NCBI RefSeq assembly: GCF_026991495.1
Contig: NZ_JALXBJ010000088.1
Span: 1 to 64,000 of the forward strand
Length of the DNA: 64,000 bases
Direction: 5' to 3'
From: Thermococcus sp.
Lineage (GTDB): Archaea > Methanobacteriota_B > Thermococci > Thermococcales > Thermococcaceae
Shown here: in pieces, positions 1-64,000 of the stretch
Position numbering within the stretch: position 1 is the first letter of the stretch
How the letters are laid out: every line of letters starts with the position of its first letter
Position numbers and translations under genes: made by a program
The notes under the pieces: generated by a model
What the model was told of the DNA's origin: nothing
What the model saw: the letters and a program-made list of their open reading frames with translations, nothing else
Databases searched by the model: none

Positions 1-87
1 CCTTTCTACGGAGGATACTTCCCTCGCAGGTATTACCTAACGTACACAATTATCCCCGGTTGGGGTGCTGCCTTCGAGTGGGCCTGA
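1..87 (+). CDS. C-terminal end of an unidentified protein (partial)
   Basis: Frame 1 is open from the window edge and gives 28 residues ending GWGAAFEWA before a TGA at 85-87. The peptide is aromatic- and glycine-rich. The start and most of the gene lie outside the window, so no family can be named. A T-rich run follows about 17 bp after the stop, as expected for an archaeal gene end. The alternative is a chance open frame, since only 28 codons are visible. Confidence 0.5.
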   Translation, partial: PFYGGYFPRRYYLTYTIIPGWGAAFEWA

Positions 88-103
88 GCGCAATTGTGAG
101 CCT

Positions 104-117
104 TTTTTTCCTTTTCT
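104..117 (+). terminator. T-rich transcription terminator
   Basis: A run of seven T, then CC and four more T, lies just after the stop codon of the partial gene at the left edge. Archaeal RNA polymerase terminates on such T tracts without needing a hairpin. Position and composition are the only support. Confidence 0.4.
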
Positions 118-307
118 CCAGTTTCAGGTTCAACCTCACAGGATTTTAGCAGTTGGGGCCAGGCAATGGAGAAAAGAGAACGTTATTCGTTCGCTACAAG
201 TGGTAACTCTAAGGGGATAAAGGGCGTAATGCCGCTCCGCGAAGGTTTGAGTAGTCGAGGGAAAGGAGCATGTTTTGAGTTGGCGGGTTTAAAAGATTCG
301 CCGTTTG

Positions 308-420
308 TGAAAGTGGACTTTTACAAAAAGCCCAAATTATGAAAGCTCACTTTCATAAACCGCCGTTTTTATGAAAATTGACTTTCACCAACCGCACCAT
401 CTATGAAAACGGGCTTTCAG
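308..420. repeat. Array of four TGAAAG-N4-CTTTCA palindromes at exact 32-bp spacing
   Basis: Four copies of a 16-bp imperfect palindrome start at 308, 340, 372 and 404, each exactly 32 bp after the last, which is three DNA turns. The copy at 340 is a perfect inverted repeat, TGAAAG-CTCA-CTTTCA. The others vary in one or two arm bases: 308 ends CTTTTA, 372 begins TGAAAA, and 404 begins TGAAAA. The 16-bp spacers are unrelated in sequence. The units and spacers are too short for a CRISPR. Constant helical phasing suggests cooperative protein binding on one face; four short RNA hairpins are the alternative. Confidence 0.8.
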
Positions 421-466
421 GGCAGGCCAAGGGTTAGATGGAAAACAAAGTGAGGGAGAAAAACCC

Positions 467-1414
467 TCAAACCTTAATCCCGCCCATGACGAGGGCCATA
501 ACCGCTTTCTGGGCGTGCAAGCGGTTCTCTGCCTGGTCGAAGACTACGCTGTTCGGACTGTCTATGACGTCGTCAGTAACTTCCTCGCCCCTGTGGGCCG
601 GGAGGCAGTGCATGAAGATGTAATCAGGTTTAGCGTGCTTTACAAGCTCCTTGTTGACCTGGAAGGGCCTGAATATCTTTCTCCTCTGCTCTGCTTCTGC
701 CTCCTGTCCCATGCTCGCCCAGACGTCGGTGTAGATGACGTCGGCGTCTTTAACGGCTTTAGCCGGGTCGTGGAGGAGCTCAAAGGAACCACCGCTCTCG
801 GCCGCGTTCTTCTCGGCCCACTTGATAACCCTCTCGTCAGGCTCGTAGCCCTCGGGTGTTGCAACTACAACGTTTGCCCCGAGCTTTGTGCCCGCTATCA
901 TGAGTGAATGTGCCACGTTGTTCCCATCGCCGACGTAGACGATTTTAAGGCCCGCTATGCGACCCTTCTTTTCGAGTATTGTCTGGTAGTCCGCTAAAGC
1001 CTGGCATGGATGACTGAAGTCGCTTAAACCGTTTATGACGGGAACGCTCGCGTACTTGGCGAGGTCTTCAACATCTTTGTGGGCGTAAACCCTCGCCATT
1101 ATCCCGTCTACGTACCTGCTGAGAACTCTAGCCGTGTCGGCAATCGTCTCCCCCCTACGGAGCTGTAAATCCTGGGCGTTGAGGTAGAGGCCGTAGCCAC
1201 CGAGCTGATAGATGCCAACCTCGAATGAAATCCTCGTTCTCGTTGACGGCTTCTGGAAAATCATTGCCAGAGTCTTCCCCTCAAGAACGCGGTGCGGCTT
1301 TCCAATCTTGTTCCATATCTTCATCATCTCGGCCGTCTTGAGAATCGTCTCAAGCTCCTCCCTCGTGAAGTCTTGAAGGCAGAGGACGTCCCTTCCGGCA
1401 AGGCTAACCACCAT
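467..1414 (-). CDS. argF: Ornithine carbamoyltransferase
   Basis: ArgF joins carbamoyl phosphate and ornithine to make citrulline in the cytoplasmic arginine pathway. The 315-residue protein has the carbamoyl-phosphate motif STRTR at about residues 57-61, the HPCQ motif in the middle and HCLPAHRG near the C-terminus, all features of the family, at normal length. The reading frame extends three codons upstream, but the ATG at 1414 follows GGTGATGC at a good distance and gives the usual MVVSLAGRD start. A TTATTAAA box lies about 30 bp upstream. It stands alone, with no other arginine genes beside it, and converges on the palindrome array. OTCase rather than aspartate carbamoyltransferase is supported by the ornithine-type C-terminal HCLP motif. 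Confidence 0.96.
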   Translation of the reverse strand: MVVSLAGRDVLCLQDFTREELETILKTAEMMKIWNKIGKPHRVLEGKTLAMIFQKPSTRTRISFEVGIYQLGGYGLYLNAQDLQLRRGETIADTARVLSRYVDGIMARVYAHKDVEDLAKYASVPVINGLSDFSHPCQALADYQTILEKKGRIAGLKIVYVGDGNNVAHSLMIAGTKLGANVVVATPEGYEPDERVIKWAEKNAAESGGSFELLHDPAKAVKDADVIYTDVWASMGQEAEAEQRRKIFRPFQVNKELVKHAKPDYIFMHCLPAHRGEEVTDDVIDSPNSVVFDQAENRLHAQKAVMALVMGGIKV

Positions 1415-1680
1415 GTGCATCACCGTCTAAGGCTGGGGAGGGAGTTTAATAACCCTTTCGTCGTATTGGATGGCCCTATTCTGAAATTCTTTGGATTTAG
1501 AGCTGGAGGGATTTTCCAAAGGTAATGGCGCAAACGACCTGGACTGATACCCGCTATGCCTCGGTGCCTCCTGTTGCGCCTGGGGTGCCAACGCTTCCGC
1601 TCAGAGCGAACGTTTGTGAAATCCTTTTAAGGACTTTACCGCTCTGCTTTAATTGAGACGGTGCCCAGGAAGGTGGTTCA

Positions 1681-2364
1681 ATGAGAAGATCCCACGCCAT
1701 AGTTCTGTTGCTGCTGGTGCTGTTGGCGGTAACAGTGGAAGCCATCCGGTATCACGGGGATGTCCAGTGTTTCTCAACGGTATCCGTGAACGTGAGTGGA
1801 GTCAAACCACCAATCGTCAGCGGGCCGGGCTTTCCGCCCTGGGCGAGATTTAAAGGTGTGGCCGTTGACGAGATTGTAAACGGGAGCCCGATGCACGTGC
1901 TCGCTGGCATCTTTAACTTTGAACCCTCAAACTGGACGAAAAAGAGGCCAACATGCTACTTTAAGGCGCTCGAAGGCTTTTCCGAGAACTGGACCGGTCT
2001 AATTCTCCCCGGCGTTTCTCCCTCAAACATAACGCTTTCCGGGAGGGTGTATCTGGCACTCTACGTGTACCCTAAGGAGACATCCATTATAATCTCGAAA
2101 TTGAAGTACGGAGAAACACCCGAAGAGTCCAGAATAACCGAGGCCTTCCGTCTTGACTACCCCCAGAGCCCCGGGAAGTACATAGACGACTACGTGAACT
2201 CGCTTGAGGGTTCCGGGTACCACAGGATCAAGGCGCTTCCCAACGGCGTTCTCTTTAAGAAGGGTCGCAACTTTCTGCTCGTGCTGGAAACCAAGGACAG
2301 CGCCAACATTTACCTCCTCGTTGCAGAGGGAGGTGAGGGGGACGTGCTGAAAATAACTGGTTGA
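1681..2364 (+). CDS. Secreted protein of unknown function
   Basis: The 227-residue product begins with two arginines and a run of leucines (MRRSHAIVLLLLVLLAVTVEA), a clear signal peptide or single membrane anchor, with a likely cleavage after VEA. The rest is hydrophilic, with several N-x-S/T sites such as NWT and NIT, as in extracellular archaeal glycoproteins. No enzyme motif is visible and I do not recognise the family. GGTGG lies 5-9 bases before the ATG, and CTTTTAAG at about 1623 is a plausible TATA box. It is monocistronic between argF and thyX. Confidence 0.75.
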   Translation: MRRSHAIVLLLLVLLAVTVEAIRYHGDVQCFSTVSVNVSGVKPPIVSGPGFPPWARFKGVAVDEIVNGSPMHVLAGIFNFEPSNWTKKRPTCYFKALEGFSENWTGLILPGVSPSNITLSGRVYLALYVYPKETSIIISKLKYGETPEESRITEAFRLDYPQSPGKYIDDYVNSLEGSGYHRIKALPNGVLFKKGRNFLLVLETKDSANIYLLVAEGGEGDVLKITG

Positions 2365-2461
2365 GAGGCTCTAATGAAGTCTCAAAAGAAGGTCTTAAAA
2401 TATCGAAGTCTATCCCTTAATCCCTCAAAAACCTAATAAACTCCACGTCCCCCTATTCCCT

Positions 2462-4120
2462 GTGGCAGGCATGGATGATAAAATCCGGATAACCCTTGTC
2501 AACTATACAAAGAGACCCCTTGAAACTGTCACCTGGGCGGCACTGATAAGCTACTGGGAGGGCTGGGAAACCGGGGCCTTTGAGCGGATGAGCGAGAAGG
2601 ACGTCGAGATGCACCTCCCGAGGGTTCTCGGCTACGGCCACGAGTCAATCCTTGAGCACGCGACGCTGACCTTTGCCATTGAGGGATGTTCTCGCGTTTG
2701 CAGCCATCAACTAGTTAGACATAGGCTCGCAAGCTATACCCAACAGTCACAGCGGTATCAATTCGTGTCTTCTGTAGATTTAAAGGAATACAAACTTCCC
2801 GAGCCCTCAGGGGAAAAGAGAAACCCGCACTGCAAGCTCAGCATAAACCAGGAAGAGGAGATCGTCAAATGGTACCTTGAAGATGGCCTCTCGTCGTGGC
2901 AAATAGCGAAGATAGTAGGGCTTCACCCCACTTCGGTTCTCTCAATACTAAGGGCGTATGGCGTCAGCCCGCGGAAAGCTGGGGAAGCTTACAACGGAAG
3001 GATCGTGAATGAGAACTTCTTCGAGGATATCAGCGATCCGGACAGGGCTTATATCTTAGGTTTTATCATGGCAGACGGCAGCATCAACGAGGCAAGGAAT
3101 GCCCTTATAATTGATCAGAAAAACCTCGAAAAAACCCTCCTAATAGAGATAGCAGAGCATATTGGACGTGGAATACGGGTAAGGGCTCAAAAGGGCAGGA
3201 ACACCGTCAGGCTATGGGTTGGAAACAAGAAGCTAATCGAAGACCTCAAGAGGTGGGGAGTTTCAGAGAGAAAGGCGAAAACCCTAAGTTTTGAGAGGGT
3301 TATCAAAGGGATGTCCAAAGACCTCTGGCCCCACTTTCTCAGGGGCTACCTGGATGGGGACGGGTACATTAAGGTGGTCTTCAAGGACGGTACTTTCCAG
3401 AGGGCTGAGGTGACGTTCGTTAGCTCGAGCAAGAAGGCCCTTGAAGATACGATGTTTATGCTGTCTGAGCTGGGGCTTCCCGAGGGTGCATTGAGATACT
3501 ATGAAAACAGAGAGGTTGGATACCTCCGCTACACCAAGGGCAGGAGTTCCGAAGAACTGCTAAGAATCCTCTACAGAGATGCTGATCCATTCCTGACAAG
3601 GAGAGCCAACCTACTCAAGGTCCTTGCCGTTCTTCCAGAGCTTAGGGGGAGGATTCAGAGCGCCATACGCAGGAGACTCGCAGAGTATGAGTTCACAATA
3701 CCCGAAAGCGTTTTGGAGGATCCATTTTTAGCGTACCGCTGGTACGACCTGATGAGAGACGCTAGGGATCTCTACGTTAAGTCCGTCCAGGAGGGGGTTC
3801 CAAAAGAGGACGCGCGCTTCATCCTACCCCAGGCTGTGAGGACGAAGATAGTTGTCACGATGAACCTCCGCGAGCTGAAGCACTTCCTCGGTCTGAGGGC
3901 CTGCGAGAGGGCCCAGTGGGAGATAAGGGAAGTTGCATGGAAGATGTTAGAGGAGATAGCGAAGAACGAAGAGCTTAGGCCGATAATAAAGTGGGCGAAG
4001 CTCGGGCCACGCTGTATACAGCTCGGCTACTGCCCCGAGGGCGAGCTTATGCCCCCCGGCTGCTGGAAGAGAACGAGGGAGAGATGGAAGGGACTGCTCT
4101 CTGCCGTTAGGGAAGATTGA
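2462..4120 (+). CDS. thyX: Flavin-dependent thymidylate synthase ThyX interrupted in frame by an endonuclease domain
   Basis: ThyX methylates dUMP to dTMP using FAD, NADPH and methylenetetrahydrofolate. Residues 1-100 and about 409-552 match ThyX: the signature [11 protein letters not shown] (86-96) and the C-terminal ARFILPQAV and [16 protein letters not shown] segments are intact. The protein is 552 residues instead of about 245. The extra ~308 residues (about 101-408) form an HTH segment and a two-motif LAGLIDADG endonuclease. No intein splicing blocks are visible: no N-terminal Cys/Ser block A, no TxxH block B, and no C-terminal HN before Cys/Ser/Thr. The TATA box CTAATAAA at 2433-2440 predicts a start near 2464, so the mRNA is leaderless from GTG 2462 or starts at ATG 2471. 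Whether a functional ThyX is made cannot be told from sequence. Confidence 0.9.
2765..3685 (+). mobile_element. HTH-LAGLIDADG homing endonuclease inserted in thyX
   Basis: The in-frame insert begins near FVSSVDL and ends near the EYEFTIPES segment where ThyX resumes; the edges are good to perhaps ten codons. It contains an HTH-like segment (residues 127-168, with [19 protein letters not shown]), LAGLIDADG motif 1 ([11 protein letters not shown], 196-206) and motif 2 ([11 protein letters not shown], 291-301). Both acidic catalytic residues are present, so a double-strand DNA endonuclease is likely active. This is the layout of intron-encoded or free-standing archaeal homing enzymes rather than inteins, because the Hint splicing fold is absent. 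I could not find a convincing bulge-helix-bulge pairing between the ends. Confidence 0.8.
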
Positions 4121-4236
4121 TTTTTGTTGTCATTTATTCAAATTTTCCAGAAATCTTCTGCATTATTTAGCACTTTTTCAGCCTTTCTGCCAAAAGATTG
4201 ATAACCCCCCGCCCGAACTTTAGAGGGTGGTCAGCG

Positions 4237-4332
4237 ATGGTGGAGGTACCTGATGCCGAACTCTTGATAAACCTGACGAACTTCGAGCTGATGTATGAAA
4301 GGGTAAAGAAAAATCTGGGAGAGGGCTCATAG
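4237..4332 (+). CDS. Possible 31-residue small protein
   Basis: An ATG at 4237 follows GAGGGTGG by a few bases and opens a 31-codon frame, MVEVPDAELLINLTNFELMYE and onward, ending in TAG at 4332. The peptide would be acidic and amphipathic, and codon use is ordinary for this genome. It overlaps the last six bases of pheT on the other strand. AT-rich sequence before it (AAAAGATTGATAACC) could hold a promoter. It may be a real small gene, the start of a truncated one, or chance; I recognise no family. Confidence 0.35.
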   Translation: MVEVPDAELLINLTNFELMYERVKKNLGEGS

Positions 4333-6051
4333 GTAGGGGTCGGTGTAGAGGGGCCTCAGGAAGAGCTCAAAGGTAGCGACGGACATCTCTAAGCCCCAGT
4401 TCTCAAGGACTGTCGGATGAACCTCCCCGATAACCCCTATCACCTCCCCTCCGACGACTATTTTTCCAGCCCTGCCGGGAATGAAGCTCGGGTGTTCGAC
4501 CTCTTCAAGCTCGTACTCAAAGCCGAGGTGCCTCATTACCGAGTCGAGTATTTCCTTGGCCTCCGTGAAGGTAACGCGCGGATGTGCCAGAGCAACCGCT
4601 AATTTGCTCTCGCTCACCGTTTTTGTTTCTCTGCTCTCATCTATCAGCGTCGCCTTCCCGACTTCAAAGATTTTCTGCGGGTATTCTTCGTGGGTGTTCT
4701 GGCTCAGAAAGTCGAGCAGGCTCGGCAAAAGCCAGTTCCTCAGGGCCGACCACTTCGGACTTACCGGGTTCTCTATCTCGACGAGCTCAGTCGGCGGGTG
4801 GTTGAAGTAGTCCGCGCACTCCTCAGGGTGCTCCCCGCAGGGGAGATGCATCTTTGAAAACTGGGCCTCCCTGTTGGTCAGGTTGAAGGTCATTACCTCC
4901 TGCAGGCCAAAGCCGACCATGAGTTCCCTCACGGCATCCTCAAAGTCAGTGAACTTGTCCCCCCTGCCCTGAACGGCAAGCTTAGGCTCTTCCGGCTCGA
5001 TCTCGTTGTAGCCGTATGCTATTAGGACATCCTCCAAAACGTCCCTCGCGTGCATTATATCGTCGCGGAAGGCCGGATAAAGGAGCTTTGCCCTTCCATC
5101 TTCGAGTTTAACCCCGTACATCATCCTCTCAAGGAGCTCCTTTATTTCCCCGTCGCTCAGCTCAAGGCCTGCTAACTTCCTTATGTAGTCCAGCTCGACC
5201 TCGAAGGGCTTTGGCGTCAGGTCTGGTGTTTCAATCTCGAAGTCGGGGTAGATTACCTTCACGCTCCTGATTTTTCCACCGCGTTCAGATAAAGCAGTAA
5301 CGACGACGTTCAAAGCCAGCATGATCTTCCTCAGATCCCACCCGGTCACGTCAACGAAGACGTTCTTAGTTTCGGTCGTTACCCTTCCTGTTATCTCGGA
5401 GTTGATAATCGGCGGCATCGAGAGTACTTTGCCCTCGCTGTCGACGAGGAGCGGGTAGTAGGGCTTGTGTTTTATCAGATGCCCGTACTCTTTCCCCTTC
5501 TCGTGCTTCTCAAGAATTTCCTCAAGCGTTAGCTCCTCGGTGAAGCCGAGGGGGACGAACTTTTCAGTCTTTTCTGCTGCCCTGTAATAGATTGGAGGCT
5601 TCACTCTGTCGAAGTCAAAGATGCCAATCGCTACCTCCCTTCTACGCCTTCCGAAGGTTAAGGCAACTTTCTCCTGGAGGTTTATCATCTGCTTTAACGC
5701 TTCTTCATCGAGTTTTAGGCCTTCAACTATGGCGTAGACACCGTAGGGACGTATATCCTTCAGCTTTTCGTCAACGTAAACCACAACGTCGCTCTTCTCC
5801 ACTTTATACCTCGGAAGACCCTTCTCCATTCCGAGCGCCCACTTGATCTGCCTCGCTATCCCTTCTGCACTCCAGAGGTCGGGCCTGTTGGTGTCCTTTG
5901 AGTCGGCCTTGAAGTATATCTCCCCGTTCTCCTCCCAGAAGTCGTCGAGCTCGCATTTCGCATAGAGGAAGAGGTCTTCCCACTCCTCGACGGTGAAGCT
6001 CTTCCCGATGAGCCTTTCAAGGTCGGACTTCGAAACGTCGAACTTCGGCAT
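4327..6051 (-). CDS. pheT: Phenylalanyl-tRNA synthetase, beta subunit
   Basis: PheT is the large structural and editing subunit of the (alpha-beta)2 enzyme that charges tRNA-Phe. The 574-residue length is that of the archaeal form, which lacks the bacterial N-terminal EMAP-like domain; the sequence starts MPKFDVSKSDLERLIGKSF as archaeal PheT does. B3/B4 and B5 regions can be followed through 'VSMPPIINSEITG' and 'EPKLAVQGRG' stretches. The ATG at 6051 follows GAGGTGAT with four bases between, better than the two start codons just upstream. It lies 10 bp after the pheS stop codon on the same strand, so the two form an operon. Confidence 0.96.
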   Translation of the reverse strand: MPKFDVSKSDLERLIGKSFTVEEWEDLFLYAKCELDDFWEENGEIYFKADSKDTNRPDLWSAEGIARQIKWALGMEKGLPRYKVEKSDVVVYVDEKLKDIRPYGVYAIVEGLKLDEEALKQMINLQEKVALTFGRRRREVAIGIFDFDRVKPPIYYRAAEKTEKFVPLGFTEELTLEEILEKHEKGKEYGHLIKHKPYYPLLVDSEGKVLSMPPIINSEITGRVTTETKNVFVDVTGWDLRKIMLALNVVVTALSERGGKIRSVKVIYPDFEIETPDLTPKPFEVELDYIRKLAGLELSDGEIKELLERMMYGVKLEDGRAKLLYPAFRDDIMHARDVLEDVLIAYGYNEIEPEEPKLAVQGRGDKFTDFEDAVRELMVGFGLQEVMTFNLTNREAQFSKMHLPCGEHPEECADYFNHPPTELVEIENPVSPKWSALRNWLLPSLLDFLSQNTHEEYPQKIFEVGKATLIDESRETKTVSESKLAVALAHPRVTFTEAKEILDSVMRHLGFEYELEEVEHPSFIPGRAGKIVVGGEVIGVIGEVHPTVLENWGLEMSVATFELFLRPLYTDPYL

Positions 6052-6061
6052 GAACATCACC

Positions 6062-7564
6062 TCACCACACCAGCTTCGCTTCCCGGAGCCACCTCAAATC
6101 GTAGCTGAAGAGGTAGCGGATGTCGTCAATGCCGAGCTTGAACATGGCCAATCTGTCAATTCCTATTCCCCACGCTATTACCGGTGCGTCTATGCCCAAA
6201 GCCTTGGTCATCTCCTCGCGGAATATCCCGGCACCGCCAAACTCGACCCAGCCGAGCTCTGGATGGTAGGCGCTCATCTGGACGCTTGGTTCCGTAAATG
6301 GATAGTAGTCGGGCAGGAACTTGACTTTCTTCGCTCCCGCTATCTCCACCGCGAAGCGCTTCAGAATCCCCAGGAGGTGCCTGAAGGTTAAATCCTCGCC
6401 TACGACGAAGCCGTCCACCTGGTTGAACTCGATGAGGTGGGTCCTGTCTAAAACATCTGGCCTGAAAACGCGCTGAATCGTGAAGTACTTGCCCGGTATT
6501 TCAACGCCTTTAGCGAGCTGTCTCCCGCTTAGGGCGGTTCCGTGAGCCCTTGGCATCAGGAGCATGGCCCTCTCAGGAGACCAAGTATAGCCCCAGCCAC
6601 GGGAACCGGCCAAACCGCGTTCATGGGCGGTCTTAACCCTCTCAACGAGCTCCTTCTCGGGTAGGTAACCGCTCTTCGGGTACTTGAGCTGGTAGGTGTC
6701 TGTCCACTCGCGGGCGGGGTGGTTTTGCGGCTGGAAGAGAGCGTCGAAGTTCCAGAACTGGGTTTCTATGAGGCTCTCAACGGTCATCTCGATGAAGCCC
6801 ATCTCTATGAGCCTTCTCCTTATCTTGTCGAGGAAAGCCCTATAGGGTTGCTTCTTGCCCGGATAAATCCTCCTCACGGGGGCCCTGATATCAAAGCGCC
6901 TGAACTCAACCTCGCGCCATTTCCCCGACTTTATGAGCTCGGGCGTTAAAACGGAAACCTCTTTCTTCAGCTCGATGCCCTTCCTTACCAGCTCCTCCCC
7001 GGCGGGGGTTATCTCGACGGTTCTCTCGGTTACGGTTTCCTCCCCTCCAATCTTCCTCCTCTTGAGCTCCTTGAGCGGGACGAGCTTTTCTATCTCCTTC
7101 GCGGGCACGCTTCCCTTCTCTGCCAGAAGTTTTAGTGCCCTATCAATGGGCCTCTCCTCAGCTTTGAGCCCCTTCTCGGTAACCTCCAGAACGAGCTTTC
7201 CGTCCTCTTTCCTAACGCTCGCCCAGCCTTCCCTCCTGAGGAGGCCTACGATGGGCTTCAACTCATCCTCGCTGAGAACCTCCCTGAGGTCATCGAGCGT
7301 AGCTTTGCCCTTTTCCCTCAGAACCTTCAGGGCTCTCCACTCGGGAAGACCGATTTTAGCGTACTCCCTTCCGGTCTCGGTGAGCTTAACGACCTTCTCG
7401 CTCCTCTCGTGGAGCTTTGCTAAACCCTTCGCCTGAAGACCGAGAGCTGCCCTCATAACCGCTACCTGCTCAAGGCCCGTCTTCTCCACCAGTTCCTTGA
7501 ATTTAGCCTTCTTGAGCTCTCCAAGTTTTATGAGCGTGAGTTTTTCCTGATAGCTTAGCTCCAT
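6062..7564 (-). CDS. pheS: Phenylalanyl-tRNA synthetase, alpha subunit
   Basis: PheS is the catalytic class II subunit. The 500-residue protein has an N-terminal half of winged-helix repeats, seen as repeated '[18 protein letters not shown]'-type elements typical of archaeal and eukaryotic PheS, followed by the class II core. Motif 2 ([14 protein letters not shown]) and motif 3 ([14 protein letters not shown], near the C-terminus) are complete. It is the first gene of the pheST pair. GGAGGTGGGGGT precedes the ATG, and a TTAAG-containing box lies about 35 bp upstream. Confidence 0.97.
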
Positions 7565-7679
7565 ACCCCCACCTCCGGTGGGGATGAGTGGGAGGACTTA
7601 AGAGAATTGCGGTGGTTCGGTTCATGCGGCACCGGGTGTTATGTTTATAAATGAATCCAGCGATCCGATGGGGAGGAAG

Positions 7680-8615
7680 ATGGTGAGCAAACTGTTGGCC
7701 CTCGAAGCCTATCCAAACCTCAAAGACCTCGACTTCAGGTTGCTCAGGGCCGTTGAGCTCAAGATGAGGCGCTACATGTGGGTGCCCCTCGAGGAGATAG
7801 CGAAGTTCGCAAGGGTGGACGTTGAGACAGCTTCCTTCAGGCTGGGGAAGCTCGACAACTGGTCCCTGGTGAGGCGGAGGAGCGACATAGGCTACATCGG
7901 CTACCAGCTCACGATACACGGCTACGATGCCCTCGCGATAAAGGCTCTATCTAAGAAAGGGGTCATCGAGGCGATGAGCACGGCCCAGATAGGCGTCGGG
8001 AAAGACGCGGACGTTTACGTCGGGATAACGCCCTCGGGGGAGAGGGTCGCGGTTAAATTCAACAGAATAGGCGGGAGAACCGCATCGAGGAAAGCCGGCT
8101 ATCACTCTAACGTCTTCCGCGACAAGCACCACACGAGCTGGCTCTACGTTTCGAGGCTCATAGCGAGGAAGGAGTACGACGCCCTGGTGCTCTTGAGCCC
8201 GATAGCGAGCGTCCCCAAACCAATAGCCTGGAACAGGCACGCCATCGTGATGGAATTCATCGACGGGAATGAGCTCGCAGAGCTCCGCGACACGGATTTA
8301 AGCAGGGAGGAGGCCAGAAAAGTCCTCGATAAGGTGCTGGAAGAATACCTGAAAGTCGTCCGCTTCGGAATAGTGCATTCGGACTTAAGCGAGTTCAACG
8401 TCGTCCTGCTGAGGGACGGCGGGATTATGATAATCGACTGGGCCCAGTACCTCCCGACGGCCCACCCGGAGAGCTACGAACTCCTGAAGAGGGACGTAAC
8501 GGTCATACTCAACGCCTTCAGGAGGAGATGGGGGGTTAGGGTTTCCTTCGAGGAGGTCTGGCCCGAGTTTGAATCAGCTTGGACGGAGAGCAGGGGTGAG
8601 GGAGATGGTGATTAA
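7680..8615 (+). CDS. rio2: RIO2-type atypical protein kinase/ATPase
   Basis: RIO2 acts in late maturation of the small ribosomal subunit. The N-terminal ~90 residues form the RIO2-specific winged helix (WVPLEEIAKFARVDVETAS and following). The kinase fold has the ATP loop GVGKDADVYVG (105-115), catalytic HSDLSEFN (233-240, Asp235) and the metal-binding IDWAQ (252-256, Asp253), all intact. Length 311 is normal. The frame extends 13 codons upstream, but the TATA box TTTATAAAT at about 7643 would lie inside that extension, so ATG 7680, preceded by GGGGAGG, is the start. It overlaps the next gene by 11 bp. Confidence 0.95.
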   Translation: MVSKLLALEAYPNLKDLDFRLLRAVELKMRRYMWVPLEEIAKFARVDVETASFRLGKLDNWSLVRRRSDIGYIGYQLTIHGYDALAIKALSKKGVIEAMSTAQIGVGKDADVYVGITPSGERVAVKFNRIGGRTASRKAGYHSNVFRDKHHTSWLYVSRLIARKEYDALVLLSPIASVPKPIAWNRHAIVMEFIDGNELAELRDTDLSREEARKVLDKVLEEYLKVVRFGIVHSDLSEFNVVLLRDGGIMIIDWAQYLPTAHPESYELLKRDVTVILNAFRRRWGVRVSFEEVWPEFESAWTESRGEGDGD

Positions 8616-9096
8616 GTACGAGCCCCTTAACAGAAGGGAGAGAATCGTGAGGCTGTTCCGGGAGGCCATAGAGGCCGAGAACAGGAACGACCTTGAGACC
8701 GCCAAGAGGAAGCTCGACGAAATTCTTCACGAGAGCTTTAAAGCCGAGCCCGAGTTCTACTTCGAGGCCTGCTTCCGCCTCGCGGACATATTCGTGCAGG
8801 AGGACAACTACCGCGGGGCAGTTAAGTGCGCCCTCCAGGCCATATCCCGGGCCCCGAGCAACGACCACTACCGCCTCGGCCTCAAGAGGCTCGGCGGGAT
8901 CCTTGAGATAATGAAAGTGCGCGGGAGGCTCTCCGATCTGACCGAGAACATGGAGAGCACTCTGAAACTGATTGAAGAAGATGAGGAGCTCCACCGCTTT
9001 GTAAAGGCGCTGATAAGACTCGCAAGGGGAGAAAGAGTTGAGGAGAGCTTTTCCCTTGAGGAGTTCAACGAGGTAATAAGAGCCCTCTCAGGGTGA
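8605..9096 (+). CDS. Small helical-repeat (TPR-like) protein
   Basis: The 163-residue product is all-helical in character, with at least two TPR-like units: residues about 10-50 (IVRLFREAIEAENRNDLETA and following) and 55-90 (FEACFRLADIFVQEDNYRGA). No catalytic motif is seen. It probably binds another protein. The ATG at 8605 sits inside the end of rio2 and follows GGTGAGGGAG, so the two are translationally coupled and a partner role in ribosome maturation is possible. Its 3' end overlaps the convergent radical SAM gene by 32 bp. Confidence 0.75.
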   Translation: MVIKYEPLNRRERIVRLFREAIEAENRNDLETAKRKLDEILHESFKAEPEFYFEACFRLADIFVQEDNYRGAVKCALQAISRAPSNDHYRLGLKRLGGILEIMKVRGRLSDLTENMESTLKLIEEDEELHRFVKALIRLARGERVEESFSLEEFNEVIRALSG

Positions 9097-10012
9097 GCTC
9101 GACCTCTTCCCTTTTGGGCCGGAAGGGGTAGTTGTAGGGCTCCTTCCCCGGCCTCTCGTTGTAGTAGGGCCTGTTGCAGCCGGGACAGCCGTGGGTCGAG
9201 AAAACCTCGGCGGGAATCCTCGAAAGCTCTTCCTCAGAGAGCGAAAAGCCCGCTATGGAGTCTCCCTCGAAGACTATGGCATCTCCCATTCCCTTCTCTA
9301 AGAGCCACCTTGCCAGCTGTATCCTGCGGTAGCGCTCCATGGAAGGGGGCTTCGCCTTTTCAAGCCTCGTTCCCCTGATCGGTGTGAATGCGAAGAGGGA
9401 AACGTCCCCGCCAATCCTATAAACCTTTCTCATTGCCTCTACGAGCTCCCTGTCCGTCTCACCGAGGCCGACGATGATGTGAACGAGCGCCCTTCCAGTT
9501 CCGAAGACCCTAACAACGTCGCCGATAAACCTCCAGATTTCCCCCCAGCTCAGGTCGGGCTTTATCTCATTGAAGAGCCTCTCGCTCGCCACGTCGAGGC
9601 CGACGCCTATGTAGTCAACGCCAAACTCTCTGAACTCCTCAAGGAGTCCCCTCCCAACCGGGGTTATTGAGAGGGAAGCGGGGAGCCCCAGGGCAGATAG
9701 CTCGGAGAGCAGCTCAATCACATCCCCCTGCATCCTCGGATAATCAACCGTCTGGAGGCAGAGTCTTGAGAAGTTGCCCTTGGGCAGGTTCTCGATTACC
9801 TCATCAAGCTCAAAGGCCGGCCACGTGACGCGGGAGAGCTTTTCCCAGTTGGCTCTGCTTGAGCGCGCCTGGGCGCAGAAGGCACAGTCGTTCAGGCACT
9901 TCCCGGGCCAGTAGGTCATGAGGTAAGCCGTCGTCGGCTTAGCAAGGAGCTTCGCCCTTACGAGACCCATGGCTATCGCGGTGCCGTAGGAAACCCTAAC
10001 CATTTCAACCAT
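9065..10012 (-). CDS. Radical SAM protein of the biotin/lipoyl synthase-like group
   Basis: The 315-residue protein carries the radical SAM cluster motif CLNDCAFC (Cys39, 43, 46; CX3CX2C) and a TIM-barrel-like body (LSITPVGRG, DYIGVGLDVASE, VHIIVGLGETD). A second pair of cysteines occurs near the C-terminus in THGCPGCNRP. That combination resembles archaeal proteins annotated as biotin synthase-like, some of which act as LipS-type lipoyl synthase components; which reaction applies here I cannot tell. ATG 10012 has GGTGA five bases upstream, in preference to the TTG at 10027. It overlaps the MFS gene by 8 bp and is the last gene of an asparaginase-MFS-radical SAM operon. Confidence 0.8.
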   Translation of the reverse strand: MVEMVRVSYGTAIAMGLVRAKLLAKPTTAYLMTYWPGKCLNDCAFCAQARSSRANWEKLSRVTWPAFELDEVIENLPKGNFSRLCLQTVDYPRMQGDVIELLSELSALGLPASLSITPVGRGLLEEFREFGVDYIGVGLDVASERLFNEIKPDLSWGEIWRFIGDVVRVFGTGRALVHIIVGLGETDRELVEAMRKVYRIGGDVSLFAFTPIRGTRLEKAKPPSMERYRRIQLARWLLEKGMGDAIVFEGDSIAGFSLSEEELSRIPAEVFSTHGCPGCNRPYYNERPGKEPYNYPFRPKREEVELTLRGLLLPR

Positions 10013-11186
10013 TTCCTTCACCCCCAACGAAACGGGGAAGGTGGAGTGTTAAAAGTGCCACCACCGCTATGGCCGGGAGCAGGGGGAAGACGCCGGCATA
10101 ACCCCTGAGCTGGGCGACGTAGCCGAGGGAGACCTGACCTGCTAAGGTGCCGAGGTCGAGGAACATCGTGTAGACGCCCGAGCCCATCGTCCTTATCCTC
10201 TGGGGCAGGTTTCCTATCGCCATCACCTGCATCGCCGGGACGGAAAGGCCAAAGCCGGCCCCTATTATGGCCGCGCTCAGGTACGACCGCAGCGGAAGGG
10301 GGTAGAGGTAGAGGGAGGCATAGCCCCCGATAACTATGAGCATCCCCGTGGTCGCAACCGGGAGCGGCCCCCACCTGTCGGTCCCCTTTCCACCGGCCAT
10401 GCGGGTTGCCAGCGAGAACGTGCCTAAAACCATCATGTAGTAGCCGAAGACCCTCTGGGGGAGCCTGAGAACCTTGTAGTAGGCGGGCAGAAAAGTTGTA
10501 ACGCCCGAGTAGCTGACTGAGAAGAAGAACAGCGCCAGGGACACGCCGATGAAAGTGGCCGTAAGGAGCGCCCTGTAGCTCGCCCCCTCCCCAGATATGC
10601 CGTTTTCCCCATCAAGGGAAGTCCCGGCTTTCTTCCACGCCTCAAAGGCAAAGGCGGCCCCTAAAAGAGAGAAAACGGCGGTAAATGAAAAAGCCGCCGA
10701 AAAGCCCAGGGCGTCAGAGATGTAGCCCCCAAGCGCCGGCCCTATTATGTTCCCGAGGGAGAACATCATACCGCGCCAGCCGAGGGTTTCGCCGACCCTA
10801 CCGGGAGGGGCCAGGTCAACGGCAGTTGAGAGGCTGGGCGGGAAGAAGAAGCCCATTGAAAAGCCGTGGATTGCCCTTCCTACCGCAAACAGGTAGATGT
10901 TGCCGGAGACTGCCGAGAGGGCGTAGAGGGTTCCTGCTAAGGCACCGAGCAGGTTCCCACCGACGAGGGCGTGGAAGCGGTAGCCCCTGTCCCCGACAGC
11001 CCCCCCGATTGGCTTTGAGAGGAGGGAAAGGCCGGAGGTAACGCCCGTTATGAGGCCGACGAGAAAAGGCTCGGCCCGAAGGCTGACCAGGAAGGGGGAG
11101 ACCACAGGGGTCAAAACGCTTATCCCCAAGAAGAAAAAGAAGAGCGAGAGGTTGAGGAGCCAGACGCCCTTGAGCCAGTTCTCCAC
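10005..11186 (-). CDS. Major facilitator superfamily transporter
   Basis: The 393-residue protein has about 12 hydrophobic membrane segments. The loop between helices 2 and 3 contains a KPIGGAVGDRGYR stretch, the MFS motif A pattern (GxLaDRxGRr), and helix 5 has GPALGGYIS, motif C-like. Substrate cannot be inferred; it belongs to the drug/metabolite export-like group. Its GTG start shares a base with the TAG stop of the asparaginase gene, and its end overlaps the radical SAM gene, so the three are cotranscribed. No operon partner fixes a substrate. Confidence 0.88.
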   Translation of the reverse strand: MENWLKGVWLLNLSLFFFFLGISVLTPVVSPFLVSLRAEPFLVGLITGVTSGLSLLSKPIGGAVGDRGYRFHALVGGNLLGALAGTLYALSAVSGNIYLFAVGRAIHGFSMGFFFPPSLSTAVDLAPPGRVGETLGWRGMMFSLGNIIGPALGGYISDALGFSAAFSFTAVFSLLGAAFAFEAWKKAGTSLDGENGISGEGASYRALLTATFIGVSLALFFFSVSYSGVTTFLPAYYKVLRLPQRVFGYYMMVLGTFSLATRMAGGKGTDRWGPLPVATTGMLIVIGGYASLYLYPLPLRSYLSAAIIGAGFGLSVPAMQVMAIGNLPQRIRTMGSGVYTMFLDLGTLAGQVSLGYVAQLRGYAGVFPLLPAIAVVALLTLHLPRFVGGEGNG

Positions 11187-12106
11187 TAAACACCAGCCTC
11201 CGGTTCCTTCATGCCTTCCCTCATGAAGGCGTGGCTCATATGCCTCGTGTTCTTGGCAAAGCCGACGTTTCCGTTCGAGTCAACCATTATGATGCCCATC
11301 GTGTCCCTGCCAAAGTACTTCGTTGCGAGGCTTATAGCGGCCTCACTCGCGGCCTGAGCGTCCATGCCCAGGCGAACGAAGTCGGTGGCGCTTTTAGCTA
11401 AAGCGAGCTTTATCGCCACCTCGCCGAGCCCCGTGCATGAAGCTCCGGCAACTTCGTTGGCGTAGGTTCCGCCACCTATTATTGGAGTATCGCCGACCCT
11501 GCCGAAGACCTTGAGGAAAACGCCGCCCGTTGATGTGCCCGCAACCACCTCCTCGCCGTCGAAGGCCACCGCCCCAACCGTGCTCCTGAGCAGTTCGGGG
11601 TACTCCTTTATCAGCTCGTTGAGCTTCTTCCAGTGCCTGGTTTCTCCCTTCTCAAGGAGCTTTTTCCTCAGCTCCTCCCACTGCTTCAACCGCTCCTCGG
11701 TTACTGGGTCGTACTCCTCAAAGCCGAGCAGGCGGGCGAACTTTACGGCACCCTCGCCAGTTAGGAGCACGTGGTCGGTTCTCTCCATCACCTTCCTGGC
11801 GACGCTTATCGGGTTCTTAACCCCCCAGATCCCAGCTACCGCGCCTGCCTCAAGGGTCTTCCCGCGCATTATTGCAGCGTCCATCTCAACCCTGCCGTCG
11901 AGCGTCAAAACGCTCCCGGTTCCGGCGTTGAAGAGGGGATTGTCCTCAAGGGATTTAACCGCTTCCTCAACGGCATCGAGGGCGGAGCCGCGCTTAAGCT
12001 CTCTCCAGCCGGCTAAGAGGGCTTCCCTGACGCCAGCTATGACCTTTGGAATTCTGTCCTCCTTCCTTATCGTCCCGGCACCGCCGTGAACTATTATCGC
12101 AACCAT
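11186..12106 (-). CDS. Plant-type (Ntn) L-asparaginase / isoaspartyl aminopeptidase
   Basis: This N-terminal-nucleophile hydrolase cleaves asparagine or beta-aspartyl dipeptides after cutting itself in two. The autocleavage point is visible at LLRS|TVGAVAFDG, making the Thr the catalytic nucleophile of the beta chain; IIGGGTYANE and GASCTGLGE shape the active site. The 306-residue length fits. The first 48 codons of the longer frame lack family similarity and lie before the TATA box CTTTTAAC at 12138-12145, so ATG 12106 (MVAIIVHGGAGTI) is chosen. It heads the operon with the MFS and radical SAM genes. Confidence 0.93.
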   Translation of the reverse strand: MVAIIVHGGAGTIRKEDRIPKVIAGVREALLAGWRELKRGSALDAVEEAVKSLEDNPLFNAGTGSVLTLDGRVEMDAAIMRGKTLEAGAVAGIWGVKNPISVARKVMERTDHVLLTGEGAVKFARLLGFEEYDPVTEERLKQWEELRKKLLEKGETRHWKKLNELIKEYPELLRSTVGAVAFDGEEVVAGTSTGGVFLKVFGRVGDTPIIGGGTYANEVAGASCTGLGEVAIKLALAKSATDFVRLGMDAQAASEAAISLATKYFGRDTMGIIMVDSNGNVGFAKNTRHMSHAFMREGMKEPEAGV

Positions 12107-12288
12107 GTGGGGCACCCGATAAAAAAGAGGTCGAAAGGTTAAAAGGCTTATCTTTTTCCGGCCCTCCTCGATGACCAGCCGGTGGCCCCCCCGGGAGCGG
12201 CCGCTGTTTTGAATATTTTTCGGCCTTGAACAACTTTTTCCGAGCCACAAGTTTTATACCCTCTCCCCAAATCCCTGTGGTGGTCATC

Positions 12289-14199
12289 ATGGAAGCGGCC
12301 GAGAGCCCTTTGACCGCGTCATCCCGTCATCTTAAAAAACGGGAGAGAAAGCTCCTCATGGGCAACGAGGCGATAGCCTACGGCGCCCTTGAGAGCGGTG
12401 TCGTCTTCGCAACAGGCTACCCTGGAACGCCCTCAACGGAGGTCGTAGAGACGATAGCCCATCTCCACCCGGAGGTCTTCGCAGAGTGGGCGCCCAACGA
12501 GAAGGTTGCCCTGGAGGAGGCCGCAGGGGTTGCCTACACCGGCTTAAGGGCGCTCGTCACGATGAAGTGCGTGGGTTTAAACGTCGCCGCCGATCCCCTC
12601 ATGAGTTTGGCTTACTCGGGAGTTGAGGGAGGTCTCGTTGTCCTCGTGGCGGACGATCCAGGCCCCCACACATCCCAAACGGAGCAGGACGACCGCTACT
12701 ATGGAAAACTCTCCCTGCTGCCAGTTCTTGAACCAGCTGACCCCCAGGAGGCCCACGACCTGATAAAGTACGCCTACGAACTGAGCGAGCGCTATAAGGT
12801 TCCGGTGATCTTCCGAACGACGACGAGGGTTAACCACACGACGGCCGATGTGGAGGTCGGCGAGTTCATCGAGCTCGACAGGAAGCCGGTCTTCAAGAAG
12901 GACATTGAGAGATACGTAAGGGCCAGCATGGAGGGCAACAGAAAGCGCCATAGGTGGCTCAACGAGACCTTAGCTAAGATAGAGGAGGAGTTCAATTCGA
13001 TGCCCTTCAACTGGACCGAGGGGAAAGAAGACGCCAAAATCGGAATAATCGTCGAAGGCGCACCCTACAACTACGTGAAGGAGGTCCTGCCGGAGGTTAA
13101 CGCTGAGTTCAGGGTACTCAAGCTCTCAACTCCACACCCGCTCCCGAGGAAGCTGGTCGTTGAGTTCCTGAAGGGCCTTGACTACGCGATCGTTGTGGAC
13201 GAGGGGGCTCCGTTCCTTGAGGAGGAGGTTAAGGTCGCGGCCTACGAAGCCGGCTTAAACGTCCCGATTTACGGCAAGAGGACTGGGCATCTACCCCTTG
13301 AGGGAGAGCTAACGCCCAGTCTTGTGAAAAACGCCCTTCTCAGACTCATTGGTGAGGCGGAAGAGGCCTACGAGAAGCCGGAGGAGATAAAGCTGGCGGA
13401 AAGCTTGGCACCAAAGAGACCGCCAGTGATGTGCCCCGGCTGCCCCCATCGCGGGAGCTACAGGGCCGCGTTAGATGCCCTCAGGGACCTGAAGCTCGGC
13501 CGCTATAAAGTTCCGATACACGGCGACATAGGCTGCTACGCGTTATCGCTCCTCCCACCCCTTGAGGCCATCTGGACGGAGTTCGTCATGGGCGCGAGCA
13601 TCAGCCTGGCGAACGGCCAGAGCATCGTCATGGACAAGAAGATCATAGCGACGATCGGGGATTCAACGTTCTTCCACAACGGGATACCTCCCCTGATAGA
13701 CGCCGTCTACAAGAACCTGAACGTTTTGGTAATGATCCTCGACAACAGGACAACCGCGATGACCGGCCACCAGCCGCACCCGGGAACCGGCGGAAGCGAG
13801 ACGGGCAGGAAGTTCAACGAGATAGACATCGAGGCGCTGGTTAAAGCGCTCGGTGTCAAGTACGTGAAAACGGTCGACCCCTACAACCTCAAGGAGACAA
13901 GGGAGGCGATAGAGGAGGCCATGAAGGTCGAGGGGCCTGCAGTGGTGATAGCGAGACGCGAGTGCGTCATCCCGGTGATAAGACGCGGGGAGATCGGGGA
14001 GAAGCCAATAGTCGTCGAGGACAGGTGTACGGGCTGTAAAGCGTGCATACTCCTGACTGGATGTCCGGCGCTAATCTACGACCCCGAGACTAACAAGGTC
14101 AGGATAGACGAACTCCTCTGCACCGGCTGCGGCGTCTGCAACCAGACGTGCCCCTTCGACGCCATAAAGTTCCCGAGCGAGCTGAAGAGGGGGGCTTAG
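12289..14199 (+). CDS. iorA: Indolepyruvate:ferredoxin oxidoreductase, alpha subunit
   Basis: IorA oxidatively decarboxylates aryl pyruvates from aromatic amino acid transamination, making aryl acetyl-CoA and reduced ferredoxin. The 636-residue protein has the pyrimidine-binding domain (GYPGTPSTEVVE), the TPP domain (CPGCPHRGSY, then GDIGCY and GDSTFFHNGIP) and a C-terminal two-[4Fe-4S] module (CTGCKACILLTGC and CTGCGVCNQTCPFDA). The TATA box GTTTTATAC at about 12249 and GGTGGTCATC before ATG 12289 fix the start. The beta subunit gene iorB, usually next to it in this family, is not present on either side; a vapC remnant overlaps its stop codon. Confidence 0.96.
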   Translation: MEAAESPLTASSRHLKKRERKLLMGNEAIAYGALESGVVFATGYPGTPSTEVVETIAHLHPEVFAEWAPNEKVALEEAAGVAYTGLRALVTMKCVGLNVAADPLMSLAYSGVEGGLVVLVADDPGPHTSQTEQDDRYYGKLSLLPVLEPADPQEAHDLIKYAYELSERYKVPVIFRTTTRVNHTTADVEVGEFIELDRKPVFKKDIERYVRASMEGNRKRHRWLNETLAKIEEEFNSMPFNWTEGKEDAKIGIIVEGAPYNYVKEVLPEVNAEFRVLKLSTPHPLPRKLVVEFLKGLDYAIVVDEGAPFLEEEVKVAAYEAGLNVPIYGKRTGHLPLEGELTPSLVKNALLRLIGEAEEAYEKPEEIKLAESLAPKRPPVMCPGCPHRGSYRAALDALRDLKLGRYKVPIHGDIGCYALSLLPPLEAIWTEFVMGASISLANGQSIVMDKKIIATIGDSTFFHNGIPPLIDAVYKNLNVLVMILDNRTTAMTGHQPHPGTGGSETGRKFNEIDIEALVKALGVKYVKTVDPYNLKETREAIEEAMKVEGPAVVIARRECVIPVIRRGEIGEKPIVVEDRCTGCKACILLTGCPALIYDPETNKVRIDELLCTGCGVCNQTCPFDAIKFPSELKRGA

Positions 14200-14260
14200 C
14201 CCCTTACTATTTTTAGGGCTTCAAAGTCAGCATCGAACGTGGCAATCAACACTAAGTGGG
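14196..14260 (-). pseudogene. Remnant of a VapC-type PIN-domain toxin gene
   Basis: On the minus strand a short open stretch reads HLVLIATFDADFEALKIVRG then TAA. This is the C-terminal signature of PIN domains: a hydrophobic strand, then T-x-D-x-D-F, which holds a metal-binding aspartate. Nothing of the remaining ~110 residues or of a VapB antitoxin is present. The remnant is squeezed between the iorA stop codon, which it overlaps, and the end of the DUF4152-type gene. It is a decayed gene fragment and not a functional toxin. Confidence 0.6.
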
Positions 14261-14276
14261 GAGGGTTAAATCTCTC

Positions 14277-14960
14277 TCATTCCCTCCATACTTCCAAGAC
14301 CATGTACCTTCTCACGAGCGGGTTTGGATACAGCTCCCAGCCGATTCCCTCAGTTTTTGCCTCAATCTCCCCGAAGAGACCGCCCTCGCGCGGATCGAGG
14401 CTCTCGCCGTAGATCTTTCCGGGGCGGAGCTCGACGCCCATGTATCTGGGAAGTCCAACAACGATCCTGCCTTCATTCCTTGCGCGCTCGATGGCCCACT
14501 TGGCCGTGTACAAACCGGAGTAAATCTCCGCTATCCGCACCGGGACGCTCGATTTCCCGATGGCTACCATCTCGATACCCGTTTCTTCCCAGAGCCTCTT
14601 TGCCAGTGGCTGGAGATCCTTAGCGAGGTCCTTCCACACCTCCTTTCCGCGGTCGGTTATGGTCAAAGCGTCTATTGTCGGCTCGTCGAGCTTCCTGACC
14701 TCTATGCCGCCTATCGTCGAGTCGAGGTGGATCACATCCGGTCTCAACTTCATCGCGAGTTCAACCGCGAGAAAGGCCTCGTCCCTCACGGCCTGCCTTC
14801 CGCTCATGTCGTAGTTGAAGGGATCGGCGTACCTGACCTCGCTGAGCGTCGCCGTCCTGTAGGGCTTCTCAACGAGGACGGCCACCGTCGCTATAAGCCC
14901 CACCGGGTTGTAGGCATCGTCGAGCAGGGCGCCACCGGTATCGGCTGCGATTATCCTCAT
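14277..14960 (-). CDS. DUF4152-like conserved archaeal protein, possible RNase H-fold nuclease
   Basis: The 227-residue protein begins MRIIAADTGGALLDD and has later acidic positions in VIHLDSTIGG and DALTITDRGKE, an arrangement that resembles RNase H-like metal-binding sites. I believe it belongs to the DUF4152 family found in Thermococcales, whose Pyrococcus member has been described as a putative exonuclease; this assignment is from memory of the family. ATG 14960 has GGTGAT upstream, and it follows the small gene at 14976 on the same strand by 15 bp, so the two are an operon. Confidence 0.7.
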   Translation of the reverse strand: MRIIAADTGGALLDDAYNPVGLIATVAVLVEKPYRTATLSEVRYADPFNYDMSGRQAVRDEAFLAVELAMKLRPDVIHLDSTIGGIEVRKLDEPTIDALTITDRGKEVWKDLAKDLQPLAKRLWEETGIEMVAIGKSSVPVRIAEIYSGLYTAKWAIERARNEGRIVVGLPRYMGVELRPGKIYGESLDPREGGLFGEIEAKTEGIGWELYPNPLVRRYMVLEVWRE

Positions 14961-14975
14961 AGAGCATCACCCATC

Positions 14976-15254
14976 TCAAAGCCCGGATTTGAGGTATCTA
15001 AGAAGCTCCTCAGCGCTCTCACGGGCAGGCTCTCCCCCAACTTCCTCCTCCAGGGGGAGCAGGAGGGCCCGCCTTTCAGGGAACCTTATTTTGAAGGACT
15101 CACGCGCCACCGCGGGGGACATCAAACGGCCCGTCTCCCTGTAAACGGCGGCCACGATGAGCATGCTGAGTGCCTCAAGCTCACCCGATGGTTCTTCAAG
15201 CTTTCTCTCAGCCATTTCCAAGAGGTTCCGGAACACACCGTCCGAGGCTCCCAC
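14976..15254 (-). CDS. Small protein of unknown function upstream of the DUF4152-like gene
   Basis: About 92 residues, charged and helical, with no transmembrane part: VFRNLLEMAERKLEEPSGEL leads into a hydrophobic helix (EALSMLIVAAVYRE) and an acidic tail. No motif is recognised. The start is uncertain: GTG 15254 follows AAGGTGG with good spacing, but TATA-like boxes at about 15270 and 15288 allow a start slightly downstream. It is transcribed with the DUF4152-like gene and diverges from the AI-2E-type transporter gene. Confidence 0.6.
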   Translation of the reverse strand: MGASDGVFRNLLEMAERKLEEPSGELEALSMLIVAAVYRETGRLMSPAVARESFKIRFPERRALLLPLEEEVGGEPARESAEELLRYLKSGL

Positions 15255-15307
15255 CTTGTCCACCTTAGCTTTATAACTCCAAGAGTGTAAAAAACCTAAC
15301 GGTGGCG

Positions 15308-16342
15308 ATGAACAGGGAAAAACTGGGGAAAGCAACGTGGGCGGCGGTCGTGCTGGTGATCCTCTACGTATCCTGGAAGACCGTGGAGCCCCTGGTCACC
15401 GCCATATTCTTCGGGGTAGTCTTGGCCTACCTGGTCTACCCGATCCACCGATTGCTGAAGGGCAGGATAGGGGATTACTACTCCGCCATTGCTCTGACGG
15501 TTCTCATGCTCTTCATCGGCGGTCTCCTCTTCGCGCTCATGGCCCTCGTCTCGGTGAACCTCCTCCAGACCTTCTACCACAGCCTGAGTGACGTAATGAA
15601 CTGGCTGACGGCCCTGAACCTGCCGCCGTCCATCGGAAAGTTTGTCTTCGATACGAGGACGCAGCTCCTGCCCCGCGTTTCTGATTACGTATCTTCATTC
15701 ACCTTCTCCATACCAGGCTACCTCCTCCAGCTCACGGTCCTGGTCTTCACCTTTTACTACTCCCTCGTCTACAGCGACAGGGTGCTGCCCTTCATAATGA
15801 GCCTCGCCCCACCGGAGCGAAAGAACCTCTTGGAGGAAGCGGTGGGAAGGCTCGACAGGACAATGAGCGCCCTCGTAAGGGCCTGGCTCCTCCTCAACCT
15901 CGCCAAGAGCGTTCTCATGACCATCGGCTACCTCCTTTTCGGGGTTTCAGACGTGTACACCGCGGTGGTCGCGGGCTTCCTGACCTTCGTCTTCAGCTTC
16001 GTCCCCCTCCTCGAAGGCTGGATGCTCTGGGTGGCCGCGGCGGTGTACTTCGTGATCCACGGGAGCATCATAAGGGCAGTCGGCATATCAATCTACGGCT
16101 TCGCCCTCGTCTCCCCCCTCCCAGATTACACAATAAGGCCGATGCTTGTGGCCAGGGACGCCGATCTGGACGAAACCTTGGTCTTCGTTGGGATGCTTGG
16201 GGGGGCCTGGGCCTTTGGACTAAAGGGCATCCTCCTCGGCCCGATAATCCTGAGCATGGCCCTCGTTTTGATAAAAGAGTGGAAGGAAAGGCATGCCCTT
16301 CAGACTGAGGAGCAGTCAACGAGCTTAACGCCGGCGGATTGA
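15308..16342 (+). CDS. AI-2E / PerM family membrane transporter
   Basis: The 344-residue protein has about eight transmembrane segments, in the family layout: two N-terminal pairs, a large hydrophilic central part, then helices around LVRAWLLLNLAKSVLMTIGY and FVFSFVPLLEGWMLW. The conserved FVPLLEG and SPLPDYTIRPMLV elements mark the family (TqsA, PerM and a Na+/H+ exchanging subgroup). The substrate is not known. A TTTATAA box at 15270-15276 puts transcription start near 15300; ATG 15308 follows GGTGGCG. Its 3' end overlaps the nicotinamidase gene by 43 bp. Confidence 0.88.
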   Translation: MNREKLGKATWAAVVLVILYVSWKTVEPLVTAIFFGVVLAYLVYPIHRLLKGRIGDYYSAIALTVLMLFIGGLLFALMALVSVNLLQTFYHSLSDVMNWLTALNLPPSIGKFVFDTRTQLLPRVSDYVSSFTFSIPGYLLQLTVLVFTFYYSLVYSDRVLPFIMSLAPPERKNLLEEAVGRLDRTMSALVRAWLLLNLAKSVLMTIGYLLFGVSDVYTAVVAGFLTFVFSFVPLLEGWMLWVAAAVYFVIHGSIIRAVGISIYGFALVSPLPDYTIRPMLVARDADLDETLVFVGMLGGAWAFGLKGILLGPIILSMALVLIKEWKERHALQTEEQSTSLTPAD

Positions 16343-16851
16343 AGCTCTTCAAGCGCCTTTTCCTCGTCGGCCGGGTTTATGCCCTTAACGGCGTCCCTGA
16401 TGAGGTAGGTCTCAAAGCCCTCCTTCACTGCGTCGAGTGCCGTCGCCCTAACGCAGTACTCCGTCGCAACGCCGCAGACGTAGACCCTCACGACACCCTT
16501 TCCCCTGAGGATCCCGCTCAGCCCGGTGCCTTCAAAACCCGAGTAGGCTTCCCTATCCGGTTCCGTGGCCTTTGATACCACGATGGCGTCCTCGGGAAGC
16601 TCAACGACGAACTCCGCTCCCGCCGTGCCCCTGACGCAGTGTCTCGGCCAGGGCCCTCCCCTCTCCCTGAAGCTCATGTGGTCGGGCGGGTGCCAGTCCC
16701 TCGTGGCCACAACGAGGGCTCCCCGGGACTTGAACTTCCGTATGCACTCCTCGACAACCGGTATAATCCCGTCCGCACCGGGCACCGGAAGGGCTCCTCC
16801 AGGCATGAAGTCCCTCTGCATGTCAACAACTATGAGCGCTTCTCCTGGCAT
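16300..16851 (-). CDS. Nicotinamidase / isochorismatase-family hydrolase
   Basis: The enzyme deamidates nicotinamide to nicotinate for NAD salvage. The catalytic triad is visible: Asp in VVDMQRDFMPGGALPV, Lys in VVSKATEPD, and Cys in CGVATEYCV; the metal site is DWHPPDHMSF. Length 183 matches archaeal pyrazinamidase/nicotinamidases. ATG 16851 with GGTGGGGACG before it gives the usual MPGEALIVVDMQ start; the longer frame adds 19 codons of no similarity. It lies downstream of the DUF2240 gene on the same strand, with a 53-bp gap. Confidence 0.93.
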   Translation of the reverse strand: MPGEALIVVDMQRDFMPGGALPVPGADGIIPVVEECIRKFKSRGALVVATRDWHPPDHMSFRERGGPWPRHCVRGTAGAEFVVELPEDAIVVSKATEPDREAYSGFEGTGLSGILRGKGVVRVYVCGVATEYCVRATALDAVKEGFETYLIRDAVKGINPADEEKALEELQSAGVKLVDCSSV

Positions 16852-16904
16852 CGTCCCCACCAATTCACCGTACCTTCGAAAGCTCAAAAGGCTTTCCAGT
16901 CCCC

Positions 16905-17294
16905 TCACAGCTCAAGCCTGTCCCTGAAGGCCGACATGTCAAGCCCCCTGTCGAGGCCGAGGAGGTACAGGAGGAGCTTAACGTCAAGGTTGCCGTACCG
17001 CTCGGAGAGCCTCTCCGCCTCCTCAAGGGTCTCCTCCCTGGACCATCCCAGCTGGGAAGAAACGTAATCCAGCATTTCCTCAAAAACGTCCGGGGCCTCA
17101 CCGAGCTTCTCCTCAACGACGACGAGCTCCCCTTCTTCCTCCACGAGGAGCCCCTCTTCGATCCACTTCCTTATCGAGGTTTTGGCCTCGGAGGGACTCA
17201 TCAAGCGGAGGGTGAAGGACAGGAGGCCGATGAGCTCCCGGCGGGAGAACCTGCTGCCGCCCTTAACCTTCATGGCGCTCTCCAGGGGGTGCAC
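16905..17294 (-). CDS. DUF2240-type conserved archaeal protein
   Basis: 129 residues; the N-terminal half, with RFSRRELIGLLSFTLRLMS and IRKWIEEGLLVEEEG, looks like a winged-helix unit and matches what I know of DUF2240 euryarchaeal proteins. Its function is unknown. The GTG at 17294 follows GCGGTGATCCC and gives the characteristic MHPLESAMKVKG start. A TTTAAACA box lies upstream, in the spacer before the tRNA gene. It may be cotranscribed with the nicotinamidase. Confidence 0.75.
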   Translation of the reverse strand: MHPLESAMKVKGGSRFSRRELIGLLSFTLRLMSPSEAKTSIRKWIEEGLLVEEEGELVVVEEKLGEAPDVFEEMLDYVSSQLGWSREETLEEAERLSERYGNLDVKLLLYLLGLDRGLDMSAFRDRLEL

Positions 17295-17347
17295 GGGATC
17301 ACCGCTGGATGTTGTTTAAAGGGCTATAAAAACGTGGCGATGGAAAA

Positions 17348-17424
17348 TGGAGCCGGGACCGGGATTTGAACCCGGGACCTGGGGATTACGAGTCCCCCGC
17401 CCTACCGAGCTAGGCTACCCCGGC
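17348..17424 (-). tRNA. tRNA-Thr (anticodon CGT)
   Basis: The minus strand folds as a standard cloverleaf: acceptor GCCGGGG paired with TCCCGGC, D arm GCCTAGCTCGGTAGGGC, anticodon stem GGGGA/TCCCC around loop CTCGTAA, T arm CCGGG-TTCAAAT-CCCGG. The anticodon is CGT, reading ACG codons. The discriminator T is followed by an encoded CCA (17348-17350) and then TTTT, a likely terminator. There is no intron. Confidence 0.97.
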
Positions 17425-17470
17425 AAAGGCCGATTGAAAAATGGGGGGATGCTTTATAAGCTTTTCCCGC

Positions 17471-18280
17471 TCAGGGCTTCGGCATGGTAAGGGCTATGAG
17501 GAGCACGTAAACGCTGACGAGGAAACCTATCGCCGTGGCCAGCTGAATCCCCTTGACGTTGATGCCCTTCAGGCTCTCATGGACTTTGATCCTGTGGCCC
17601 TCCGTGACGTTCCCGATGAGGGCGGCGAGCACTATGCCGGCCAGGGCATCGTAGAGCCAGTGGTGGCCGAGAAAGAGGGTTGAGAAGGGAACGAGGGTGT
17701 TGAGGGCTATCAAAGCTGCGCCCCAGATATTTTTCCTGTACTTCCACAGGGTCAGGATGTTAAGGGCCGCTATCGTGTTGTGAAGTGAGGGGAGGACGAA
17801 CTCCTCCTGCGTTAGGTACGTTGAACCAGGGGAGAAAACGCTTATGTGGTAAACGTGGTGGGGAGCGTAGACGTGGAAGAGCATGTAGGCGCCGCCGCAC
17901 GTGACGTATGCGAGCAGGTACCGGGCGGCGAGCTCGTCCGAAAGGGGCAGGTCGCGCCAGTACATGAGAACGAAGAACACCGTTAGGGCTATGGAGCCCG
18001 TAAAGCCTATGTAGTAGGTTCCCTTCATGAGGTAGTAGAGGGGGGGCACTGAGTGGACAAAGCTGATGAGGGAGAGTACGAATGGCCTTGAGGTGAAGGG
18101 TAGCCTCAGGAGCGCCCCAGTCACGTCCCTGCTGTATTTCTCAACAAATGAGTACATGAAGGTGAAGGCCATCCAGCCGAAGTAGAGCAGGAGGAACACG
18201 TCAAGCCTTATTAGCACCTCCTTATCATGCAGAGCCCCCAGAGACCCTTTGAGTCCTTTCAGTGAAGGTCTCGCCCCCAT
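17471..18280 (-). CDS. PAP2-family membrane phosphatase / phosphotransferase
   Basis: The 269-residue protein has about six membrane helices and the PAP2 motifs C2 (PSLHNT) and C3 (STLFLGHHWLYDALAG), which hold the catalytic histidines and aspartate. The canonical C1 motif KX6RP is not obvious, as in the AUR1/inositolphosphotransferase branch, so it probably acts on a lipid phosphate or a phospho-head group in the membrane. ATG 18280 follows GGGGA, and GGTTAAAAAGAC upstream is a TATA box. It diverges from the HAD gene. Confidence 0.85.
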   Translation of the reverse strand: MGARPSLKGLKGSLGALHDKEVLIRLDVFLLLYFGWMAFTFMYSFVEKYSRDVTGALLRLPFTSRPFVLSLISFVHSVPPLYYLMKGTYYIGFTGSIALTVFFVLMYWRDLPLSDELAARYLLAYVTCGGAYMLFHVYAPHHVYHISVFSPGSTYLTQEEFVLPSLHNTIAALNILTLWKYRKNIWGAALIALNTLVPFSTLFLGHHWLYDALAGIVLAALIGNVTEGHRIKVHESLKGINVKGIQLATAIGFLVSVYVLLIALTMPKP

Positions 18281-18381
18281 GCATTTCCCCCTGTTCTACT
18301 ACCGAATAGTCTTTTTAACCTTTTTTGAAGTTGTACGTAAAGCCTTTTTAAAGATAGGGCAGACGGTGAACGGTGGTCTCA

Positions 18382-18834
18382 ATGGAGGTTGAGGTTCCAA
18401 ACTACGGCATGGTTAAGTTTAGCGCGGTTCTCTTCGACCTCAACGGAACCCTCGGTGAAGCTGGGAGGGTGAGTAAGGAGGTGAAGGAACTCCTCAGGAA
18501 GCTCTGCGAAAGGTACACCGTCGTGATCCTCAGCTCCGACACCTTTGGAACCCTAGGTGAGGAGATGGAAGGCCTTCCCGTAAGGATCGAGAGGGTGAGG
18601 GACGGGGTTGAGAAGGCAAAGATAGCAGGAACCTACAGCCCATACGCCGCCGTTGGAAACGGCAACAACGACGTGGCGATGCTCGAAGCCGCTGAGCTTG
18701 CCTTCTGCGTAATCGGGCCAGAAGGAGCAACGGTGGATGCACTCCTCGCCAGCGACATCGCCGTCAGGGATGTAAAAGACGCAATGGAAATGCTCCTGGA
18801 CGAGAGAAAGCTCGTCGCAACCCTCAGGAGGTAA
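18382..18834 (+). CDS. HAD-superfamily hydrolase, P-type ATPase P-domain-like
   Basis: A soluble 150-residue HAD domain with motif I VLFDLNGTLG, motif II (VILSSDTFG), and motif IV GNGNNDVAMLEAA. It resembles free-standing domains related to the P domain of P-type ATPases. The second aspartate of the usual DxD is asparagine here (D-L-N), so general acid catalysis may be weak, as in some P-type relatives. ATG 18382 has GGTGGTC upstream; CTTTTTAAAG near 18345 is the TATA box. It converges on the NifX-like gene with a 4-bp gap. Confidence 0.85.
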   Translation: MEVEVPNYGMVKFSAVLFDLNGTLGEAGRVSKEVKELLRKLCERYTVVILSSDTFGTLGEEMEGLPVRIERVRDGVEKAKIAGTYSPYAAVGNGNNDVAMLEAAELAFCVIGPEGATVDALLASDIAVRDVKDAMEMLLDERKLVATLRR

Positions 18835-18838
18835 AGGG

Positions 18839-19246
18839 TCAGCCTTCGAGCATGGCCTCCCCTATTCTCTCCCTCTTGTCCCGAACCTGCTCCCAGAGCG
18901 AGCTAAAGTTTTCCACGACCCTCTGAAGGGCGAGCTTTAGATCCCTCGTCCTCGTGAAGAAGGCCACCTTGTTGGTTCTGTCCCTTATCCTCAGGAAGTT
19001 TGGACCCATTCTGAAGGCGGCGAGGACGTCAACGTCGAGGAGCTGGCTCACGACGGCCTTGAACTTCCTCGGATCCCCATGTTCCTCCTCAAAGTCCTTG
19101 GCTTTGTTGGGCCTCTTTTCGAGGAGTTTAATCCTCCCGTCCTCGCAGACCTCATAGACCGCGAAGAACTCTGAGTCACCGTAGTGCGCGTCAATTAAAT
19201 GCCCCTCATCCTCCATTCCAAAGGCGACCCTGAGACACCTCGTCAT
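18839..19246 (-). CDS. NifX/NifB-like (dinitrogenase cofactor-type) domain protein
   Basis: The first 100 residues of this 135-residue protein follow the NifX/NifY/NifB C-terminal fold: LRVAFGMEDEGHLIDAHYGDSEFF, then VSQLLDVDVLAAFRMGPNFLR. Such proteins bind Fe-S or other cofactor precursors; in organisms without nitrogenase the role is unknown, and nothing here suggests nitrogen fixation. ATG 19246 with GGTGGTGCCT before it replaces a 55-codon longer frame. A CTTATAAG box at 19279 lies upstream. It diverges from a second NifX-like gene across a 100-bp promoter region. Confidence 0.85.
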   Translation of the reverse strand: MTRCLRVAFGMEDEGHLIDAHYGDSEFFAVYEVCEDGRIKLLEKRPNKAKDFEEEHGDPRKFKAVVSQLLDVDVLAAFRMGPNFLRIRDRTNKVAFFTRTRDLKLALQRVVENFSSLWEQVRDKRERIGEAMLEG

Positions 19247-19313
19247 AGGCACCACCGCCACGCCATCCAGTCCGGGGCTTATAAGGGTTAGGGATGCCGA
19301 AAAGTTTAAATGG

Positions 19314-19327
19314 TGTGCATATGCACA
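19314..19327. promoter_or_regulatory. Perfect 14-bp palindrome between TATA box and start of a NifX-like gene
   Basis: TGTGCATATGCACA is a perfect inverted repeat immediately downstream of the TATA box GTTTAAAT (19304-19311) and before the predicted transcription start near 19335. A repressor bound here would block polymerase. A related half-site, GTATGCA, lies just upstream of the TATA box of the third NifX-like gene at about 20202. The binding protein is not identified. Confidence 0.65.
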
Positions 19328-19347
19328 AAATAATGGAGGTGATATGT

Positions 19348-19938
19348 ATGAGGGTCGCGGTTCCGACGAATGGTGGAGGTAGGAACGACACCGTTGCACC
19401 GGTCTTTGCACGTGCCCCAGCCTTCTACATAGCGGAGGTGGACGAGAAGGGCAACGTTATCAACGAGAAGGTCATCCAGAACGGGGCTACGATGGCCGGC
19501 GGAGGAGCCGGTCCAATAGCGGTTCAGACGCTCATCAACGAGGGCGTTGAGGCGATAATAGCACCACAGGTGGGCCCGAACGCCCTCGGAGCGATACAGG
19601 CAGCGGGCATGAAGCTCTACCAGGTCGCCCCTGGAACTCCGGTTGAGGAGGCGATAAAGGCAGTCGTCAGTGGAACTGCCCGCGAGTTCACCCTGCCTGC
19701 ACCGGCTGCACCAACCGCTCCAGTGCCCCCCACTGCTCCGACTGCTCCAACGCCGGCCTACGGTCCGTACCCCGCTCCGGCTTATGGCTTCGGCTGGGGA
19801 AGAGGCTGGGGCAGGGGAAGAGGATTCGGAAGAGGATGGGGAAGGGGCAGAGGCTGGGGAGCGAGGCTCGGCTACTGCCCGTGGACAGGTCAGCCGAGCA
19901 GGAGAGCGTGGCTCGCAAGGTTCTTCGGCTGGTGGTGA
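19348..19938 (+). CDS. NifX/NifB-like domain protein with Gly/Trp/Arg-rich C-terminal tail
   Basis: Residues 1-110 form the NifX-type domain (MRVAVPTNGGG, VFARAPAFYIAEVDEKGN, INEGVEAIIAPQVGPNALGA). A proline/alanine linker (about 112-140, PTAPVPPTAPTAPTPAYGP) leads to a tail rich in GWGRGRG repeats to the end at residue 196. NifX domains carry metal cofactor precursors; the tail resembles RGG-type RNA- or partner-binding regions, which is only an inference. GGAGGTGAT four bases before ATG 19348 fixes the start. A perfect palindrome sits in the promoter. It heads a short rightward cluster of three genes. Confidence 0.85.
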   Translation: MRVAVPTNGGGRNDTVAPVFARAPAFYIAEVDEKGNVINEKVIQNGATMAGGGAGPIAVQTLINEGVEAIIAPQVGPNALGAIQAAGMKLYQVAPGTPVEEAIKAVVSGTAREFTLPAPAAPTAPVPPTAPTAPTPAYGPYPAPAYGFGWGRGWGRGRGFGRGWGRGRGWGARLGYCPWTGQPSRRAWLARFFGWW

Positions 19939-19983
19939 GCTCTTTTTCCCCTTTTGATCTGTATGGCATCAGGGGGCTAAAAA

Positions 19984-20199
19984 ATGCCAAGGGGGATGGG
20001 TAGAGGCTACGGCAGGGGGAGAGGGTTCTACCCCCTCCGCGGGGTTTACTGGCTGGTCGAGATTCTCATACTGCTTGGCGTCCTCTACTTTCTGCTGAAG
20101 CTCTTTCTCGTGGCCCTTCCGTACGCCCTCGGTCTGCTGGTGCTCCTCCTACTATGGAAGCTCATCAGGGCGCGCCCCAGAGCGTTCGGGCCGTTCTGA
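19984..20199 (+). CDS. Small Gly/Arg-rich membrane protein
   Basis: 71 residues: an N-terminal GRGYGRGRGFYP-like basic stretch, then two hydrophobic segments (WLVEILILLGVLYFLLKLFLV and YALGLLVLLLLWKLI) forming a hairpin in the membrane, with a basic end. Its tail-like N-terminus repeats the Gly/Arg composition of the NifX-like proteins on both sides, which suggests a common partner or assembly. The ATG lies 45 bp after the preceding stop, with AGGGGG upstream. No family is recognised. Confidence 0.7.
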   Translation: MPRGMGRGYGRGRGFYPLRGVYWLVEILILLGVLYFLLKLFLVALPYALGLLVLLLLWKLIRARPRAFGPF

Positions 20200-20253
20200 G
20201 CGTATGCAAACTTTTTTAAGTTCGGTCGTCCTAATTTTTGCGGAGGTGATAGG

Positions 20254-20709
20254 ATGAGGATCATAGTTCCAACCTTAACCGGGGGTCTCGACGACAGGGT
20301 GAACCCGGCCTTTGGGAGAACTCCAACCTTTACGATAGTCGACGTGCAGAACGGCACGATAACCAACGTCCAAGTGCTCCCGAACCCCGGCTACACTCAG
20401 CCGAGAGGTGCTGGAGTCACCGCGGCCCAGTTCGTTATTGATCAGGGCGCCGATGTCGTAATCTCCGGTGAGTTCGGGCCGAACTCCTACGGCGCCCTTC
20501 AGGCTGCCGGGATAAGGATGGTCTCCGCGCCAGCGACCATGACGGTAAGGGAGGCCGTTGAGGCCTTCCTTAGAGGAGAGCTCTCAGGCCCGGTTATGGG
20601 GCCTGAAGGCGGTGGAATGGGTGGTTACGGCGGCTACGGCCCCGGAATGGGCAGAGGAAGGGGCCGCGGAAGGGGAATGGGCAGAGGACGTGGAAGGAGC
20701 GGCTGGTAG
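20254..20709 (+). CDS. NifX/NifB-like domain protein with Gly/Arg-rich C-terminal tail
   Basis: Residues 1-108 are a NifX-type domain (MRIIVPTLTGGLDDRVNPAF, DQGADVVISGEFGPNSYGAL), followed by a glycine-rich linker and a tail of GRGRGRGMGRGRGRSGW to residue 151. It is a paralogue of the gene at 19348. GGAGGTGAT precedes the ATG, and CTTTTTTAAG at 20211-20220 is a good TATA box, so it may also be transcribed alone. A half-site like the upstream palindrome (GTATGCA) abuts that box. Confidence 0.85.
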   Translation: MRIIVPTLTGGLDDRVNPAFGRTPTFTIVDVQNGTITNVQVLPNPGYTQPRGAGVTAAQFVIDQGADVVISGEFGPNSYGALQAAGIRMVSAPATMTVREAVEAFLRGELSGPVMGPEGGGMGGYGGYGPGMGRGRGRGRGMGRGRGRSGW

Positions 20710-20881
20710 CTTTTGCCCTTTCATATTCCCTTTGCTCCCATTGACAGGGGATTAATAGCACACTTCAGAACTGCATTTTCTTTTGAAATTCCCGCCTTCT
20801 TGATAGGGGGTCCTGTTGGGATAGTGTTATTAAGCCAAGCACGGTATTGTTCCACTATGGATTGCGCAAGGGGGCCATATA

Positions 20882-22519
20882 ATGGGGTGCAGAAGAGCCT
20901 TGCTCGCACTGTCGTGGGCTTTTCTGCTGGTGCTCAGCCTTTTGACCGCCCCAAAGTTGGTTGAGGCCGGTCATCTGGGTGAACCCAGCACAACCTGGGC
21001 GGCAGTGTATGGGGGAGTAAGTAGCAACGGGGCAAACAGGGTTACCATCAGCGACGCCAATGCGATCGCCATTGCCCCGAACGGTGACATTATAATTGCG
21101 GGAAACACCTTCGGCTTCGGTGCTGGGGGCTCTGACGTCTGGGTTCTCCGTTTGAGTGGAAACGGTAGTATTATCTGGCAGAAAACCTTCGGTGGAAGCG
21201 ATGACGATTACGCCAACGCGGTTGCCATTGCCCCGAACGGTGACATAGTGGTAGTCGGGGACACCTCAAGCTTTGGAAATGGGGGATGGGATACGTTGGT
21301 CATAAGACTCGACGGCAGGGGGAACGTGAAGTGGCAGAGAACCTACGGCGGAGAGGATGATGAGTACACAAACGCCGTCGCCATTGCTCCGAACGGTGAC
21401 ATCATAACGGCTGGAAGCACCTCAAGCTTTGGGGCAGGCAACGCGGATGTCTGGGTCATGAGACTAAGCCCCAGTGGGGACGTAAAGTGGCAGATGACAT
21501 ATGGGGGAACGGGGGACGACGAAGCCTACGGGGTCACCCTAACCCCGGGCGGGAACATCGTCGTTTCGGGCTACACCGAGAGCTTCGGCGCAGGCGATTG
21601 GGACGCATGGATCCTCCGTTTGAAGGGAAACGGAAGCGTTATCTGGCAGAAAACCTACGGTGGAAAGGGGAGTGACGAAGCCAACGCGGTTGCCATTGCC
21701 CCGAACGGTGACATCATCGTTGCCGGAGACACGTCGAGCTTCGGTGCCGGCGCCTCTGACGTCTGGGTTCTCCGGCTTGATGGGGATGGAAATGCTAAGT
21801 GGGAGAAGGCCTACGGGGGAAAGAAGGATGATTACGCAAATGCAGTCTCTCTGAGTCCCAGTGGGGACATAATCGTGGCTGGGGGCACCTACAGCTTCGG
21901 GGCAGGGGGAAAGGACATCTGGGTTCTCAAGTTAGACAGCGAGGGAAACGTGGAATGGGAGAAAACATACGGAGAAAAACACGACGATACTGCCAATGGA
22001 GTTACCTTTGCCCCAAACGGTGACATCCTTATAGCCGGCCGGACATACATCCCCGGCTCTGGCGCTGAGGCATGGGTCATCAGGCTTGGGGGAAACGGAG
22101 GGTTCGAAATTAAGCATCCTCCCTTCAAGTGCGGCGTTGGCACAGAGGCAAAGGTCTCTGATGTAAAGGCCGCCGTGAAGGAGGGCAGCGCCCAGGTCTC
22201 CCCCAGTGAGACGTTGGCAGTAACTCCCAAAGCCGTAGTCAGCTCCTCGAACGTTAAGGCAGTTTACCTCCCATCCTGCGAGCCCACCGTAACCTCAACC
22301 GCCAGCGGGACGACAGCGTCCAGCTCATCGTCGGCTCCCTCGTCCATAACAACGGCCTCGATTCACCTCCCCTCGGTGTCCTCTTCCGAATCCCCTGGGT
22401 CTTCTTCAAGCAGTTCTCTGAGTGGCTCCACCACTAAAAAAGGCCGCGGCATCTGCGGGCCCGCCGCGCTCATAGGCCTCGCCATCGTTCCGATCTTCCT
22501 CCGCAGGAGACGCCGCTGA
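20882..22519 (+). CDS. Surface-anchored seven-bladed beta-propeller protein with CGP-CTERM
   Basis: The 545-residue protein has a signal peptide (residues 1-30, ending LVEAG), then seven repeats of about 52 residues with the pattern NAVAIAPNGDII-AG-T-SFGAG-DVWVLRLD-GNVKWQKTYGG-DD. Seven units plus a lone N-terminal strand (TTWAAVYGG) fit a closed propeller. A Ser/Thr-rich stalk follows (about 440-515), then a short hydrophobic tail ICGPAALIGLAIVPIFLRR, the CGP-CTERM signal known from Thermococcaceae for processing and surface anchoring. No catalytic residues are evident; it probably binds a ligand or a surface partner. A TTATTAAG box lies about 50 bp upstream. Confidence 0.9.
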   Translation: MGCRRALLALSWAFLLVLSLLTAPKLVEAGHLGEPSTTWAAVYGGVSSNGANRVTISDANAIAIAPNGDIIIAGNTFGFGAGGSDVWVLRLSGNGSIIWQKTFGGSDDDYANAVAIAPNGDIVVVGDTSSFGNGGWDTLVIRLDGRGNVKWQRTYGGEDDEYTNAVAIAPNGDIITAGSTSSFGAGNADVWVMRLSPSGDVKWQMTYGGTGDDEAYGVTLTPGGNIVVSGYTESFGAGDWDAWILRLKGNGSVIWQKTYGGKGSDEANAVAIAPNGDIIVAGDTSSFGAGASDVWVLRLDGDGNAKWEKAYGGKKDDYANAVSLSPSGDIIVAGGTYSFGAGGKDIWVLKLDSEGNVEWEKTYGEKHDDTANGVTFAPNGDILIAGRTYIPGSGAEAWVIRLGGNGGFEIKHPPFKCGVGTEAKVSDVKAAVKEGSAQVSPSETLAVTPKAVVSSSNVKAVYLPSCEPTVTSTASGTTASSSSSAPSSITTASIHLPSVSSSESPGSSSSSSLSGSTTKKGRGICGPAALIGLAIVPIFLRRRRR

Positions 22520-22588
22520 GCGGCTTCCCTTTTCACCTTTTCGATATCCATTTAAATGGTGCCCGCCAACTATTCCGGGGTGATGAAC

Positions 22589-23230
22589 GTGACGAGGAAG
22601 CTCTACTACGAGGACGCCTATCTGAAGGAGGCCAAAGCGAAGGTCTTAGAGGCCAGGGGCAACGCACTCCTGCTCGACCAGACAATTTTCTACCCGACCG
22701 GCGGTGGCCAGCCGCACGACAGGGGGACGATAAGCGGCGCTGAAGTCCTCGACGTTTACAAAGACGATGCCGGAAACGTCTGGCACGTCGTTGCCGAGCC
22801 GGAGAAGTTCAGGCCCGGCGATGAGGTCGAGCTCAGAATAGACTGGGACTACAGGTACAAGCTCATGAGGATCCACAGTGCGATGCATCTTTTAGAGCAC
22901 GTCCTCAACGAAGTCCTTCCCGGGAAGTGGGAGCTCTACGGGAGCGGGATGAGCGCCGAGAAGGGCCGCTACGACATACTCTACCCGGAGAACGTCAACA
23001 AATACAAGGAGAAAATCATCGAGGCCTTCAACCGCTACGTCGATGAGGGTGGCGAGATGAAGATTTGGTGGGAAGGGGAAACGCGCTACACCCAGATAAG
23101 GGACTTCGAGGTCATCCCCTGCGGTGGAACCCACGTCAGGGACATAAAAGAGATAGGACATTTGAGGAAGCTCAAGCGCTCCAGCCTCGGAAGGGGAAAG
23201 CAGAGGCTTGAGATATGGCTTGAGGGATGA
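22589..23230 (+). CDS. alaX: Alanyl-tRNA editing protein AlaX
   Basis: AlaX removes serine (or glycine) wrongly attached to tRNA-Ala. The zinc-binding motif is visible as HSAMHLLEH (HxxxH) and CGGTHV; the N-terminal part TIFYPTGGGQPHDRG is the AlaRS-like second-additional-domain fold. At 213 residues it is the medium form (AlaX-M). GTG 22589 is chosen because GGTGAT lies four bases before it and the TATA box CATTTAAATGG at 22549 places the transcription start just upstream; ATG 22583 is the alternative. trmO follows after 7 bp. Confidence 0.93.
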   Translation: MTRKLYYEDAYLKEAKAKVLEARGNALLLDQTIFYPTGGGQPHDRGTISGAEVLDVYKDDAGNVWHVVAEPEKFRPGDEVELRIDWDYRYKLMRIHSAMHLLEHVLNEVLPGKWELYGSGMSAEKGRYDILYPENVNKYKEKIIEAFNRYVDEGGEMKIWWEGETRYTQIRDFEVIPCGGTHVRDIKEIGHLRKLKRSSLGRGKQRLEIWLEG

Positions 23231-23237
23231 TGAACCG

Positions 23238-23903
23238 GTGGCTCTCTTGGACTTCGAGCCCTTCAAAGTAGTTCCAGTTGGCTATGTGAGGAAGGACAAT
23301 AGTGAAACCTTCATCGAGATCCTCCCAGAGTTCAGGGAAGCTGTGGACGGCCTCCGCGAGGACGACTGGATAAAACTAATCCTCTGGTTCCACGAAAGCG
23401 AGGGGCCGAGGAGGAAAATCCTGAAGGTTCACCCCCACGGCAACCCGAAGAACCCTCTGACCGGGGTCTTCGCGACCCGCTCCCCCTACAGGCCCAACCC
23501 GATAGCCCTTTACACCGTCAGGATTCACTGCATAAGCGACGGAAAGCTCTACATAGACTGGATAGATGCCAAGAACGGAACCCCTGTTGTTGACATCAAA
23601 ATCTTCGTTGAGAGATACGATTGTCCAAAGGAGGTGCCCATAGAGGAGAGGGAAGCCCACATCAGGGAGGGCCGGATGATAGGCGAGGTGAACGTAATCC
23701 CGAGGAGGAGCGAGCACCTCGACGAGCTTGAGGAGGTTTCTCCAGAGGAATACGACGCGGTTATCCTTGAGATAGGGCCGAAAACGACGACGCTAACGGC
23801 CAAAGAACTCGTTGAACTGATAGATGGCCTAAAAGAGGTCTATGAGAACCTCCCCGTGGAGATAAAGGACAAGCTCAGAAGACGTGGAGGGCGCTCGCCT
23901 TGA
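23238..23903 (+). CDS. trmO: TrmO-like tRNA methyltransferase (UPF0066 fold)
   Basis: The core of this 221-residue protein has the family signatures [20 protein letters not shown] and [14 protein letters not shown], which bind S-adenosylmethionine in a beta-barrel. TrmO methylates N6 of t6A37 in tRNA in bacteria; archaeal members are less studied. A charged helical extension of about 75 residues follows the core. GTG 23238 follows GGATGAT, and the gene begins 7 bp after alaX, so both are in one tRNA-related operon. Its 3' end overlaps the convergent wtpC by 29 bp. Confidence 0.85.
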
Positions 23904-24909
23904 ACCCCGCGTAGACCTCCTTCCCAGTTCTTATTCCAAGCTCAATGAGAGAGGAGCGCGTTATGAAGGCCGAAATGGACAGGCCCGAGGCGTTGAGGCG
24001 GAGCCTCACAACGGGCCCGAGCTCCTCAACTCCCTCAACCCTCGCCCTCAGGACGTTCCTGACGGAGGTTTTCATCGGTTGGGTGGAGATTATCACGTCT
24101 TCCGGGCGGAGGCCGACGCGGACTTTCCCCTCGGCCTCCACCGGGAGCTCTATCTCGATGCCGTTGATCCTTAGCTTCCTTCCAAAAGCGGTTCCCTCTA
24201 TGATGTTCTCGAAGCCGAGGAACCTCGCAACCCTCTCGCATTTCGGCCTCGAAAAGACATCCCTAACGTCCCCCACCTGAACGAGTCTTCCGTCGAGCAT
24301 TACCCCGACGCGGTCGCCCAGGCTGACGGCCTCCTCGAAGGAGTGGGTAACGTGCAAGGTCGTGAAGCCGAGCTCTTTCCTCCAGCGCTTCATCTCGTTG
24401 ATGAGCCTACCCCTCGTCTGGACGTCGAGGTTTGCGAAGGGCTCGTCTAGGAGTATCAGCGGGGGCTCGATGACGAGTGCCCTCGCGAGGGCAACGCGCT
24501 GCTGCTCGCCACCGCTCAGCGTTCTGGGCTTCCTCTTCAGGAGGCTCTCGATGCCGAGAACTTCAACTATCTCCCCAACTCTCCTCTCTATTTCAGCCTT
24601 CGGGAGCTTCCTGAGTTTGAGGCCAAAGGCTATGTTGTCGTAAACGCTCATGTTTGGGAAGAGGGCGTAGCTCTGGGGGACGTAGGCCAGACCCCTCTTC
24701 TCCGGTGGCCATCCGGTAACGTCAACCCCGTTCAGGAGTATCCTGCCGGAGTCAGGGCTTATGAGGCCGGCTATCACCTCAAGGAGAACGGTCTTCCCGG
24801 CACCGCTCGGCCCGAGAATTATGAAGTACTCGCCCTTCGAGACCGTGAATGAAACGCCCCTTAAGTGGAAGTCGCCGTAGTCCCTGGAGACATTTTGCAC
24901 GTTAAGCAT
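23875..24909 (-). CDS. wtpC: Tungstate/molybdate ABC transporter ATPase
   Basis: A 344-residue ABC ATPase: Walker A GPSGAGKT, signature LSGGEQQR, Walker [10 protein letters not shown]-loop VTHSFEE. The C-terminal ~100 residues form a TOBE/Mop-type regulatory domain ([25 protein letters not shown]), as in Mod and Wtp ATPases. It energises the WtpB pore. It normally follows wtpB directly; here two foreign-looking genes lie between. Its ribosome binding site GGGTGA is formed by the stop codon of the TOPRIM gene, with four bases before ATG 24909, so its translation is now tied to that gene. Confidence 0.93.
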
Positions 24910-24913
24910 GTTC

Positions 24914-25633
24914 TCACCCAGTGAGGAAATCGAGAAACGTTTTCAAACCGGATTCATTTAAAAATTCTTTCACAACTTTAGGGTTTTTCCTGATCATTTC
25001 CTCGATAAAGTTTCTATATAAGCCCGAAAGTGAGTCTCCTGTATAGTTTTTAGCGATTGCCAAGAGATGCATGATGTCTTTCGGCATGAGCTTTCTTCCC
25101 AGCTCTACAGTTAGTTGGCCTATCGAACCTTCGAGCTTTGAGAGGGTGCTCTCTTTTCTGGCGAGGAGGGCTATCAGAAGCTCAAGTTCTTTTTTGGCTT
25201 CGAGGTTTTGTTCATCAATGGTGACGTTCCCAACACCAAAGGGAACAACTTTTACCCCATTTACAAGGAGATAGCCATCCTTCACCTCCGACTCAAACTT
25301 TCTTAAAGTGCTCTTGGCCCAGTTTAAGACATCCTCCTCGGTATCAACGTCTCTAGCTACCCCCATGAGAGCAGGCAACTCCTCGAACCTGTTCAAGCCC
25401 TTAAAGATTGCACTAAGAGCCCTTTTGATTTTATCTTTTCCATTGGCATGTAATACGACTAACAGGGTTTCACCCTTAGTTAGGCAGATGGGTCTTGAGA
25501 TGTCGTTATCTCTCGAAAAGGGCAGGATTTCACATACCTCTCTGTTTTCTCTGAACCTGTAGAAGTGTTCTATCAGGGGAAGAAAGAAGCTAACATCAGT
25601 CCTGCCTTCCAAGAGCAAAATCCTCACTTCCAT
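24914..25633 (-). CDS. TOPRIM-like nuclease-family protein (DUF3226-like) paired with an AAA ATPase
   Basis: The 239-residue protein starts with [16 protein letters not shown], a TOPRIM motif with the conserved Glu (E10-like position), and has [14 protein letters not shown] in the middle, giving the DxD metal site. The rest is helical. Similar small TOPRIM proteins encoded after an OLD-type ATPase act in phage defence modules (PARIS AriB, DUF4435) or are annotated DUF3226; which of these it belongs to I cannot decide. It starts 3 bp after the ATPase gene and ends 4 bp before wtpC. Base composition is visibly more AT-rich than the flanking wtp genes. Confidence 0.75.
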
Positions 25634-25636
25634 ATC

Positions 25637-26656
25637 TCATCCCCTCAAGTCGACTCCAAGGGTTTCCCTAAGCTCCCTTGACTCCTCGAAGGTCTCTATT
25701 GACGCCTTAACGTCCCCGTCTTCCCGTCTCATATAAATGACTCGCCCATCAATGTTTTTCTTGAGGCCTTCACTTAGGAGGAGGTCCATTAACTCAAGAC
25801 TATGGGTCGTTAGGAATACCTGAACGTTGTTCTCTTTTGCCCCTTTAAGGAGGGTTTTAGCTATGACCCTCAAAGACTTGGGATGGTGGAAGGCCTCAGC
25901 CGAATCTATGAGGAGGTATCCCCCTCTCAAAAGTGACGACAGGAAGGCTATAATCATGGCGTTTTTGAATCCCTCCCCCATCAGGTAATAGGGATAAACG
26001 CCGTATTCTGTTTCAACGTGAAGTATCCACTTATTTGCTTTAAATAATGGGCTGAAACCTTCGACCTCTGGATAAGCCTCTCTAAGAATTCTCAAGCTGT
26101 CCTTCACGACTTTCTTCTCGTATGCGTAAGAATAAAGGCTCTCAACGTATCCAAACTTACGAAGGGTGAAGGGAGTTACAAACTCAAAATTTAGATTGGG
26201 GTCAAACTTTGAGGAGAGCAGGAACGAAGACAGCACACTCGAATCAACGAGATTGTGCATTTGAAATCCGGTATCTAATTTTGGTGACTTTTCATCAACC
26301 TCTCTCAGCACAATGTGAAAAGTTGGTAATGCATTAATGCCTTTGACCTCTTTTTTTAATGTGAGTATCCAGGGGATACCATTCTGCACCGCCTCAATCC
26401 TCACAAATTCGGCCCCTATGTGGAACAAATCTTCTACTGCCTGAGGCCCGTACCACCCCCTCCACATCAGAATCTCCTGAAGGAGACTCCTGAATGATTG
26501 AATTCCCCCGAAGGCACCCAAAAGAAGGGATAACCCCTCAAGTACACTCGACTTGCCCGCGTTGTTTTTACCAGCAATAACATTAACTTGGCCAAGATTG
26601 TTGAGTTTCAATTCCATTATACCCCTAAAATTCTCAATTGTAAGAGATGTTATCAT
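25637..26656 (-). CDS. OLD/AAA15-like ATPase, probable defence or genome-maintenance protein
   Basis: A 339-residue SMC/ABC-like ATPase: it begins ITSLTIENFRGI, Walker A is GKNNAGKSS, Walker B is LLIDSAEAFHHP and the H-loop is FLTTHSLELMD. In most relatives Walker B reads IDExExxLHP; here the first glutamate is serine while the second remains, so ATP hydrolysis may be altered. The ATG at 26656 follows GGGGAT by four bases. It is immediately followed by the TOPRIM gene, and the pair separates wtpB from wtpC. The sequence is AT-rich compared with its neighbours, a sign of recent transfer. Confidence 0.82.
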   Translation of the reverse strand: MITSLTIENFRGIMELKLNNLGQVNVIAGKNNAGKSSVLEGLSLLLGAFGGIQSFRSLLQEILMWRGWYGPQAVEDLFHIGAEFVRIEAVQNGIPWILTLKKEVKGINALPTFHIVLREVDEKSPKLDTGFQMHNLVDSSVLSSFLLSSKFDPNLNFEFVTPFTLRKFGYVESLYSYAYEKKVVKDSLRILREAYPEVEGFSPLFKANKWILHVETEYGVYPYYLMGEGFKNAMIIAFLSSLLRGGYLLIDSAEAFHHPKSLRVIAKTLLKGAKENNVQVFLTTHSLELMDLLLSEGLKKNIDGRVIYMRREDGDVKASIETFEESRELRETLGVDLRG

Positions 26657-26705
26657 GAGCATCCCCTTTTATTATTGAATGTTTAGCCCACTTAAAGCTT
26701 TATCC

Positions 26706-27452
26706 TCAAGCATTTTTGGCCCTCCCGACGAGCCAGCGCAGGAGCACGAAGATTCCGAGGCTCAGTGAGACCATCAAAACCGCTATTGGGCGCGATGACC
26801 TGAGGCCGTAGTTGTTGAAGTACTCAAGGATGAGAACCTGGGCCGTCTTCGGGTAGTAGGCAACAACGAGTATTGCACCGACCTCGCTGACCGCTCTCGC
26901 CCACGTCATTATCGCACCGCTCGCTATGCTCGGGAAGGCGAGGGGCAGGGCTACCGAGGCGAAGGCCCTCAGCCGGGACGCTCCGAGGGTTCTGGCAACG
27001 CCCTCAAGCTTCTCGTCTACCGCTGAAAAGCCGTCCCTTGAGGCGTTTATAGTGAAGGGGGCGGAGACAAAGAGCATGGCGGAGATTATGCCGAGGTAGT
27101 TGTCGAGGATGGCCCTTGAAAAGGTCACGAGGAGCATTATGCCCACGACCGAGTGGGGGATAACGATGGGGACGTCAATGAGGGCCTGCACAAAGCTCTT
27201 TCCCGGGAACTCTTCCCTAGCTAGAACGTAGCCGAGGGGAACACCGAAGAGAAGGGCTATTAAAGCTGTCGCCGTCGCCGTTGCGAGGGAGTTCCTGAGG
27301 GCTTCGAGGACGAGGGGGTCGTGGAGGGTCTTTACGAGCATACCGGCGTCAGAGGCCTGCTTGAGGAAGATGACCGCTATGGGCAGGGCTATGTAGAGAA
27401 TAAGGAAAGTCCCGAGGGTTGCGAAGAGGTAGAGGATGTAGTCGCGCCTCAT
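26706..27452 (-). CDS. wtpB: Tungstate/molybdate ABC transporter permease
   Basis: 248 residues with about six membrane segments and the binding-protein-dependent permease motif near [24 protein letters not shown] (the EAA loop that docks the ATPase). It forms the membrane pore for tungstate delivered by WtpA. The gene has its own TATA box (TAAATAAC at about 27474-27481), placing transcription start at the ATG, so the mRNA is probably leaderless. That fits its separation from wtpA by a toxin-antitoxin module on the other strand. Confidence 0.93.
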
Positions 27453-27608
27453 CCCTAAACGCTTTGAGGAAAGTTATTTATGATTTTCGGGGGTGTTAAA
27501 CTAGAATGTTCAACAAGATTTCCTCCCCATTGCCATGGGTGGTATCGGGACCTTTGTAGGGGCAAAACTTTTATGTTTGTCGGACATATGGAACCATCGG
27601 TGAGCCAT

Positions 27609-27893
27609 ATGGGAACCAGCGTTAAGATTACCGCGAGGATACCACCGGCCCTCGCGGCAGAAATAGACCGCCTAGTCAATGCAGGATACTACTCAAACAG
27701 GAGCGAGGTCATCAAGGAGGCCCTCCGCGATTTTCTCGTAAGGAAGAGGGCCCTTATCGAGGAGGCCTCAGATGAGGAGTTCGTCCGCCTTGCAAAGAGG
27801 ACTATCGAGCCCCTTCTCGCTGAAGACTGGGAGAGCGAGGCGGATGAGTACTGGGATAAAATCACGGGTGTGAGGTATGAGCCCGAGGTGTGA
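27609..27893 (+). CDS. Ribbon-helix-helix antitoxin
   Basis: 94 residues; the N-terminal 45 (SVKITARIPPALAAEIDRLV, then YYSNRSEVIKEALRDFL) are a classic CopG/ParD-type ribbon-helix-helix DNA-binding domain, and the acidic C-terminal part would wrap the toxin. ATG 27609 follows GGTGAGCC; the TATA box CTTTTATG lies at about 27570. A near-direct repeat (CATATGGAACC at 27583 and CATATGGGAACC at 27607) overlaps the start and could be an operator. The toxin gene overlaps its end by 17 bp. Confidence 0.88.
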   Translation: MGTSVKITARIPPALAAEIDRLVNAGYYSNRSEVIKEALRDFLVRKRALIEEASDEEFVRLAKRTIEPLLAEDWESEADEYWDKITGVRYEPEV

Positions 27894-28281
27894 GGCTCCA
27901 AGAGGGCTGAGACAGTGGGAGGTAGTCCTTCTCGAGTTTCCCTTTTCGGACTCGTCAAAGAAAAAGCTCCGGCCCGTTCTGGTGCTCTCGAACTCAGACT
28001 TCAACCGGATTAGCAACAGCGTGGTCGTCTGCCAGATAACTTCCAACCTTTCAAGCGGGTTCAGGGAGTACAACGTTTTCATAGAGCCCAGTGATGTGTG
28101 CCTTTACGGCGATGCCTTCATGCGTCCCAGTCTTGTAAAGCCTTACATGGTGTTCTCTGTGTCCAAGAGGGAGGTTCACTTCAAGGTCGGAGTCCTCTCA
28201 GAGGAGAAGGCGGATGAAGTTAGGGAAAGACTCCGAAAGCTCTTTGATTATCGGGTCTTCACTGTAGAGCAGGGAAAATAG
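27877..28281 (+). CDS. MazF/PemK-family endoribonuclease toxin
   Basis: 134 residues; the start of the MazF fold is clear in WEVVLLEFPFSDSSKKKLRPVLVLSN, where the conserved arginine-proline of the K-x-R-P-x-L-V-L element lies in the active site, followed by VCQITSNL. MazF toxins cut single-stranded RNA and are held inactive by their antitoxin. The gene overlaps the antitoxin gene and the pair sits alone on the + strand between wtpA and wtpB, both on the minus strand. Confidence 0.88.
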   Translation: MSPRCEAPRGLRQWEVVLLEFPFSDSSKKKLRPVLVLSNSDFNRISNSVVVCQITSNLSSGFREYNVFIEPSDVCLYGDAFMRPSLVKPYMVFSVSKREVHFKVGVLSEEKADEVRERLRKLFDYRVFTVEQGK

Positions 28282-28312
28282 GGGAAATTAACGGGGAATT
28301 GGGATAAAAATC

Positions 28313-29392
<1,080 letters not shown>

Positions 29393-29393
29393 T

Positions 29394-29427
29394 CAGCAAA
29401 CAAATTGTTTTAACGTAAACATTGCTG
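29394..29427. promoter_or_regulatory. Nested inverted repeats upstream of the wtpA promoter
   Basis: Just before the wtpA TATA box lie CAGCAA (29394-29399) and TTGCTG (29422-29427) as an outer inverted repeat, and inside it AAACAA-A-TTGTTT (29398-29410) and TGTTT-N6-AAACA. The site covers the expected BRE/upstream region and the last codons of the HD gene. A regulator of tungsten or molybdenum uptake could bind here, but none is identified. Confidence 0.45.
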
Positions 29428-29976
29428 TTTCACAAGATTCCTCCTCTCCACAAGCTCCTCCACGATGTCCTTGAAGTGGGAATAGAACTCGCTCTCCCTT
29501 AACCCTTCAACGGCCTTCCAGAACTCATCGAGATTGAGAAAGCCGGCCCTCTCGTATTCGTAGGCCTGAATGAGCATCTCAAGCCTGTCGGCGAACTTCA
29601 CGAGCCTTCCCTCTGGCGTTGACTCCTCCTCGTACTCCCTCCACAGCTTGAAGTATTCCCCCGGGAGGGGGCTCTTAAGGAGGAGCTCCCTAACTGCTTT
29701 CCTCTCGGCTTTCCCTTTATCGAGGTAGCCCTGGGCAGTCAGCGGAACGTCGGTTATCCTCGCCTCCCCGATGTCGTGGAGGAGGGCTATCTTAACCGCC
29801 CTCTCGACGTTTATCCCAACCCCCCTCTTAACGAGCTCATCGGCCAGAAAGAGGGTTATGATTGCCGTCCTGAAGGAGTGGTCGGCTATGCTCTCCGGAC
29901 TAACAATACCCCTGAGAAGCCACCCGGCCCTCGGGAGTCTCTTCAGGTTTCCGAGTTCGAGGAAAAGGTCGAGCAT
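29410..29976 (-). CDS. HD-domain hydrolase, YfbR/5'-deoxynucleotidase-like
   Basis: 188 residues with the HD metal-binding pattern: ADHSFRTAIITLFLAD (His), LLHDIGEARITDVP (His-Asp) and VKFADRLEMLIQAYEY (Asp). Members of this group remove phosphate from deoxynucleoside monophosphates. ATG 29976 follows GGAGTGA. It starts 2 bp after the stop of the upstream small gene, so the two are cotranscribed. A TrmO or GTPase link is not suggested; the likely role is nucleotide pool balance. Confidence 0.85.
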   Translation of the reverse strand: MLDLFLELGNLKRLPRAGWLLRGIVSPESIADHSFRTAIITLFLADELVKRGVGINVERAVKIALLHDIGEARITDVPLTAQGYLDKGKAERKAVRELLLKSPLPGEYFKLWREYEEESTPEGRLVKFADRLEMLIQAYEYERAGFLNLDEFWKAVEGLRESEFYSHFKDIVEELVERRNLVKQQCLR

Positions 29977-29978
29977 GC

Positions 29979-30293
29979 TCACTCCTCCGTTGTGAAGAGG
30001 GCCCTCTCTGTCTCTATGGCCGTGGCTATGATGCCGTCCCCGACGAAGCGACCGTAGACCTTCACCCTGTCGCCCTTTCCGAGGCAGGGGCTGCCCGCGA
30101 ACTCGATGGAGAGGCCGTGAAGCTTAAAGGTCGTCCTCCAGCTCGGGAGCTCCATAGGGAGGAACTCTATAAGGGGTTTAGTCTCTATCTCCCCCTCAAG
30201 GACGATGTTCTTGCCCCTCATTTTGCTGTCCTTTAGGTCTTCAATTGTAACAACATAGTAAAAATGATGGCCGAATTTGACCCTTCTAACCAT
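29979..30293 (-). CDS. Small OB-fold-like protein of unknown function
   Basis: 104 residues rich in beta strands: MRGKNIVLEGEIET, then WRTTFKLHGLSIEFAG, LGKGDRVKVYGRFVGDGIIA, a pattern that resembles single-domain OB-fold nucleic-acid-binding proteins. No exact family is recognised. ATG 30293 follows GGTGGGAGC, and the TATA box GATATAAAGG at about 30310-30319 excludes the much longer frame reaching 30737, which is antisense to the GTPase gene. Operon with the HD hydrolase. Confidence 0.65.
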   Translation of the reverse strand: MVRRVKFGHHFYYVVTIEDLKDSKMRGKNIVLEGEIETKPLIEFLPMELPSWRTTFKLHGLSIEFAGSPCLGKGDRVKVYGRFVGDGIIATAIETERALFTTEE

Positions 30294-30369
30294 GCTCCCA
30301 CCCGCACTACCTTTATATCCCTGGGAGTGGTTATCGACGTAGGGAAAATAAAGGTTTTGGGTGGTGCGG

Positions 30370-30939
30370 GTGATAAAGGTCGTTATAACAGGGGCTGAGA
30401 ACGTCGGCAAATCGACCCTCATGAACGCCCTCGTGGGAGCGAGGGTCAGCGAGGTCGAGAGCCTGCCCGGGACGACCAAGGGGACGATAAAGAGGTACTT
30501 CGGAAAGCTGAGGATACCGAAGGGCATGAAGAACCCGCTGGGCGGTGCGGACGAGTTCGTCCTCGTGGACACGGCCGGTCTCTTCGACCCGAGGATGGAG
30601 CTCAGGGGAAAGGTTCTGAGCGAGGAGAGGTTTAAAGAGCTCATCCGGGAGATAGCCTCAGCTGACATCGTGATCCACATGGTGGACGCTACCGTCGGCC
30701 TGCACAGGGGCATGGAGAAGCTCCACCACCTCCTCAAGATGCGCTATGGGAAGCCTATAATAGTCGTCGTAAACAAGGTGGACCTCGTCCCCAGGGAGAG
30801 GGTCGAGGAGCTGAGGGGGCTCATAAAGAAGAGGCTCGGCCAGGACGCAATACCCCTCTCGCTGGTGACCTTTGAGGGCTTCAACGAGCTCCTTGAGAGG
30901 ATAGCCTACATGGCCCAGTACTCCAGGGGAGGGGCTTAA
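30370..30939 (+). CDS. Era/Obg-like small GTPase
   Basis: 189 residues with all G motifs: G1 GAENVGKST, G2 around PGTTKGTIKRYF, G3 DTAGLFDP, G4 NKVD. There are no extra domains. Related TRAFAC GTPases help assemble ribosomes or modify tRNA; the specific job is unknown. GTG 30370 (IKVVITGAENVG) with GGTGGTG before it is preferred to GTG 30361. It diverges from the OB-fold/HD pair across 75 bp that contain the TATA element CTTTATAT. Confidence 0.85.
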   Translation: MIKVVITGAENVGKSTLMNALVGARVSEVESLPGTTKGTIKRYFGKLRIPKGMKNPLGGADEFVLVDTAGLFDPRMELRGKVLSEERFKELIREIASADIVIHMVDATVGLHRGMEKLHHLLKMRYGKPIIVVVNKVDLVPRERVEELRGLIKKRLGQDAIPLSLVTFEGFNELLERIAYMAQYSRGGA

Positions 30940-31003
30940 GGCGCCCATCCCCGGACCCTCGGAAAACCAGTGGGGACGTGCTTAAATTTATGGAAAACTC
31001 TGG

Positions 31004-31807
31004 CTAACTCCAAGTCTCGGCTATAACGTCGTGCTTGTGGATGCTCTCCTGGCTTACCACCTTGACGTGGATCTTCCCCTTAAAGCGCTCTTTGGCCTTG
31101 GAAAAGATCTCCCTCGCGACGTCCTCTACGAACTTGGGGTTTTCAAACATCCTCCGAACGACGGCGTTCTCGTCGGGGGTCTTGAGGAGGGTGTAGGTTG
31201 GACTGCTGAAGGAGCCCTCGACAACGTCCACCATCTCCTCCAGAGGTATCTCCACCTCAAAGGGCGCCCTGACCTCCAGCTCACCTATCGCGCGCTGGAT
31301 GTGGGTTTTTCCGTTGTTGTTGGCCATAGCGTGGGGGCAGACCGTGTTGCCAGTAACCTTAACGCGGAGGAGCTTTTCAAAGGAGCCGTCCTCGTTCTTG
31401 ATGATGGCGACCTCGACGTCGTAAGGCTCGTAACTGGTTCTACCGCTCGCGGGCGTCTTCCTCGGGATTATGAGGTGGGTCTTTATCCTGACCTCCGCGC
31501 GCCTGTGAGGGTGCTTCTCCTCAAGGCGCTTGATTATGCACCTTCCGAGCTCCTCAAGGGAAGTGTGGGCCTCCATGACCTCTTCCTCGACTGCCTCGCT
31601 TATCGCCCCCGTTATGCTCTCAACGAGGCGGCTCATGTGTATGCCCTTTTTCTCGGCCGGGAGGTCTATCGTGACCTCGAACAGGGGCAGGAATGTGTAA
31701 ACCTTCCCCTTCCAGTTTATCTTGGCTACGCTCCTCAGGTTGGTTATCCCGACGCGCCTGAGCGGCTCCCTGATGAGAGGAGCTTCCTCCTGTGTCTCAA
31801 ACTCCAT
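31004..31807 (-). CDS. mptA: GTP cyclohydrolase MptA (FolE2 type)
   Basis: MptA makes 7,8-dihydroneopterin 2',3'-cyclic phosphate, the first step to archaeal modified folates. The 267-residue protein has the FolE2/MptA signatures: the metal-binding region [19 protein letters not shown] and the conserved [12 protein letters not shown] segment with its Glu. ATG 31807 lies five bases after GGAGGG; ATG 31813 is too close to it. It is separated by 36 bp from the DUF1699-like gene and may be the last gene of the long leftward operon. Confidence 0.93.
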
Positions 31808-31843
31808 CTCCATCCCTCCAGTTCAGCTCCAAACGAGCGCGAT

Positions 31844-32251
31844 CTACTTGGACTCCCAGGCCCTGCTCTTCTCAATAAGGTAGTACACGGTTCTGAGGGG
31901 TATCCTTAGGCGTTTGCTTATCTCTTTGGGCCCCTTCCCCTGTCTGAGGAGGTTCTCTATCTCGTCGAGGGTCTTCCTCCCGTACTTCCTCGGACGCCCC
32001 CTCGGATAGCCCTCCGGCACGAGCTCAACACCAACCTTTGAGAGTGCGTCAACTATCTTCTTAGAGACCTTTGGGTAGAGGCTCGGGGGGCAGGATATTT
32101 TCCTGACGTTCGGGGCCCTCTCAAGGATGTGGACCACTATCTCCTTGGTGGGCCTCCTGTTTATGTAGACTTCCATCACATCCTCGTCCAGGCTTTCATC
32201 GATCTTCCTCAGGAGCTCGAAGTTGTCCCGGGCCTTTATCTCCACCCTCAT
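31844..32251 (-). CDS. DUF1699-like protein with C-terminal helix-turn-helix
   Basis: 135 residues: an alpha/beta N-terminal part (MRVEIKARDNFELLRKIDES, EVYINRRPTKEIVVHILERA) and a C-terminal helix-turn-helix (TLDEIENLLRQGKGPKEISK, LRIPLRTVYYLIEKS) preceded by a GRPRKYG basic stretch. I associate this with DUF1699, an archaeal family of unknown function that often ends the topoisomerase VI gene cluster. ATG 32251 follows GGGTGATCCC and begins 4 bp after the preceding stop. It may regulate its own operon. Confidence 0.8.
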   Translation of the reverse strand: MRVEIKARDNFELLRKIDESLDEDVMEVYINRRPTKEIVVHILERAPNVRKISCPPSLYPKVSKKIVDALSKVGVELVPEGYPRGRPRKYGRKTLDEIENLLRQGKGPKEISKRLRIPLRTVYYLIEKSRAWESK

Positions 32252-32255
32252 GGGA

Positions 32256-33503
32256 TCACCCCTGCAGGAGGGCGAGGAAGCGTTTGGCCCTCTCACTCTT
32301 GGGCAGGAACTTCTCAAACTTGCCGGCATCGCTGAAGAGCACCCTCTGAAGGCCCGAGAGCACGAACCTCTTTATGGCCTCAACGAGCTCGTCCTCCGGT
32401 ATCTCAAGGATCTTGGCGACTTTCCCCTCGTCCCACTCCGTCATCCCGTATAGGAGAACTCCCCCCAAGAGGTAGTTGGGGATCCCGCCGATGTCCGCCC
32501 TCTTCCCGGTCAGCATCCCCTCCATCTCGCACTTTCTGATGAGTAACATGCTCCCGTAGCCGGTTCTGTAGTCGGGCTCCCCCTTGAAGGGAAGATCCAG
32601 CAGGGAGTAGTGGCAGTCCACGCACCTCTTTATACCGGGGTAGAGGCCGAGTGACTCCCTCTCATTGGGTGATGTTAGGAAGTAGTACCTGAAGATGTCG
32701 AGGGCGAGCTTCTCCGCCCCCTTCCCAGGATCAAGGGTCGCGTAGGCGAGGGCTAAGTTGTCCACTGTGTAGTGGTTGTTTACTAAGGTGCCCTTAGTCT
32801 TCACGAAGCTGAGAACCCTCCACCTGAACCTCCTCCCGTACCTCCTCCTGAGTTCGAGCTCAACGTCCGTGTCAGCGGGCAGGTCGAGGCGGTCCCTCTT
32901 CAGCCTGTTGCCCTCCCAGTACTCGACCTCTATCCTCATGCCCTTCATCTGAACGGTTCCCCTCTCGCGGAGCTTTCCCTTGATGAGCTTGAACGCCTCC
33001 CTAACCTCCAAGTTCTCCCCCGCGAGGAGCCTCAGAACGTCCCCGGAATAGGCGAGATGGGGGAGCACGGCAAGCCTCCCGATAGCGGTCTTCCTCGGAA
33101 CGGTCCTGACATCACCGGACTTGACCCTACCGAGATCCTCTGCCCTTAGCCTTTCCTTTCCTGAGATAAACTCGTAGTTGGTTGATATTATGGCGAGGGC
33201 CATTCTGTGTGCGGTTATCGCGGAGCGCAGCCTCTCGATGGCCAGCAATCTGTTGCGCTTCTTTCGGTACAGCCACTGGATGTGCGGATCCCTGCTCTTC
33301 CTGTCTATCCCCGCGGCCGGCAGCAGGGTCTCCCCAACCCGCCTCCCAAGTTCCCTTTCAAGGTCTCTGAGCACGTGAAGGTTTCTGTTCAGGACGCGGG
33401 AAACCTGGACTACGTCAAAATCCTCGAATAGGCCGGCCATGTCTATACCAACGTCATCGAGCAGCTTGTTGACCTGGGCGACGAGCTCTTCGGTCGTTGT
33501 CAT
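32256..33503 (-). CDS. DUF530-like conserved archaeal protein
   Basis: 415 residues. The N-terminal part is helical and charged; a cysteine-containing [21 protein letters not shown] stretch in the C-terminal half may bind zinc, although only two close cysteines plus a distant one are seen. I associate it with DUF530, found in euryarchaea beside topoisomerase VI. Its ATG overlaps the top6A stop codon (ATGA), and it precedes the DUF1699-like gene by 4 bp, so it is tightly bound to this operon. Function unknown. Confidence 0.75.
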
Positions 33504-34660
33504 GGGAGCAGATCACCGTTGTTTATCTTCTCAGGGAGGTATCTCTTCGCCACGAACTCAAGGGATTTGTTTGCCAGGGCCTGCTGCTCGATCCTCACAC
33601 CCATCCTCAGGGCCATCTTGAGCTGTCCCTGCCACTCCCTGTTCTGGAACCAGGGGTAGTTCATCTCCTCTATTATCCTCTTGTAGTCGCCGGTTGGCCC
33701 GCCCTTCTTGTTGGGGGGGATGCCCTTGAGCTTCTCGGTGACGTTCTCAAGGCCGTAGCGCCTTATGTCGCCCATGGTCATGCCCACGAACCTGGCCTCC
33801 GGCGTGGCGAGCTTGTCGCTGAGGTAGGCGAGGTTTATGGAGCCCTGCTTGATGGTGGAGTAGATGTACCAACCGTACGGGTCGCCATCGGTGAAGACTA
33901 TAATCGGTAAGCCCTCCTCGTAGTGGAGCCTGTGGATCAGCCTTCTGACGCCGCGCGATGCCTGACCCTGGGTCGCTATTATGAGGGCGTTTTCCTTCTT
34001 CGGGAACTTTTCCTCGATAAGGCGGTCTGCCATTGCCGCGGTCTCGACCACCAATGCGTAGTCCACGTTTATCTCCGGGAACTGGATGTGCTCGACGGTT
34101 CCAGGAACGGCCCAGCCGCCCATCCCTAACCTGCTCGCGTTGAACTCATCCTCGCCGTCCCTTATGACGATGTCCCCGTAGATGTAGCCGCGCCTGTCCG
34201 CCGTTATGTGCATCTCCTCCCTCAGTACGCCCATCATCCTCTCTAAATCCTCTATAATGTGGTCGCTTTCGCTCTGATCCTCGAAGGTGTTCTCCTTTGT
34301 TCCGGGGATGGTGTGTTTGTTGGCGTAGTAAGCCTCACGGAGGCTCGCGTGCTTCCTCTCGGAAACGAGCCTCTTGACGTAGGCCATTATTATGAGGGTC
34401 TGCATGAACTTCCTCGCGTGGGCCACGTTGAGGAAGTACCTCCTCGACAGCTTTTCCCCCATCCGTATGAGCCCCTTGCTCTCGTCGAAGTAGACGTTGC
34501 TGAGGCCCCTCATCGGGATGTCGAAGTGCGGGTTCTTGCCCGACTTGATGTCCTGGAGGATCCTCCGCCCGTACTCCTCAAGCCTGGCCAGCACCTTCCT
34601 CGGGTCGTAGGAAAAGCGCTCCTTCGGCTTCTCGCGGTGTATGGCCCTGCCTTTAGGCAT
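33500..34660 (-). CDS. top6A: DNA topoisomerase VI subunit A
   Basis: Top6A (Spo11-like) cuts both DNA strands and relaxes supercoils as an A2B2 type IIB enzyme. The 386-residue protein has a winged-helix CAP domain with the catalytic tyrosine in [10 protein letters not shown], and a TOPRIM domain ([13 protein letters not shown] with its Glu, [12 protein letters not shown] with DxD). All catalytic residues are present. ATG 34660 lies inside the end of top6B, preceded by GGTGAGCGAGA. Confidence 0.97.
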
Positions 34661-36341
34661 TCTCGCTCACCTCCGCGGTTCCCTCCTTGGTCGAGAAGTG
34701 GTTCTCTATAAAGCTGATGAAGTACTCACTCACCCTCTCCTCGGGCTCCCCGGTCAGGATGCTCAGGGCCTTGGCTATCTCCGGGACGTACCTCTGAAAT
34801 GTCTTCTTCCTCTTGGCCTGGTGGAGCCTCCTGTGCTTGCCGCTCAGGTAGGTCTGGAGCCTCCTGGCCGCGTCCATTATGGCCAGGCGTATCTCGTTGT
34901 ATATCTCCTCGACGTTGGCTATGCTCTGCTTTCCGGTGCCGGTGTAGGGGACGTGAACGCTGATCACGTTCACCATCAGAATGAGCGGAGTCCTGTCCGG
35001 GTCGTCCACTTTGTAGCGCTTCCACTCTATCGAGCGCGCCGCTATGGTGGTCACGCACGAACCCGCGTCGAAGAGGAGTGGAACCCTGTTGGCGTACCTG
35101 AAAACATCGAAACCGCTCGGGATCTCGCCCCCGTAGGCTATCCCGACCTCCACCTGGAAGGGAATTCCACCGGAGTAGACCTTCGGAGACCTCGTCACTG
35201 CCGTCACGAACTCCGGCTTCAGGATCCCCCTCAGTCCCTTGGTTATGTTCTCCTCACCTATAGGCCTGAGGCCGTGGGTCGGCGGGGCTAAGAACTTCAT
35301 GTACTTGAAGGCCGTGACTATCTCCTCGGCCTCGTGCCAGCTGAGCTTCTCCGGCGGCTTCTCCATGATCTTGGCCACGCTCTTAACGACCTTGGTGTAC
35401 CCCCTGAAAGACCTCAGGACAGCCTTTACCTCCCCCTTCACAAGTCTCTCGTAGAGCTGCTCTCTCACCTTTTGATCCTTCTCGGTCTTGATGAGCCTCA
35501 GCGCGGCGATGTACTCGATGAGCTCGTCCACCTTCTTGTCGCTTATCCTTGAGAACTCGCCCACGAGAAACCTCTTGACGGTGGCGCGTCTCGTCTTCTT
35601 GGCCATCCTGTAGACGTCGTCCGTGAGGACGCCCCTAGGATGGGGCTTCATCTCGACAGGCGGGTCTGGTATCTCCTCACTCGAACGCGGGAAGACTATG
35701 AGCCTTCCGTCCGGTTCTACCAGCTCTATGTGGACGTGGGGGTTCGCTATGGCGGTCAGCTTCAGGTACCAATAAACGCCCTGCCTTGAGCGGATGTAGC
35801 GGACGTTCTTCACCTCAAGCTCTATCCTCGTCCCGCGCCAGCCTTTGGGGTTCGGGTGCCTCTCCTTTTTGATGATCTTGCCCTCGTTTCGGTCAACGTC
35901 TATCTTAACCCATGCCTCGACTATCTCACCGCCTGTTGAGGTCACGACGCGCGTTGCCTTCCCGCTCGTTATCTGGGCGAACATGACGGCACCGCTTATA
36001 CCGAGGCCCTGCTGACCGCGGCTCTGGATGTTCCTGTGGGCCTTGGTCCCGGCGAGCATCTTTCCGAAGACGTGGCTTATGTACTTCTCAGGAATGCCGG
36101 GTCCGTTGTCCTCGATCACAACCCTGTAGTGCTCGCTTCCGAGTTCTTCGATCTCAACGCGCACGTACGGGGGAATTCCAGCTTCCTCGCAGGCGTCGAG
36201 GGCGTTCGTCACTGCCTCGTGGACGAGGGTCGTCAGGGAGCGGACCTTGCCCGTGTAGCCCAACATCGCCGCGTTCCGTCTGAAGAACTCGCTGACGCTC
36301 TGTATCTTAAACTCCTTGAAGAGCTGGCTCGCCTCGGTCAT
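34653..36341 (-). CDS. top6B: DNA topoisomerase VI subunit B
   Basis: Top6B is the GHKL ATPase subunit that clamps the transported DNA duplex. In this 562-residue protein the Bergerat motifs are plain: [18 protein letters not shown] (N box), [11 protein letters not shown] (G1) and [12 protein letters not shown] (G2 lid), followed by an H2TH region and a transducer domain. The ATG at 36341 follows GGAGTGA and is preferred to GTG 36347, which overlaps the KH-protein stop. It is cotranscribed with top6A. Confidence 0.97.
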
Positions 36342-36343
36342 CT

Positions 36344-37045
36344 TCACTCCTCCTCATCCTTTTCCTTCTCGGGCGGAAGACCGCTTTCTATGAGCTCGTA
36401 ATAGGCGGAGCTCTCAAGTTCGAGGTCCTTCCTGCGCCTTTCGAGGTATTTGTAGACGACCCCGTGGGGGGAGCCCCTAACGAGCTTTTCAACGGCCGTT
36501 TTGGCAACCTCAACCTGAATGGGGTTCCCTATTATTGCGACGGTCTTCCCGTAGACGCTTATCTCGGTTCCGCTCAGCTCCTCGATGAGCTCCCGGGTCC
36601 TGCCCTTTCTCCCGATTATCCTCCCCCTCACCCTGGGGAGGGCGTTCCGCTCGTTGCCAACGATGATGTCGGTCAGGTTGATCACCTCAAGGGTCTCCCC
36701 CTCGTTGAGCAGCCTGAAGGCCCTTTCCGGGGAGAAGCCCCTGCCTATAGCCATCACGACGTCGCGCGCCTTCCACACTGAGAGGGGGTCGCTGCTATCC
36801 TTTTTAGCGGTTATGAACACCTCACCGGTTTCGCTGTCCACTTCAACCTTCGTCTCGGTTCGCCTTTCAATCTCGGCCTTGGTCTGGCCGTTCTTCCCAA
36901 TCAGAACGCCTATCCTCTCCTTTGGAATGCGGAGGAACTCCTCCTGGTCGGAGGGGCTGAAGTTGTCTATCCCGTGCTCCCCCCTCCCTTCGGAGCCTTC
37001 ATCAACGCGCTCGTACTTCTTCAGGAGCCTCTCAAACTCATCCAT
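36344..37045 (-). CDS. KH-domain RNA-binding protein, Pno1/Dim2-like
   Basis: 233 residues with two KH units: EEFLRIPKERIGVLIGKNGQ with the GxxG loop GKNG, and PRVRGRIIGRKGRTRELIEE with GRKG. This arrangement matches archaeal homologues of Pno1/Dim2, which bind the 3' end of pre-16S rRNA during small-subunit maturation. It lies next to RIO1, a functional partner in the same pathway. ATG 37045 with GGTGTGATGGG before it replaces a longer frame. It overlaps top6B at the stop codon. Confidence 0.88.
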   Translation of the reverse strand: MDEFERLLKKYERVDEGSEGRGEHGIDNFSPSDQEEFLRIPKERIGVLIGKNGQTKAEIERRTETKVEVDSETGEVFITAKKDSSDPLSVWKARDVVMAIGRGFSPERAFRLLNEGETLEVINLTDIIVGNERNALPRVRGRIIGRKGRTRELIEELSGTEISVYGKTVAIIGNPIQVEVAKTAVEKLVRGSPHGVVYKYLERRRKDLELESSAYYELIESGLPPEKEKDEEE

Positions 37046-37049
37046 CCCA

Positions 37050-37826
37050 TCACACCTCCAGGAGCTCGCGGAGCTTTTCATCGTAATCGTCAACATCAAT
37101 CCCCTTCCTCGCGAAATAACCTATGATGTTCCTCAAATCCCGCTTCAAAAGCTGCACGCTCATCCTGTTCCTCCTGACCGTGGCCTGCGACCAGTCTATA
37201 ACGACGGGCTCATCCCAGAGCAGGACGTTGTACTCGCTCAGATCACCGTGCACCATCTCGCCTTCCCTCCAGAGGCGCTCCACGACTTCAATAAGGTGGG
37301 AGTACAGCCCCTCCAGCTCGGCCTTTGAAAGCCCTCCCTCCGCGTCCTTCAGCCTTGGAGCGGGGCCTTCATCGCCTATGAACTCCATGACGAGGACATT
37401 GTTCCTGAAGGCTAAAGGCTTGGGGACGCGGACGCCGTGCTTTATCGCCCTCTGGAGGTTCTTGAACTCCCTCCTCGTCCACTGAAAGACGAGCTTCCGA
37501 ACGTCCTTCGGCAGGTAGCCCATCCTCGGATCGGCGGCTAGGTACTCCCACATCCTCCTGAACTCCGTTGTGTAAGTCCTGTATACCTTCACTGCTATCC
37601 TGCTGCCGCGGGAATCGAAGCCGGCGAAGACGTTTGCCTCCTTTCCAGTGCTCACGACACCCTGGAGCTCGGATATCTTTCCCCGTCTGTGGAGGAAGGC
37701 CAGGCTCTCCACCGTAGTCCTGTCAAAGACTTCGTTGAGCACTTTGTAAAGCTCGCTGTCCTTCCTGCGCCTCTCCCTGAGCCCCATCATCCTCTCGATC
37801 TCGCGTTCAACCCAGTCCCCACGCAT
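37050..37826 (-). CDS. rio1: RIO1-type atypical serine kinase/ATPase
   Basis: 258 residues, normal length. The ATP loop is STGKEANVFAG (59-69), the catalytic loop HGDLSEYN (193-200) and the metal site IDWSQ (210-214); the flexible loop and hinge (VLVMEFIGDEG) are present. RIO1 acts in the last step of small-subunit maturation. The ATG at 37826 has GTGAT upstream. It lies between eIF1A and the KH-protein gene with gaps of 19 and 4 bp. Confidence 0.95.
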   Translation of the reverse strand: MRGDWVEREIERMMGLRERRRKDSELYKVLNEVFDRTTVESLAFLHRRGKISELQGVVSTGKEANVFAGFDSRGSRIAVKVYRTYTTEFRRMWEYLAADPRMGYLPKDVRKLVFQWTRREFKNLQRAIKHGVRVPKPLAFRNNVLVMEFIGDEGPAPRLKDAEGGLSKAELEGLYSHLIEVVERLWREGEMVHGDLSEYNVLLWDEPVVIDWSQATVRRNRMSVQLLKRDLRNIIGYFARKGIDVDDYDEKLRELLEV

Positions 37827-37845
37827 CTTACATCACGTAGATGGC

Positions 37846-38208
37846 TCAGAAGAGGGACTCCCCGCCGGTCAGGAAATCGTGGCTTATCTTGCCCTTCCTG
37901 AGGAGCCAGTCAACCTGTGTCCTCGTGTAGCGGTAGACTATGTCCCCCCTCTTGTCGCTCTGGACGGGCCAGGGCTGGACTATAACGACATCCCCGACGC
38001 GCATCCACATCCGCCTCTTGAGCTTCCCCGGGATCCTGCAGCGCCTCACGTTCCCGTCCTCGCACCGGACGTCCATCCAGCCTGAGCCGAGGGCCTGCTC
38101 TATGACCCCGAAGAGCTGTCCGCTTCTCCTGTCCGGTAAGGGCACGCGGATTATCTCCTCCCCGTGATCGTTCTGATTCTTCCGTCCAGTTCTCTTCCGG
38201 TAAACCAT
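37846..38208 (-). CDS. eif1A: Translation initiation factor 1A
   Basis: 120 residues with the S1-like OB fold of aIF1[21 protein letters not shown], then [20 protein letters not shown], flanked by the basic N-terminal tail [11 protein letters not shown]. It binds the A site of the small subunit during start selection. GGAGGTGATGCTCA precedes the ATG, and the TATA box TTTATAAA at 38241-38248 lies 35 bp upstream. It is the first gene of the operon that runs through rio1, the KH protein, top6BA and two unknown genes. Confidence 0.94.
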
Positions 38209-38257
38209 TGAGCATCACCTCCCCCCATTGGGCCTCCCGATTTATAAACCTGCCCCT

Positions 38258-38308
38258 TGCAAAAATTCCGTAATTAATGCACAGCCACGGGCTTTTAAAA
38301 TTTTTGCA
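38258..38308. promoter_or_regulatory. Symmetric operator in the eif1A / HAD divergent promoter
   Basis: TGCAAAAATT at 38258-38267 is matched exactly by its reverse complement AATTTTTGCA at 38299-38308, with centres 41 bp apart, four DNA turns. Each arm lies just upstream of one of the two divergent promoters: TTTATAAA at 38241-38248 for the minus strand and TTATATAA at 38319-38326 for the plus strand. A dimeric regulator could govern both operons at once. No binding protein is known. Confidence 0.5.
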
Positions 38309-38351
38309 CAGGGAAAGCGTTATATAAGCGCTCGCCAGAATCCAATCGGAA

Positions 38352-39008
38352 ATGACGGTGTACCTGTTCGATTTTGACGGCACCCTGGTGGACAGCCACG
38401 AGGCGGTTGAAAAGGCCCTCCGGCTTGCGATAGAGCGGACCATACCGGCGGTCATCGAGAGCGAGCTGTACGACGAGTACTACCGCGCCCTCTTCCTCTT
38501 CATCAAGGGAAAGCTCACCTACAGGCACCTCGGCGTGATACACGAGCTGGTCGCCCAGGGCACGATACACGAGTACTACCGCCTGATGCCGACCTTTATA
38601 AAGGACTTCCCGAACGCGAGGAGGGTTGTCAGAACCCTGCGGAAGAGGGGAAGGCTGGTGGTCAGCTTCTCCGGCGAGCACACCTACCCGGGGGGGAAGG
38701 TCATATTCCTGAAGAAAACCAACTGGTACGACGAGTTCGACTCCATCGTGACCTTCAAGGGAACCGGGGACATGCTCCAGAAGTTCGAGAGCGTGAGGGA
38801 TCTCCACCCGGACGAGCCCATCGTGTGGATAGACGACAGCCCAAGCAGGTTCACCTACGTAACCGACGACAACACCCTCCTCGTCCAGAAAGCCTCCCCG
38901 TACAAGCACGACGTCGCGCTCCTCTTCGAGAGGGACAACTTCCTCAAGATACGAAACATCAGGGAAGTCCTCGATATAGACGACAGGCTCGGGGAGTTCA
39001 TGGAATAG
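38352..39008 (+). CDS. HAD-superfamily phosphatase
   Basis: 218 residues; motif I LFDFDGTLVDS is canonical, motif II is in VVSFSGEH, and the acidic motif IV is WIDDSPSRF. The cap region is helical, so it may hydrolyse a small phosphorylated metabolite. The ATG at 38352 lies about 25 bp after the TATA box, so the mRNA is probably leaderless. Downstream saccharopine-dehydrogenase-like and nep1 genes follow in the same direction, but the first of these has its own TATA box. Confidence 0.85.
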   Translation: MTVYLFDFDGTLVDSHEAVEKALRLAIERTIPAVIESELYDEYYRALFLFIKGKLTYRHLGVIHELVAQGTIHEYYRLMPTFIKDFPNARRVVRTLRKRGRLVVSFSGEHTYPGGKVIFLKKTNWYDEFDSIVTFKGTGDMLQKFESVRDLHPDEPIVWIDDSPSRFTYVTDDNTLLVQKASPYKHDVALLFERDNFLKIRNIREVLDIDDRLGEFME

Positions 39009-39046
39009 TTTTTATTCCTGGCGTCTTAATGGCTTCGGTGGTTTTG

Positions 39047-40775
<1,729 letters not shown>

Positions 40776-40819
40776 TCCCCGAAACGTTTTTGTAGTATAA
40801 GCCCGTTATGGCTCTGGAG

Positions 40820-41998
40820 ATGGGCGTGAAGAGGTTCAGGGACTTCCTGAAACTTGGGAACTACCGAGGGGCGTTTGCCGAGGCCCTGAAGGCCAACGAC
40901 CCCCTTCAGCGCACGATAATGATTGCTGAGATCGTATCAAAGTCCCGACGGGAGGAGTTTACGCCAGCGCTCCTCGACTCATTTTCCCAGGTTCGCTCCC
41001 CCTACGGAAGGGCTATAGCAGCCTCCTACGTCGGCATGGCATTCTACTCCCTGGAGCAGGAGAGGGACGCTGAGAGGTACTTCTCGCTCGCATTAGAGCT
41101 CGCCGGCTCGATGCCCTCGCCGATGTTGAGGGGAGAAGTTCTTATGGTGATCGGCAGGAACCTTACCCTCTCCGGCAGGTACTCCGATGGGCTGGAAGCC
41201 CTGAGGGAGGCCTTCGAGGCGGTTCAGTCTTCCAGGGCCCTGTACTCTGAGGTCGTCTCGGCCCTCGTCAAGCTCGCGAAGACTGTTGAGGAGTCGGCGG
41301 AAGAGGTCAACAACGAGAGGGCCCTCGATTTCTACGCCCTTGCGAGGGATGTGTACCTGACCGCGGGCTTCAAGCTCCAGGGAAGGGAAGTGAGCGACAG
41401 GATGAAACTTGCGGAAGACGTGCTCAGGAGGGGTTCAGCGGCCGTATGGGAGCTCCTCGAAAAAGGCGACATAGAGAACGCAGTCAGAATGGCCCGATTT
41501 CTCTCGTCCCCGGACAGGGCCGTCTCGATGCTTAGGATCGCCTACTGGCTGGTGGTTCACGAGATGGAAGGCCTCGCGAGGGAGGTCTTCAACGACGGGG
41601 TGGAAATGATCCTCGTCGGAAAGCTCCCTGTGAGCGATGGGGAGCTTGAGGCCACAGCCTACCGCTTTCTCAGGATAGGGCGGTTTGAGGAGGCCCTCGT
41701 GCTCTCGGGCCTCATCAAGGACGAAAAGAGGAGCTCGGAGCTCATAGGCAACATCGCGGTCCAGCTGGCCAAGAGGGGGCGCGTGGAGGAAGCAACTGAG
41801 ATAGCCGGGAGGATAGGCGATATCCTTATTAGGGATAAGGCCCTTAGAACTATCAAGAGGATTGAAGATGGAATGGGCTCTCGGAGTGATTCTAAAACCG
41901 AACCCCCGGAAGCCCCAATAAGCGCCCCTTCTAATCAGAGCAAGGGGGGTGAGGCGTATCCTGGTGGAGAACCTCGAGAACTACGTGAGAAGGGGTGA
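40820..41998 (+). CDS. Helical-repeat protein of unknown function (first of a pair)
   Basis: About 392 residues of helix pairs typical of TPR-like solenoids, e.g. YVGMAFYSLEQERDAERYF and VIGRNLTLSGRYSDGLEALR, with a polar, disordered C-terminal tail (after about residue 350). No enzyme motif is seen. A TATA box at 40793-40800 makes ATG 40808 too near, so ATG 40820 (leaderless) is preferred. Its end overlaps the next gene, a paralogue with the same repeat style, by 50 bp. Confidence 0.75.
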   Translation: MGVKRFRDFLKLGNYRGAFAEALKANDPLQRTIMIAEIVSKSRREEFTPALLDSFSQVRSPYGRAIAASYVGMAFYSLEQERDAERYFSLALELAGSMPSPMLRGEVLMVIGRNLTLSGRYSDGLEALREAFEAVQSSRALYSEVVSALVKLAKTVEESAEEVNNERALDFYALARDVYLTAGFKLQGREVSDRMKLAEDVLRRGSAAVWELLEKGDIENAVRMARFLSSPDRAVSMLRIAYWLVVHEMEGLAREVFNDGVEMILVGKLPVSDGELEATAYRFLRIGRFEEALVLSGLIKDEKRSSELIGNIAVQLAKRGRVEEATEIAGRIGDILIRDKALRTIKRIEDGMGSRSDSKTEPPEAPISAPSNQSKGGEAYPGGEPRELREKG

Positions 41999-43061
41999 GG
42001 TTGAGAGGGCCATCAAAGTACTCCGGGAGGAGGATGACCCGATCATACGTACCGAGCTGCTCTGTGAGCTCTTCAAGCTCGTGCCCTGGGGAATGGATTA
42101 CAACATCGTGAGGGACGAACTCCTGTCCGCGAGGTACTTGGCGAGGGACAGAAAGGAAAAGGCCATAATACTGTCCCTCATAGCTGAAGCCCTCTTCCAG
42201 CGGGGAGAAGAGGGTAAAGCCGTGAAGATGTTCTCGGAGGCCATGGAGACAGCGGAGAGGATAGGCCTTCCATCCTCCAGGGCGGAGGCCCTTTCGGGGG
42301 TTGCCCTTAACCTGCTCCGGGCCGGCTTCTACGAGGACGCCTACGATCTCTTCGTTAAGGCTGTGGAAGCCCTTATGAGTGGCGAAACCAACACAATGCC
42401 CCTCCTATCCAAGATCGCCGACCTCATCACGGGCGGGGTGGAGGGAATAGACGATCCCGAGTGGGCGGTTGCCCATCTCCATCTCGCCGCGGAGGTCTAC
42501 GAGTACGTTGGAAGAAACCTGTCCTCCTCGATCTCCAAGCGAAAGGCGGAGCTCATAAAGCGCGCTATTGAAGGGGACGTCAGGATCCTCCGCCGGATCC
42601 TCGCGGAGAACAGGGTTGACGACGCGGTTCTTATAGCGAGGTACCTCCCCAAGGAGCTCAGGGGCATGGCCTTCTTAGAGGTCTCCTTCTGGCTCTACGC
42701 CAACGGCCATTCGGAGGCTGGAAGGCAGGTTTTCGAGGACGCCTACTCCCTGCTAACGGCCTTCCCCGGCGTTGGGGAGGAAGAGCTCTTCAGCATCGCC
42801 GTGGACTTCGTGAAGCTCGGCTACCCCCAGCTTGCCTCCCGCCTCGCGAACCTCATATCCAGCGAAAGGCTGATCTCAGGGCTCTTGGCGAGGATAGCAG
42901 TTGCCTACTACAGGTCGGGTGAGGAGTTCTTAGCCAGGACGATAGCCATGGGGATACCCAGCGAAACCATTAAGAGCAGGGTTCTCCAGGAGATTGGCGG
43001 TGAGGCTCATGTGGGATACGAGCAGGGACTACAGGTTGCTGGTGGCAGAGAAAAGCGTTGA
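41949..43061 (+). CDS. Helical-repeat protein of unknown function (second of a pair)
   Basis: 370 residues, all-helical, with repeats such as [39 protein letters not shown] and [19 protein letters not shown]; it mirrors the upstream protein in repeat spacing and order, so the two look like an old duplication. GTG 41949 follows AAGGGG. It overlaps the tRNA-binding gene by 53 bp, so all three genes are translated together. I infer that the pair scaffolds other proteins. Confidence 0.75.
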
Positions 43062-43734
43062 GCTCTTTTTAAAGACCTTGGAGGGCGCAAGGTTCAAGGG
43101 CAAGTGGGACAAGAAACGGGCCGTTCAGCTCGCCAAGGGGATGATACCGGAGATAGAGGCCATGCGCTACTCCTACATCGGGCCCGAGGAGCTCATCGAG
43201 ACGCCCCAGATGAGGGAGCTGAAGGAGAGAGCTAAAGGAATAGTGGAGGCCTTAGGGGGTGAGGACTGGCACGAAAGGTTCCTGAGCCTGGCCGATAGGG
43301 GCGAGAAGGAGAGGGTTGAGGAGGCGGTCGCGCGCATAAAGTTCTTCCTCAACACGATACTCGGCCTCGATAGGAGGCTCGCCTTGGGCAAGATAAACGA
43401 CCCGGTTATAGGGGTGGACATCAAAGTCGGCGAAGTTATGAGCGTCGGAAGGCACCCCAACGCCGACAGGCTCCTCGTTACCAACGTCAACATCGGCGAC
43501 AGGGCCGTGACGGTGGTCACCAACGACCTGAGCGTGAAGGAGGGGAACCGTGTGGCGGTGGCCCTGCTGCCCCCAGTCAGCTTCAGGGGCATAGTCAGCG
43601 AGGGCATGTTCTTGGGTGCGGGTGAGGGCGTTCTAAAGGATGTCAAGGGGGAAATCGGCGGGCTCCCGAAGGGCATTCCACTTGAAGCCCTGAACGAGGC
43701 GAGGAACCTCGTGGAAGCTTTTCTGAAGGGCTGA
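43009..43734 (+). CDS. tRNA-binding (EMAP-II/OB-fold) domain protein
   Basis: 241 residues: a helical N-terminal half (residues 1-130) and a C-terminal OB fold of the EMAP-II/Trbp111 type: [57 protein letters not shown]. This domain binds the elbow of tRNA and is found in some synthetase subunits. ATG 43009 follows GGTGAGGCTC. Being coupled to two helical-repeat genes suggests a complex that brings tRNA to another factor. Confidence 0.88.
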
Positions 43735-43740
43735 CTTTTG

Positions 43741-43935
43741 CCTGCCTAAGCCGGCCAGCGCCCCGGTTGCCATCCCTTTTGGGTTCTTCTTTGAGACCTC
43801 AGCAGCAATGAAGGCCAAACCCCCACGAGCACCCCTGCCATCCAGGCGTCTGCAACACCGTGCTCATAGCCCCTTCCATTTTCAATCAGCACTCAAGATC
43901 GTCATCATCCTGCCGTCAGCAACTGCCGAGGTCAT
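43741..43935 (-). pseudogene. Probable decayed membrane-protein gene
   Basis: The minus strand has a strong TATA box (GGTATATAAGCC, 43958-43969) and an ATG near its predicted start (43935) that reads MTSAVADGRMMTILSAD before a stop. A second frame then reads ENGRGYEHGVADAWMAGVL, and after a GGGGG run a third frame reads GLAFIAAEVSKKNPKGMAT. Joined, these would make a hydrophobic helix followed by a basic loop. Two frameshifts, one at a homopolymer, indicate a pseudogene or sequencing errors. The rest of the 298-bp spacer shows nothing else except the promoter of the next gene. Confidence 0.4.
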
Positions 43936-44032
43936 CACGTTCAGGGAATGGATTCCCGGCTTATATACCTGTTCCCAGTTCCAATGACCATCGAAACGCT
44001 AAGTTTTTAAGCTGAACTGCATCCCAAGGGCC

Positions 44033-44899
44033 ATGGACACCGTGGCCGGCATTGGTGCGGCCCTCCTCTCGGCGTTTGGATGGGCCTTCGCAACGGTACT
44101 CATAAAAGCGGGTATGCGCTCCCTAAGCCCCTCCTCAGCCAACGTGCTCCGGCTGTACACCGTCTCAGTTTTCTACGCCGTGACCCTCGTGGTGACGGGC
44201 GGATTTGGAGGGATTACCAGCGCCGGCCCCTGGAGGATTCTGATGGCCTTTCTCTCCTCCCAGTTCGGGTTCGTGGTAGGGGATTACTTCTACTTCCATG
44301 CACTTAAGAGGATGGGCGTTTCAAGAACCGTGCCCATAACCTCCACCTACCCCCTCTGGACGGTTGTCTGGGCGGTCACCATCCTCGGAAGGAGCGCTGA
44401 CTACAGGGTCTACCTTGGGGCAAGCCTGATCGTGCTCGCGGTTGTGGTGGTTAAGAGGGCGGAAGAAGCCGAGCACGCGGATCTTAAGGGGTTTATATTC
44501 GCTCTTCTCGCCCCCCTTTCGTGGAGCATGGGGATAATCATAATGGACTGGCTCACCCCCTACTTCAACCCCCTGACCCTCTCGGCGCTCAGGATGTTCT
44601 CGGCGACGGTGGGGGTCTCCGTCTTCGTCCCGGGCAACCTCGGGGAGATCATGCGCGTGACCCGGAGGGAGATCCTGATAATTGCCGGAGCGGCTTTTAG
44701 CGGGCTCTACCTAGGCCAGATACTCTTCGTTTACGCCACAGCCGAAGTTGGCTCCCAGATATCGGCGCCGGTCTCGGCGATAAACCCCATCTTGGCATCG
44801 GGCCTCGCAGTGGCTTTTCTTAGGGAGAAGCCGGGCAGGCGGATAGTTGAAGGCCTGGCCTTAGCGGTGGTCGGGATACTCCTAGTGTCAAGCGGCTGA
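44033..44899 (+). CDS. EamA/DMT-family transporter
   Basis: 288 residues with ten hydrophobic segments in two homologous halves, each ending in the EamA pattern (VPITSTYPLWTVVWAVTILG; SAPVSAINPILASGLAVAFL with REKP after it). These export or exchange metabolites; the substrate cannot be deduced. A TTTTTAAG box at about 43999-44006 lies upstream of ATG 44033. Confidence 0.88.
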   Translation: MDTVAGIGAALLSAFGWAFATVLIKAGMRSLSPSSANVLRLYTVSVFYAVTLVVTGGFGGITSAGPWRILMAFLSSQFGFVVGDYFYFHALKRMGVSRTVPITSTYPLWTVVWAVTILGRSADYRVYLGASLIVLAVVVVKRAEEAEHADLKGFIFALLAPLSWSMGIIIMDWLTPYFNPLTLSALRMFSATVGVSVFVPGNLGEIMRVTRREILIIAGAAFSGLYLGQILFVYATAEVGSQISAPVSAINPILASGLAVAFLREKPGRRIVEGLALAVVGILLVSSG

Positions 44900-44958
44900 G
44901 CTAACGCCGCACCCGCTGCCCTTATAAGCCCTCGGCCCAAGCGAAAGCGGTGTGAAAG

Positions 44959-45372
44959 ATGGAGCTGTTCGAGGAGGTTGAGGTCGAGGCCTACGTTTAC
45001 CCGACCGAGGAGGTGGAGAAGGTGAAGAGGGCCATGCTCAACCTGATCCCAGAGCTTGAGTTCGAGGCCTTTGAGAAGGGCGACCGCGTTCTCCTCACCG
45101 GAAAGACGAGGAGTAAAAAAGCCCTGCAGAGGCTCTACGAGCTCTTCCGGGGGCAGGCGATACTCGACACGGCAAGGGACTTTCTTGAGGAGGGCTACTT
45201 CGGCGAGGAGATCATAATCAGGGTGAACAAGCAGGCCGCCTATGCTGGGGTGGTGAACTTCAATGAAGAATGCCCCCTCGGCCCGATAACCATCGTCATA
45301 AAAACGAAAGACCCCCAGAGACTTATGAAGTGGCTCGCCCCGAGGACTAAGGACGGCGTGCCGATAGAGTGA
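44959..45372 (+). CDS. UPF0201-like RNA-binding-fold protein
   Basis: 137 residues with the family signatures [52 protein letters not shown] and [11 protein letters not shown], which match UPF0201 (archaeal, ferredoxin-like fold, function unknown). GTGAAAG lies before the ATG, and CTTATAAG about 25 bp upstream is the promoter. It converges with the ABC permease gene, stop against stop. Confidence 0.82.
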
Positions 45373-46644
45373 CTACCGCCTTCTCCTCCCCCAACCCATC
45401 TTCGCCGTCAGGATCTTCTCGCCTGAGAACGCCCTCGCGGTGAGGTAGAGGAGAGCCAGGGCAGCGGCGGAGAGGTAACCTATGCTCCACGCAATCCTCG
45501 CGTATTCGCCAGCGAGCATCCACTGGTACGCCACAATGGGGTGGGTGAAGGGGTCAGAGAGCAGGGCGTAGGCGGCTGCCTTGGGGAGGGAGGAGAGGTC
45601 GGTGTACATCAGGATGAAAGATGGGAAGGCCAGCGGCAGTATGACTGAACTGACCACCGTGTTGGCGCTCTGGACGTCCTCAGAGAATATGGCCAGAAGC
45701 ATCGCGAGCGAGAGCGCGAACGCCACCGTCAGAAATACCACCACCCCGAAGAGGAGGATCCCCTGGGGGGTTATCCTTATCCCGAGGTCGCCGAGGCTGA
45801 CATTCGAGCCCCCGAAGGAGGAGCCGATGTAGCTCCTCATCCCAAAGGTGTAGGTCAGGGCTGCTATGAGCCCCATGACCGCGGTTCCGCCTATCTTCGA
45901 CGCAACTATCGTCGTCCTCTTTACGGGGAGGGTTAGGAGCGTCTCAAGGGTCTTGTTCTCCTTCTCGCTCGCTATTGCCCCGGCCGCTATCTGGGCTGTC
46001 AGTGTGACCATCAGGAAGACCACTATCGGAAGGGTCACGGACTGGGAGGCGAGTATAGCGGACACAGCTGAGGGGGAGACGTTCACGAGCCGGCCCCTGA
46101 CGTAGGACAGGCTCCTCGCCTGGATGGGGCTGAGCAGGGCGGAGGGCTCGCTGAAGCCCAGTTTCCTCACCTTTATCTCGGCTATACCCCTCGACAGGGC
46201 CTGGATGATGGCGTTTATCCTGCCCTCGCTGACGCTCTCCTTCATCCCCGTGCCCAGGGAGCTGAATATCCCATAGACGTAGACGATAGCGCTCCTGTTC
46301 TCGGCTATGCTTTCGCTGAAGCCTGGCGGGATTACCACGAGAACGTTCTGCTTCAGGTTACTGGCCCTTTCCAGCGCGGCCGCCACATCCCCCGCCTCCA
46401 CTAACGTTACAGTAACGTTCGGGGAGCTGTTCAGGGCCTTTATGAGGAGTGAACCGTAGTCGCCGGAGTCGAAGTTGGCTATCGCAACGTGGGTCTCCCC
46501 CCGCGCCTTCTCTATCCCAATGCCCATCCCCTTCCCCAGGGCGGGGTAGATGATGAGGGGCACTACCACGAGCCCGAAGATTAGCTTCTTATCCCTGAGG
46601 AGGTTTTTGAGCTCCTTGGCAAAGAGAACCCAGAAATCGCTCAC
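45373..46644 (-). CDS. ABC-2 type permease, NatB-like
   Basis: 423 residues: an N-terminal membrane anchor (LIFGLVVVPLIIYPALG), a large external domain (about 40-200), then five or more membrane helices (QSVTLPIVVFLMVTLTAQI and following), the NatB/ABC-2 layout. NatAB in bacteria extrudes sodium; other members export drugs or lipids. Its GTG overlaps the stop codon of the ATPase gene (GTGA), so the two are coupled. Confidence 0.88.
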   Translation of the reverse strand: MSDFWVLFAKELKNLLRDKKLIFGLVVVPLIIYPALGKGMGIGIEKARGETHVAIANFDSGDYGSLLIKALNSSPNVTVTLVEAGDVAAALERASNLKQNVLVVIPPGFSESIAENRSAIVYVYGIFSSLGTGMKESVSEGRINAIIQALSRGIAEIKVRKLGFSEPSALLSPIQARSLSYVRGRLVNVSPSAVSAILASQSVTLPIVVFLMVTLTAQIAAGAIASEKENKTLETLLTLPVKRTTIVASKIGGTAVMGLIAALTYTFGMRSYIGSSFGGSNVSLGDLGIRITPQGILLFGVVVFLTVAFALSLAMLLAIFSEDVQSANTVVSSVILPLAFPSFILMYTDLSSLPKAAAYALLSDPFTHPIVAYQWMLAGEYARIAWSIGYLSAAALALLYLTARAFSGEKILTAKMGWGRRRR

Positions 46645-47381
46645 TTCTGACCCCCCTCCAAGCCAATCGCCCTCATAAACACCTCTTCGAGGTTCTCGGC
46701 CTCGTACCTCTCCTTCAGCTCCGCCGGCGTGCCTGCCTCGACTATCCTGCCCCCGCTGATGAGGGCGACCCTGTGACAGAGGTACTCCACCTCCAGCATG
46801 TTGTGGCTCGATATGAGGAAGGTAACCCCCTCACTCGCCGATAGGGCCTTTATCGTCTTCCTTATCGTGTAGGCGTTTATTATGTCGAGGCCGCTTGCGG
46901 GCTCGTCGAGTATGGCCAGTTTGGGCTTCACCATCAGGGCCCTCGCCAAGAGCAGCCTTCTCGTCATGCCCTTGGAGTAGGTCGAGACCTTGTCATCGAG
47001 CCTCTCTCCGAGGCCGCTCAGCTCCACTCCGAGCTCCAGCATCTCGTCAGCGTTTCTTCCCCCCTTTGCGTAGAGCTTCGCCATGAACTCAAGGTATTCC
47101 CTCCCCGTCAGGTTCTTGTAGGCCCCGGCCTCCTCCGGCAGGTAGCTTATCATCCCCCTAACTTTCCCGGCCTCCTCGACCACATCGTGACCGAAGACCT
47201 CAGCCTTTCCCGCGGTCGGCTTCAGAAGCGTGGCGAGTATCTTGAGAGTGGTGCTCTTTCCGGCCCCGTTCGGCCCGATGAGCCCGAAGATCTCGCCCTC
47301 CCCAATCTGGAAGCTTATCCCCTTCAGGGCCCTGACTTTACCGTAGTCCTTCTCAAGCCCCTCGACCCTGACCGCCGGCAC
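46641..47381 (-). CDS. ABC transporter ATPase, NatA-like
   Basis: 246 residues with Walker A GPNGAGKST, Q-loop region YLPEEAGAY, signature YSKGMTRR (a variant of LSGGQ, as in NatA-type exporters), Walker B LAILDEPASGLD and H-loop SSHNMLEVE. It powers the neighbouring permease. GTG 47381 has GGTGAT four bases upstream, the spacing seen at many starts here, and is preferred to ATG 47387. Confidence 0.9.
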   Translation of the reverse strand: MPAVRVEGLEKDYGKVRALKGISFQIGEGEIFGLIGPNGAGKSTTLKILATLLKPTAGKAEVFGHDVVEEAGKVRGMISYLPEEAGAYKNLTGREYLEFMAKLYAKGGRNADEMLELGVELSGLGERLDDKVSTYSKGMTRRLLLARALMVKPKLAILDEPASGLDIINAYTIRKTIKALSASEGVTFLISSHNMLEVEYLCHRVALISGGRIVEAGTPAELKERYEAENLEEVFMRAIGLEGGQK

Positions 47382-47444
47382 TTCCATCACCCCTCTCCCG
47401 TAAACAGCGGAGCACCGCCAGAACGAACCGGGCCGGCGGGCCCC

Positions 47445-47657
47445 TCAGCGGCCCTCATCGTTCTCGCCCTCATAGATGAAGATATCCTCAATCCCGACGT
47501 TAAAAAACCTTGCCATCCTGAAGGCGAGCTTTAGGGAGGGATTGTAGCGGCCCTTCTCGATGGCTATTATCGTCTGTCTGGTAACACCCAGCGCTTTTGC
47601 AAGCTCCTCCTGAGTTAAGCCCCTCTCCTCCCTGAGCTCGCGGAGCCTGTTTTTCAT
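47445..47657 (-). CDS. XRE-family transcriptional regulator
   Basis: 70 residues, almost entirely a Cro/CI helix-turn-helix: RLRELREERGLTQEELAKAL, GVTRQTIIAIEKGRYNPSL, with a short acidic tail. It belongs to the small YozG/DUF2178-linked regulators. It is the third gene of an operon behind two membrane proteins. The double palindrome upstream of the first gene is the obvious target, which would make the operon self-regulated. GAGGTGTCATC precedes the ATG. Confidence 0.92.
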   Translation of the reverse strand: MKNRLRELREERGLTQEELAKALGVTRQTIIAIEKGRYNPSLKLAFRMARFFNVGIEDIFIYEGENDEGR

Positions 47658-47666
47658 GATGACACC

Positions 47667-47966
47667 TCACATTTTTTGCCCATAGTAGACCCTCAACGTT
47701 AGATTGCCGAAGATCATCAGGGCCAGCAGAGCGGAGAGAATTTCAGTACAGGGGGCATCTTTTGCCGCAATGATGGAGTAGTAAAGAAAGACAACATCTG
47801 TCAGAAGGACTAGTTCGAGGGTTCTCGCGGCAGCGAGCTTGGCTATCTCGTTGCCCCTCTCGTCCATGGGGACACCTACGCTCTTCACAACTCCCCTTGT
47901 GAGCAGGTAGCCGAGAATACCTCCAAAAAAGCCAGCAACGAGTGCCACGAGAGCCGTCCAGCTCAT
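47667..47966 (-). CDS. Small DUF2178-like membrane protein
   Basis: 99 residues: two or three membrane helices, with PMDERGNEIAKLAAARTLELVL in the middle, a pattern (DER followed by a helix) shared with the next protein and with DUF2178. The 1-bp gap to the upstream gene shows coupled translation. Such proteins commonly accompany an XRE regulator in archaea; their role may be in sensing or responding at the membrane. Confidence 0.78.
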   Translation of the reverse strand: MSWTALVALVAGFFGGILGYLLTRGVVKSVGVPMDERGNEIAKLAAARTLELVLLTDVVFLYYSIIAAKDAPCTEILSALLALMIFGNLTLRVYYGQKM

Positions 47967-48581
47967 TCACATCCTCCTCCCGTGACAAACCCTCGCGGCA
48001 AGCCACGAGACCGCCCACAGGGCCAGGAGGCCCAAAAAGAGGCCCTGGAGACCCGGTTCCCAGGATTTATCGTAGGTGGCGAGCAGCATGAGTATCACCA
48101 CCGCGGTCATCAGGATGTCCCCGGCCAGGGCCCTGCTCTTTATGTCTATCAGTTTCTCCCTCTCATCCGTTACCGGAACGCTGGGCGTGAGCTTTTCACG
48201 TTTTGCCCTCGCCACGAGCAATATAGGGGCGAGTGCTACTGTTAAGAGAACCAGAGTCAGCTGTATGGACAGAAAACCGGTCATCCAGAAGGCTATAATA
48301 GTCGATGCGGCGCCGAGAAGGAGAGATATCAGGAACAGCTGCAGAACACCGGCTTTCTCCTTTGACAGATCCGGGTTCGTGAGCGCGAGCCCAGCAAAAC
48401 CCCCACCGAAAGCGATGGCGAAGATTACCGCTCCAACTAAAAACGGGAACGTCCACTCCGGCATTTCATAGCTCACGACCATGCTCCCCCCGCTCGCCCG
48501 GTAGAGCCATATGAGATATGCAACATAGGTCACAGCGGACAGGAGGATGAGTAAGAAAACTTCACGCTTCCAACGCTTCAT
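47967..48581 (-). CDS. DUF2178-like membrane protein
   Basis: 204 residues, six membrane helices in three pairs, with VTDEREKLIDIKSRALAGDILM before the last pair, the same DER-helix element as in the following gene. ATG 48581 follows GGTGAT by four bases. The TATA box lies at 48629-48637 and the double palindrome at 48594-48625 covers the predicted start of transcription. It is the first gene of the operon ending with the XRE regulator. Confidence 0.78.
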   Translation of the reverse strand: MKRWKREVFLLILLSAVTYVAYLIWLYRASGGSMVVSYEMPEWTFPFLVGAVIFAIAFGGGFAGLALTNPDLSKEKAGVLQLFLISLLLGAASTIIAFWMTGFLSIQLTLVLLTVALAPILLVARAKREKLTPSVPVTDEREKLIDIKSRALAGDILMTAVVILMLLATYDKSWEPGLQGLFLGLLALWAVSWLAARVCHGRRM

Positions 48582-48593
48582 TCCCATCACCGC

Positions 48594-48625
48594 GTAAAGT
48601 TTCCTTTACGTAAAGCTTCCTTTAC
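48594..48625. promoter_or_regulatory. Two contiguous GTAAAG-N4-CTTTAC palindromes, operator of the XRE operon
   Basis: GTAAAG-TTTC-CTTTAC (48594-48609) and GTAAAG-CTTC-CTTTAC (48610-48625) are two perfect-armed 16-bp palindromes joined head to tail with no spacer. They lie between the minus-strand TATA box (48629-48637) and ATG 48581, across the expected transcription start, so a bound protein would repress. The XRE protein encoded in the operon is the best candidate. The same [6-N4-6] design, with TGAAAG arms, occurs at 308-420. Confidence 0.75.
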
Positions 48626-48688
48626 ATGCTTAAAAAGTTTTCGGGGGAGGCTTTTAAGGAGCCCAACCCACTATCTTGGGTGCTCGGG

Positions 48689-49084
48689 ATGAATGGCGAG
48701 GTGTTCCTTATCGGCTTCAGCGGGGAGGAGGTTGAACTGCTCCGCTCAGCCCTCTCTGGGATAGGAGTCCACGAGATCCCGAAGGACTGCCTTAACTGGA
48801 CTCTCGGGGAGGTAATCGAGAAAAAGCCCCTCGGAAGAGGGAACTGGCACGAGAGGAAGTTCCTCGTGATCCACGGCGACAACGAGACCATAAAGTTCGT
48901 GATCTCGAAGGTAAGGCCGATGAAACTCGGGAGGGTGATCTTCGTCTCCACAACACCGATTTCGCTGGGCAGGCGGCTCGACGACCTCATAAGGGAGTGG
49001 ATCGAAGAGGACGAGTACTTCAGGGCCTTCAGGGAGATGAAGAGAAAGGCGGCGGAGAGAAAAGGGCCGTATTTGGAGGTTTAG
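48689..49084 (+). CDS. DUF3783-like protein
   Basis: 131 residues; the N-terminal part NGEVFLIGFSGEEVELLRS and the middle IGVHEIPKDCLNWTLGEVIE fit what I know of DUF3783 domains, which are small alpha/beta units of unknown function. ATG 48689 is chosen because the TATA box CTTTTAAG at about 48650 and GGTGCTCGGG lie upstream of it; the longer frame would begin within the neighbouring operator. It diverges from the XRE operon. Confidence 0.7.
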   Translation: MNGEVFLIGFSGEEVELLRSALSGIGVHEIPKDCLNWTLGEVIEKKPLGRGNWHERKFLVIHGDNETIKFVISKVRPMKLGRVIFVSTTPISLGRRLDDLIREWIEEDEYFRAFREMKRKAAERKGPYLEV

Positions 49085-49085
49085 A

Positions 49086-49193
49086 TGGTGCCGGGGCGGG
49101 GCTTTGAACCCCGGACCTCTCGGTTTCTCAGGCTCCCCCGAGGGGAAGCGGCCCTATGAGCCGAGCGCTCTGACCAGGCTAAGCTACCCCGGC
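49086..49193 (-). tRNA. tRNA-Met (anticodon CAT, elongator type) with a 30-nt intron
   Basis: The minus strand gives acceptor GCCGGGG/CCCCGGC, D arm GCTTAGCCTGGTCAGAGC, anticodon stem CTCGG/CCGAG with loop CTCATAA, T arm CCGGGG-TTCAAAG-CCCCG, discriminator A and encoded CCA (49086-49088). The loop is interrupted after position 37 by a 30-nt intron at 49125-49154, the standard archaeal 37/38 site, cut by the splicing endonuclease. Anticodon CAT with this body is the elongator tRNA. Confidence 0.95.
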
Positions 49194-49246
49194 ACTGCCC
49201 GAGCGCTCGACCTATACCTCCCTGGGGGCATTTTTAAACCTTTCGT

Positions 49247-49966
49247 TCAGCGGAGGAGCCAGAAACCGATAGCCGCTATCAAAACCCCCGAAACCACCGA
49301 CAGCTCCCCGGAGTGCCGCACCATGACCCTCGAAACATCCTTCCTCTCCCTCAGGCTCCCGAAGGCGAGCAGTATCAGAAGGAGGGGGAGAATGAAAACC
49401 GCGTTGTAGAGCGCCAGGAGAACCGGAACCATCCCGGGGCTCCTGGAGATTATCGCCGCGTAGACTATGTACGGGCCAGCCGAACAGGGGAGCAGGGTTG
49501 TAGAAACGAAAAACCCGAGGAGCATGGCCCCAACTACACTCCCTCCCTTTGAAAAGGCCAGCCTCCTCAGGGTTCTCTTTCCCCCGACCCTTGACCTCTC
49601 GTATATGCCTGTCAGAACCGTGTAGGCGCCGAAGGCGATGGCGAAGTAGGCCGCCCACCTCAGCGGGACCCTTCCAGCGAGAAAGGCCAGACCGAGGCCG
49701 AGGGTGTAGTAGGAGATGTAGACGGCCGAGATGAAGGAGATGCCGACGAGGTAGAAGGCCCTGCCCCCGAGTCCGCGAACCGAAAGTGCTATCAGGAGCA
49801 TCGTGTAGACGGCAAAGGTGCAGGGGTTTATGGAGTCGCTCAACGAGAGGGCGAGGAATTTTGGGATGAAATCGGGCATTCCGAGGAGGGCCAGGAAAAC
49901 CGAGCTGAGGCCCACCGAGATGATAACCGTCACGGTGAGGTAGACCAGTGCTTTTCTCGACCCCAT
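49247..49966 (-). CDS. CcdA/DsbD-type membrane electron transporter
   Basis: 239 residues, six membrane helices, with the two conserved cysteine motifs of CcdA: DSINPCTFAVY in helix 1 and TTLLPCSAGPYI in helix 4. Such proteins pass reducing equivalents across the membrane to thiol proteins outside. There are no cytochrome c genes nearby, so it more likely serves disulfide exchange. ATG 49966 is chosen; 20 upstream codons of the open frame are non-conserved. A GGATAAAAG box precedes it. Confidence 0.85.
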   Translation of the reverse strand: MGSRKALVYLTVTVIISVGLSSVFLALLGMPDFIPKFLALSLSDSINPCTFAVYTMLLIALSVRGLGGRAFYLVGISFISAVYISYYTLGLGLAFLAGRVPLRWAAYFAIAFGAYTVLTGIYERSRVGGKRTLRRLAFSKGGSVVGAMLLGFFVSTTLLPCSAGPYIVYAAIISRSPGMVPVLLALYNAVFILPLLLILLAFGSLRERKDVSRVMVRHSGELSVVSGVLIAAIGFWLLR

Positions 49967-50029
49967 GATAACCGGTTCCCGGGGGGCTCTTTTATCCGTT
50001 TTTAAATCCAAAGGTTGCCAACCCATGGT

Positions 50030-50635
50030 TTAGGTGGCGGAGGGTTTTTTAGCGACTATGAGCCTGACGATACCGTGGTAGTAGGTCTCCTCCCTTTCCA
50101 CCTCAAAGAACTCTCCTATCAGGCGGTGGGTGTCCCTCAGAGGGTTATCGCTTAGAAGGAAACCGAGGAGCAAACCGAGGGGGCGGAGGAAGAGGGCGTT
50201 GATGGTCCGGCTCTCGCTCCTCGTGTGCTCAAGGAAAACCGCCCTACCCCCTGGCTTGAGGACTCGATGGAGCTCCCCCATGCCCCTCTCCGGATCAGGC
50301 ACCGTGCAGAATGTGAAGGAGGAAACGACCGTGTCGAAGAACCCATCCGGGAAAGGCAGCCTCTCGACATCAGCACGCTGGAAAATGACCTCCAGTCCGA
50401 GCTTCTTAGCTTTCTCTCGGGCGACCTCAAGCATGGCCTCGCTGCCGTCAACGGCGTACAGTTCGATGCCCCGTGGATAGTACCTCAGGGTCTTGCCAGT
50501 CCCGACGCCGACCTCCAGCGTCCTGCCCTCGGCTAAGGAAACCGCCCTCTCCCTGAGGGGTTCGAAGAATCTGTCCAAGGGCCTTTCAAGCAGGTCATAG
50601 TGCCTCGCCAGCCGGTTGTACTTCTTTCGATACAC
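50030..50635 (-). CDS. Class I SAM-dependent methyltransferase (UbiE/PmtA-like)
   Basis: 201 residues with motif I TLEVGVGTGKTLRYYP, motif II YAVDGSEAMLEVA, and motif III region FPDGFFDTVVSSFTFC, then LKPGGRAVFLEH. It is closest to the group that methylates phosphatidylethanolamine or quinones; the substrate is unknown here. GTG 50635 has GGTGGT four bases upstream. It follows sufB by 19 bp, so it may be cotranscribed with the suf genes. Confidence 0.85.
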   Translation of the reverse strand: MYRKKYNRLARHYDLLERPLDRFFEPLRERAVSLAEGRTLEVGVGTGKTLRYYPRGIELYAVDGSEAMLEVAREKAKKLGLEVIFQRADVERLPFPDGFFDTVVSSFTFCTVPDPERGMGELHRVLKPGGRAVFLEHTRSESRTINALFLRPLGLLLGFLLSDNPLRDTHRLIGEFFEVEREETYYHGIVRLIVAKKPSAT

Positions 50636-50654
50636 AAAAACCACCGAAAGGGGG

Positions 50655-51995
50655 TCACATGCCCCCGCTGACGGCCAACTCGATTATCTTCCTTATCTCC
50701 ACGAGGAACTCCATCGGTATGTCCTTGAGCATCGGCTCAAGGAAGCCCTTGACGATCAGCTGGGTTGCCTTCTCCTCGCTCAGGCCGCGGCTCATGAGGT
50801 AGAAGAGCTCCTCCTCGCGTATCTTGCCTATCGCTGCTTCGTGGCTCAGTTCGGCGTCGTCAACCCTGCTCACCAGCCCCGGATACGTCTCCATCCTCGA
50901 CTTATCGCTCAGGAGGAGTGCGTCGCAGCTTATGTGGCCCTTCGTCTTCGGCGCTTCAGCCGTTATGATGCCGCGTGTTATGACGGTGCTCTCGTCCATT
51001 ATCACCGCCTTGCTCGCGTTTATCCCGGCTGCGCCTTTACCCTGGAGGTACATCTCACCGCCGAGGTCGACGTACCAGTCCTTCTGGCCGAGGAGGATTC
51101 CGTTCAGCTCAACGTAGCCGTTTTCATCAACCCAGTACTTCGGGTTGGCGGTGTTGCTCTTCCCGGTCCCCAGCCCGACGGTGGTGTTTATGAAGCGCGC
51201 GTTCTTCCCTATTTTAGCCCTCGTCATAGGCCTCGTGTGGACGTATTCCGGCCAGTTCTGGAGGACGGTCAGCTGGCCCTTAGCGTTCTCGCCGAAGTAG
51301 GCCTCCGTCATGTCGAGGTGGAGCGAGTGTCTGACGAGTATCGGGGCTGTGCAGCCCTCTATCAGGTGAAACTCCGTGTTCGGCTCGGCGATTATGATTA
51401 TGTGCGGCGCCTGGGCCAAAGCGCTCTCCTGGATGAGGAAGAACAGGTGAAGGGGGAAGGGAACCTTCAACCCTTCTTTGACGTGGAGGAAGATTCCCCC
51501 GTTCCATACTGCGGTGTGGTATGCTGTAAGCTTGCTCTCGTCAACGCGGAAGAGCCGAAGGAAGTGCTCCTTCACGAGATCCGGGTACCTCCTGACGGCC
51601 TCTTCAGTCGGGAGGACGGTTAACCCCTTCTTCGCCCACTCCTGGAGGAACTGGTTGTAGATGACCCCCGTATCGGTCTGAACGGCTAAACCAGCGACGT
51701 ACTTCTGCTCGACCTCCTCTATACCAAGCCTGTCGAGGAGGGCCTTCAGTTCGGCCGGCAGGTCTTCGAGGCTCTCTATGTGCTCTGGAATGCCCTCCAC
51801 CTCGGGCTTGGCTATGAAGTGGAGAAGCTGCTCCTCGCTTATGACGGGGTCGTTGTGGGGTGCCCTCTCAAAGGCTTCAAGGGCCCTGTACCTTATCTTA
51901 GTCATCCACTCCGGCTCCCTGTTCCTCCTCGCGAGCTCTTCAATCTGGTTCTCGATCACCGCCTTGGCGTCGGCAAGGGTTATGGTCTCACTCAT
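50655..51995 (-). CDS. sufB: Fe-S cluster assembly scaffold SufB
   Basis: The 446-residue protein matches SufB in its beta-helix core: EPNTEFHLIEGCTAPILVRH, FINTTVGLGTGKSNTANPKY and TKGHISCDALLLSDKSRMET, with the conserved C-terminal helix that holds the SufC contact. It builds [Fe-S] clusters with SufC. In archaea the same protein can serve as B and D. ATG 51995 lies inside the end of sufC and follows GGTTGCG. Confidence 0.94.
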   Translation of the reverse strand: MSETITLADAKAVIENQIEELARRNREPEWMTKIRYRALEAFERAPHNDPVISEEQLLHFIAKPEVEGIPEHIESLEDLPAELKALLDRLGIEEVEQKYVAGLAVQTDTGVIYNQFLQEWAKKGLTVLPTEEAVRRYPDLVKEHFLRLFRVDESKLTAYHTAVWNGGIFLHVKEGLKVPFPLHLFFLIQESALAQAPHIIIIAEPNTEFHLIEGCTAPILVRHSLHLDMTEAYFGENAKGQLTVLQNWPEYVHTRPMTRAKIGKNARFINTTVGLGTGKSNTANPKYWVDENGYVELNGILLGQKDWYVDLGGEMYLQGKGAAGINASKAVIMDESTVITRGIITAEAPKTKGHISCDALLLSDKSRMETYPGLVSRVDDAELSHEAAIGKIREEELFYLMSRGLSEEKATQLIVKGFLEPMLKDIPMEFLVEIRKIIELAVSGGM

Positions 51996-52734
51996 CGCAA
52001 CCACACTCCTCGAATATGGCCTGGAATCCCCTCTCCTCTATTTCGTTCACGAACTCGCCGCCGCGCTCCATCACTATCCTGCCGTCCTTCATGACGTGAA
52101 CCCTGAACGTCCCCGGGTCGAGGTGCTCTAAGATCCTGCCGTAGTGCGTGATGAGGAGCACGGCGGTTCCCGCCCTGTTCAGCTCCTCTATCTTCCTGCT
52201 TATGATGCTGAGCGAGTCAACGTCGACGCCGCTGTCCGGCTCGTCGAGTATGAGGAGCTTCGGTTCTATGAGAAGGGCCTGGAGAAGTTCAAGCCTCTTC
52301 CTCTCTCCACCGGAGAAGCCGACGTTGACGTAGCGGTGAAGGTCATCCTCCTTGAACCACAGCTCCCCCGCCTTCTTAACGATGGCATCGTAAGCCTCCG
52401 CCGGGTCGATTCCCTTAAGCTCGACGAGAACCTGCTGGAGGAACTCGATTATCTTCACCCCCTCCACCTCGGGCGGAACCTGAAAAGCTAAGAGGATGCC
52501 CTTCCTTGCCCTCTCATCCGGCCCGAGGTTCAGTATGCTCTCGCCATCGAAGAGCAGCGTGCCTTTTGTGACCTTATAGCGCGGGTGGCCTGCCAAGGTG
52601 AGGGCCAGCGTCGACTTCCCCGAGCCGTTGGGACCCATGACGACGTGGAACTCCCCCTGCCCCACGGAGAGGTCAACACCCCTCAGGATCTCCTTGTCAT
52701 CAACCGAAACGTGAAGGTTCTCAACTTTGAGCAT
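51988..52734 (-). CDS. sufC: Fe-S cluster assembly ATPase SufC
   Basis: 248 residues; the ABC motifs are GPNGSGKST, FSGGERKR, LLILDEPDSGVD and ITHYGRIL. SufC hydrolyses ATP to drive conformational change of SufB. GGAGGTGAGCTA precedes ATG 52734. A GCTTAAAAG box (52769-52777) is flanked by two direct GGGACAT repeats, a likely operator. It is the first gene of the suf operon. Confidence 0.95.
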   Translation of the reverse strand: MLKVENLHVSVDDKEILRGVDLSVGQGEFHVVMGPNGSGKSTLALTLAGHPRYKVTKGTLLFDGESILNLGPDERARKGILLAFQVPPEVEGVKIIEFLQQVLVELKGIDPAEAYDAIVKKAGELWFKEDDLHRYVNVGFSGGERKRLELLQALLIEPKLLILDEPDSGVDVDSLSIISRKIEELNRAGTAVLLITHYGRILEHLDPGTFRVHVMKDGRIVMERGGEFVNEIEERGFQAIFEECGCDE

Positions 52735-52761
52735 TAGCTCACCTCCGTGGGCAACGTTAAT

Positions 52762-52789
52762 GGGACATCTTTTAAGCATTACGGGACAT
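52762..52789. promoter_or_regulatory. Paired GGGACAT direct repeats flanking the suf TATA box
   Basis: GGGACAT occurs at 52762-52768 and again at 52783-52789 on the + strand, 21 bp apart, which puts both on the same DNA face, one on each side of the minus-strand TATA box of sufC. A regulator bound there could block TBP or polymerase. The order and phase suggest an operator for iron or oxidative control, but its protein is unknown. Confidence 0.5.
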
Positions 52790-52808
52790 AAATGTGTAAA
52801 GGAAAAAG

Positions 52809-53696
52809 TCAGAATTCGAGGAGGCCGGTTCTAACGTCCACGGTCTCGGGGGTGCGGTATACGAAGGCCCCCTCCTCCTTGTGCACGTGCTTCCTCATGG
52901 GGCCAGGGGGGACTCCATTGGCCTCATAGATGGCAGCCTGAACGTCGGGGTCGTGGTAGAGTATCAGGCTCGGCCCTCCGAGTTTCATCACGCTGTCGAG
53001 GGCGTATTGGGTCGCTAAAACGGTCACCCTCGCCCTCATCGGCTTCGTCAGGAGGGGAAGCGCTGCGCTGGCGGTGTCGGTGTACGAGAGAACCCCTGCG
53101 TCGCTTACCCCCACCATGGTCTCCCTCCTCTTCTCAACGGCCGCGGCAACTATCAGGAAGGCGTTGCTGGCGGTTGTTATGCTGTAAACCTTCCCGAGGT
53201 TCAGGGTGAAGCTGCCGCCTAACTTAGGGGGATCGCCGGAGTAGAGCGCCTCGTCCAGCTCCGTGTACGTTTCAGCAATGACCTCCGAGTACTTCTCCTT
53301 TCTTCTCAGGGCGTCCTCAACGCTCTCAATCCGATCCCTTAAGATGTCCGCGTAGAGCTTCTCCGTCAGGAACCTGTCGAGGCCGTAGATGGTCTCGATC
53401 ACCGTCGCGGCGGTGTAGGGGTCGAAGTAGCCTTTGAGGGCCATCTTTATCGGGTCGAGGCCGGCCTCCTTCCCGTCCTCTACGGTTATAACCTCTCCAA
53501 CCCTCAGCTTCCCGGTTGTGTCAAACACAACCCTCTCGTAGCCTATCTCGCCGTACTTCCCGGATATGTACTCCATGAACTTTACCGGCCACTCGTCCAT
53601 CCCGAAGACCTTCAGGGTTCTCCCGTGGTAGACAGGGTCGTAGAGGATCTCCTCCTCATTCTTCAAAATCCCGACGGCTATTCTGCTGTACTTCAT
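52809..53696 (-). CDS. Unknown protein, possibly a degenerate HerA-like ATPase
   Basis: 295 residues, no membrane part. RVVFDTTGKLRVGEVITV and ARVTVLATQYALDSVMK echo the Walker B and ATQ sensor motifs of HerA-type ATPases, but a Walker A loop is not present. I do not recognise it with confidence. GGTGGTTGG precedes the ATG, and a GCCTTTATACC box lies about 35 bp upstream. It lies upstream of suf on the same strand, with 74 bp between that hold the suf promoter. Confidence 0.6.
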   Translation of the reverse strand: MKYSRIAVGILKNEEEILYDPVYHGRTLKVFGMDEWPVKFMEYISGKYGEIGYERVVFDTTGKLRVGEVITVEDGKEAGLDPIKMALKGYFDPYTAATVIETIYGLDRFLTEKLYADILRDRIESVEDALRRKEKYSEVIAETYTELDEALYSGDPPKLGGSFTLNLGKVYSITTASNAFLIVAAAVEKRRETMVGVSDAGVLSYTDTASAALPLLTKPMRARVTVLATQYALDSVMKLGGPSLILYHDPDVQAAIYEANGVPPGPMRKHVHKEEGAFVYRTPETVDVRTGLLEF

Positions 53697-53739
53697 CCAA
53701 CCACCACGGGAGTTTGGGAGGGAAGGTATAAAGGCCTTT

Positions 53740-54891
53740 CTAAACGACCTTCACCATCTTCTCCATCCAGGGGCTGACGCGGACGCGGATGTAGCCCCTG
53801 AGCTTCCCATCCACCTCCTTATCCCCGGTATAAACCCTTATGAGGCCTTTCTCGACCTTGGAGGGAGCCGCCACGACGACGATGTTCTCCTTTGGAATCC
53901 TCCTCAGGACTTCCGCGGAGAACTGCTGGTTGCCCCTGCCGAAGAGGAAGTTCAGGCCGCCGATGATGGTGACCACTATCTTTGGGTTCCTGTCAACAAA
54001 GCGGAGGAGATCCTTTTCCGCCGCGTCCTTGACGAGGAGTCTCGCCTTTCCATTTTCGACCTCCACAACGTCCACGCCCAATAGAGTTCCGGCTATGCCG
54101 AGACGGTCCTTTATCCGCTTTACGGTAGAACCGGCGCCGAGGAAGTACACGCCATCCTCCTCGAGTATTTCCTCCGCAACGGCATCCGCTATGGCCTCAA
54201 GGGTCTCGCCCTCGTCCACCCTCTGGGCCTCTTTTGCACCCTGGACGAGGAGCTCGACCACGGGGGTGATGGCCCTGCCGTAGTGCTTCGGCCTTATCTC
54301 GTCCCGCCTGAAGGCAGCCTCATCGAGGTCCATCACGTCCCTCTCCTCAAGCCTTGCCCTTCCGCGGGCGAACTCAACGAGGAGCAAAGCGGCACTCTCA
54401 GGGGACGCGGCGAACACTCCGGAGAACATTTTAACCCCTGTGGGAACGCCGAGGATTGGAACGCGCCCGTCAACAACTGAATAAACGTCCCTGGCCGTCC
54501 CATCCCCCCCGGCGAAGACCAATACGTCAACTTCTTCCGCCATTTTGCCCGCGAGTTTCTTTGTGTCCTCCGATGTCGTGTCGGGTATTCTAAGGTCCTC
54601 CACCTCGCGGTAGCTGATCTTTCTATGCCGGATGACCTCAAAGGGAAAACCGAACTCCCGCAGGTAGTCCTCCCCCAATGGCCCCGGACCGGTGAGGAAC
54701 CGCATTTTCTCTGATTCTTCAAAGTGGCTCAGCTCGTTCAGGAAGAGGCGCGCCACGTCGGGGGCAACGGGCCTTGCACCCCTCTTTATGGCCTCCTCCA
54801 CGACGCCGTCCGTCCCCTTGAGGGCCACCCTGCCGCCCATACCAGCTATGGGATTGACTATAAACCCCACTCTCACCTTTCCCTCTGCCAT
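53740..54891 (-). CDS. ATP-NAD kinase-like protein (COG3199 type)
   Basis: 383 residues. It begins VRVGFIVNPIAGMGGRVALK and contains VLVFAGGDGTARDVYSVV, the GGDGT motif of NAD kinases and diacylglycerol kinases, and EDGVYFLGAGSTVKRI. COG3199 members are predicted kinases of nucleotides or lipids; their activity is not settled. ATG 54891 follows a GGTTTAAGC box by about 35 bp. Confidence 0.85.
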   Translation of the reverse strand: MAEGKVRVGFIVNPIAGMGGRVALKGTDGVVEEAIKRGARPVAPDVARLFLNELSHFEESEKMRFLTGPGPLGEDYLREFGFPFEVIRHRKISYREVEDLRIPDTTSEDTKKLAGKMAEEVDVLVFAGGDGTARDVYSVVDGRVPILGVPTGVKMFSGVFAASPESAALLLVEFARGRARLEERDVMDLDEAAFRRDEIRPKHYGRAITPVVELLVQGAKEAQRVDEGETLEAIADAVAEEILEEDGVYFLGAGSTVKRIKDRLGIAGTLLGVDVVEVENGKARLLVKDAAEKDLLRFVDRNPKIVVTIIGGLNFLFGRGNQQFSAEVLRRIPKENIVVVAAPSKVEKGLIRVYTGDKEVDGKLRGYIRVRVSPWMEKMVKVV

Positions 54892-54965
54892 CTTTATCCC
54901 AAAAAAGAGTGAAACTGACCGGGCTTAAACCTTCCCCTCACCCATGTACTTCCTGGCGAAAACCA

Positions 54966-55511
54966 TCACACAACGCCCTCGCCGTCCCTAAAACGCTCGT
55001 AGATCAGGACATCGACGAACCCCTCCCCCGGAACGTACTGATGCCTCCTCAACCTCCCGGCCCTCCTGAAGCCGTTGCTCTCAAGGATCGCTATGGAAGG
55101 CCTGTTGGGTTCGTAAACGCGGGCGAAGAGCTTTCGAAGATTGAGCCATGTGAAGGCGTAATCCACAGCTAAGGAAACGGCCTCGGTCCCGTAGCCCCTG
55201 TTCCAGTACTCAGGGCCTATGAAGTAGCCTATCTCCGCCGTCCCGCTGGTGGGCTCGATGTCGTGCAGCCCGACGACACCGACCAGCCTCTTCTGCTCCC
55301 TCGTGACGACCGCGAAGACCCTGTGCCTCTCCCTCTCCCTCCTTATTCTCTCGTACCACTCGACCTCGTCCTCGTAGAACAGCACGTCATACGGGCGGCT
55401 GAGATATGCCCTCACCCTCCTGTCGTTGTACCACCGCCACACCACCGGCAGGTCGTCCCTAAGCAGAACCGCCAGGGAGACCCTCTGCCCCTCCATAACC
55501 GCAGGTCTCAT
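54966..55511 (-). CDS. GNAT-family acetyltransferase, RimJ/RimL type
   Basis: 181 residues with the acetyl-CoA loop AEIGYFIGPEYWNRGYGTEA (R/QxxGxG/A pattern NRGYGTEA) and the C-terminal strand region RVYEPNRPSIAILESNGFRR, as in RimJ/RimL and SpeG relatives. The substrate is unknown; ribosomal or other protein N-termini are possible. GGTGGTGGG precedes the ATG. It diverges from the regulator gene. Confidence 0.88.
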   Translation of the reverse strand: MRPAVMEGQRVSLAVLLRDDLPVVWRWYNDRRVRAYLSRPYDVLFYEDEVEWYERIRRERERHRVFAVVTREQKRLVGVVGLHDIEPTSGTAEIGYFIGPEYWNRGYGTEAVSLAVDYAFTWLNLRKLFARVYEPNRPSIAILESNGFRRAGRLRRHQYVPGEGFVDVLIYERFRDGEGVV

Positions 55512-55556
55512 CCCACCACCGTAACTTTAAAAGCCCGTTTCCCTATTTAAACATTG

Positions 55557-56531
55557 ATGGAACGGGAAAAACTCGTGAAGGCCGTCGAGAGGATCTTCCG
55601 TACGGCGGGCTTTAAGACGAGCCGCGTGGAGCTCAGGGGCGGCTGCTTCGATATCGCCGCGAGCTCAAGCCTATTCCTCCTTTTCGTCAAGGTCGTGACC
55701 AACGTAGACACGGTGGGTGAGGAGCAGGCGGAAGACCTGAAGAGGCTCGCAAAGCTCTTCAACGCCACACCGATGATAGTCGGCCTGAAGACGAAGAACG
55801 CGGAGCTGGAGGAGGGCGTCGTCTACGAGCGCTTCGGGGTTTACACACTGAGTCCGAGGACGCTCTCCAGGGTTCTCCTCGAAGGGGAGCTCCCCGCGAT
55901 ATTCGCCGAGAGGGGCGGGCTCTACGTCCGCGTGAACGGCGAGCTCCTGAAGAGCCTCAGGGAGAAGCACGGCTATTCAGTGAACGAGCTCGCGGGCCTG
56001 CTCGGCGTCTCAAGGAAGAGCCTCCTCAACTACGAAAGGGGCGAGCAGGCGGTATCGCTCGACGTAGCGATAAGGATGGAGGAGCTCTTCGACGAACCTG
56101 TGGCCGAGCCCATAAACGTCCTCAGGGCGGAGGTCGAGGCTGACCTGAGCTCAAAGCCCGAGAATCCCCTTGAAAAGGAGGTCTTCACGAGGCTTGAGAA
56201 CCTCGGCCTCGGCGTCGTCAAGGTTAAGCGGGCGCCCTTCAACGCCCTCTCAAAGGAGAACCACCTCACCATACTGACGGGTATAGACGAGAGGAAAACG
56301 CGCTCAACGGTTAAGAGAGCCGAGATGGTGGCCGAGGTCGGGAGGATAGTCAACTCCGACGGGATGTTCATACTCAAGAAGACGAGGACCGAAATTGTCG
56401 GCGAGGTTCCGCTGATTCCCAAGGAGAGCTTGGACGAGATAAGGGACGTTGACGAGCTCATTAACCTCATCAGCGAGCTCAAAAAGAGGCTGAGGGAGAT
56501 GGGAGGGCTCACCTCCTCCGGTAGAGGGTGA
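55557..56531 (+). CDS. Cro/CI-type transcriptional regulator, archaeal COG1395 group
   Basis: 324 residues: an N-terminal alpha/beta domain (residues 1-110, resembling a restriction-endonuclease-like or sensing fold: FDIAASSSLFLLFVKVVTN), a Cro/CI helix-turn-helix (SLREKHGYSVNELAGLLG, VSRKSLLNYERGEQAVSLDV) and a C-terminal ligand- or dimerisation domain. This matches the archaeal 'putative HTH-type regulatory protein' family. CTTTAAAAG at 55525-55533 predicts a leaderless start at ATG 55557. Its 3' end overlaps the GH18 gene by 23 bp. Confidence 0.88.
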   Translation: MEREKLVKAVERIFRTAGFKTSRVELRGGCFDIAASSSLFLLFVKVVTNVDTVGEEQAEDLKRLAKLFNATPMIVGLKTKNAELEEGVVYERFGVYTLSPRTLSRVLLEGELPAIFAERGGLYVRVNGELLKSLREKHGYSVNELAGLLGVSRKSLLNYERGEQAVSLDVAIRMEELFDEPVAEPINVLRAEVEADLSSKPENPLEKEVFTRLENLGLGVVKVKRAPFNALSKENHLTILTGIDERKTRSTVKRAEMVAEVGRIVNSDGMFILKKTRTEIVGEVPLIPKESLDEIRDVDELINLISELKKRLREMGGLTSSGRG

Positions 56532-58905
56532 GGGCCGCGAGGATGGCCAGGCCGACAATCCAGAGACCTCCGAAGAAGGGCACCGCAACGCTGTTCTGAT
56601 AGGTCGGCGTGCCCCCGTCAACGGCGCTCTCAGCCCAGTTTGAGGGGTCGTTTGAGTCCCCTGCAGGGTCCTTTCTCTCGATGCTCTTTCCGTCTCCGCT
56701 TCCTCCCCAGGACGGGCTGTACGTTACAGAGTCCACCACCGCGCCGCCGGCGCTCTTAAGGCTCACGCTCCCCCCGCCGTCGTCCAGGATAAAGGATGCG
56801 TTCCCGTATACCGCGGAGCCGTCAAAGCGCGGCTCGGTGGAGTACCTGCCGATGAGCCAGTCCGAGTCCTTGGCAACGACGAGAAAGCCCTTTGCTGGGA
56901 TCACGGTTCCAGTGGGGAATGTGTAGCCCCCGCTCCCGCTCCCCAGCCACCAGCCGCTGACGTCAACCTCAAAGTCGTTGGGGTTGTAGAGCTCGACCCA
57001 CTCACCGTAGCCGTCGTCCCCCTGGGAAGGCCAGTACATTATCTCGTTTATGACGACCCGCGGAGGGTTCTTAGGCTGGACTGAGATCTGGCGGGAGATC
57101 GTCACGGAGCCCCCATCATTAGTGTGAACAGTTACCTCAATAACCCCCAGCCCGGGAGTCGTCGCGGTGACGTTCCAGGAGAAGGTGTGGTTGACACCGA
57201 GCCCGTAGAGCAGGTGGTCCGTTGCGGGGTCGAGGTAGGCGAGGGACTCCTCCGGCGGGTTGTCAGTGGAGAGCTCCCCAGGGAGGGATAGGGTCACCGT
57301 TACGTTGTGGATGACGGGGTCGCCCGTGTTTGAGACAGTTACGTTTACCTCGAACCTTGAGCCCTCGGTAACAACCTGTGGCACACTGATCGAGTAGGAG
57401 AACCTCGGGGAGACGTCCACGAGCGTCCAGGCAACGGGGGTGGCCTTGACTTCCGAGCGGTTGAGACCGTCCCAGAGCCTGTAAACGGTGAGGTTGTAGG
57501 TGCCAGCTCCAATGCTCCCGAGAACCCTAACCCTCACAGGCACCGTCGTCGTTGAGCCAGCGGGTACGGCTGCATCGCTGAAGCCCCAGCCGTAGGCCTT
57601 AACTTTCCCGCCTGCGCCGACGGGAAGCAGCAGTGCCGCGAGGGCCGTTCCCTCTGACTCATCACCAGGGTTGCTCACCCTGACGTCCACCTCCCCTGTT
57701 CCAGCAGGAGAGAACCCGGAGTGGGAGCCTATGGAGTACCCCATGCCGTCGTCTCCCTCGGTTACCCTCAGACCCCTTGGAACCGCTAAACTCAGGTTCA
57801 CCGTCTCCCAGATACTGGTCCAGACGTCTGAGGTGCCCTCGTAGCCGAGGGCCCAGAAGCCGCCGCCCGCCAGGCCCGCCCTGTTGGCGTAGTCGAACTT
57901 TATCCCTATGGACTGATCATCGTCGTACCAGCACTGGTGCCAGTGACCGTCGGAGCCCTTGTAATAGTAGTAGGGGCTGTGTGAGCTGCCGTCCCAGTGC
58001 CTGCCGTACTTCTGGGCGTTTGGAACCGCGTACTTGACCAGGACGGCGCTCCCCAAACCGAGGGTTGAGGCCCCGGGGGAGGCCGAAGACGCGGGCCAGT
58101 CGTAGCCGTAGAGCGGTGCACCGAGCACTATCTTTTCCCTCGGGTAGTACTTCAGGAGAATGCCGATGGAGTCGAGGACGTCGAACTGGTTCGGGTCGTC
58201 GAAGGGGGCGACGGCGCCAGTATTGGGCGCCCCGGCCCAGTGATAGTCGTAGCCCATGAGGAAGACGTAGTCGAGGTACCTCGCCAGGCGGGAGTTCCTG
58301 AAAACGTCCTCCACGCTCCCCGTAACCGCCACGGCGACCTCGTACATTGGGTTCACCTTCTTGAGCTCATCATGAAGGTAGTTGAAGAACCACTCGACAT
58401 AGTATGAGTTGGACTTTCCGGTCAGGGAGTTCGTGCTCCTTATGAACTCGAAGTCTATAACCGCGCCGTCGGCCCCGTACTCCTCAACGGCCGAGACTAT
58501 GTTCCTCACGAGGGCAACCTTGTGGTAGGCCAAAACGCGGTCCTGGGTGTCGTGGTCAAAGCAGGTGAACGTCAGCAGAACCCTGGCCCCGTGGGAGTGG
58601 GCCTCGTTCCTGACCGAGTAGTAATAGTCCCCTATGTGGCTCGTGTCTATGCTCCCATCTGAACTCACGGGGATGTCGAAGAAAGCAACGTGCGTCACTT
58701 CCCTCCAGTCAGGCGCGTAAGAGCTCGAAGTCCAGTAGGGCCAGAATCCGTAGAGAACCCTCGAAAGCTCCGCCGGCACCGTTACGTAAGTAATTCCCCC
58801 TGTCCCTTTAGCTTCCACCATGTTACCCCCAAAGCCGGGATACAGGCTGATTATCAGCACCGCAAGGATAAAAGCGTTAGCAAAGGTCCACTCCTTTATC
58901 AGCAA
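56509..58905 (-). CDS. Secreted GH18-type protein with CARDB-like and lamin-tail domains
   Basis: The 798-residue protein has a signal peptide (WTFANAFILAVLIISLYPG), a GH18/YaaH-like TIM barrel (about 50-395) with the active-site line DGAVIDFEF, CARDB-like and other beta domains (about 400-640; e.g. EVNVTVSNTGDPVIHNVTVT), a lamin-tail domain (about 640-760; RVVINEIMYWPSQ, EWVELYNPND) and a C-terminal membrane anchor VAVPFFGGLWIVGLAILAALTL. The catalytic Glu (DFE) is kept, but a nearby Asp of the usual DxxDxDxE is Val, so activity on chitin or peptidoglycan-like glycans is uncertain. TTG 58905 follows GGTGGT by four bases; GTG 58914 is the alternative. A GCTTATAAG box is upstream. Confidence 0.88.
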   Translation of the reverse strand: MLIKEWTFANAFILAVLIISLYPGFGGNMVEAKGTGGITYVTVPAELSRVLYGFWPYWTSSSYAPDWREVTHVAFFDIPVSSDGSIDTSHIGDYYYSVRNEAHSHGARVLLTFTCFDHDTQDRVLAYHKVALVRNIVSAVEEYGADGAVIDFEFIRSTNSLTGKSNSYYVEWFFNYLHDELKKVNPMYEVAVAVTGSVEDVFRNSRLARYLDYVFLMGYDYHWAGAPNTGAVAPFDDPNQFDVLDSIGILLKYYPREKIVLGAPLYGYDWPASSASPGASTLGLGSAVLVKYAVPNAQKYGRHWDGSSHSPYYYYKGSDGHWHQCWYDDDQSIGIKFDYANRAGLAGGGFWALGYEGTSDVWTSIWETVNLSLAVPRGLRVTEGDDGMGYSIGSHSGFSPAGTGEVDVRVSNPGDESEGTALAALLLPVGAGGKVKAYGWGFSDAAVPAGSTTTVPVRVRVLGSIGAGTYNLTVYRLWDGLNRSEVKATPVAWTLVDVSPRFSYSISVPQVVTEGSRFEVNVTVSNTGDPVIHNVTVTLSLPGELSTDNPPEESLAYLDPATDHLLYGLGVNHTFSWNVTATTPGLGVIEVTVHTNDGGSVTISRQISVQPKNPPRVVINEIMYWPSQGDDGYGEWVELYNPNDFEVDVSGWWLGSGSGGYTFPTGTVIPAKGFLVVAKDSDWLIGRYSTEPRFDGSAVYGNASFILDDGGGSVSLKSAGGAVVDSVTYSPSWGGSGDGKSIERKDPAGDSNDPSNWAESAVDGGTPTYQNSVAVPFFGGLWIVGLAILAALTLYRRR

Positions 58906-59049
58906 GCCGACCACCCGTCTTTCCTTTTTTGAAAGCTCGTGGGCGGGCTTATAAGCATTTCCCCTGTGGGACGGCCGGTTTGGGACTGTTTTGGCGCCAT
59001 CTGAGGCAAGGTTTGAAACCTAAAAGGGGGAAGCAAAGCGGGACCGGCC

Positions 59050-60291
59050 TCACCCAAAGAGCACCCTCCTCCAGCTCCCCCTTATTGCCTCCACGTACCT
59101 CTCGGGGGATGCGATGAGAACGGCCCAGCGGGGGGTCTGACGCCTCTTTAGGGCGTTCGCCAGGGGGGTGACCTTCGTCAGCGGCTCCAGCCGGCCGTCC
59201 TCCATGAGGACATTTATCTCGGTCGCCTTAAGCCGGGGCTCGCTGAGCATCAGGTCGGCTATGCTGAAATCGAGGATCACCTCACCCTCCCGCGCCCCAA
59301 CGGCGTCCGCCAGGGCGCGTTCTATCTCCTGCCTTCTCTTCACGTTTCTGTACGCCGTCAGGAGCTCCCTCTTCTCGTCCGGGCTGAGTTCATCGGCGCC
59401 TGCCAAAACAGCGGCCTTGTAAAGCTCCCTGTACTTTATCCGCCTAACCATCTCAGCGGGAAGCCCCTCGAGGTCTTCGAGCTCAACGAGCACCCTGCAG
59501 TCTATCATCTTCCAGAAGTCCCAGAGGTGCCCCTCCTCCATGGCGAACTCCAGCGCCCTCGTGAGCATGCCCTCGGCTATCTTCACCGTGTGGTGGAAGT
59601 AAACGCGGGAGTACATGAGCGATCTGGCCACCATCATGCCCTCGACGGCCTCTATGCCCTTCTCCTCGACCACGAGCTCACCGTTGTGGATCGTCAGAAC
59701 CTTCAGGAGCCTCTCAAGGTCGATTATGCCGTGGGCAACGCCGGTGTAGTGGGCGTCCCTCCTCAGGTAGTCGAGCTGATCAACGTCAACGTCCCCGTGG
59801 AGGGCCTGACCGAGGTAGGGCTCCCCGCTCTTCCCGAGTATGAGGTCCGCAACTTCCCGGGGTTCTATGCCGTACCCCTCCAGGATCTCCGGAATCCTGC
59901 CCCCACCGTTTCCGTCTGTTATGTCCGTCTTTCCAAGTACTATCTCCTGGCCGAGCCTCATGTGATCGTGTTCCGCCGTGTAATGCTTGTAGATGGTCTC
60001 GAAGGTATGGCTGAAGGGGCCGTGCCCTATGTCGTGCAGGAGGGCGCCCACCTCCAGGACAACCCCCTCGTCGCCGAGTTCTAGCTCTGAGGCAAGCCTT
60101 TTGGCGGTCTGCCACGCCCCGAGGGAGTGCTCAAAGCGAGTGTGATTTGCACCCGGGTAGACGAGGTAGGCGAGGCCGAGCTGCCTTATGTTCCTGAGCC
60201 TCTGGAACTCGGGCGTCTTAACGAGGTCGAGGATGACGCCGTCTATCTTCATGCTCCCGTGGATCGTGTCGTGTATCACCTTTCCGCTCAT
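59050..60291 (-). CDS. HD-domain phosphohydrolase, dNTPase/SAMHD1-like
   Basis: 413 residues; the HD metal site is complete: HTRFEHSLG, ALLHDIGHGPFSH and DVDQLDYLRRDAHYTG, as in dGTPases and SAMHD1 (COG1078). It probably hydrolyses deoxynucleoside triphosphates, which can starve replication of foreign DNA, though this is not shown. GGTGGTACC precedes the ATG, and GCTTTATATGG lies about 40 bp upstream. It is monocistronic. Confidence 0.9.
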   Translation of the reverse strand: MSGKVIHDTIHGSMKIDGVILDLVKTPEFQRLRNIRQLGLAYLVYPGANHTRFEHSLGAWQTAKRLASELELGDEGVVLEVGALLHDIGHGPFSHTFETIYKHYTAEHDHMRLGQEIVLGKTDITDGNGGGRIPEILEGYGIEPREVADLILGKSGEPYLGQALHGDVDVDQLDYLRRDAHYTGVAHGIIDLERLLKVLTIHNGELVVEEKGIEAVEGMMVARSLMYSRVYFHHTVKIAEGMLTRALEFAMEEGHLWDFWKMIDCRVLVELEDLEGLPAEMVRRIKYRELYKAAVLAGADELSPDEKRELLTAYRNVKRRQEIERALADAVGAREGEVILDFSIADLMLSEPRLKATEINVLMEDGRLEPLTKVTPLANALKRRQTPRWAVLIASPERYVEAIRGSWRRVLFG

Positions 60292-60371
60292 GGTACCACC
60301 GAAAAACCTTCGTCAAAGGCCATATAAAGCTTCCCCACAGCCCGACGAAAAAACGGGGAAAAATTGGATAA

Positions 60372-62501
60372 CTACCTGTACCTGCCCTCGAGCTGCATCT
60401 GCCTTATCCTCGCGGTCAGGCCCCTCTTGGGGACGGTGTCCTCGCTCAGAACCTCGCCGGTTCTCGTGTCTATCCTCGCGTAGTAGAGCCTGTCCCTCCC
60501 GGAGACCTTTATGTGAACGTAGTTCCTGTCCTTGTAATGGGTCAGCCTCTCGGTACGCGGGCTCTCCTCGTTGTACTTCTCCCTCAGCCTCTTGTGGTAC
60601 TCCTCCTCTATTGCCCTCTCCGTCAGCTCCGACTCCACCTTCAGGAGCTCCCCGGTGCCCCTTGCGAGCACGAGCTTCCCAACCTTCCGGACGCCGATGA
60701 AGGTTGCGACCCAGTCGTTCCTCAGCTCGATCCCCTCGACCCTCGCCTCAGGGTCGATCTCCCTCGCCCTCTCCTCAGCTATCTTCTCCGCAAGCTGACG
60801 CCGCAGTATCCTGTCCTCCTCCTCAATCGTCTTTCCGTCCTTGCTCAGCCTCAACCTAACCTCACTGGTCTCGTCTATGGCGCTTACGATGTACTCGTCC
60901 TTCGATTCCGAGATCGAGACGATCTCATATCCCGGGTACCTCTCCTTAACGAGCTCCCGCGCCTTCTTCTCGGATACCTCAACGAGGTAGTCGAGGACTT
61001 CCCCGGTCTTTCCGTCTATCTTAACAACCGCCCTGCCGTCCTCGCCGGTCAGTTCGAGTTCGAGGTACTTGTGGTTGACGACGCGATACGAGTCCAGCGT
61101 GACGTCGGATATCGGGAAGTTCCGAATAACCGTCTCCCTCGCCCTCACAAAGGCTATGTTCGGGGCGGGAAGGCGGCCGGCCTCTTCCACTTTTCCGTTC
61201 CTCAGATCTACCTTCACGACCTTTACAGCACCGCCAACGAGGACGTCAGCCGTGGCTGTCTTCTTATCCCTATCAACGCCCAGCACCTTCCCAGTCGGGA
61301 AAGCCTCTCTGAGAAGGGCCTCAAGGGCCTCCTCCGTCATCTCGGTCTGAACGCCCAGGAGCCTCCCGGTGTAGGGATTAAACGCCATCAGGAAGGAGAA
61401 CCTCTCCGTCCGCCCCCTCAGCTTGATCTTCTTCTGGCCCTTCTCCATCTCCACCTCAACCGGCCCCTCCCCCGTCTCCTCCTTGAGTATCTCCCTTGCC
61501 TTCCCCATGAAGTAGGCCTCGGGGAGGGGCTCAACTTCGACGCTCATCTCCATCTTTTTCAGATCTACCTCGCCCTCGGCTTCGTTGTCGCCGATTTTAA
61601 GCTTTAGAAGGGCCCTTTCCGGGATGTAGACCTTCCTGAGCTCGACGATTGTCACCCTGTTCTCGTTCACGGAGAAAGTTCTTGAGGCGAGGTTCTTCAG
61701 GAGCACGACTGCATCGGTCGCGGAGATGGGCCTCTTCACCTCAACCCCGGTTGCCTTCACCCTTGAAGTGTCTTTGATCAGGGCCTTTTTTACGGCGCGG
61801 GAGAGCTTCTCGTCCTCACTCCCCTTCAGAACGATATCATCGGGGGAGAAAACAACTGCCCTGCCCCTCTCCTCGCTCCCATCAATACTCCAGGAGATCA
61901 CGTAGGCCTCCCTGAGCTCGACCTTCAGTGATTCAAGCTCAACCTCCCTGGGCTCCACGGGGTATTTGGAGGCGATGTACCGGGAGACCCGCTTCATAAG
62001 CTCATCGGCTGAGAAATCGAAGAGCAGCGGGGCATCAAGCTCTATCTCCTCCGGCTTCTCCTCCCCCTTTTCCTCCCCTCCAACTTCCGCGGCGGCCTCT
62101 TTGAGCCCCTCCGGGACCCCTATCGAGTACTTGTTGAAGATGGAGGCGAGCTTTTCGCCGTCCCAGACCGTCACCTTCCCCCGGTAGTTCTCACTCACGA
62201 GGGGCCCTACATCACGCGTGAAACCTGCTGGGGAAATCAAAAGCCCTTTATCGGCTTTCTGCTCCTTCAGGAGCCTGGCGAGGGCGCTAACGTCCTTGGG
62301 GCCGGCGAGCCCCCTCATGTGGAGTTTTACGATGAGCTTCTCCGGCCCGGCTATTGGGTCAACCCTGATAGCTACGAGGTCAAAATCAGCACCCGATGCC
62401 CTCTCGTAGTCCCTGAAGCCCATCTCCTTGAGAAGCCCGATGATTCCATCCATGAGAGCGTCGCGGGATGCGGCCATCACGAGCTTTTGGCTCCACGTCA
62501 T
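60372..62501 (-). CDS. Mrr-like N-terminal domain fused to a long repeated PepSY-like region
   Basis: 709 residues. Residues 1-120 resemble the Mrr restriction-endonuclease fold: GADFDLVAIRVDPIAGPEKL, LIVKLHMRG, then LARLLKEQKADKGLLISPAGF; the core D-(x)n-(E/Q)xK is partly degenerate because ExK appears as I-V-K. Residues about 160-700 are made of units with strand-strand-GKTGEV-type turns (VVKIDGKTGEVLDYLVEVSE, YARIDTRTGEVLSEDTVPK), like PepSY repeats that bind ligands or peptides. ATG 62501 follows GGTGAT by four bases. It diverges from pgk. Confidence 0.75.
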   Translation of the reverse strand: MTWSQKLVMAASRDALMDGIIGLLKEMGFRDYERASGADFDLVAIRVDPIAGPEKLIVKLHMRGLAGPKDVSALARLLKEQKADKGLLISPAGFTRDVGPLVSENYRGKVTVWDGEKLASIFNKYSIGVPEGLKEAAAEVGGEEKGEEKPEEIELDAPLLFDFSADELMKRVSRYIASKYPVEPREVELESLKVELREAYVISWSIDGSEERGRAVVFSPDDIVLKGSEDEKLSRAVKKALIKDTSRVKATGVEVKRPISATDAVVLLKNLASRTFSVNENRVTIVELRKVYIPERALLKLKIGDNEAEGEVDLKKMEMSVEVEPLPEAYFMGKAREILKEETGEGPVEVEMEKGQKKIKLRGRTERFSFLMAFNPYTGRLLGVQTEMTEEALEALLREAFPTGKVLGVDRDKKTATADVLVGGAVKVVKVDLRNGKVEEAGRLPAPNIAFVRARETVIRNFPISDVTLDSYRVVNHKYLELELTGEDGRAVVKIDGKTGEVLDYLVEVSEKKARELVKERYPGYEIVSISESKDEYIVSAIDETSEVRLRLSKDGKTIEEEDRILRRQLAEKIAEERAREIDPEARVEGIELRNDWVATFIGVRKVGKLVLARGTGELLKVESELTERAIEEEYHKRLREKYNEESPRTERLTHYKDRNYVHIKVSGRDRLYYARIDTRTGEVLSEDTVPKRGLTARIRQMQLEGRYR

Positions 62502-62562
62502 CGTAATCACCACGTTGTAACTAATCCGGCGGCGTCCTATAAATCTCTTTCTTTTCCCTGGT

Positions 62563-62579
62563 TATCACCCCGGGTGTTC
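62563..62579. promoter_or_regulatory. Thermococcales glycolytic motif (TGM) upstream of pgk
   Basis: TATCAC-N5-GTGTTC fits the TGM consensus TATCAC-N5-GTGATA with two mismatches. It lies immediately upstream of the pgk BRE/TATA (CTTTTTAAC at about 62586-62594). In Thermococcus the sugar regulator Tgr (TrmBL1) binds TGMs, and a site upstream of the TATA box is the arrangement reported for gluconeogenic genes that it activates. PGK is used in gluconeogenesis in these organisms, so the position makes sense. Confidence 0.7.
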
Positions 62580-62627
62580 GGAACTCTTTTTAACATACCC
62601 TGCTCTAAAAACTACGGGTGGAACAGG

Positions 62628-63872
62628 ATGAAAAGCACCTTCAGGCTCACCGACTTCGACTTCTCCAACCGAACCGTCTTCCTGAGGGCAGACCTCAACT
62701 CACCGGTAGAGAACGGCAGGATAACCAACGACGCCCGCTTCCGGGCGGTTCTTCCGACGATCAAATACCTCCTCGACAACGGCGCGAAGCTCGTCATAGC
62801 CACCCACCAGAGCAGGCCCTACAAGGGGGACTACGTAACCACCGAGGAGCACGCGGAGTTACTGAGCGGTCTCCTCGGTCAGGAAGTCGAGTACGTCGAG
62901 GACATCTTTGGAAGGCTCGCGAGGGAAAGGATAAGCTCGCTCAAAGCGGGAGAGGCGATAATGCTGGAAAACCTCCGCTTCTCAGCTGAGGAGGTCTTCT
63001 ACAAGCCACTTGAGGACTGCGAGAGGACTTTCTTCGTGAGGAAACTCGCGCCCCTCATAGACTACGTCGTCAACGACGCCTTCGCGGCGTCTCACCGCTC
63101 ACAGCCCTCTCTCGTTGGCTTTGCACGCTTGAAGCCGATGGCGATGGGATTTCTGATGGAGAAGGAGGTCAGCGCTTTGACGAGGGCCTACGAGCACGGC
63201 GAAAGCCCCAGGGTTTACGTCCTCGGAGGAGCGAAGGTCGAGGACTCGCTGAGGGTGGTCGAGAACGTCCTGAGGAAGGAGAAGGCCGACTTAATCCTAA
63301 CCGGCGGTCTCGTCGGTCAGGTCTTCACCCTTGCGAAGGGCTTCAACCTCGGCGACGCGAACATAGAGTTCATGGCTAAAAAGGGCCTCCTTGAGCTCGT
63401 TGACTGGGCCGAGAGGATACTCGACGAGTTCTATCCTATGATAAGAACCCCCGTTGACTTCGCGGTTGACTACAGGGGTGAGAGGATTGAAATTGACCTC
63501 CTCAGCGACGAGAAGAAGCTCTTAGATAAATATCCTATCCTCGACATAGGTTCGAGAACCGTCGAGAAGTACCGGGGGATACTCCTAAACGCCGGAACCA
63601 TAGTTGCCAACGGCCCGATGGGGGTCTTTGAGAGGGAGGAGTTCGCCCTCGGGACGGTGGGGGTCTTTAAGGCGATCGGCGAGAGCAAAGCTTTCAGCGT
63701 CGTCGGAGGGGGGCACAGCATAGCGAGCATCTACAGGTACAACATAACCGGGATAAGCCACGTCTCCACTGGTGGAGGGGCCATGCTCAGCTTCTTCGCG
63801 GGTGAAAAGCTTCCAGTCCTTGAGGCCTTCAGGATAAGTTACGAGACCTTTGGCAGGAAACTCGGCGGGTAG
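62628..63872 (+). CDS. pgk: Phosphoglycerate kinase
   Basis: 414 residues with the PGK signatures VFLRADLNSPVENGRITNDA (N-terminal), VIATHQSRPY, LENLRF, RVYVLGGAKVEDS and GGGHSIASIYRY near the nucleotide site. It interconverts 1,3-bisphosphoglycerate and 3-phosphoglycerate; in Thermococcales, where GAPOR bypasses this step in glycolysis, its main use is gluconeogenesis. GGGTGG precedes ATG 62628; the TGM and TATA box upstream exclude the 103 codons of the longer frame. Confidence 0.96.
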   Translation: MKSTFRLTDFDFSNRTVFLRADLNSPVENGRITNDARFRAVLPTIKYLLDNGAKLVIATHQSRPYKGDYVTTEEHAELLSGLLGQEVEYVEDIFGRLARERISSLKAGEAIMLENLRFSAEEVFYKPLEDCERTFFVRKLAPLIDYVVNDAFAASHRSQPSLVGFARLKPMAMGFLMEKEVSALTRAYEHGESPRVYVLGGAKVEDSLRVVENVLRKEKADLILTGGLVGQVFTLAKGFNLGDANIEFMAKKGLLELVDWAERILDEFYPMIRTPVDFAVDYRGERIEIDLLSDEKKLLDKYPILDIGSRTVEKYRGILLNAGTIVANGPMGVFEREEFALGTVGVFKAIGESKAFSVVGGGHSIASIYRYNITGISHVSTGGGAMLSFFAGEKLPVLEAFRISYETFGRKLGG

Positions 63873-63893
63873 TCGTCTCTTTTCTTGCTCTCC

Positions 63894-64000
63894 CTAATCC
63901 TGAAGCCCGGTGCCGCCCTCAATCTTACCGCCACCGAAGTTGTTCCTTTTAAACCTCTCAACATGCTCCTTCCGGAAAACAAAGCTAAGGCCATACTTCT
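63894..64000 (-). CDS. C-terminal end of an unidentified protein (partial)
   Basis: The minus strand is open from the window edge and reads KYGLSFVFRKEHVERFKRNN, then FGGGKIEGGTGLQD, ending with TAG at 63894-63896. Codon use is typical of real genes here. The start lies outside the window and I do not recognise the family. It converges on pgk with a 21-bp gap. Confidence 0.6.
   Translation of the reverse strand, partial: KYGLSFVFRKEHVERFKRNNFGGGKIEGGTGLQD

Follow-up and report, generated by a model that had tools for sequence, protein, structure and literature searches.

A recurrent, horizontally exchanged and mosaic ABC-ATPase/TOPRIM gene pair at the wtpB/wtpC junction of Thermococcales, a putative immune module

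The window, as we call the whole 64,000-nucleotide stretch of Thermococcus DNA analysed here (genome G000 in our set), carries the genes of a tungstate transporter on its minus strand. Two further genes on the same strand separate wtpB from wtpC, giving the order wtpA, wtpB, ATPase, TOPRIM, wtpC. The identities of WtpA, WtpB and WtpC are certain from their family matches. The features of the locus are as follows:

28313..29359, minus strand: wtpA, tungstate-binding protein (PRK04168, 2.8e-151; TIGR03730, 2.6e-120)
26706..27452, minus strand: wtpB, tungstate ABC permease, upstream flank (NF040839, 4.5e-104)
26704..26713, minus strand: ATGCTTGAGG, end of wtpB and left edge of the insertion (junctions of holders compared with empty loci)
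26692..26701, minus strand: AAAGCTTTAA, TATA-like box just past the wtpB stop, putative promoter of the pair
25637..26662, minus strand: OLD-type ABC ATPase, 341 aa, putative sensor/regulator (Pfam, PADLOC, AlphaFold2 model)
24914..25633, minus strand: DUF3226 TOPRIM protein, 239 aa, putative two-metal nuclease effector (PF11536; PDB 2P62, phmmer 2.4e-49)
24880..24909, minus strand: first ~30 nt of wtpC, probable co-imported flank (67% identity to the sister genome G060)
23875..24909, minus strand: wtpC, tungstate ABC ATP-binding protein, downstream flank (NF040840, 1.7e-164)

An earlier note on this DNA had described an ATPase and a TOPRIM gene that separate wtpB from wtpC, run in the transporter's direction and leave gaps of 3 and 4 bp. 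Both reading frames lie on the minus strand between verified wtp flanks, and the ORF coordinates give 43 bp between wtpB and the ATPase gene, 3 bp between the ATPase and TOPRIM genes and 4 bp between the TOPRIM gene and wtpC. The ATPase frame has an alternative ATG at 26656, which is the end given in that first reading. The pair is AT-rich relative to its surroundings, as had also been noticed, with a GC content of 44-45% compared to 58-59% for wtpB and wtpC. Its neighbours are the wtp genes, and the locus is no defence island. Further upstream, the gap between wtpA and wtpB holds a ribbon-helix-helix/PemK (MazF-like) toxin-antitoxin pair on the plus strand (27600-28281), opposite the wtp genes. 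G060 and G027 have the same pair in this gap, and G024 and G069 have a VapBC-like one; the gap looks like a toxin-antitoxin spot. At the far end of the locus, a convergent plus-strand gene (23208-23903), kept in several relatives, runs about 29 bp into the 3' end of wtpC.

Immediately past the wtpB stop codon, a box like AAAGCTTTAA is present in 11 of the 11 holders of the pair outside Pyrococcus (26701-26692 in the window). The corresponding pattern, AAAGNTTTAA, is expected 0.34 times in 64 kb and was observed twice. We infer that AAAGCTTTAA is plausibly an archaeal TATA-type promoter of the pair. Downstream, the TOPRIM stop codon lies within a GGTGA-like stretch just 5' of the wtpC ATG in nearly all holders, and this stretch likely serves as the ribosome-binding site of wtpC. 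With its own promoter-like box and an end that resembles a ribosome-binding site, the cassette need not harm wtpC expression or tungstate uptake. The insertion into the tungstate operon is real. As a promoter of its own is probable for the pair, neither a tungstate-regulated unit nor co-regulation with tungstate is required.

The ATPase matches AAA_15 (6e-20) and AAA_21 (2e-17) in Pfam. It contains a Walker A motif (GKNNAGKSS), a signature-like MGEGFK, a Walker B motif (LLIDSAEAFHHP) and an H-loop (TTHS), and the Walker A lysine, the MG-GFK signature region and the H-loop histidine are invariant among its homologs. The exchange of the Walker B glutamate for serine, pointed out in the earlier note, is borne out by a profile alignment to the solved OLD protein 6P74, a retron ATPase and PtuA. 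Serine stands at the position of the catalytic glutamate in IIEEPEMYLHP, LIDEIDLHLHP and LIDEVDMFLHP, respectively. Every intact copy of the pair has this serine, as does a copy on a plasmid of Methanocaldococcus jannaschii, and the protein therefore lacks the Walker B catalytic glutamate that marks hydrolytic ABC ATPases. In ABC ATPases, loss of this residue slows hydrolysis and stabilises the ATP-bound state. By analogy, the serine-bearing ATPase should hydrolyse ATP slowly. Its AlphaFold2 model (pLDDT 87.5) is an ABC head like those of SMC, Rad50 and PtuA (VIA Z 18-21), with no coiled-coil arm. We assign the protein a putative role as sensor or regulator.

The TOPRIM protein matches DUF3226 (PF11536, 6e-10) with 39.8 bits, above the Pfam gathering cut-off of 27, in line with the family suggested for it at first reading. 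PDB entry 2P62 is a "hypothetical protein PH0156" from Pyrococcus horikoshii, and its aligned sequence equals the TOPRIM protein encoded between wtpB and wtpC in G006. PH0156 is about 40% identical to the window protein. It has had a structure since 2007 with no function assigned, and the papers searched gave no function, partner or locus analysis of it. Our model of the window protein (pLDDT 89.7) superimposes on 2P62 with a VIA Z of 29.0 (rmsd 2.3 over 237 residues). It also matches the C-terminal region of OLD in 6NK8 (Z 9.7, rmsd 4.7 over 174 residues) and GajA (Z 8.8 and 8.1, rmsd 4.2 and 4.5 over 158 and 156 residues); unrelated rows in the same comparison score about 7, below the values for 6NK8 and GajA. 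Foldseek matches of the model past 2P62, to small GTPases and nucleosidases, were taken as noise.

In a set of 15 homologs, E9, D13, D95, D97, E149, E151 and K185 of the TOPRIM protein are invariant. The acidic residues occur in the same order and with similar spacing as the metal ligands of Bp OLD, namely E400, E404, D455, D457, T506 and E508, with K562 (PMC6755086); K185 is matched to K562 by sequence order only. The 15 homologs all carry the hallmarks of an OLD-type two-metal site: E-x3-[ED], D-x-D and further acidic residues at helix 1 of the helical domain. At the level of sequence, the TOPRIM protein keeps all the residues expected of such a site. Because these invariant residues follow Bp OLD in order and spacing, and because the model matches OLD and GajA, we predict that the protein is likely a nuclease. 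Elsewhere in G000, a DUF3226 paralog of about 340 residues (L109:2666-3688, G000:C69) is 30% identical to it and has an extra N-terminal region of about 100 residues; no adjoining ATPase partner was seen. Such paralogs occur in nearly all Thermococcus-type genomes and were not seen in Pyrococcus.

ABC-ATPase/TOPRIM pairs form a large antiviral class known mainly from bacteria, and we found no test of versions from archaeal hyperthermophiles in the literature. The ABC-ATPase/Toprim defences listed in a 2025 paper are OLD, Gabija, retrons, AbiL, MADS and PARIS, the last of which senses a phage protein and then releases the AriB tRNase from the AriA hexamer (PMC12409363). The earlier note likened the pair to PARIS and Gabija without an exact fit to any system. 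This likeness stands, as does the lack of an exact fit, but AbiL, PDC-M38 and Mad4 of MADS are at least equally near.

The best PADLOC match of the ATPase, and of all 16 of its homologs, is PDC-M38A (7.5e-36), part of a candidate system for which we found no describing paper. PDC-M38B is the commonest match among the TOPRIM homologs; it matches the window TOPRIM weakly (0.008) and orthologs down to 5.6e-8, over the N-terminal ~100 residues only. AbiL has an OLD-type ATPase and a separate partner gene, as here, and AbiLi matches the window ATPase at 1.3e-31, but AbiLii has no match to the window TOPRIM and reaches one ortholog at 0.009. PARIS, which has been proposed as class 4 OLD, likewise has its ATPase and TOPRIM on adjacent genes. 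A search with its profiles, as the earlier note had advised, bore out half of the resemblance: AriA matches the ATPase (2.3e-20), but AriB has no match to the window TOPRIM and finds 1 of the 15 homologs at 0.002. The Mad4 profile matches 10 of the 15 TOPRIM homologs, with the P. horikoshii protein scoring best (9.3e-20), and does not match the window TOPRIM at E up to 10; the remaining mad genes are absent from the wtp locus. GajA of Gabija and the class 1 and 2 OLD proteins share the TOPRIM-helical fold (Z 8.1-9.7) and the acidic metal-site pattern, but they are single fused ATPase-TOPRIM chains, whereas two ORFs are present here. Gabija also has the GajB helicase, while the pair has no helicase and is flanked by wtpB and wtpC. 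Judged by these comparisons, the pair departs from PARIS, Gabija, AbiL and MADS in at least one defining part of each, and we would class it as an archaeal subfamily of its own among the ABC-ATPase/TOPRIM conflict systems.

Each of the four proteins (WtpB, ATPase, TOPRIM and WtpC) served as a query against 94 Thermococcales genomes. The pair, in full or cut by a contig end, is present in 17 of them, distributed over four genera (g1 to g4), and in every one of the 17 it immediately follows wtpB. For counts of filled and empty junctions we used the 72 genomes in which a single contig carries both wtpB and wtpC. The junction is filled in 15 and empty in 57; the 15 inserts measure 1.6-1.9 kb, each is an ATPase/TOPRIM pair, and nothing else is inserted among the 72 loci. 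The earlier statement that wtp genes are normally contiguous is therefore accurate for 57 of 72 loci, but it passes over an insertion that recurs across genera and always at the same junction. G060, the nearest sister of the window's genome, has an empty junction; its WtpB and WtpC are 95% and 94% identical to those of the window. Occurrence in most Thermococcales, or identity with a known housekeeping pair, had been named as grounds for doubting that the pair is unusual; it occurs in 17 of 94 genomes and 15 of 72 intact wtp loci, and it is no known housekeeping pair. Because homologous pairs occupy the same place in 16 other genomes, its position in the window is not due to chance.

Two loci in the survey depart from the common form. 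In G001 the ATPase is split over two frames at about residue 181 with an intact TOPRIM gene (L094:4288-5311), which is either a broken copy or an assembly error. In G023 a divergent ATPase gene stands alone just downstream of an intact wtpBC, with no TOPRIM gene (L107:4563-5594). Its Walker A reads GRNNSSKSS and its Walker B LFIDLAETFHHP, with leucine at the position of the serine; it is probably a relict or variant.

The junctions bear on how the pair arrived. The start of wtpC falls within the last bases of wtpB in most empty loci (AAAAATGCTTGAGG in G060), and the two genes overlap by a few bases in 52 of the 57. In the window, G077 and G001, the end of wtpB reads ATGCTTGAGG and the insert follows directly. 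These are the bases of the wtpB-stop/wtpC-start overlap in empty relatives, indicating that the insertion split the overlapping stop and start. Transposon integration seems improbable from the junction sequences, where the one shared stretch is the ATGCTT left from the earlier overlap of the two genes.

The start of wtpC carries a second trace. Nucleotides 1-90 of wtpC in G077, a filled locus, are 57-60% identical to those of its empty sister G074, while identity from nucleotide 91 on is about 97%; the 5' tract has a Fisher p of 1.5e-18. The first 60 nt of this gene are instead 87% identical to those of another holder, G072, compared to 66% for the remaining wtpC. With G060 as reference, the first 60 nt of wtpC in G000 are 78% identical, against 94% beyond (p 7e-5), and identity of the same tract is lowered in G085 (1e-4), G001 (3e-4) and G072 (2e-4). 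In G085 the first 30 nt match the holder G083 at 93%. As a control, 22 empty loci were compared with their nearest empty relatives, and one of the 22, with an odd gene start, fell below 0.01. The 5' tracts are best read as homologous recombination that imported the pair together with a bit of wtpC.

On a tree of wtpB and wtpC from 37 loci, presence and absence of the pair require at least 12 changes. The tracts indicate that the pair was gained in several lineages, with part of wtpC coming from another holder. Ancestral presence followed by losses only is rejected for G077 by its foreign wtpC 5' end and, on the same grounds, probably for G000, G085, G001 and G072. For G052, G018 and the Pyrococcus holders, loss instead of gain is possible.

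Exchange has also acted within the pair. Residues 1-245 of the ATPase fall into two types, long (L, ~360 aa) and short (S, ~310-345 aa), separated with a support of 100. The L-type grouping is rejected by AU tests for the ATPase C-part (1e-5), the TOPRIM N-part (5e-67) and the TOPRIM C-part (4e-8). G024 and G077, for example, are 94% identical in the ATPase C-part, 71-82% in the TOPRIM parts and 13% in ATPase residues 81-155. Between G018 and G052, wtpB (98%), wtpC (92%) and the TOPRIM C-part (96%) are close, with 26% identity in the TOPRIM N-part and 7% in ATPase residues 81-155. This last segment is the most variable even within a type, at 20-63% in the compared pairs, near-identical copies excepted. 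The trees and identities indicate that, within a single slot, ATPase N-part types have been reassorted relative to the ATPase C-terminus and to the two TOPRIM halves. When Pyrococcus copies are compared, the pair has a dN/dS of 0.12-0.25 and the wtp genes one of 0.01-0.07, which we read as relaxed or faster evolution; values below 1 are no proof of positive selection. Taken together, the sequence comparisons identify a real, recurrent, horizontally exchanged and mosaic cassette at the wtpB/wtpC junction.

This history is unlike that of repair genes. An accessory module for DNA repair or recombination, pairing a Rad50/SMC-like ATPase with a TOPRIM nuclease, would account for an ATPase fold nearest to SMC and Rad50 heads, for the relation of OLD proteins to RecF and RecN and for the near-universal DUF3226 paralog of Thermococcus-type genomes. 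However, the pair is patchy, horizontally exchanged and mosaic, the ATPase model has no coiled-coil arm, and its best family matches are defence ATPases. We regard a repair function as very improbable.

Relatives of the pair also exist away from the wtp slot. Those outside Thermococcales come from the plasmid collection only; a scan of the genome collection with the TOPRIM alignment returned Thermococcales loci only. The 58-kb plasmid of M. jannaschii (NC_001732.1, L155:8158-9890) carries a pair whose ATPase is 54% and whose TOPRIM protein is 42% identical, with no wtp gene among the annotated neighbours. Its ATPase has the same LLIDSAEAFHHP and is broken by an in-frame stop. The TOPRIM end of this pair is divergent, and the annotation gives two AAA proteins and a DUF3226 protein. 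A second, distant pair of AAA and DUF3226 genes occurs in three Pyrococcus genomes, G007 (L156:6291-8015), G010 and G011. It has EEPEN at Walker B instead of DSAEA and adjoins other ATPase genes, away from wtp. In phage records we found no copy of the pair. Among viral contigs, the TOPRIM alignment gave no confirmed match and the ATPase alignment one distant match (25%); PHROGs yielded no TOPRIM match, and its other matches were only to unnamed or P-loop families.

The plasmid pair and the second Pyrococcus pair, neither of them near wtp, speak for mobile, conflict-type genes and against a role tied to tungstate. A pair that serves tungstate metabolism, with ATPase and nuclease forming a switch that responds to tungstate or tungstopterin status and adjusts transporter expression or RNA, would suit the fact that 17 of 17 Thermococcales copies follow wtpB directly, in the same direction and mostly a few bp before wtpC, and that no genome without a wtpB match has the full pair. 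We nevertheless consider it unlikely. Most wtp loci (57 of 72, the closest sister included) do without the pair, its two ATPase types are interchangeable, and the fixed place is explained by co-import of the wtp flanks.

We think it probable that the pair is a sensor-nuclease immune module akin to PARIS, AbiL and the ATPase/TOPRIM arm of MADS, held in a fixed operon slot and exchanged through the wtp flanks. In an uninfected cell, the ATP-loaded and slowly hydrolysing ATPase would form a complex with the TOPRIM nuclease and keep it inactive. Binding of a viral or plasmid product to the variable part of the ATPase (~residues 81-245) would free or activate the nuclease, which would then cut either host tRNA, like AriB, or DNA, like OLD and GajA, halting the invader. 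The cassette would spread by ordinary homologous recombination via the wtp flanks, which would explain its absence from other sites in Thermococcales.

An alternative is a selfish addiction cassette of the toxin-antitoxin kind, in which the ATPase holds a TOPRIM toxin, loss is harmful and no real immunity is conferred. The two-gene layout, the patchy distribution, the AT-rich composition, the plasmid relative and the toxin-antitoxin pairs in the adjoining wtpA-wtpB gap all agree with it, and it overlaps with immunity because PARIS-type systems also act on the host. Yet reshuffled ATPase N-parts and TOPRIM halves fit a changing trigger better, and copies have been broken without loss of the locus, by the frameshift in the G001 ATPase and the stop in that of M. 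jannaschii. Pure addiction thus seems quite unlikely to us.

For the immune module that we favour, the surprising feature is the combination of a strict single slot in a housekeeping transporter operon with an allele-like exchange of parts. This suggests that immune genes may ride a housekeeping operon and be swapped like alleles by flank recombination, not by integration of mobile elements. More tentatively, and with slightly less than even confidence, we propose that the junction is a fixed, single-site "immune allele" locus, that species and genera exchange its variable sensor parts by homologous recombination across the flanking transporter genes, and that the serine Walker B ATPase is perhaps an ATP-locked switch and not a motor driven by hydrolysis. 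The pair is attractive for study, since a structure of the putative effector exists (2P62) and hyperstable proteins suit biochemistry. Sister species with and without the pair at one site, together with the reshuffled sensor and effector halves, offer natural experiments. If the serine at Walker B is functional, the pair would contain a switch ATPase that works without the usual catalytic base.
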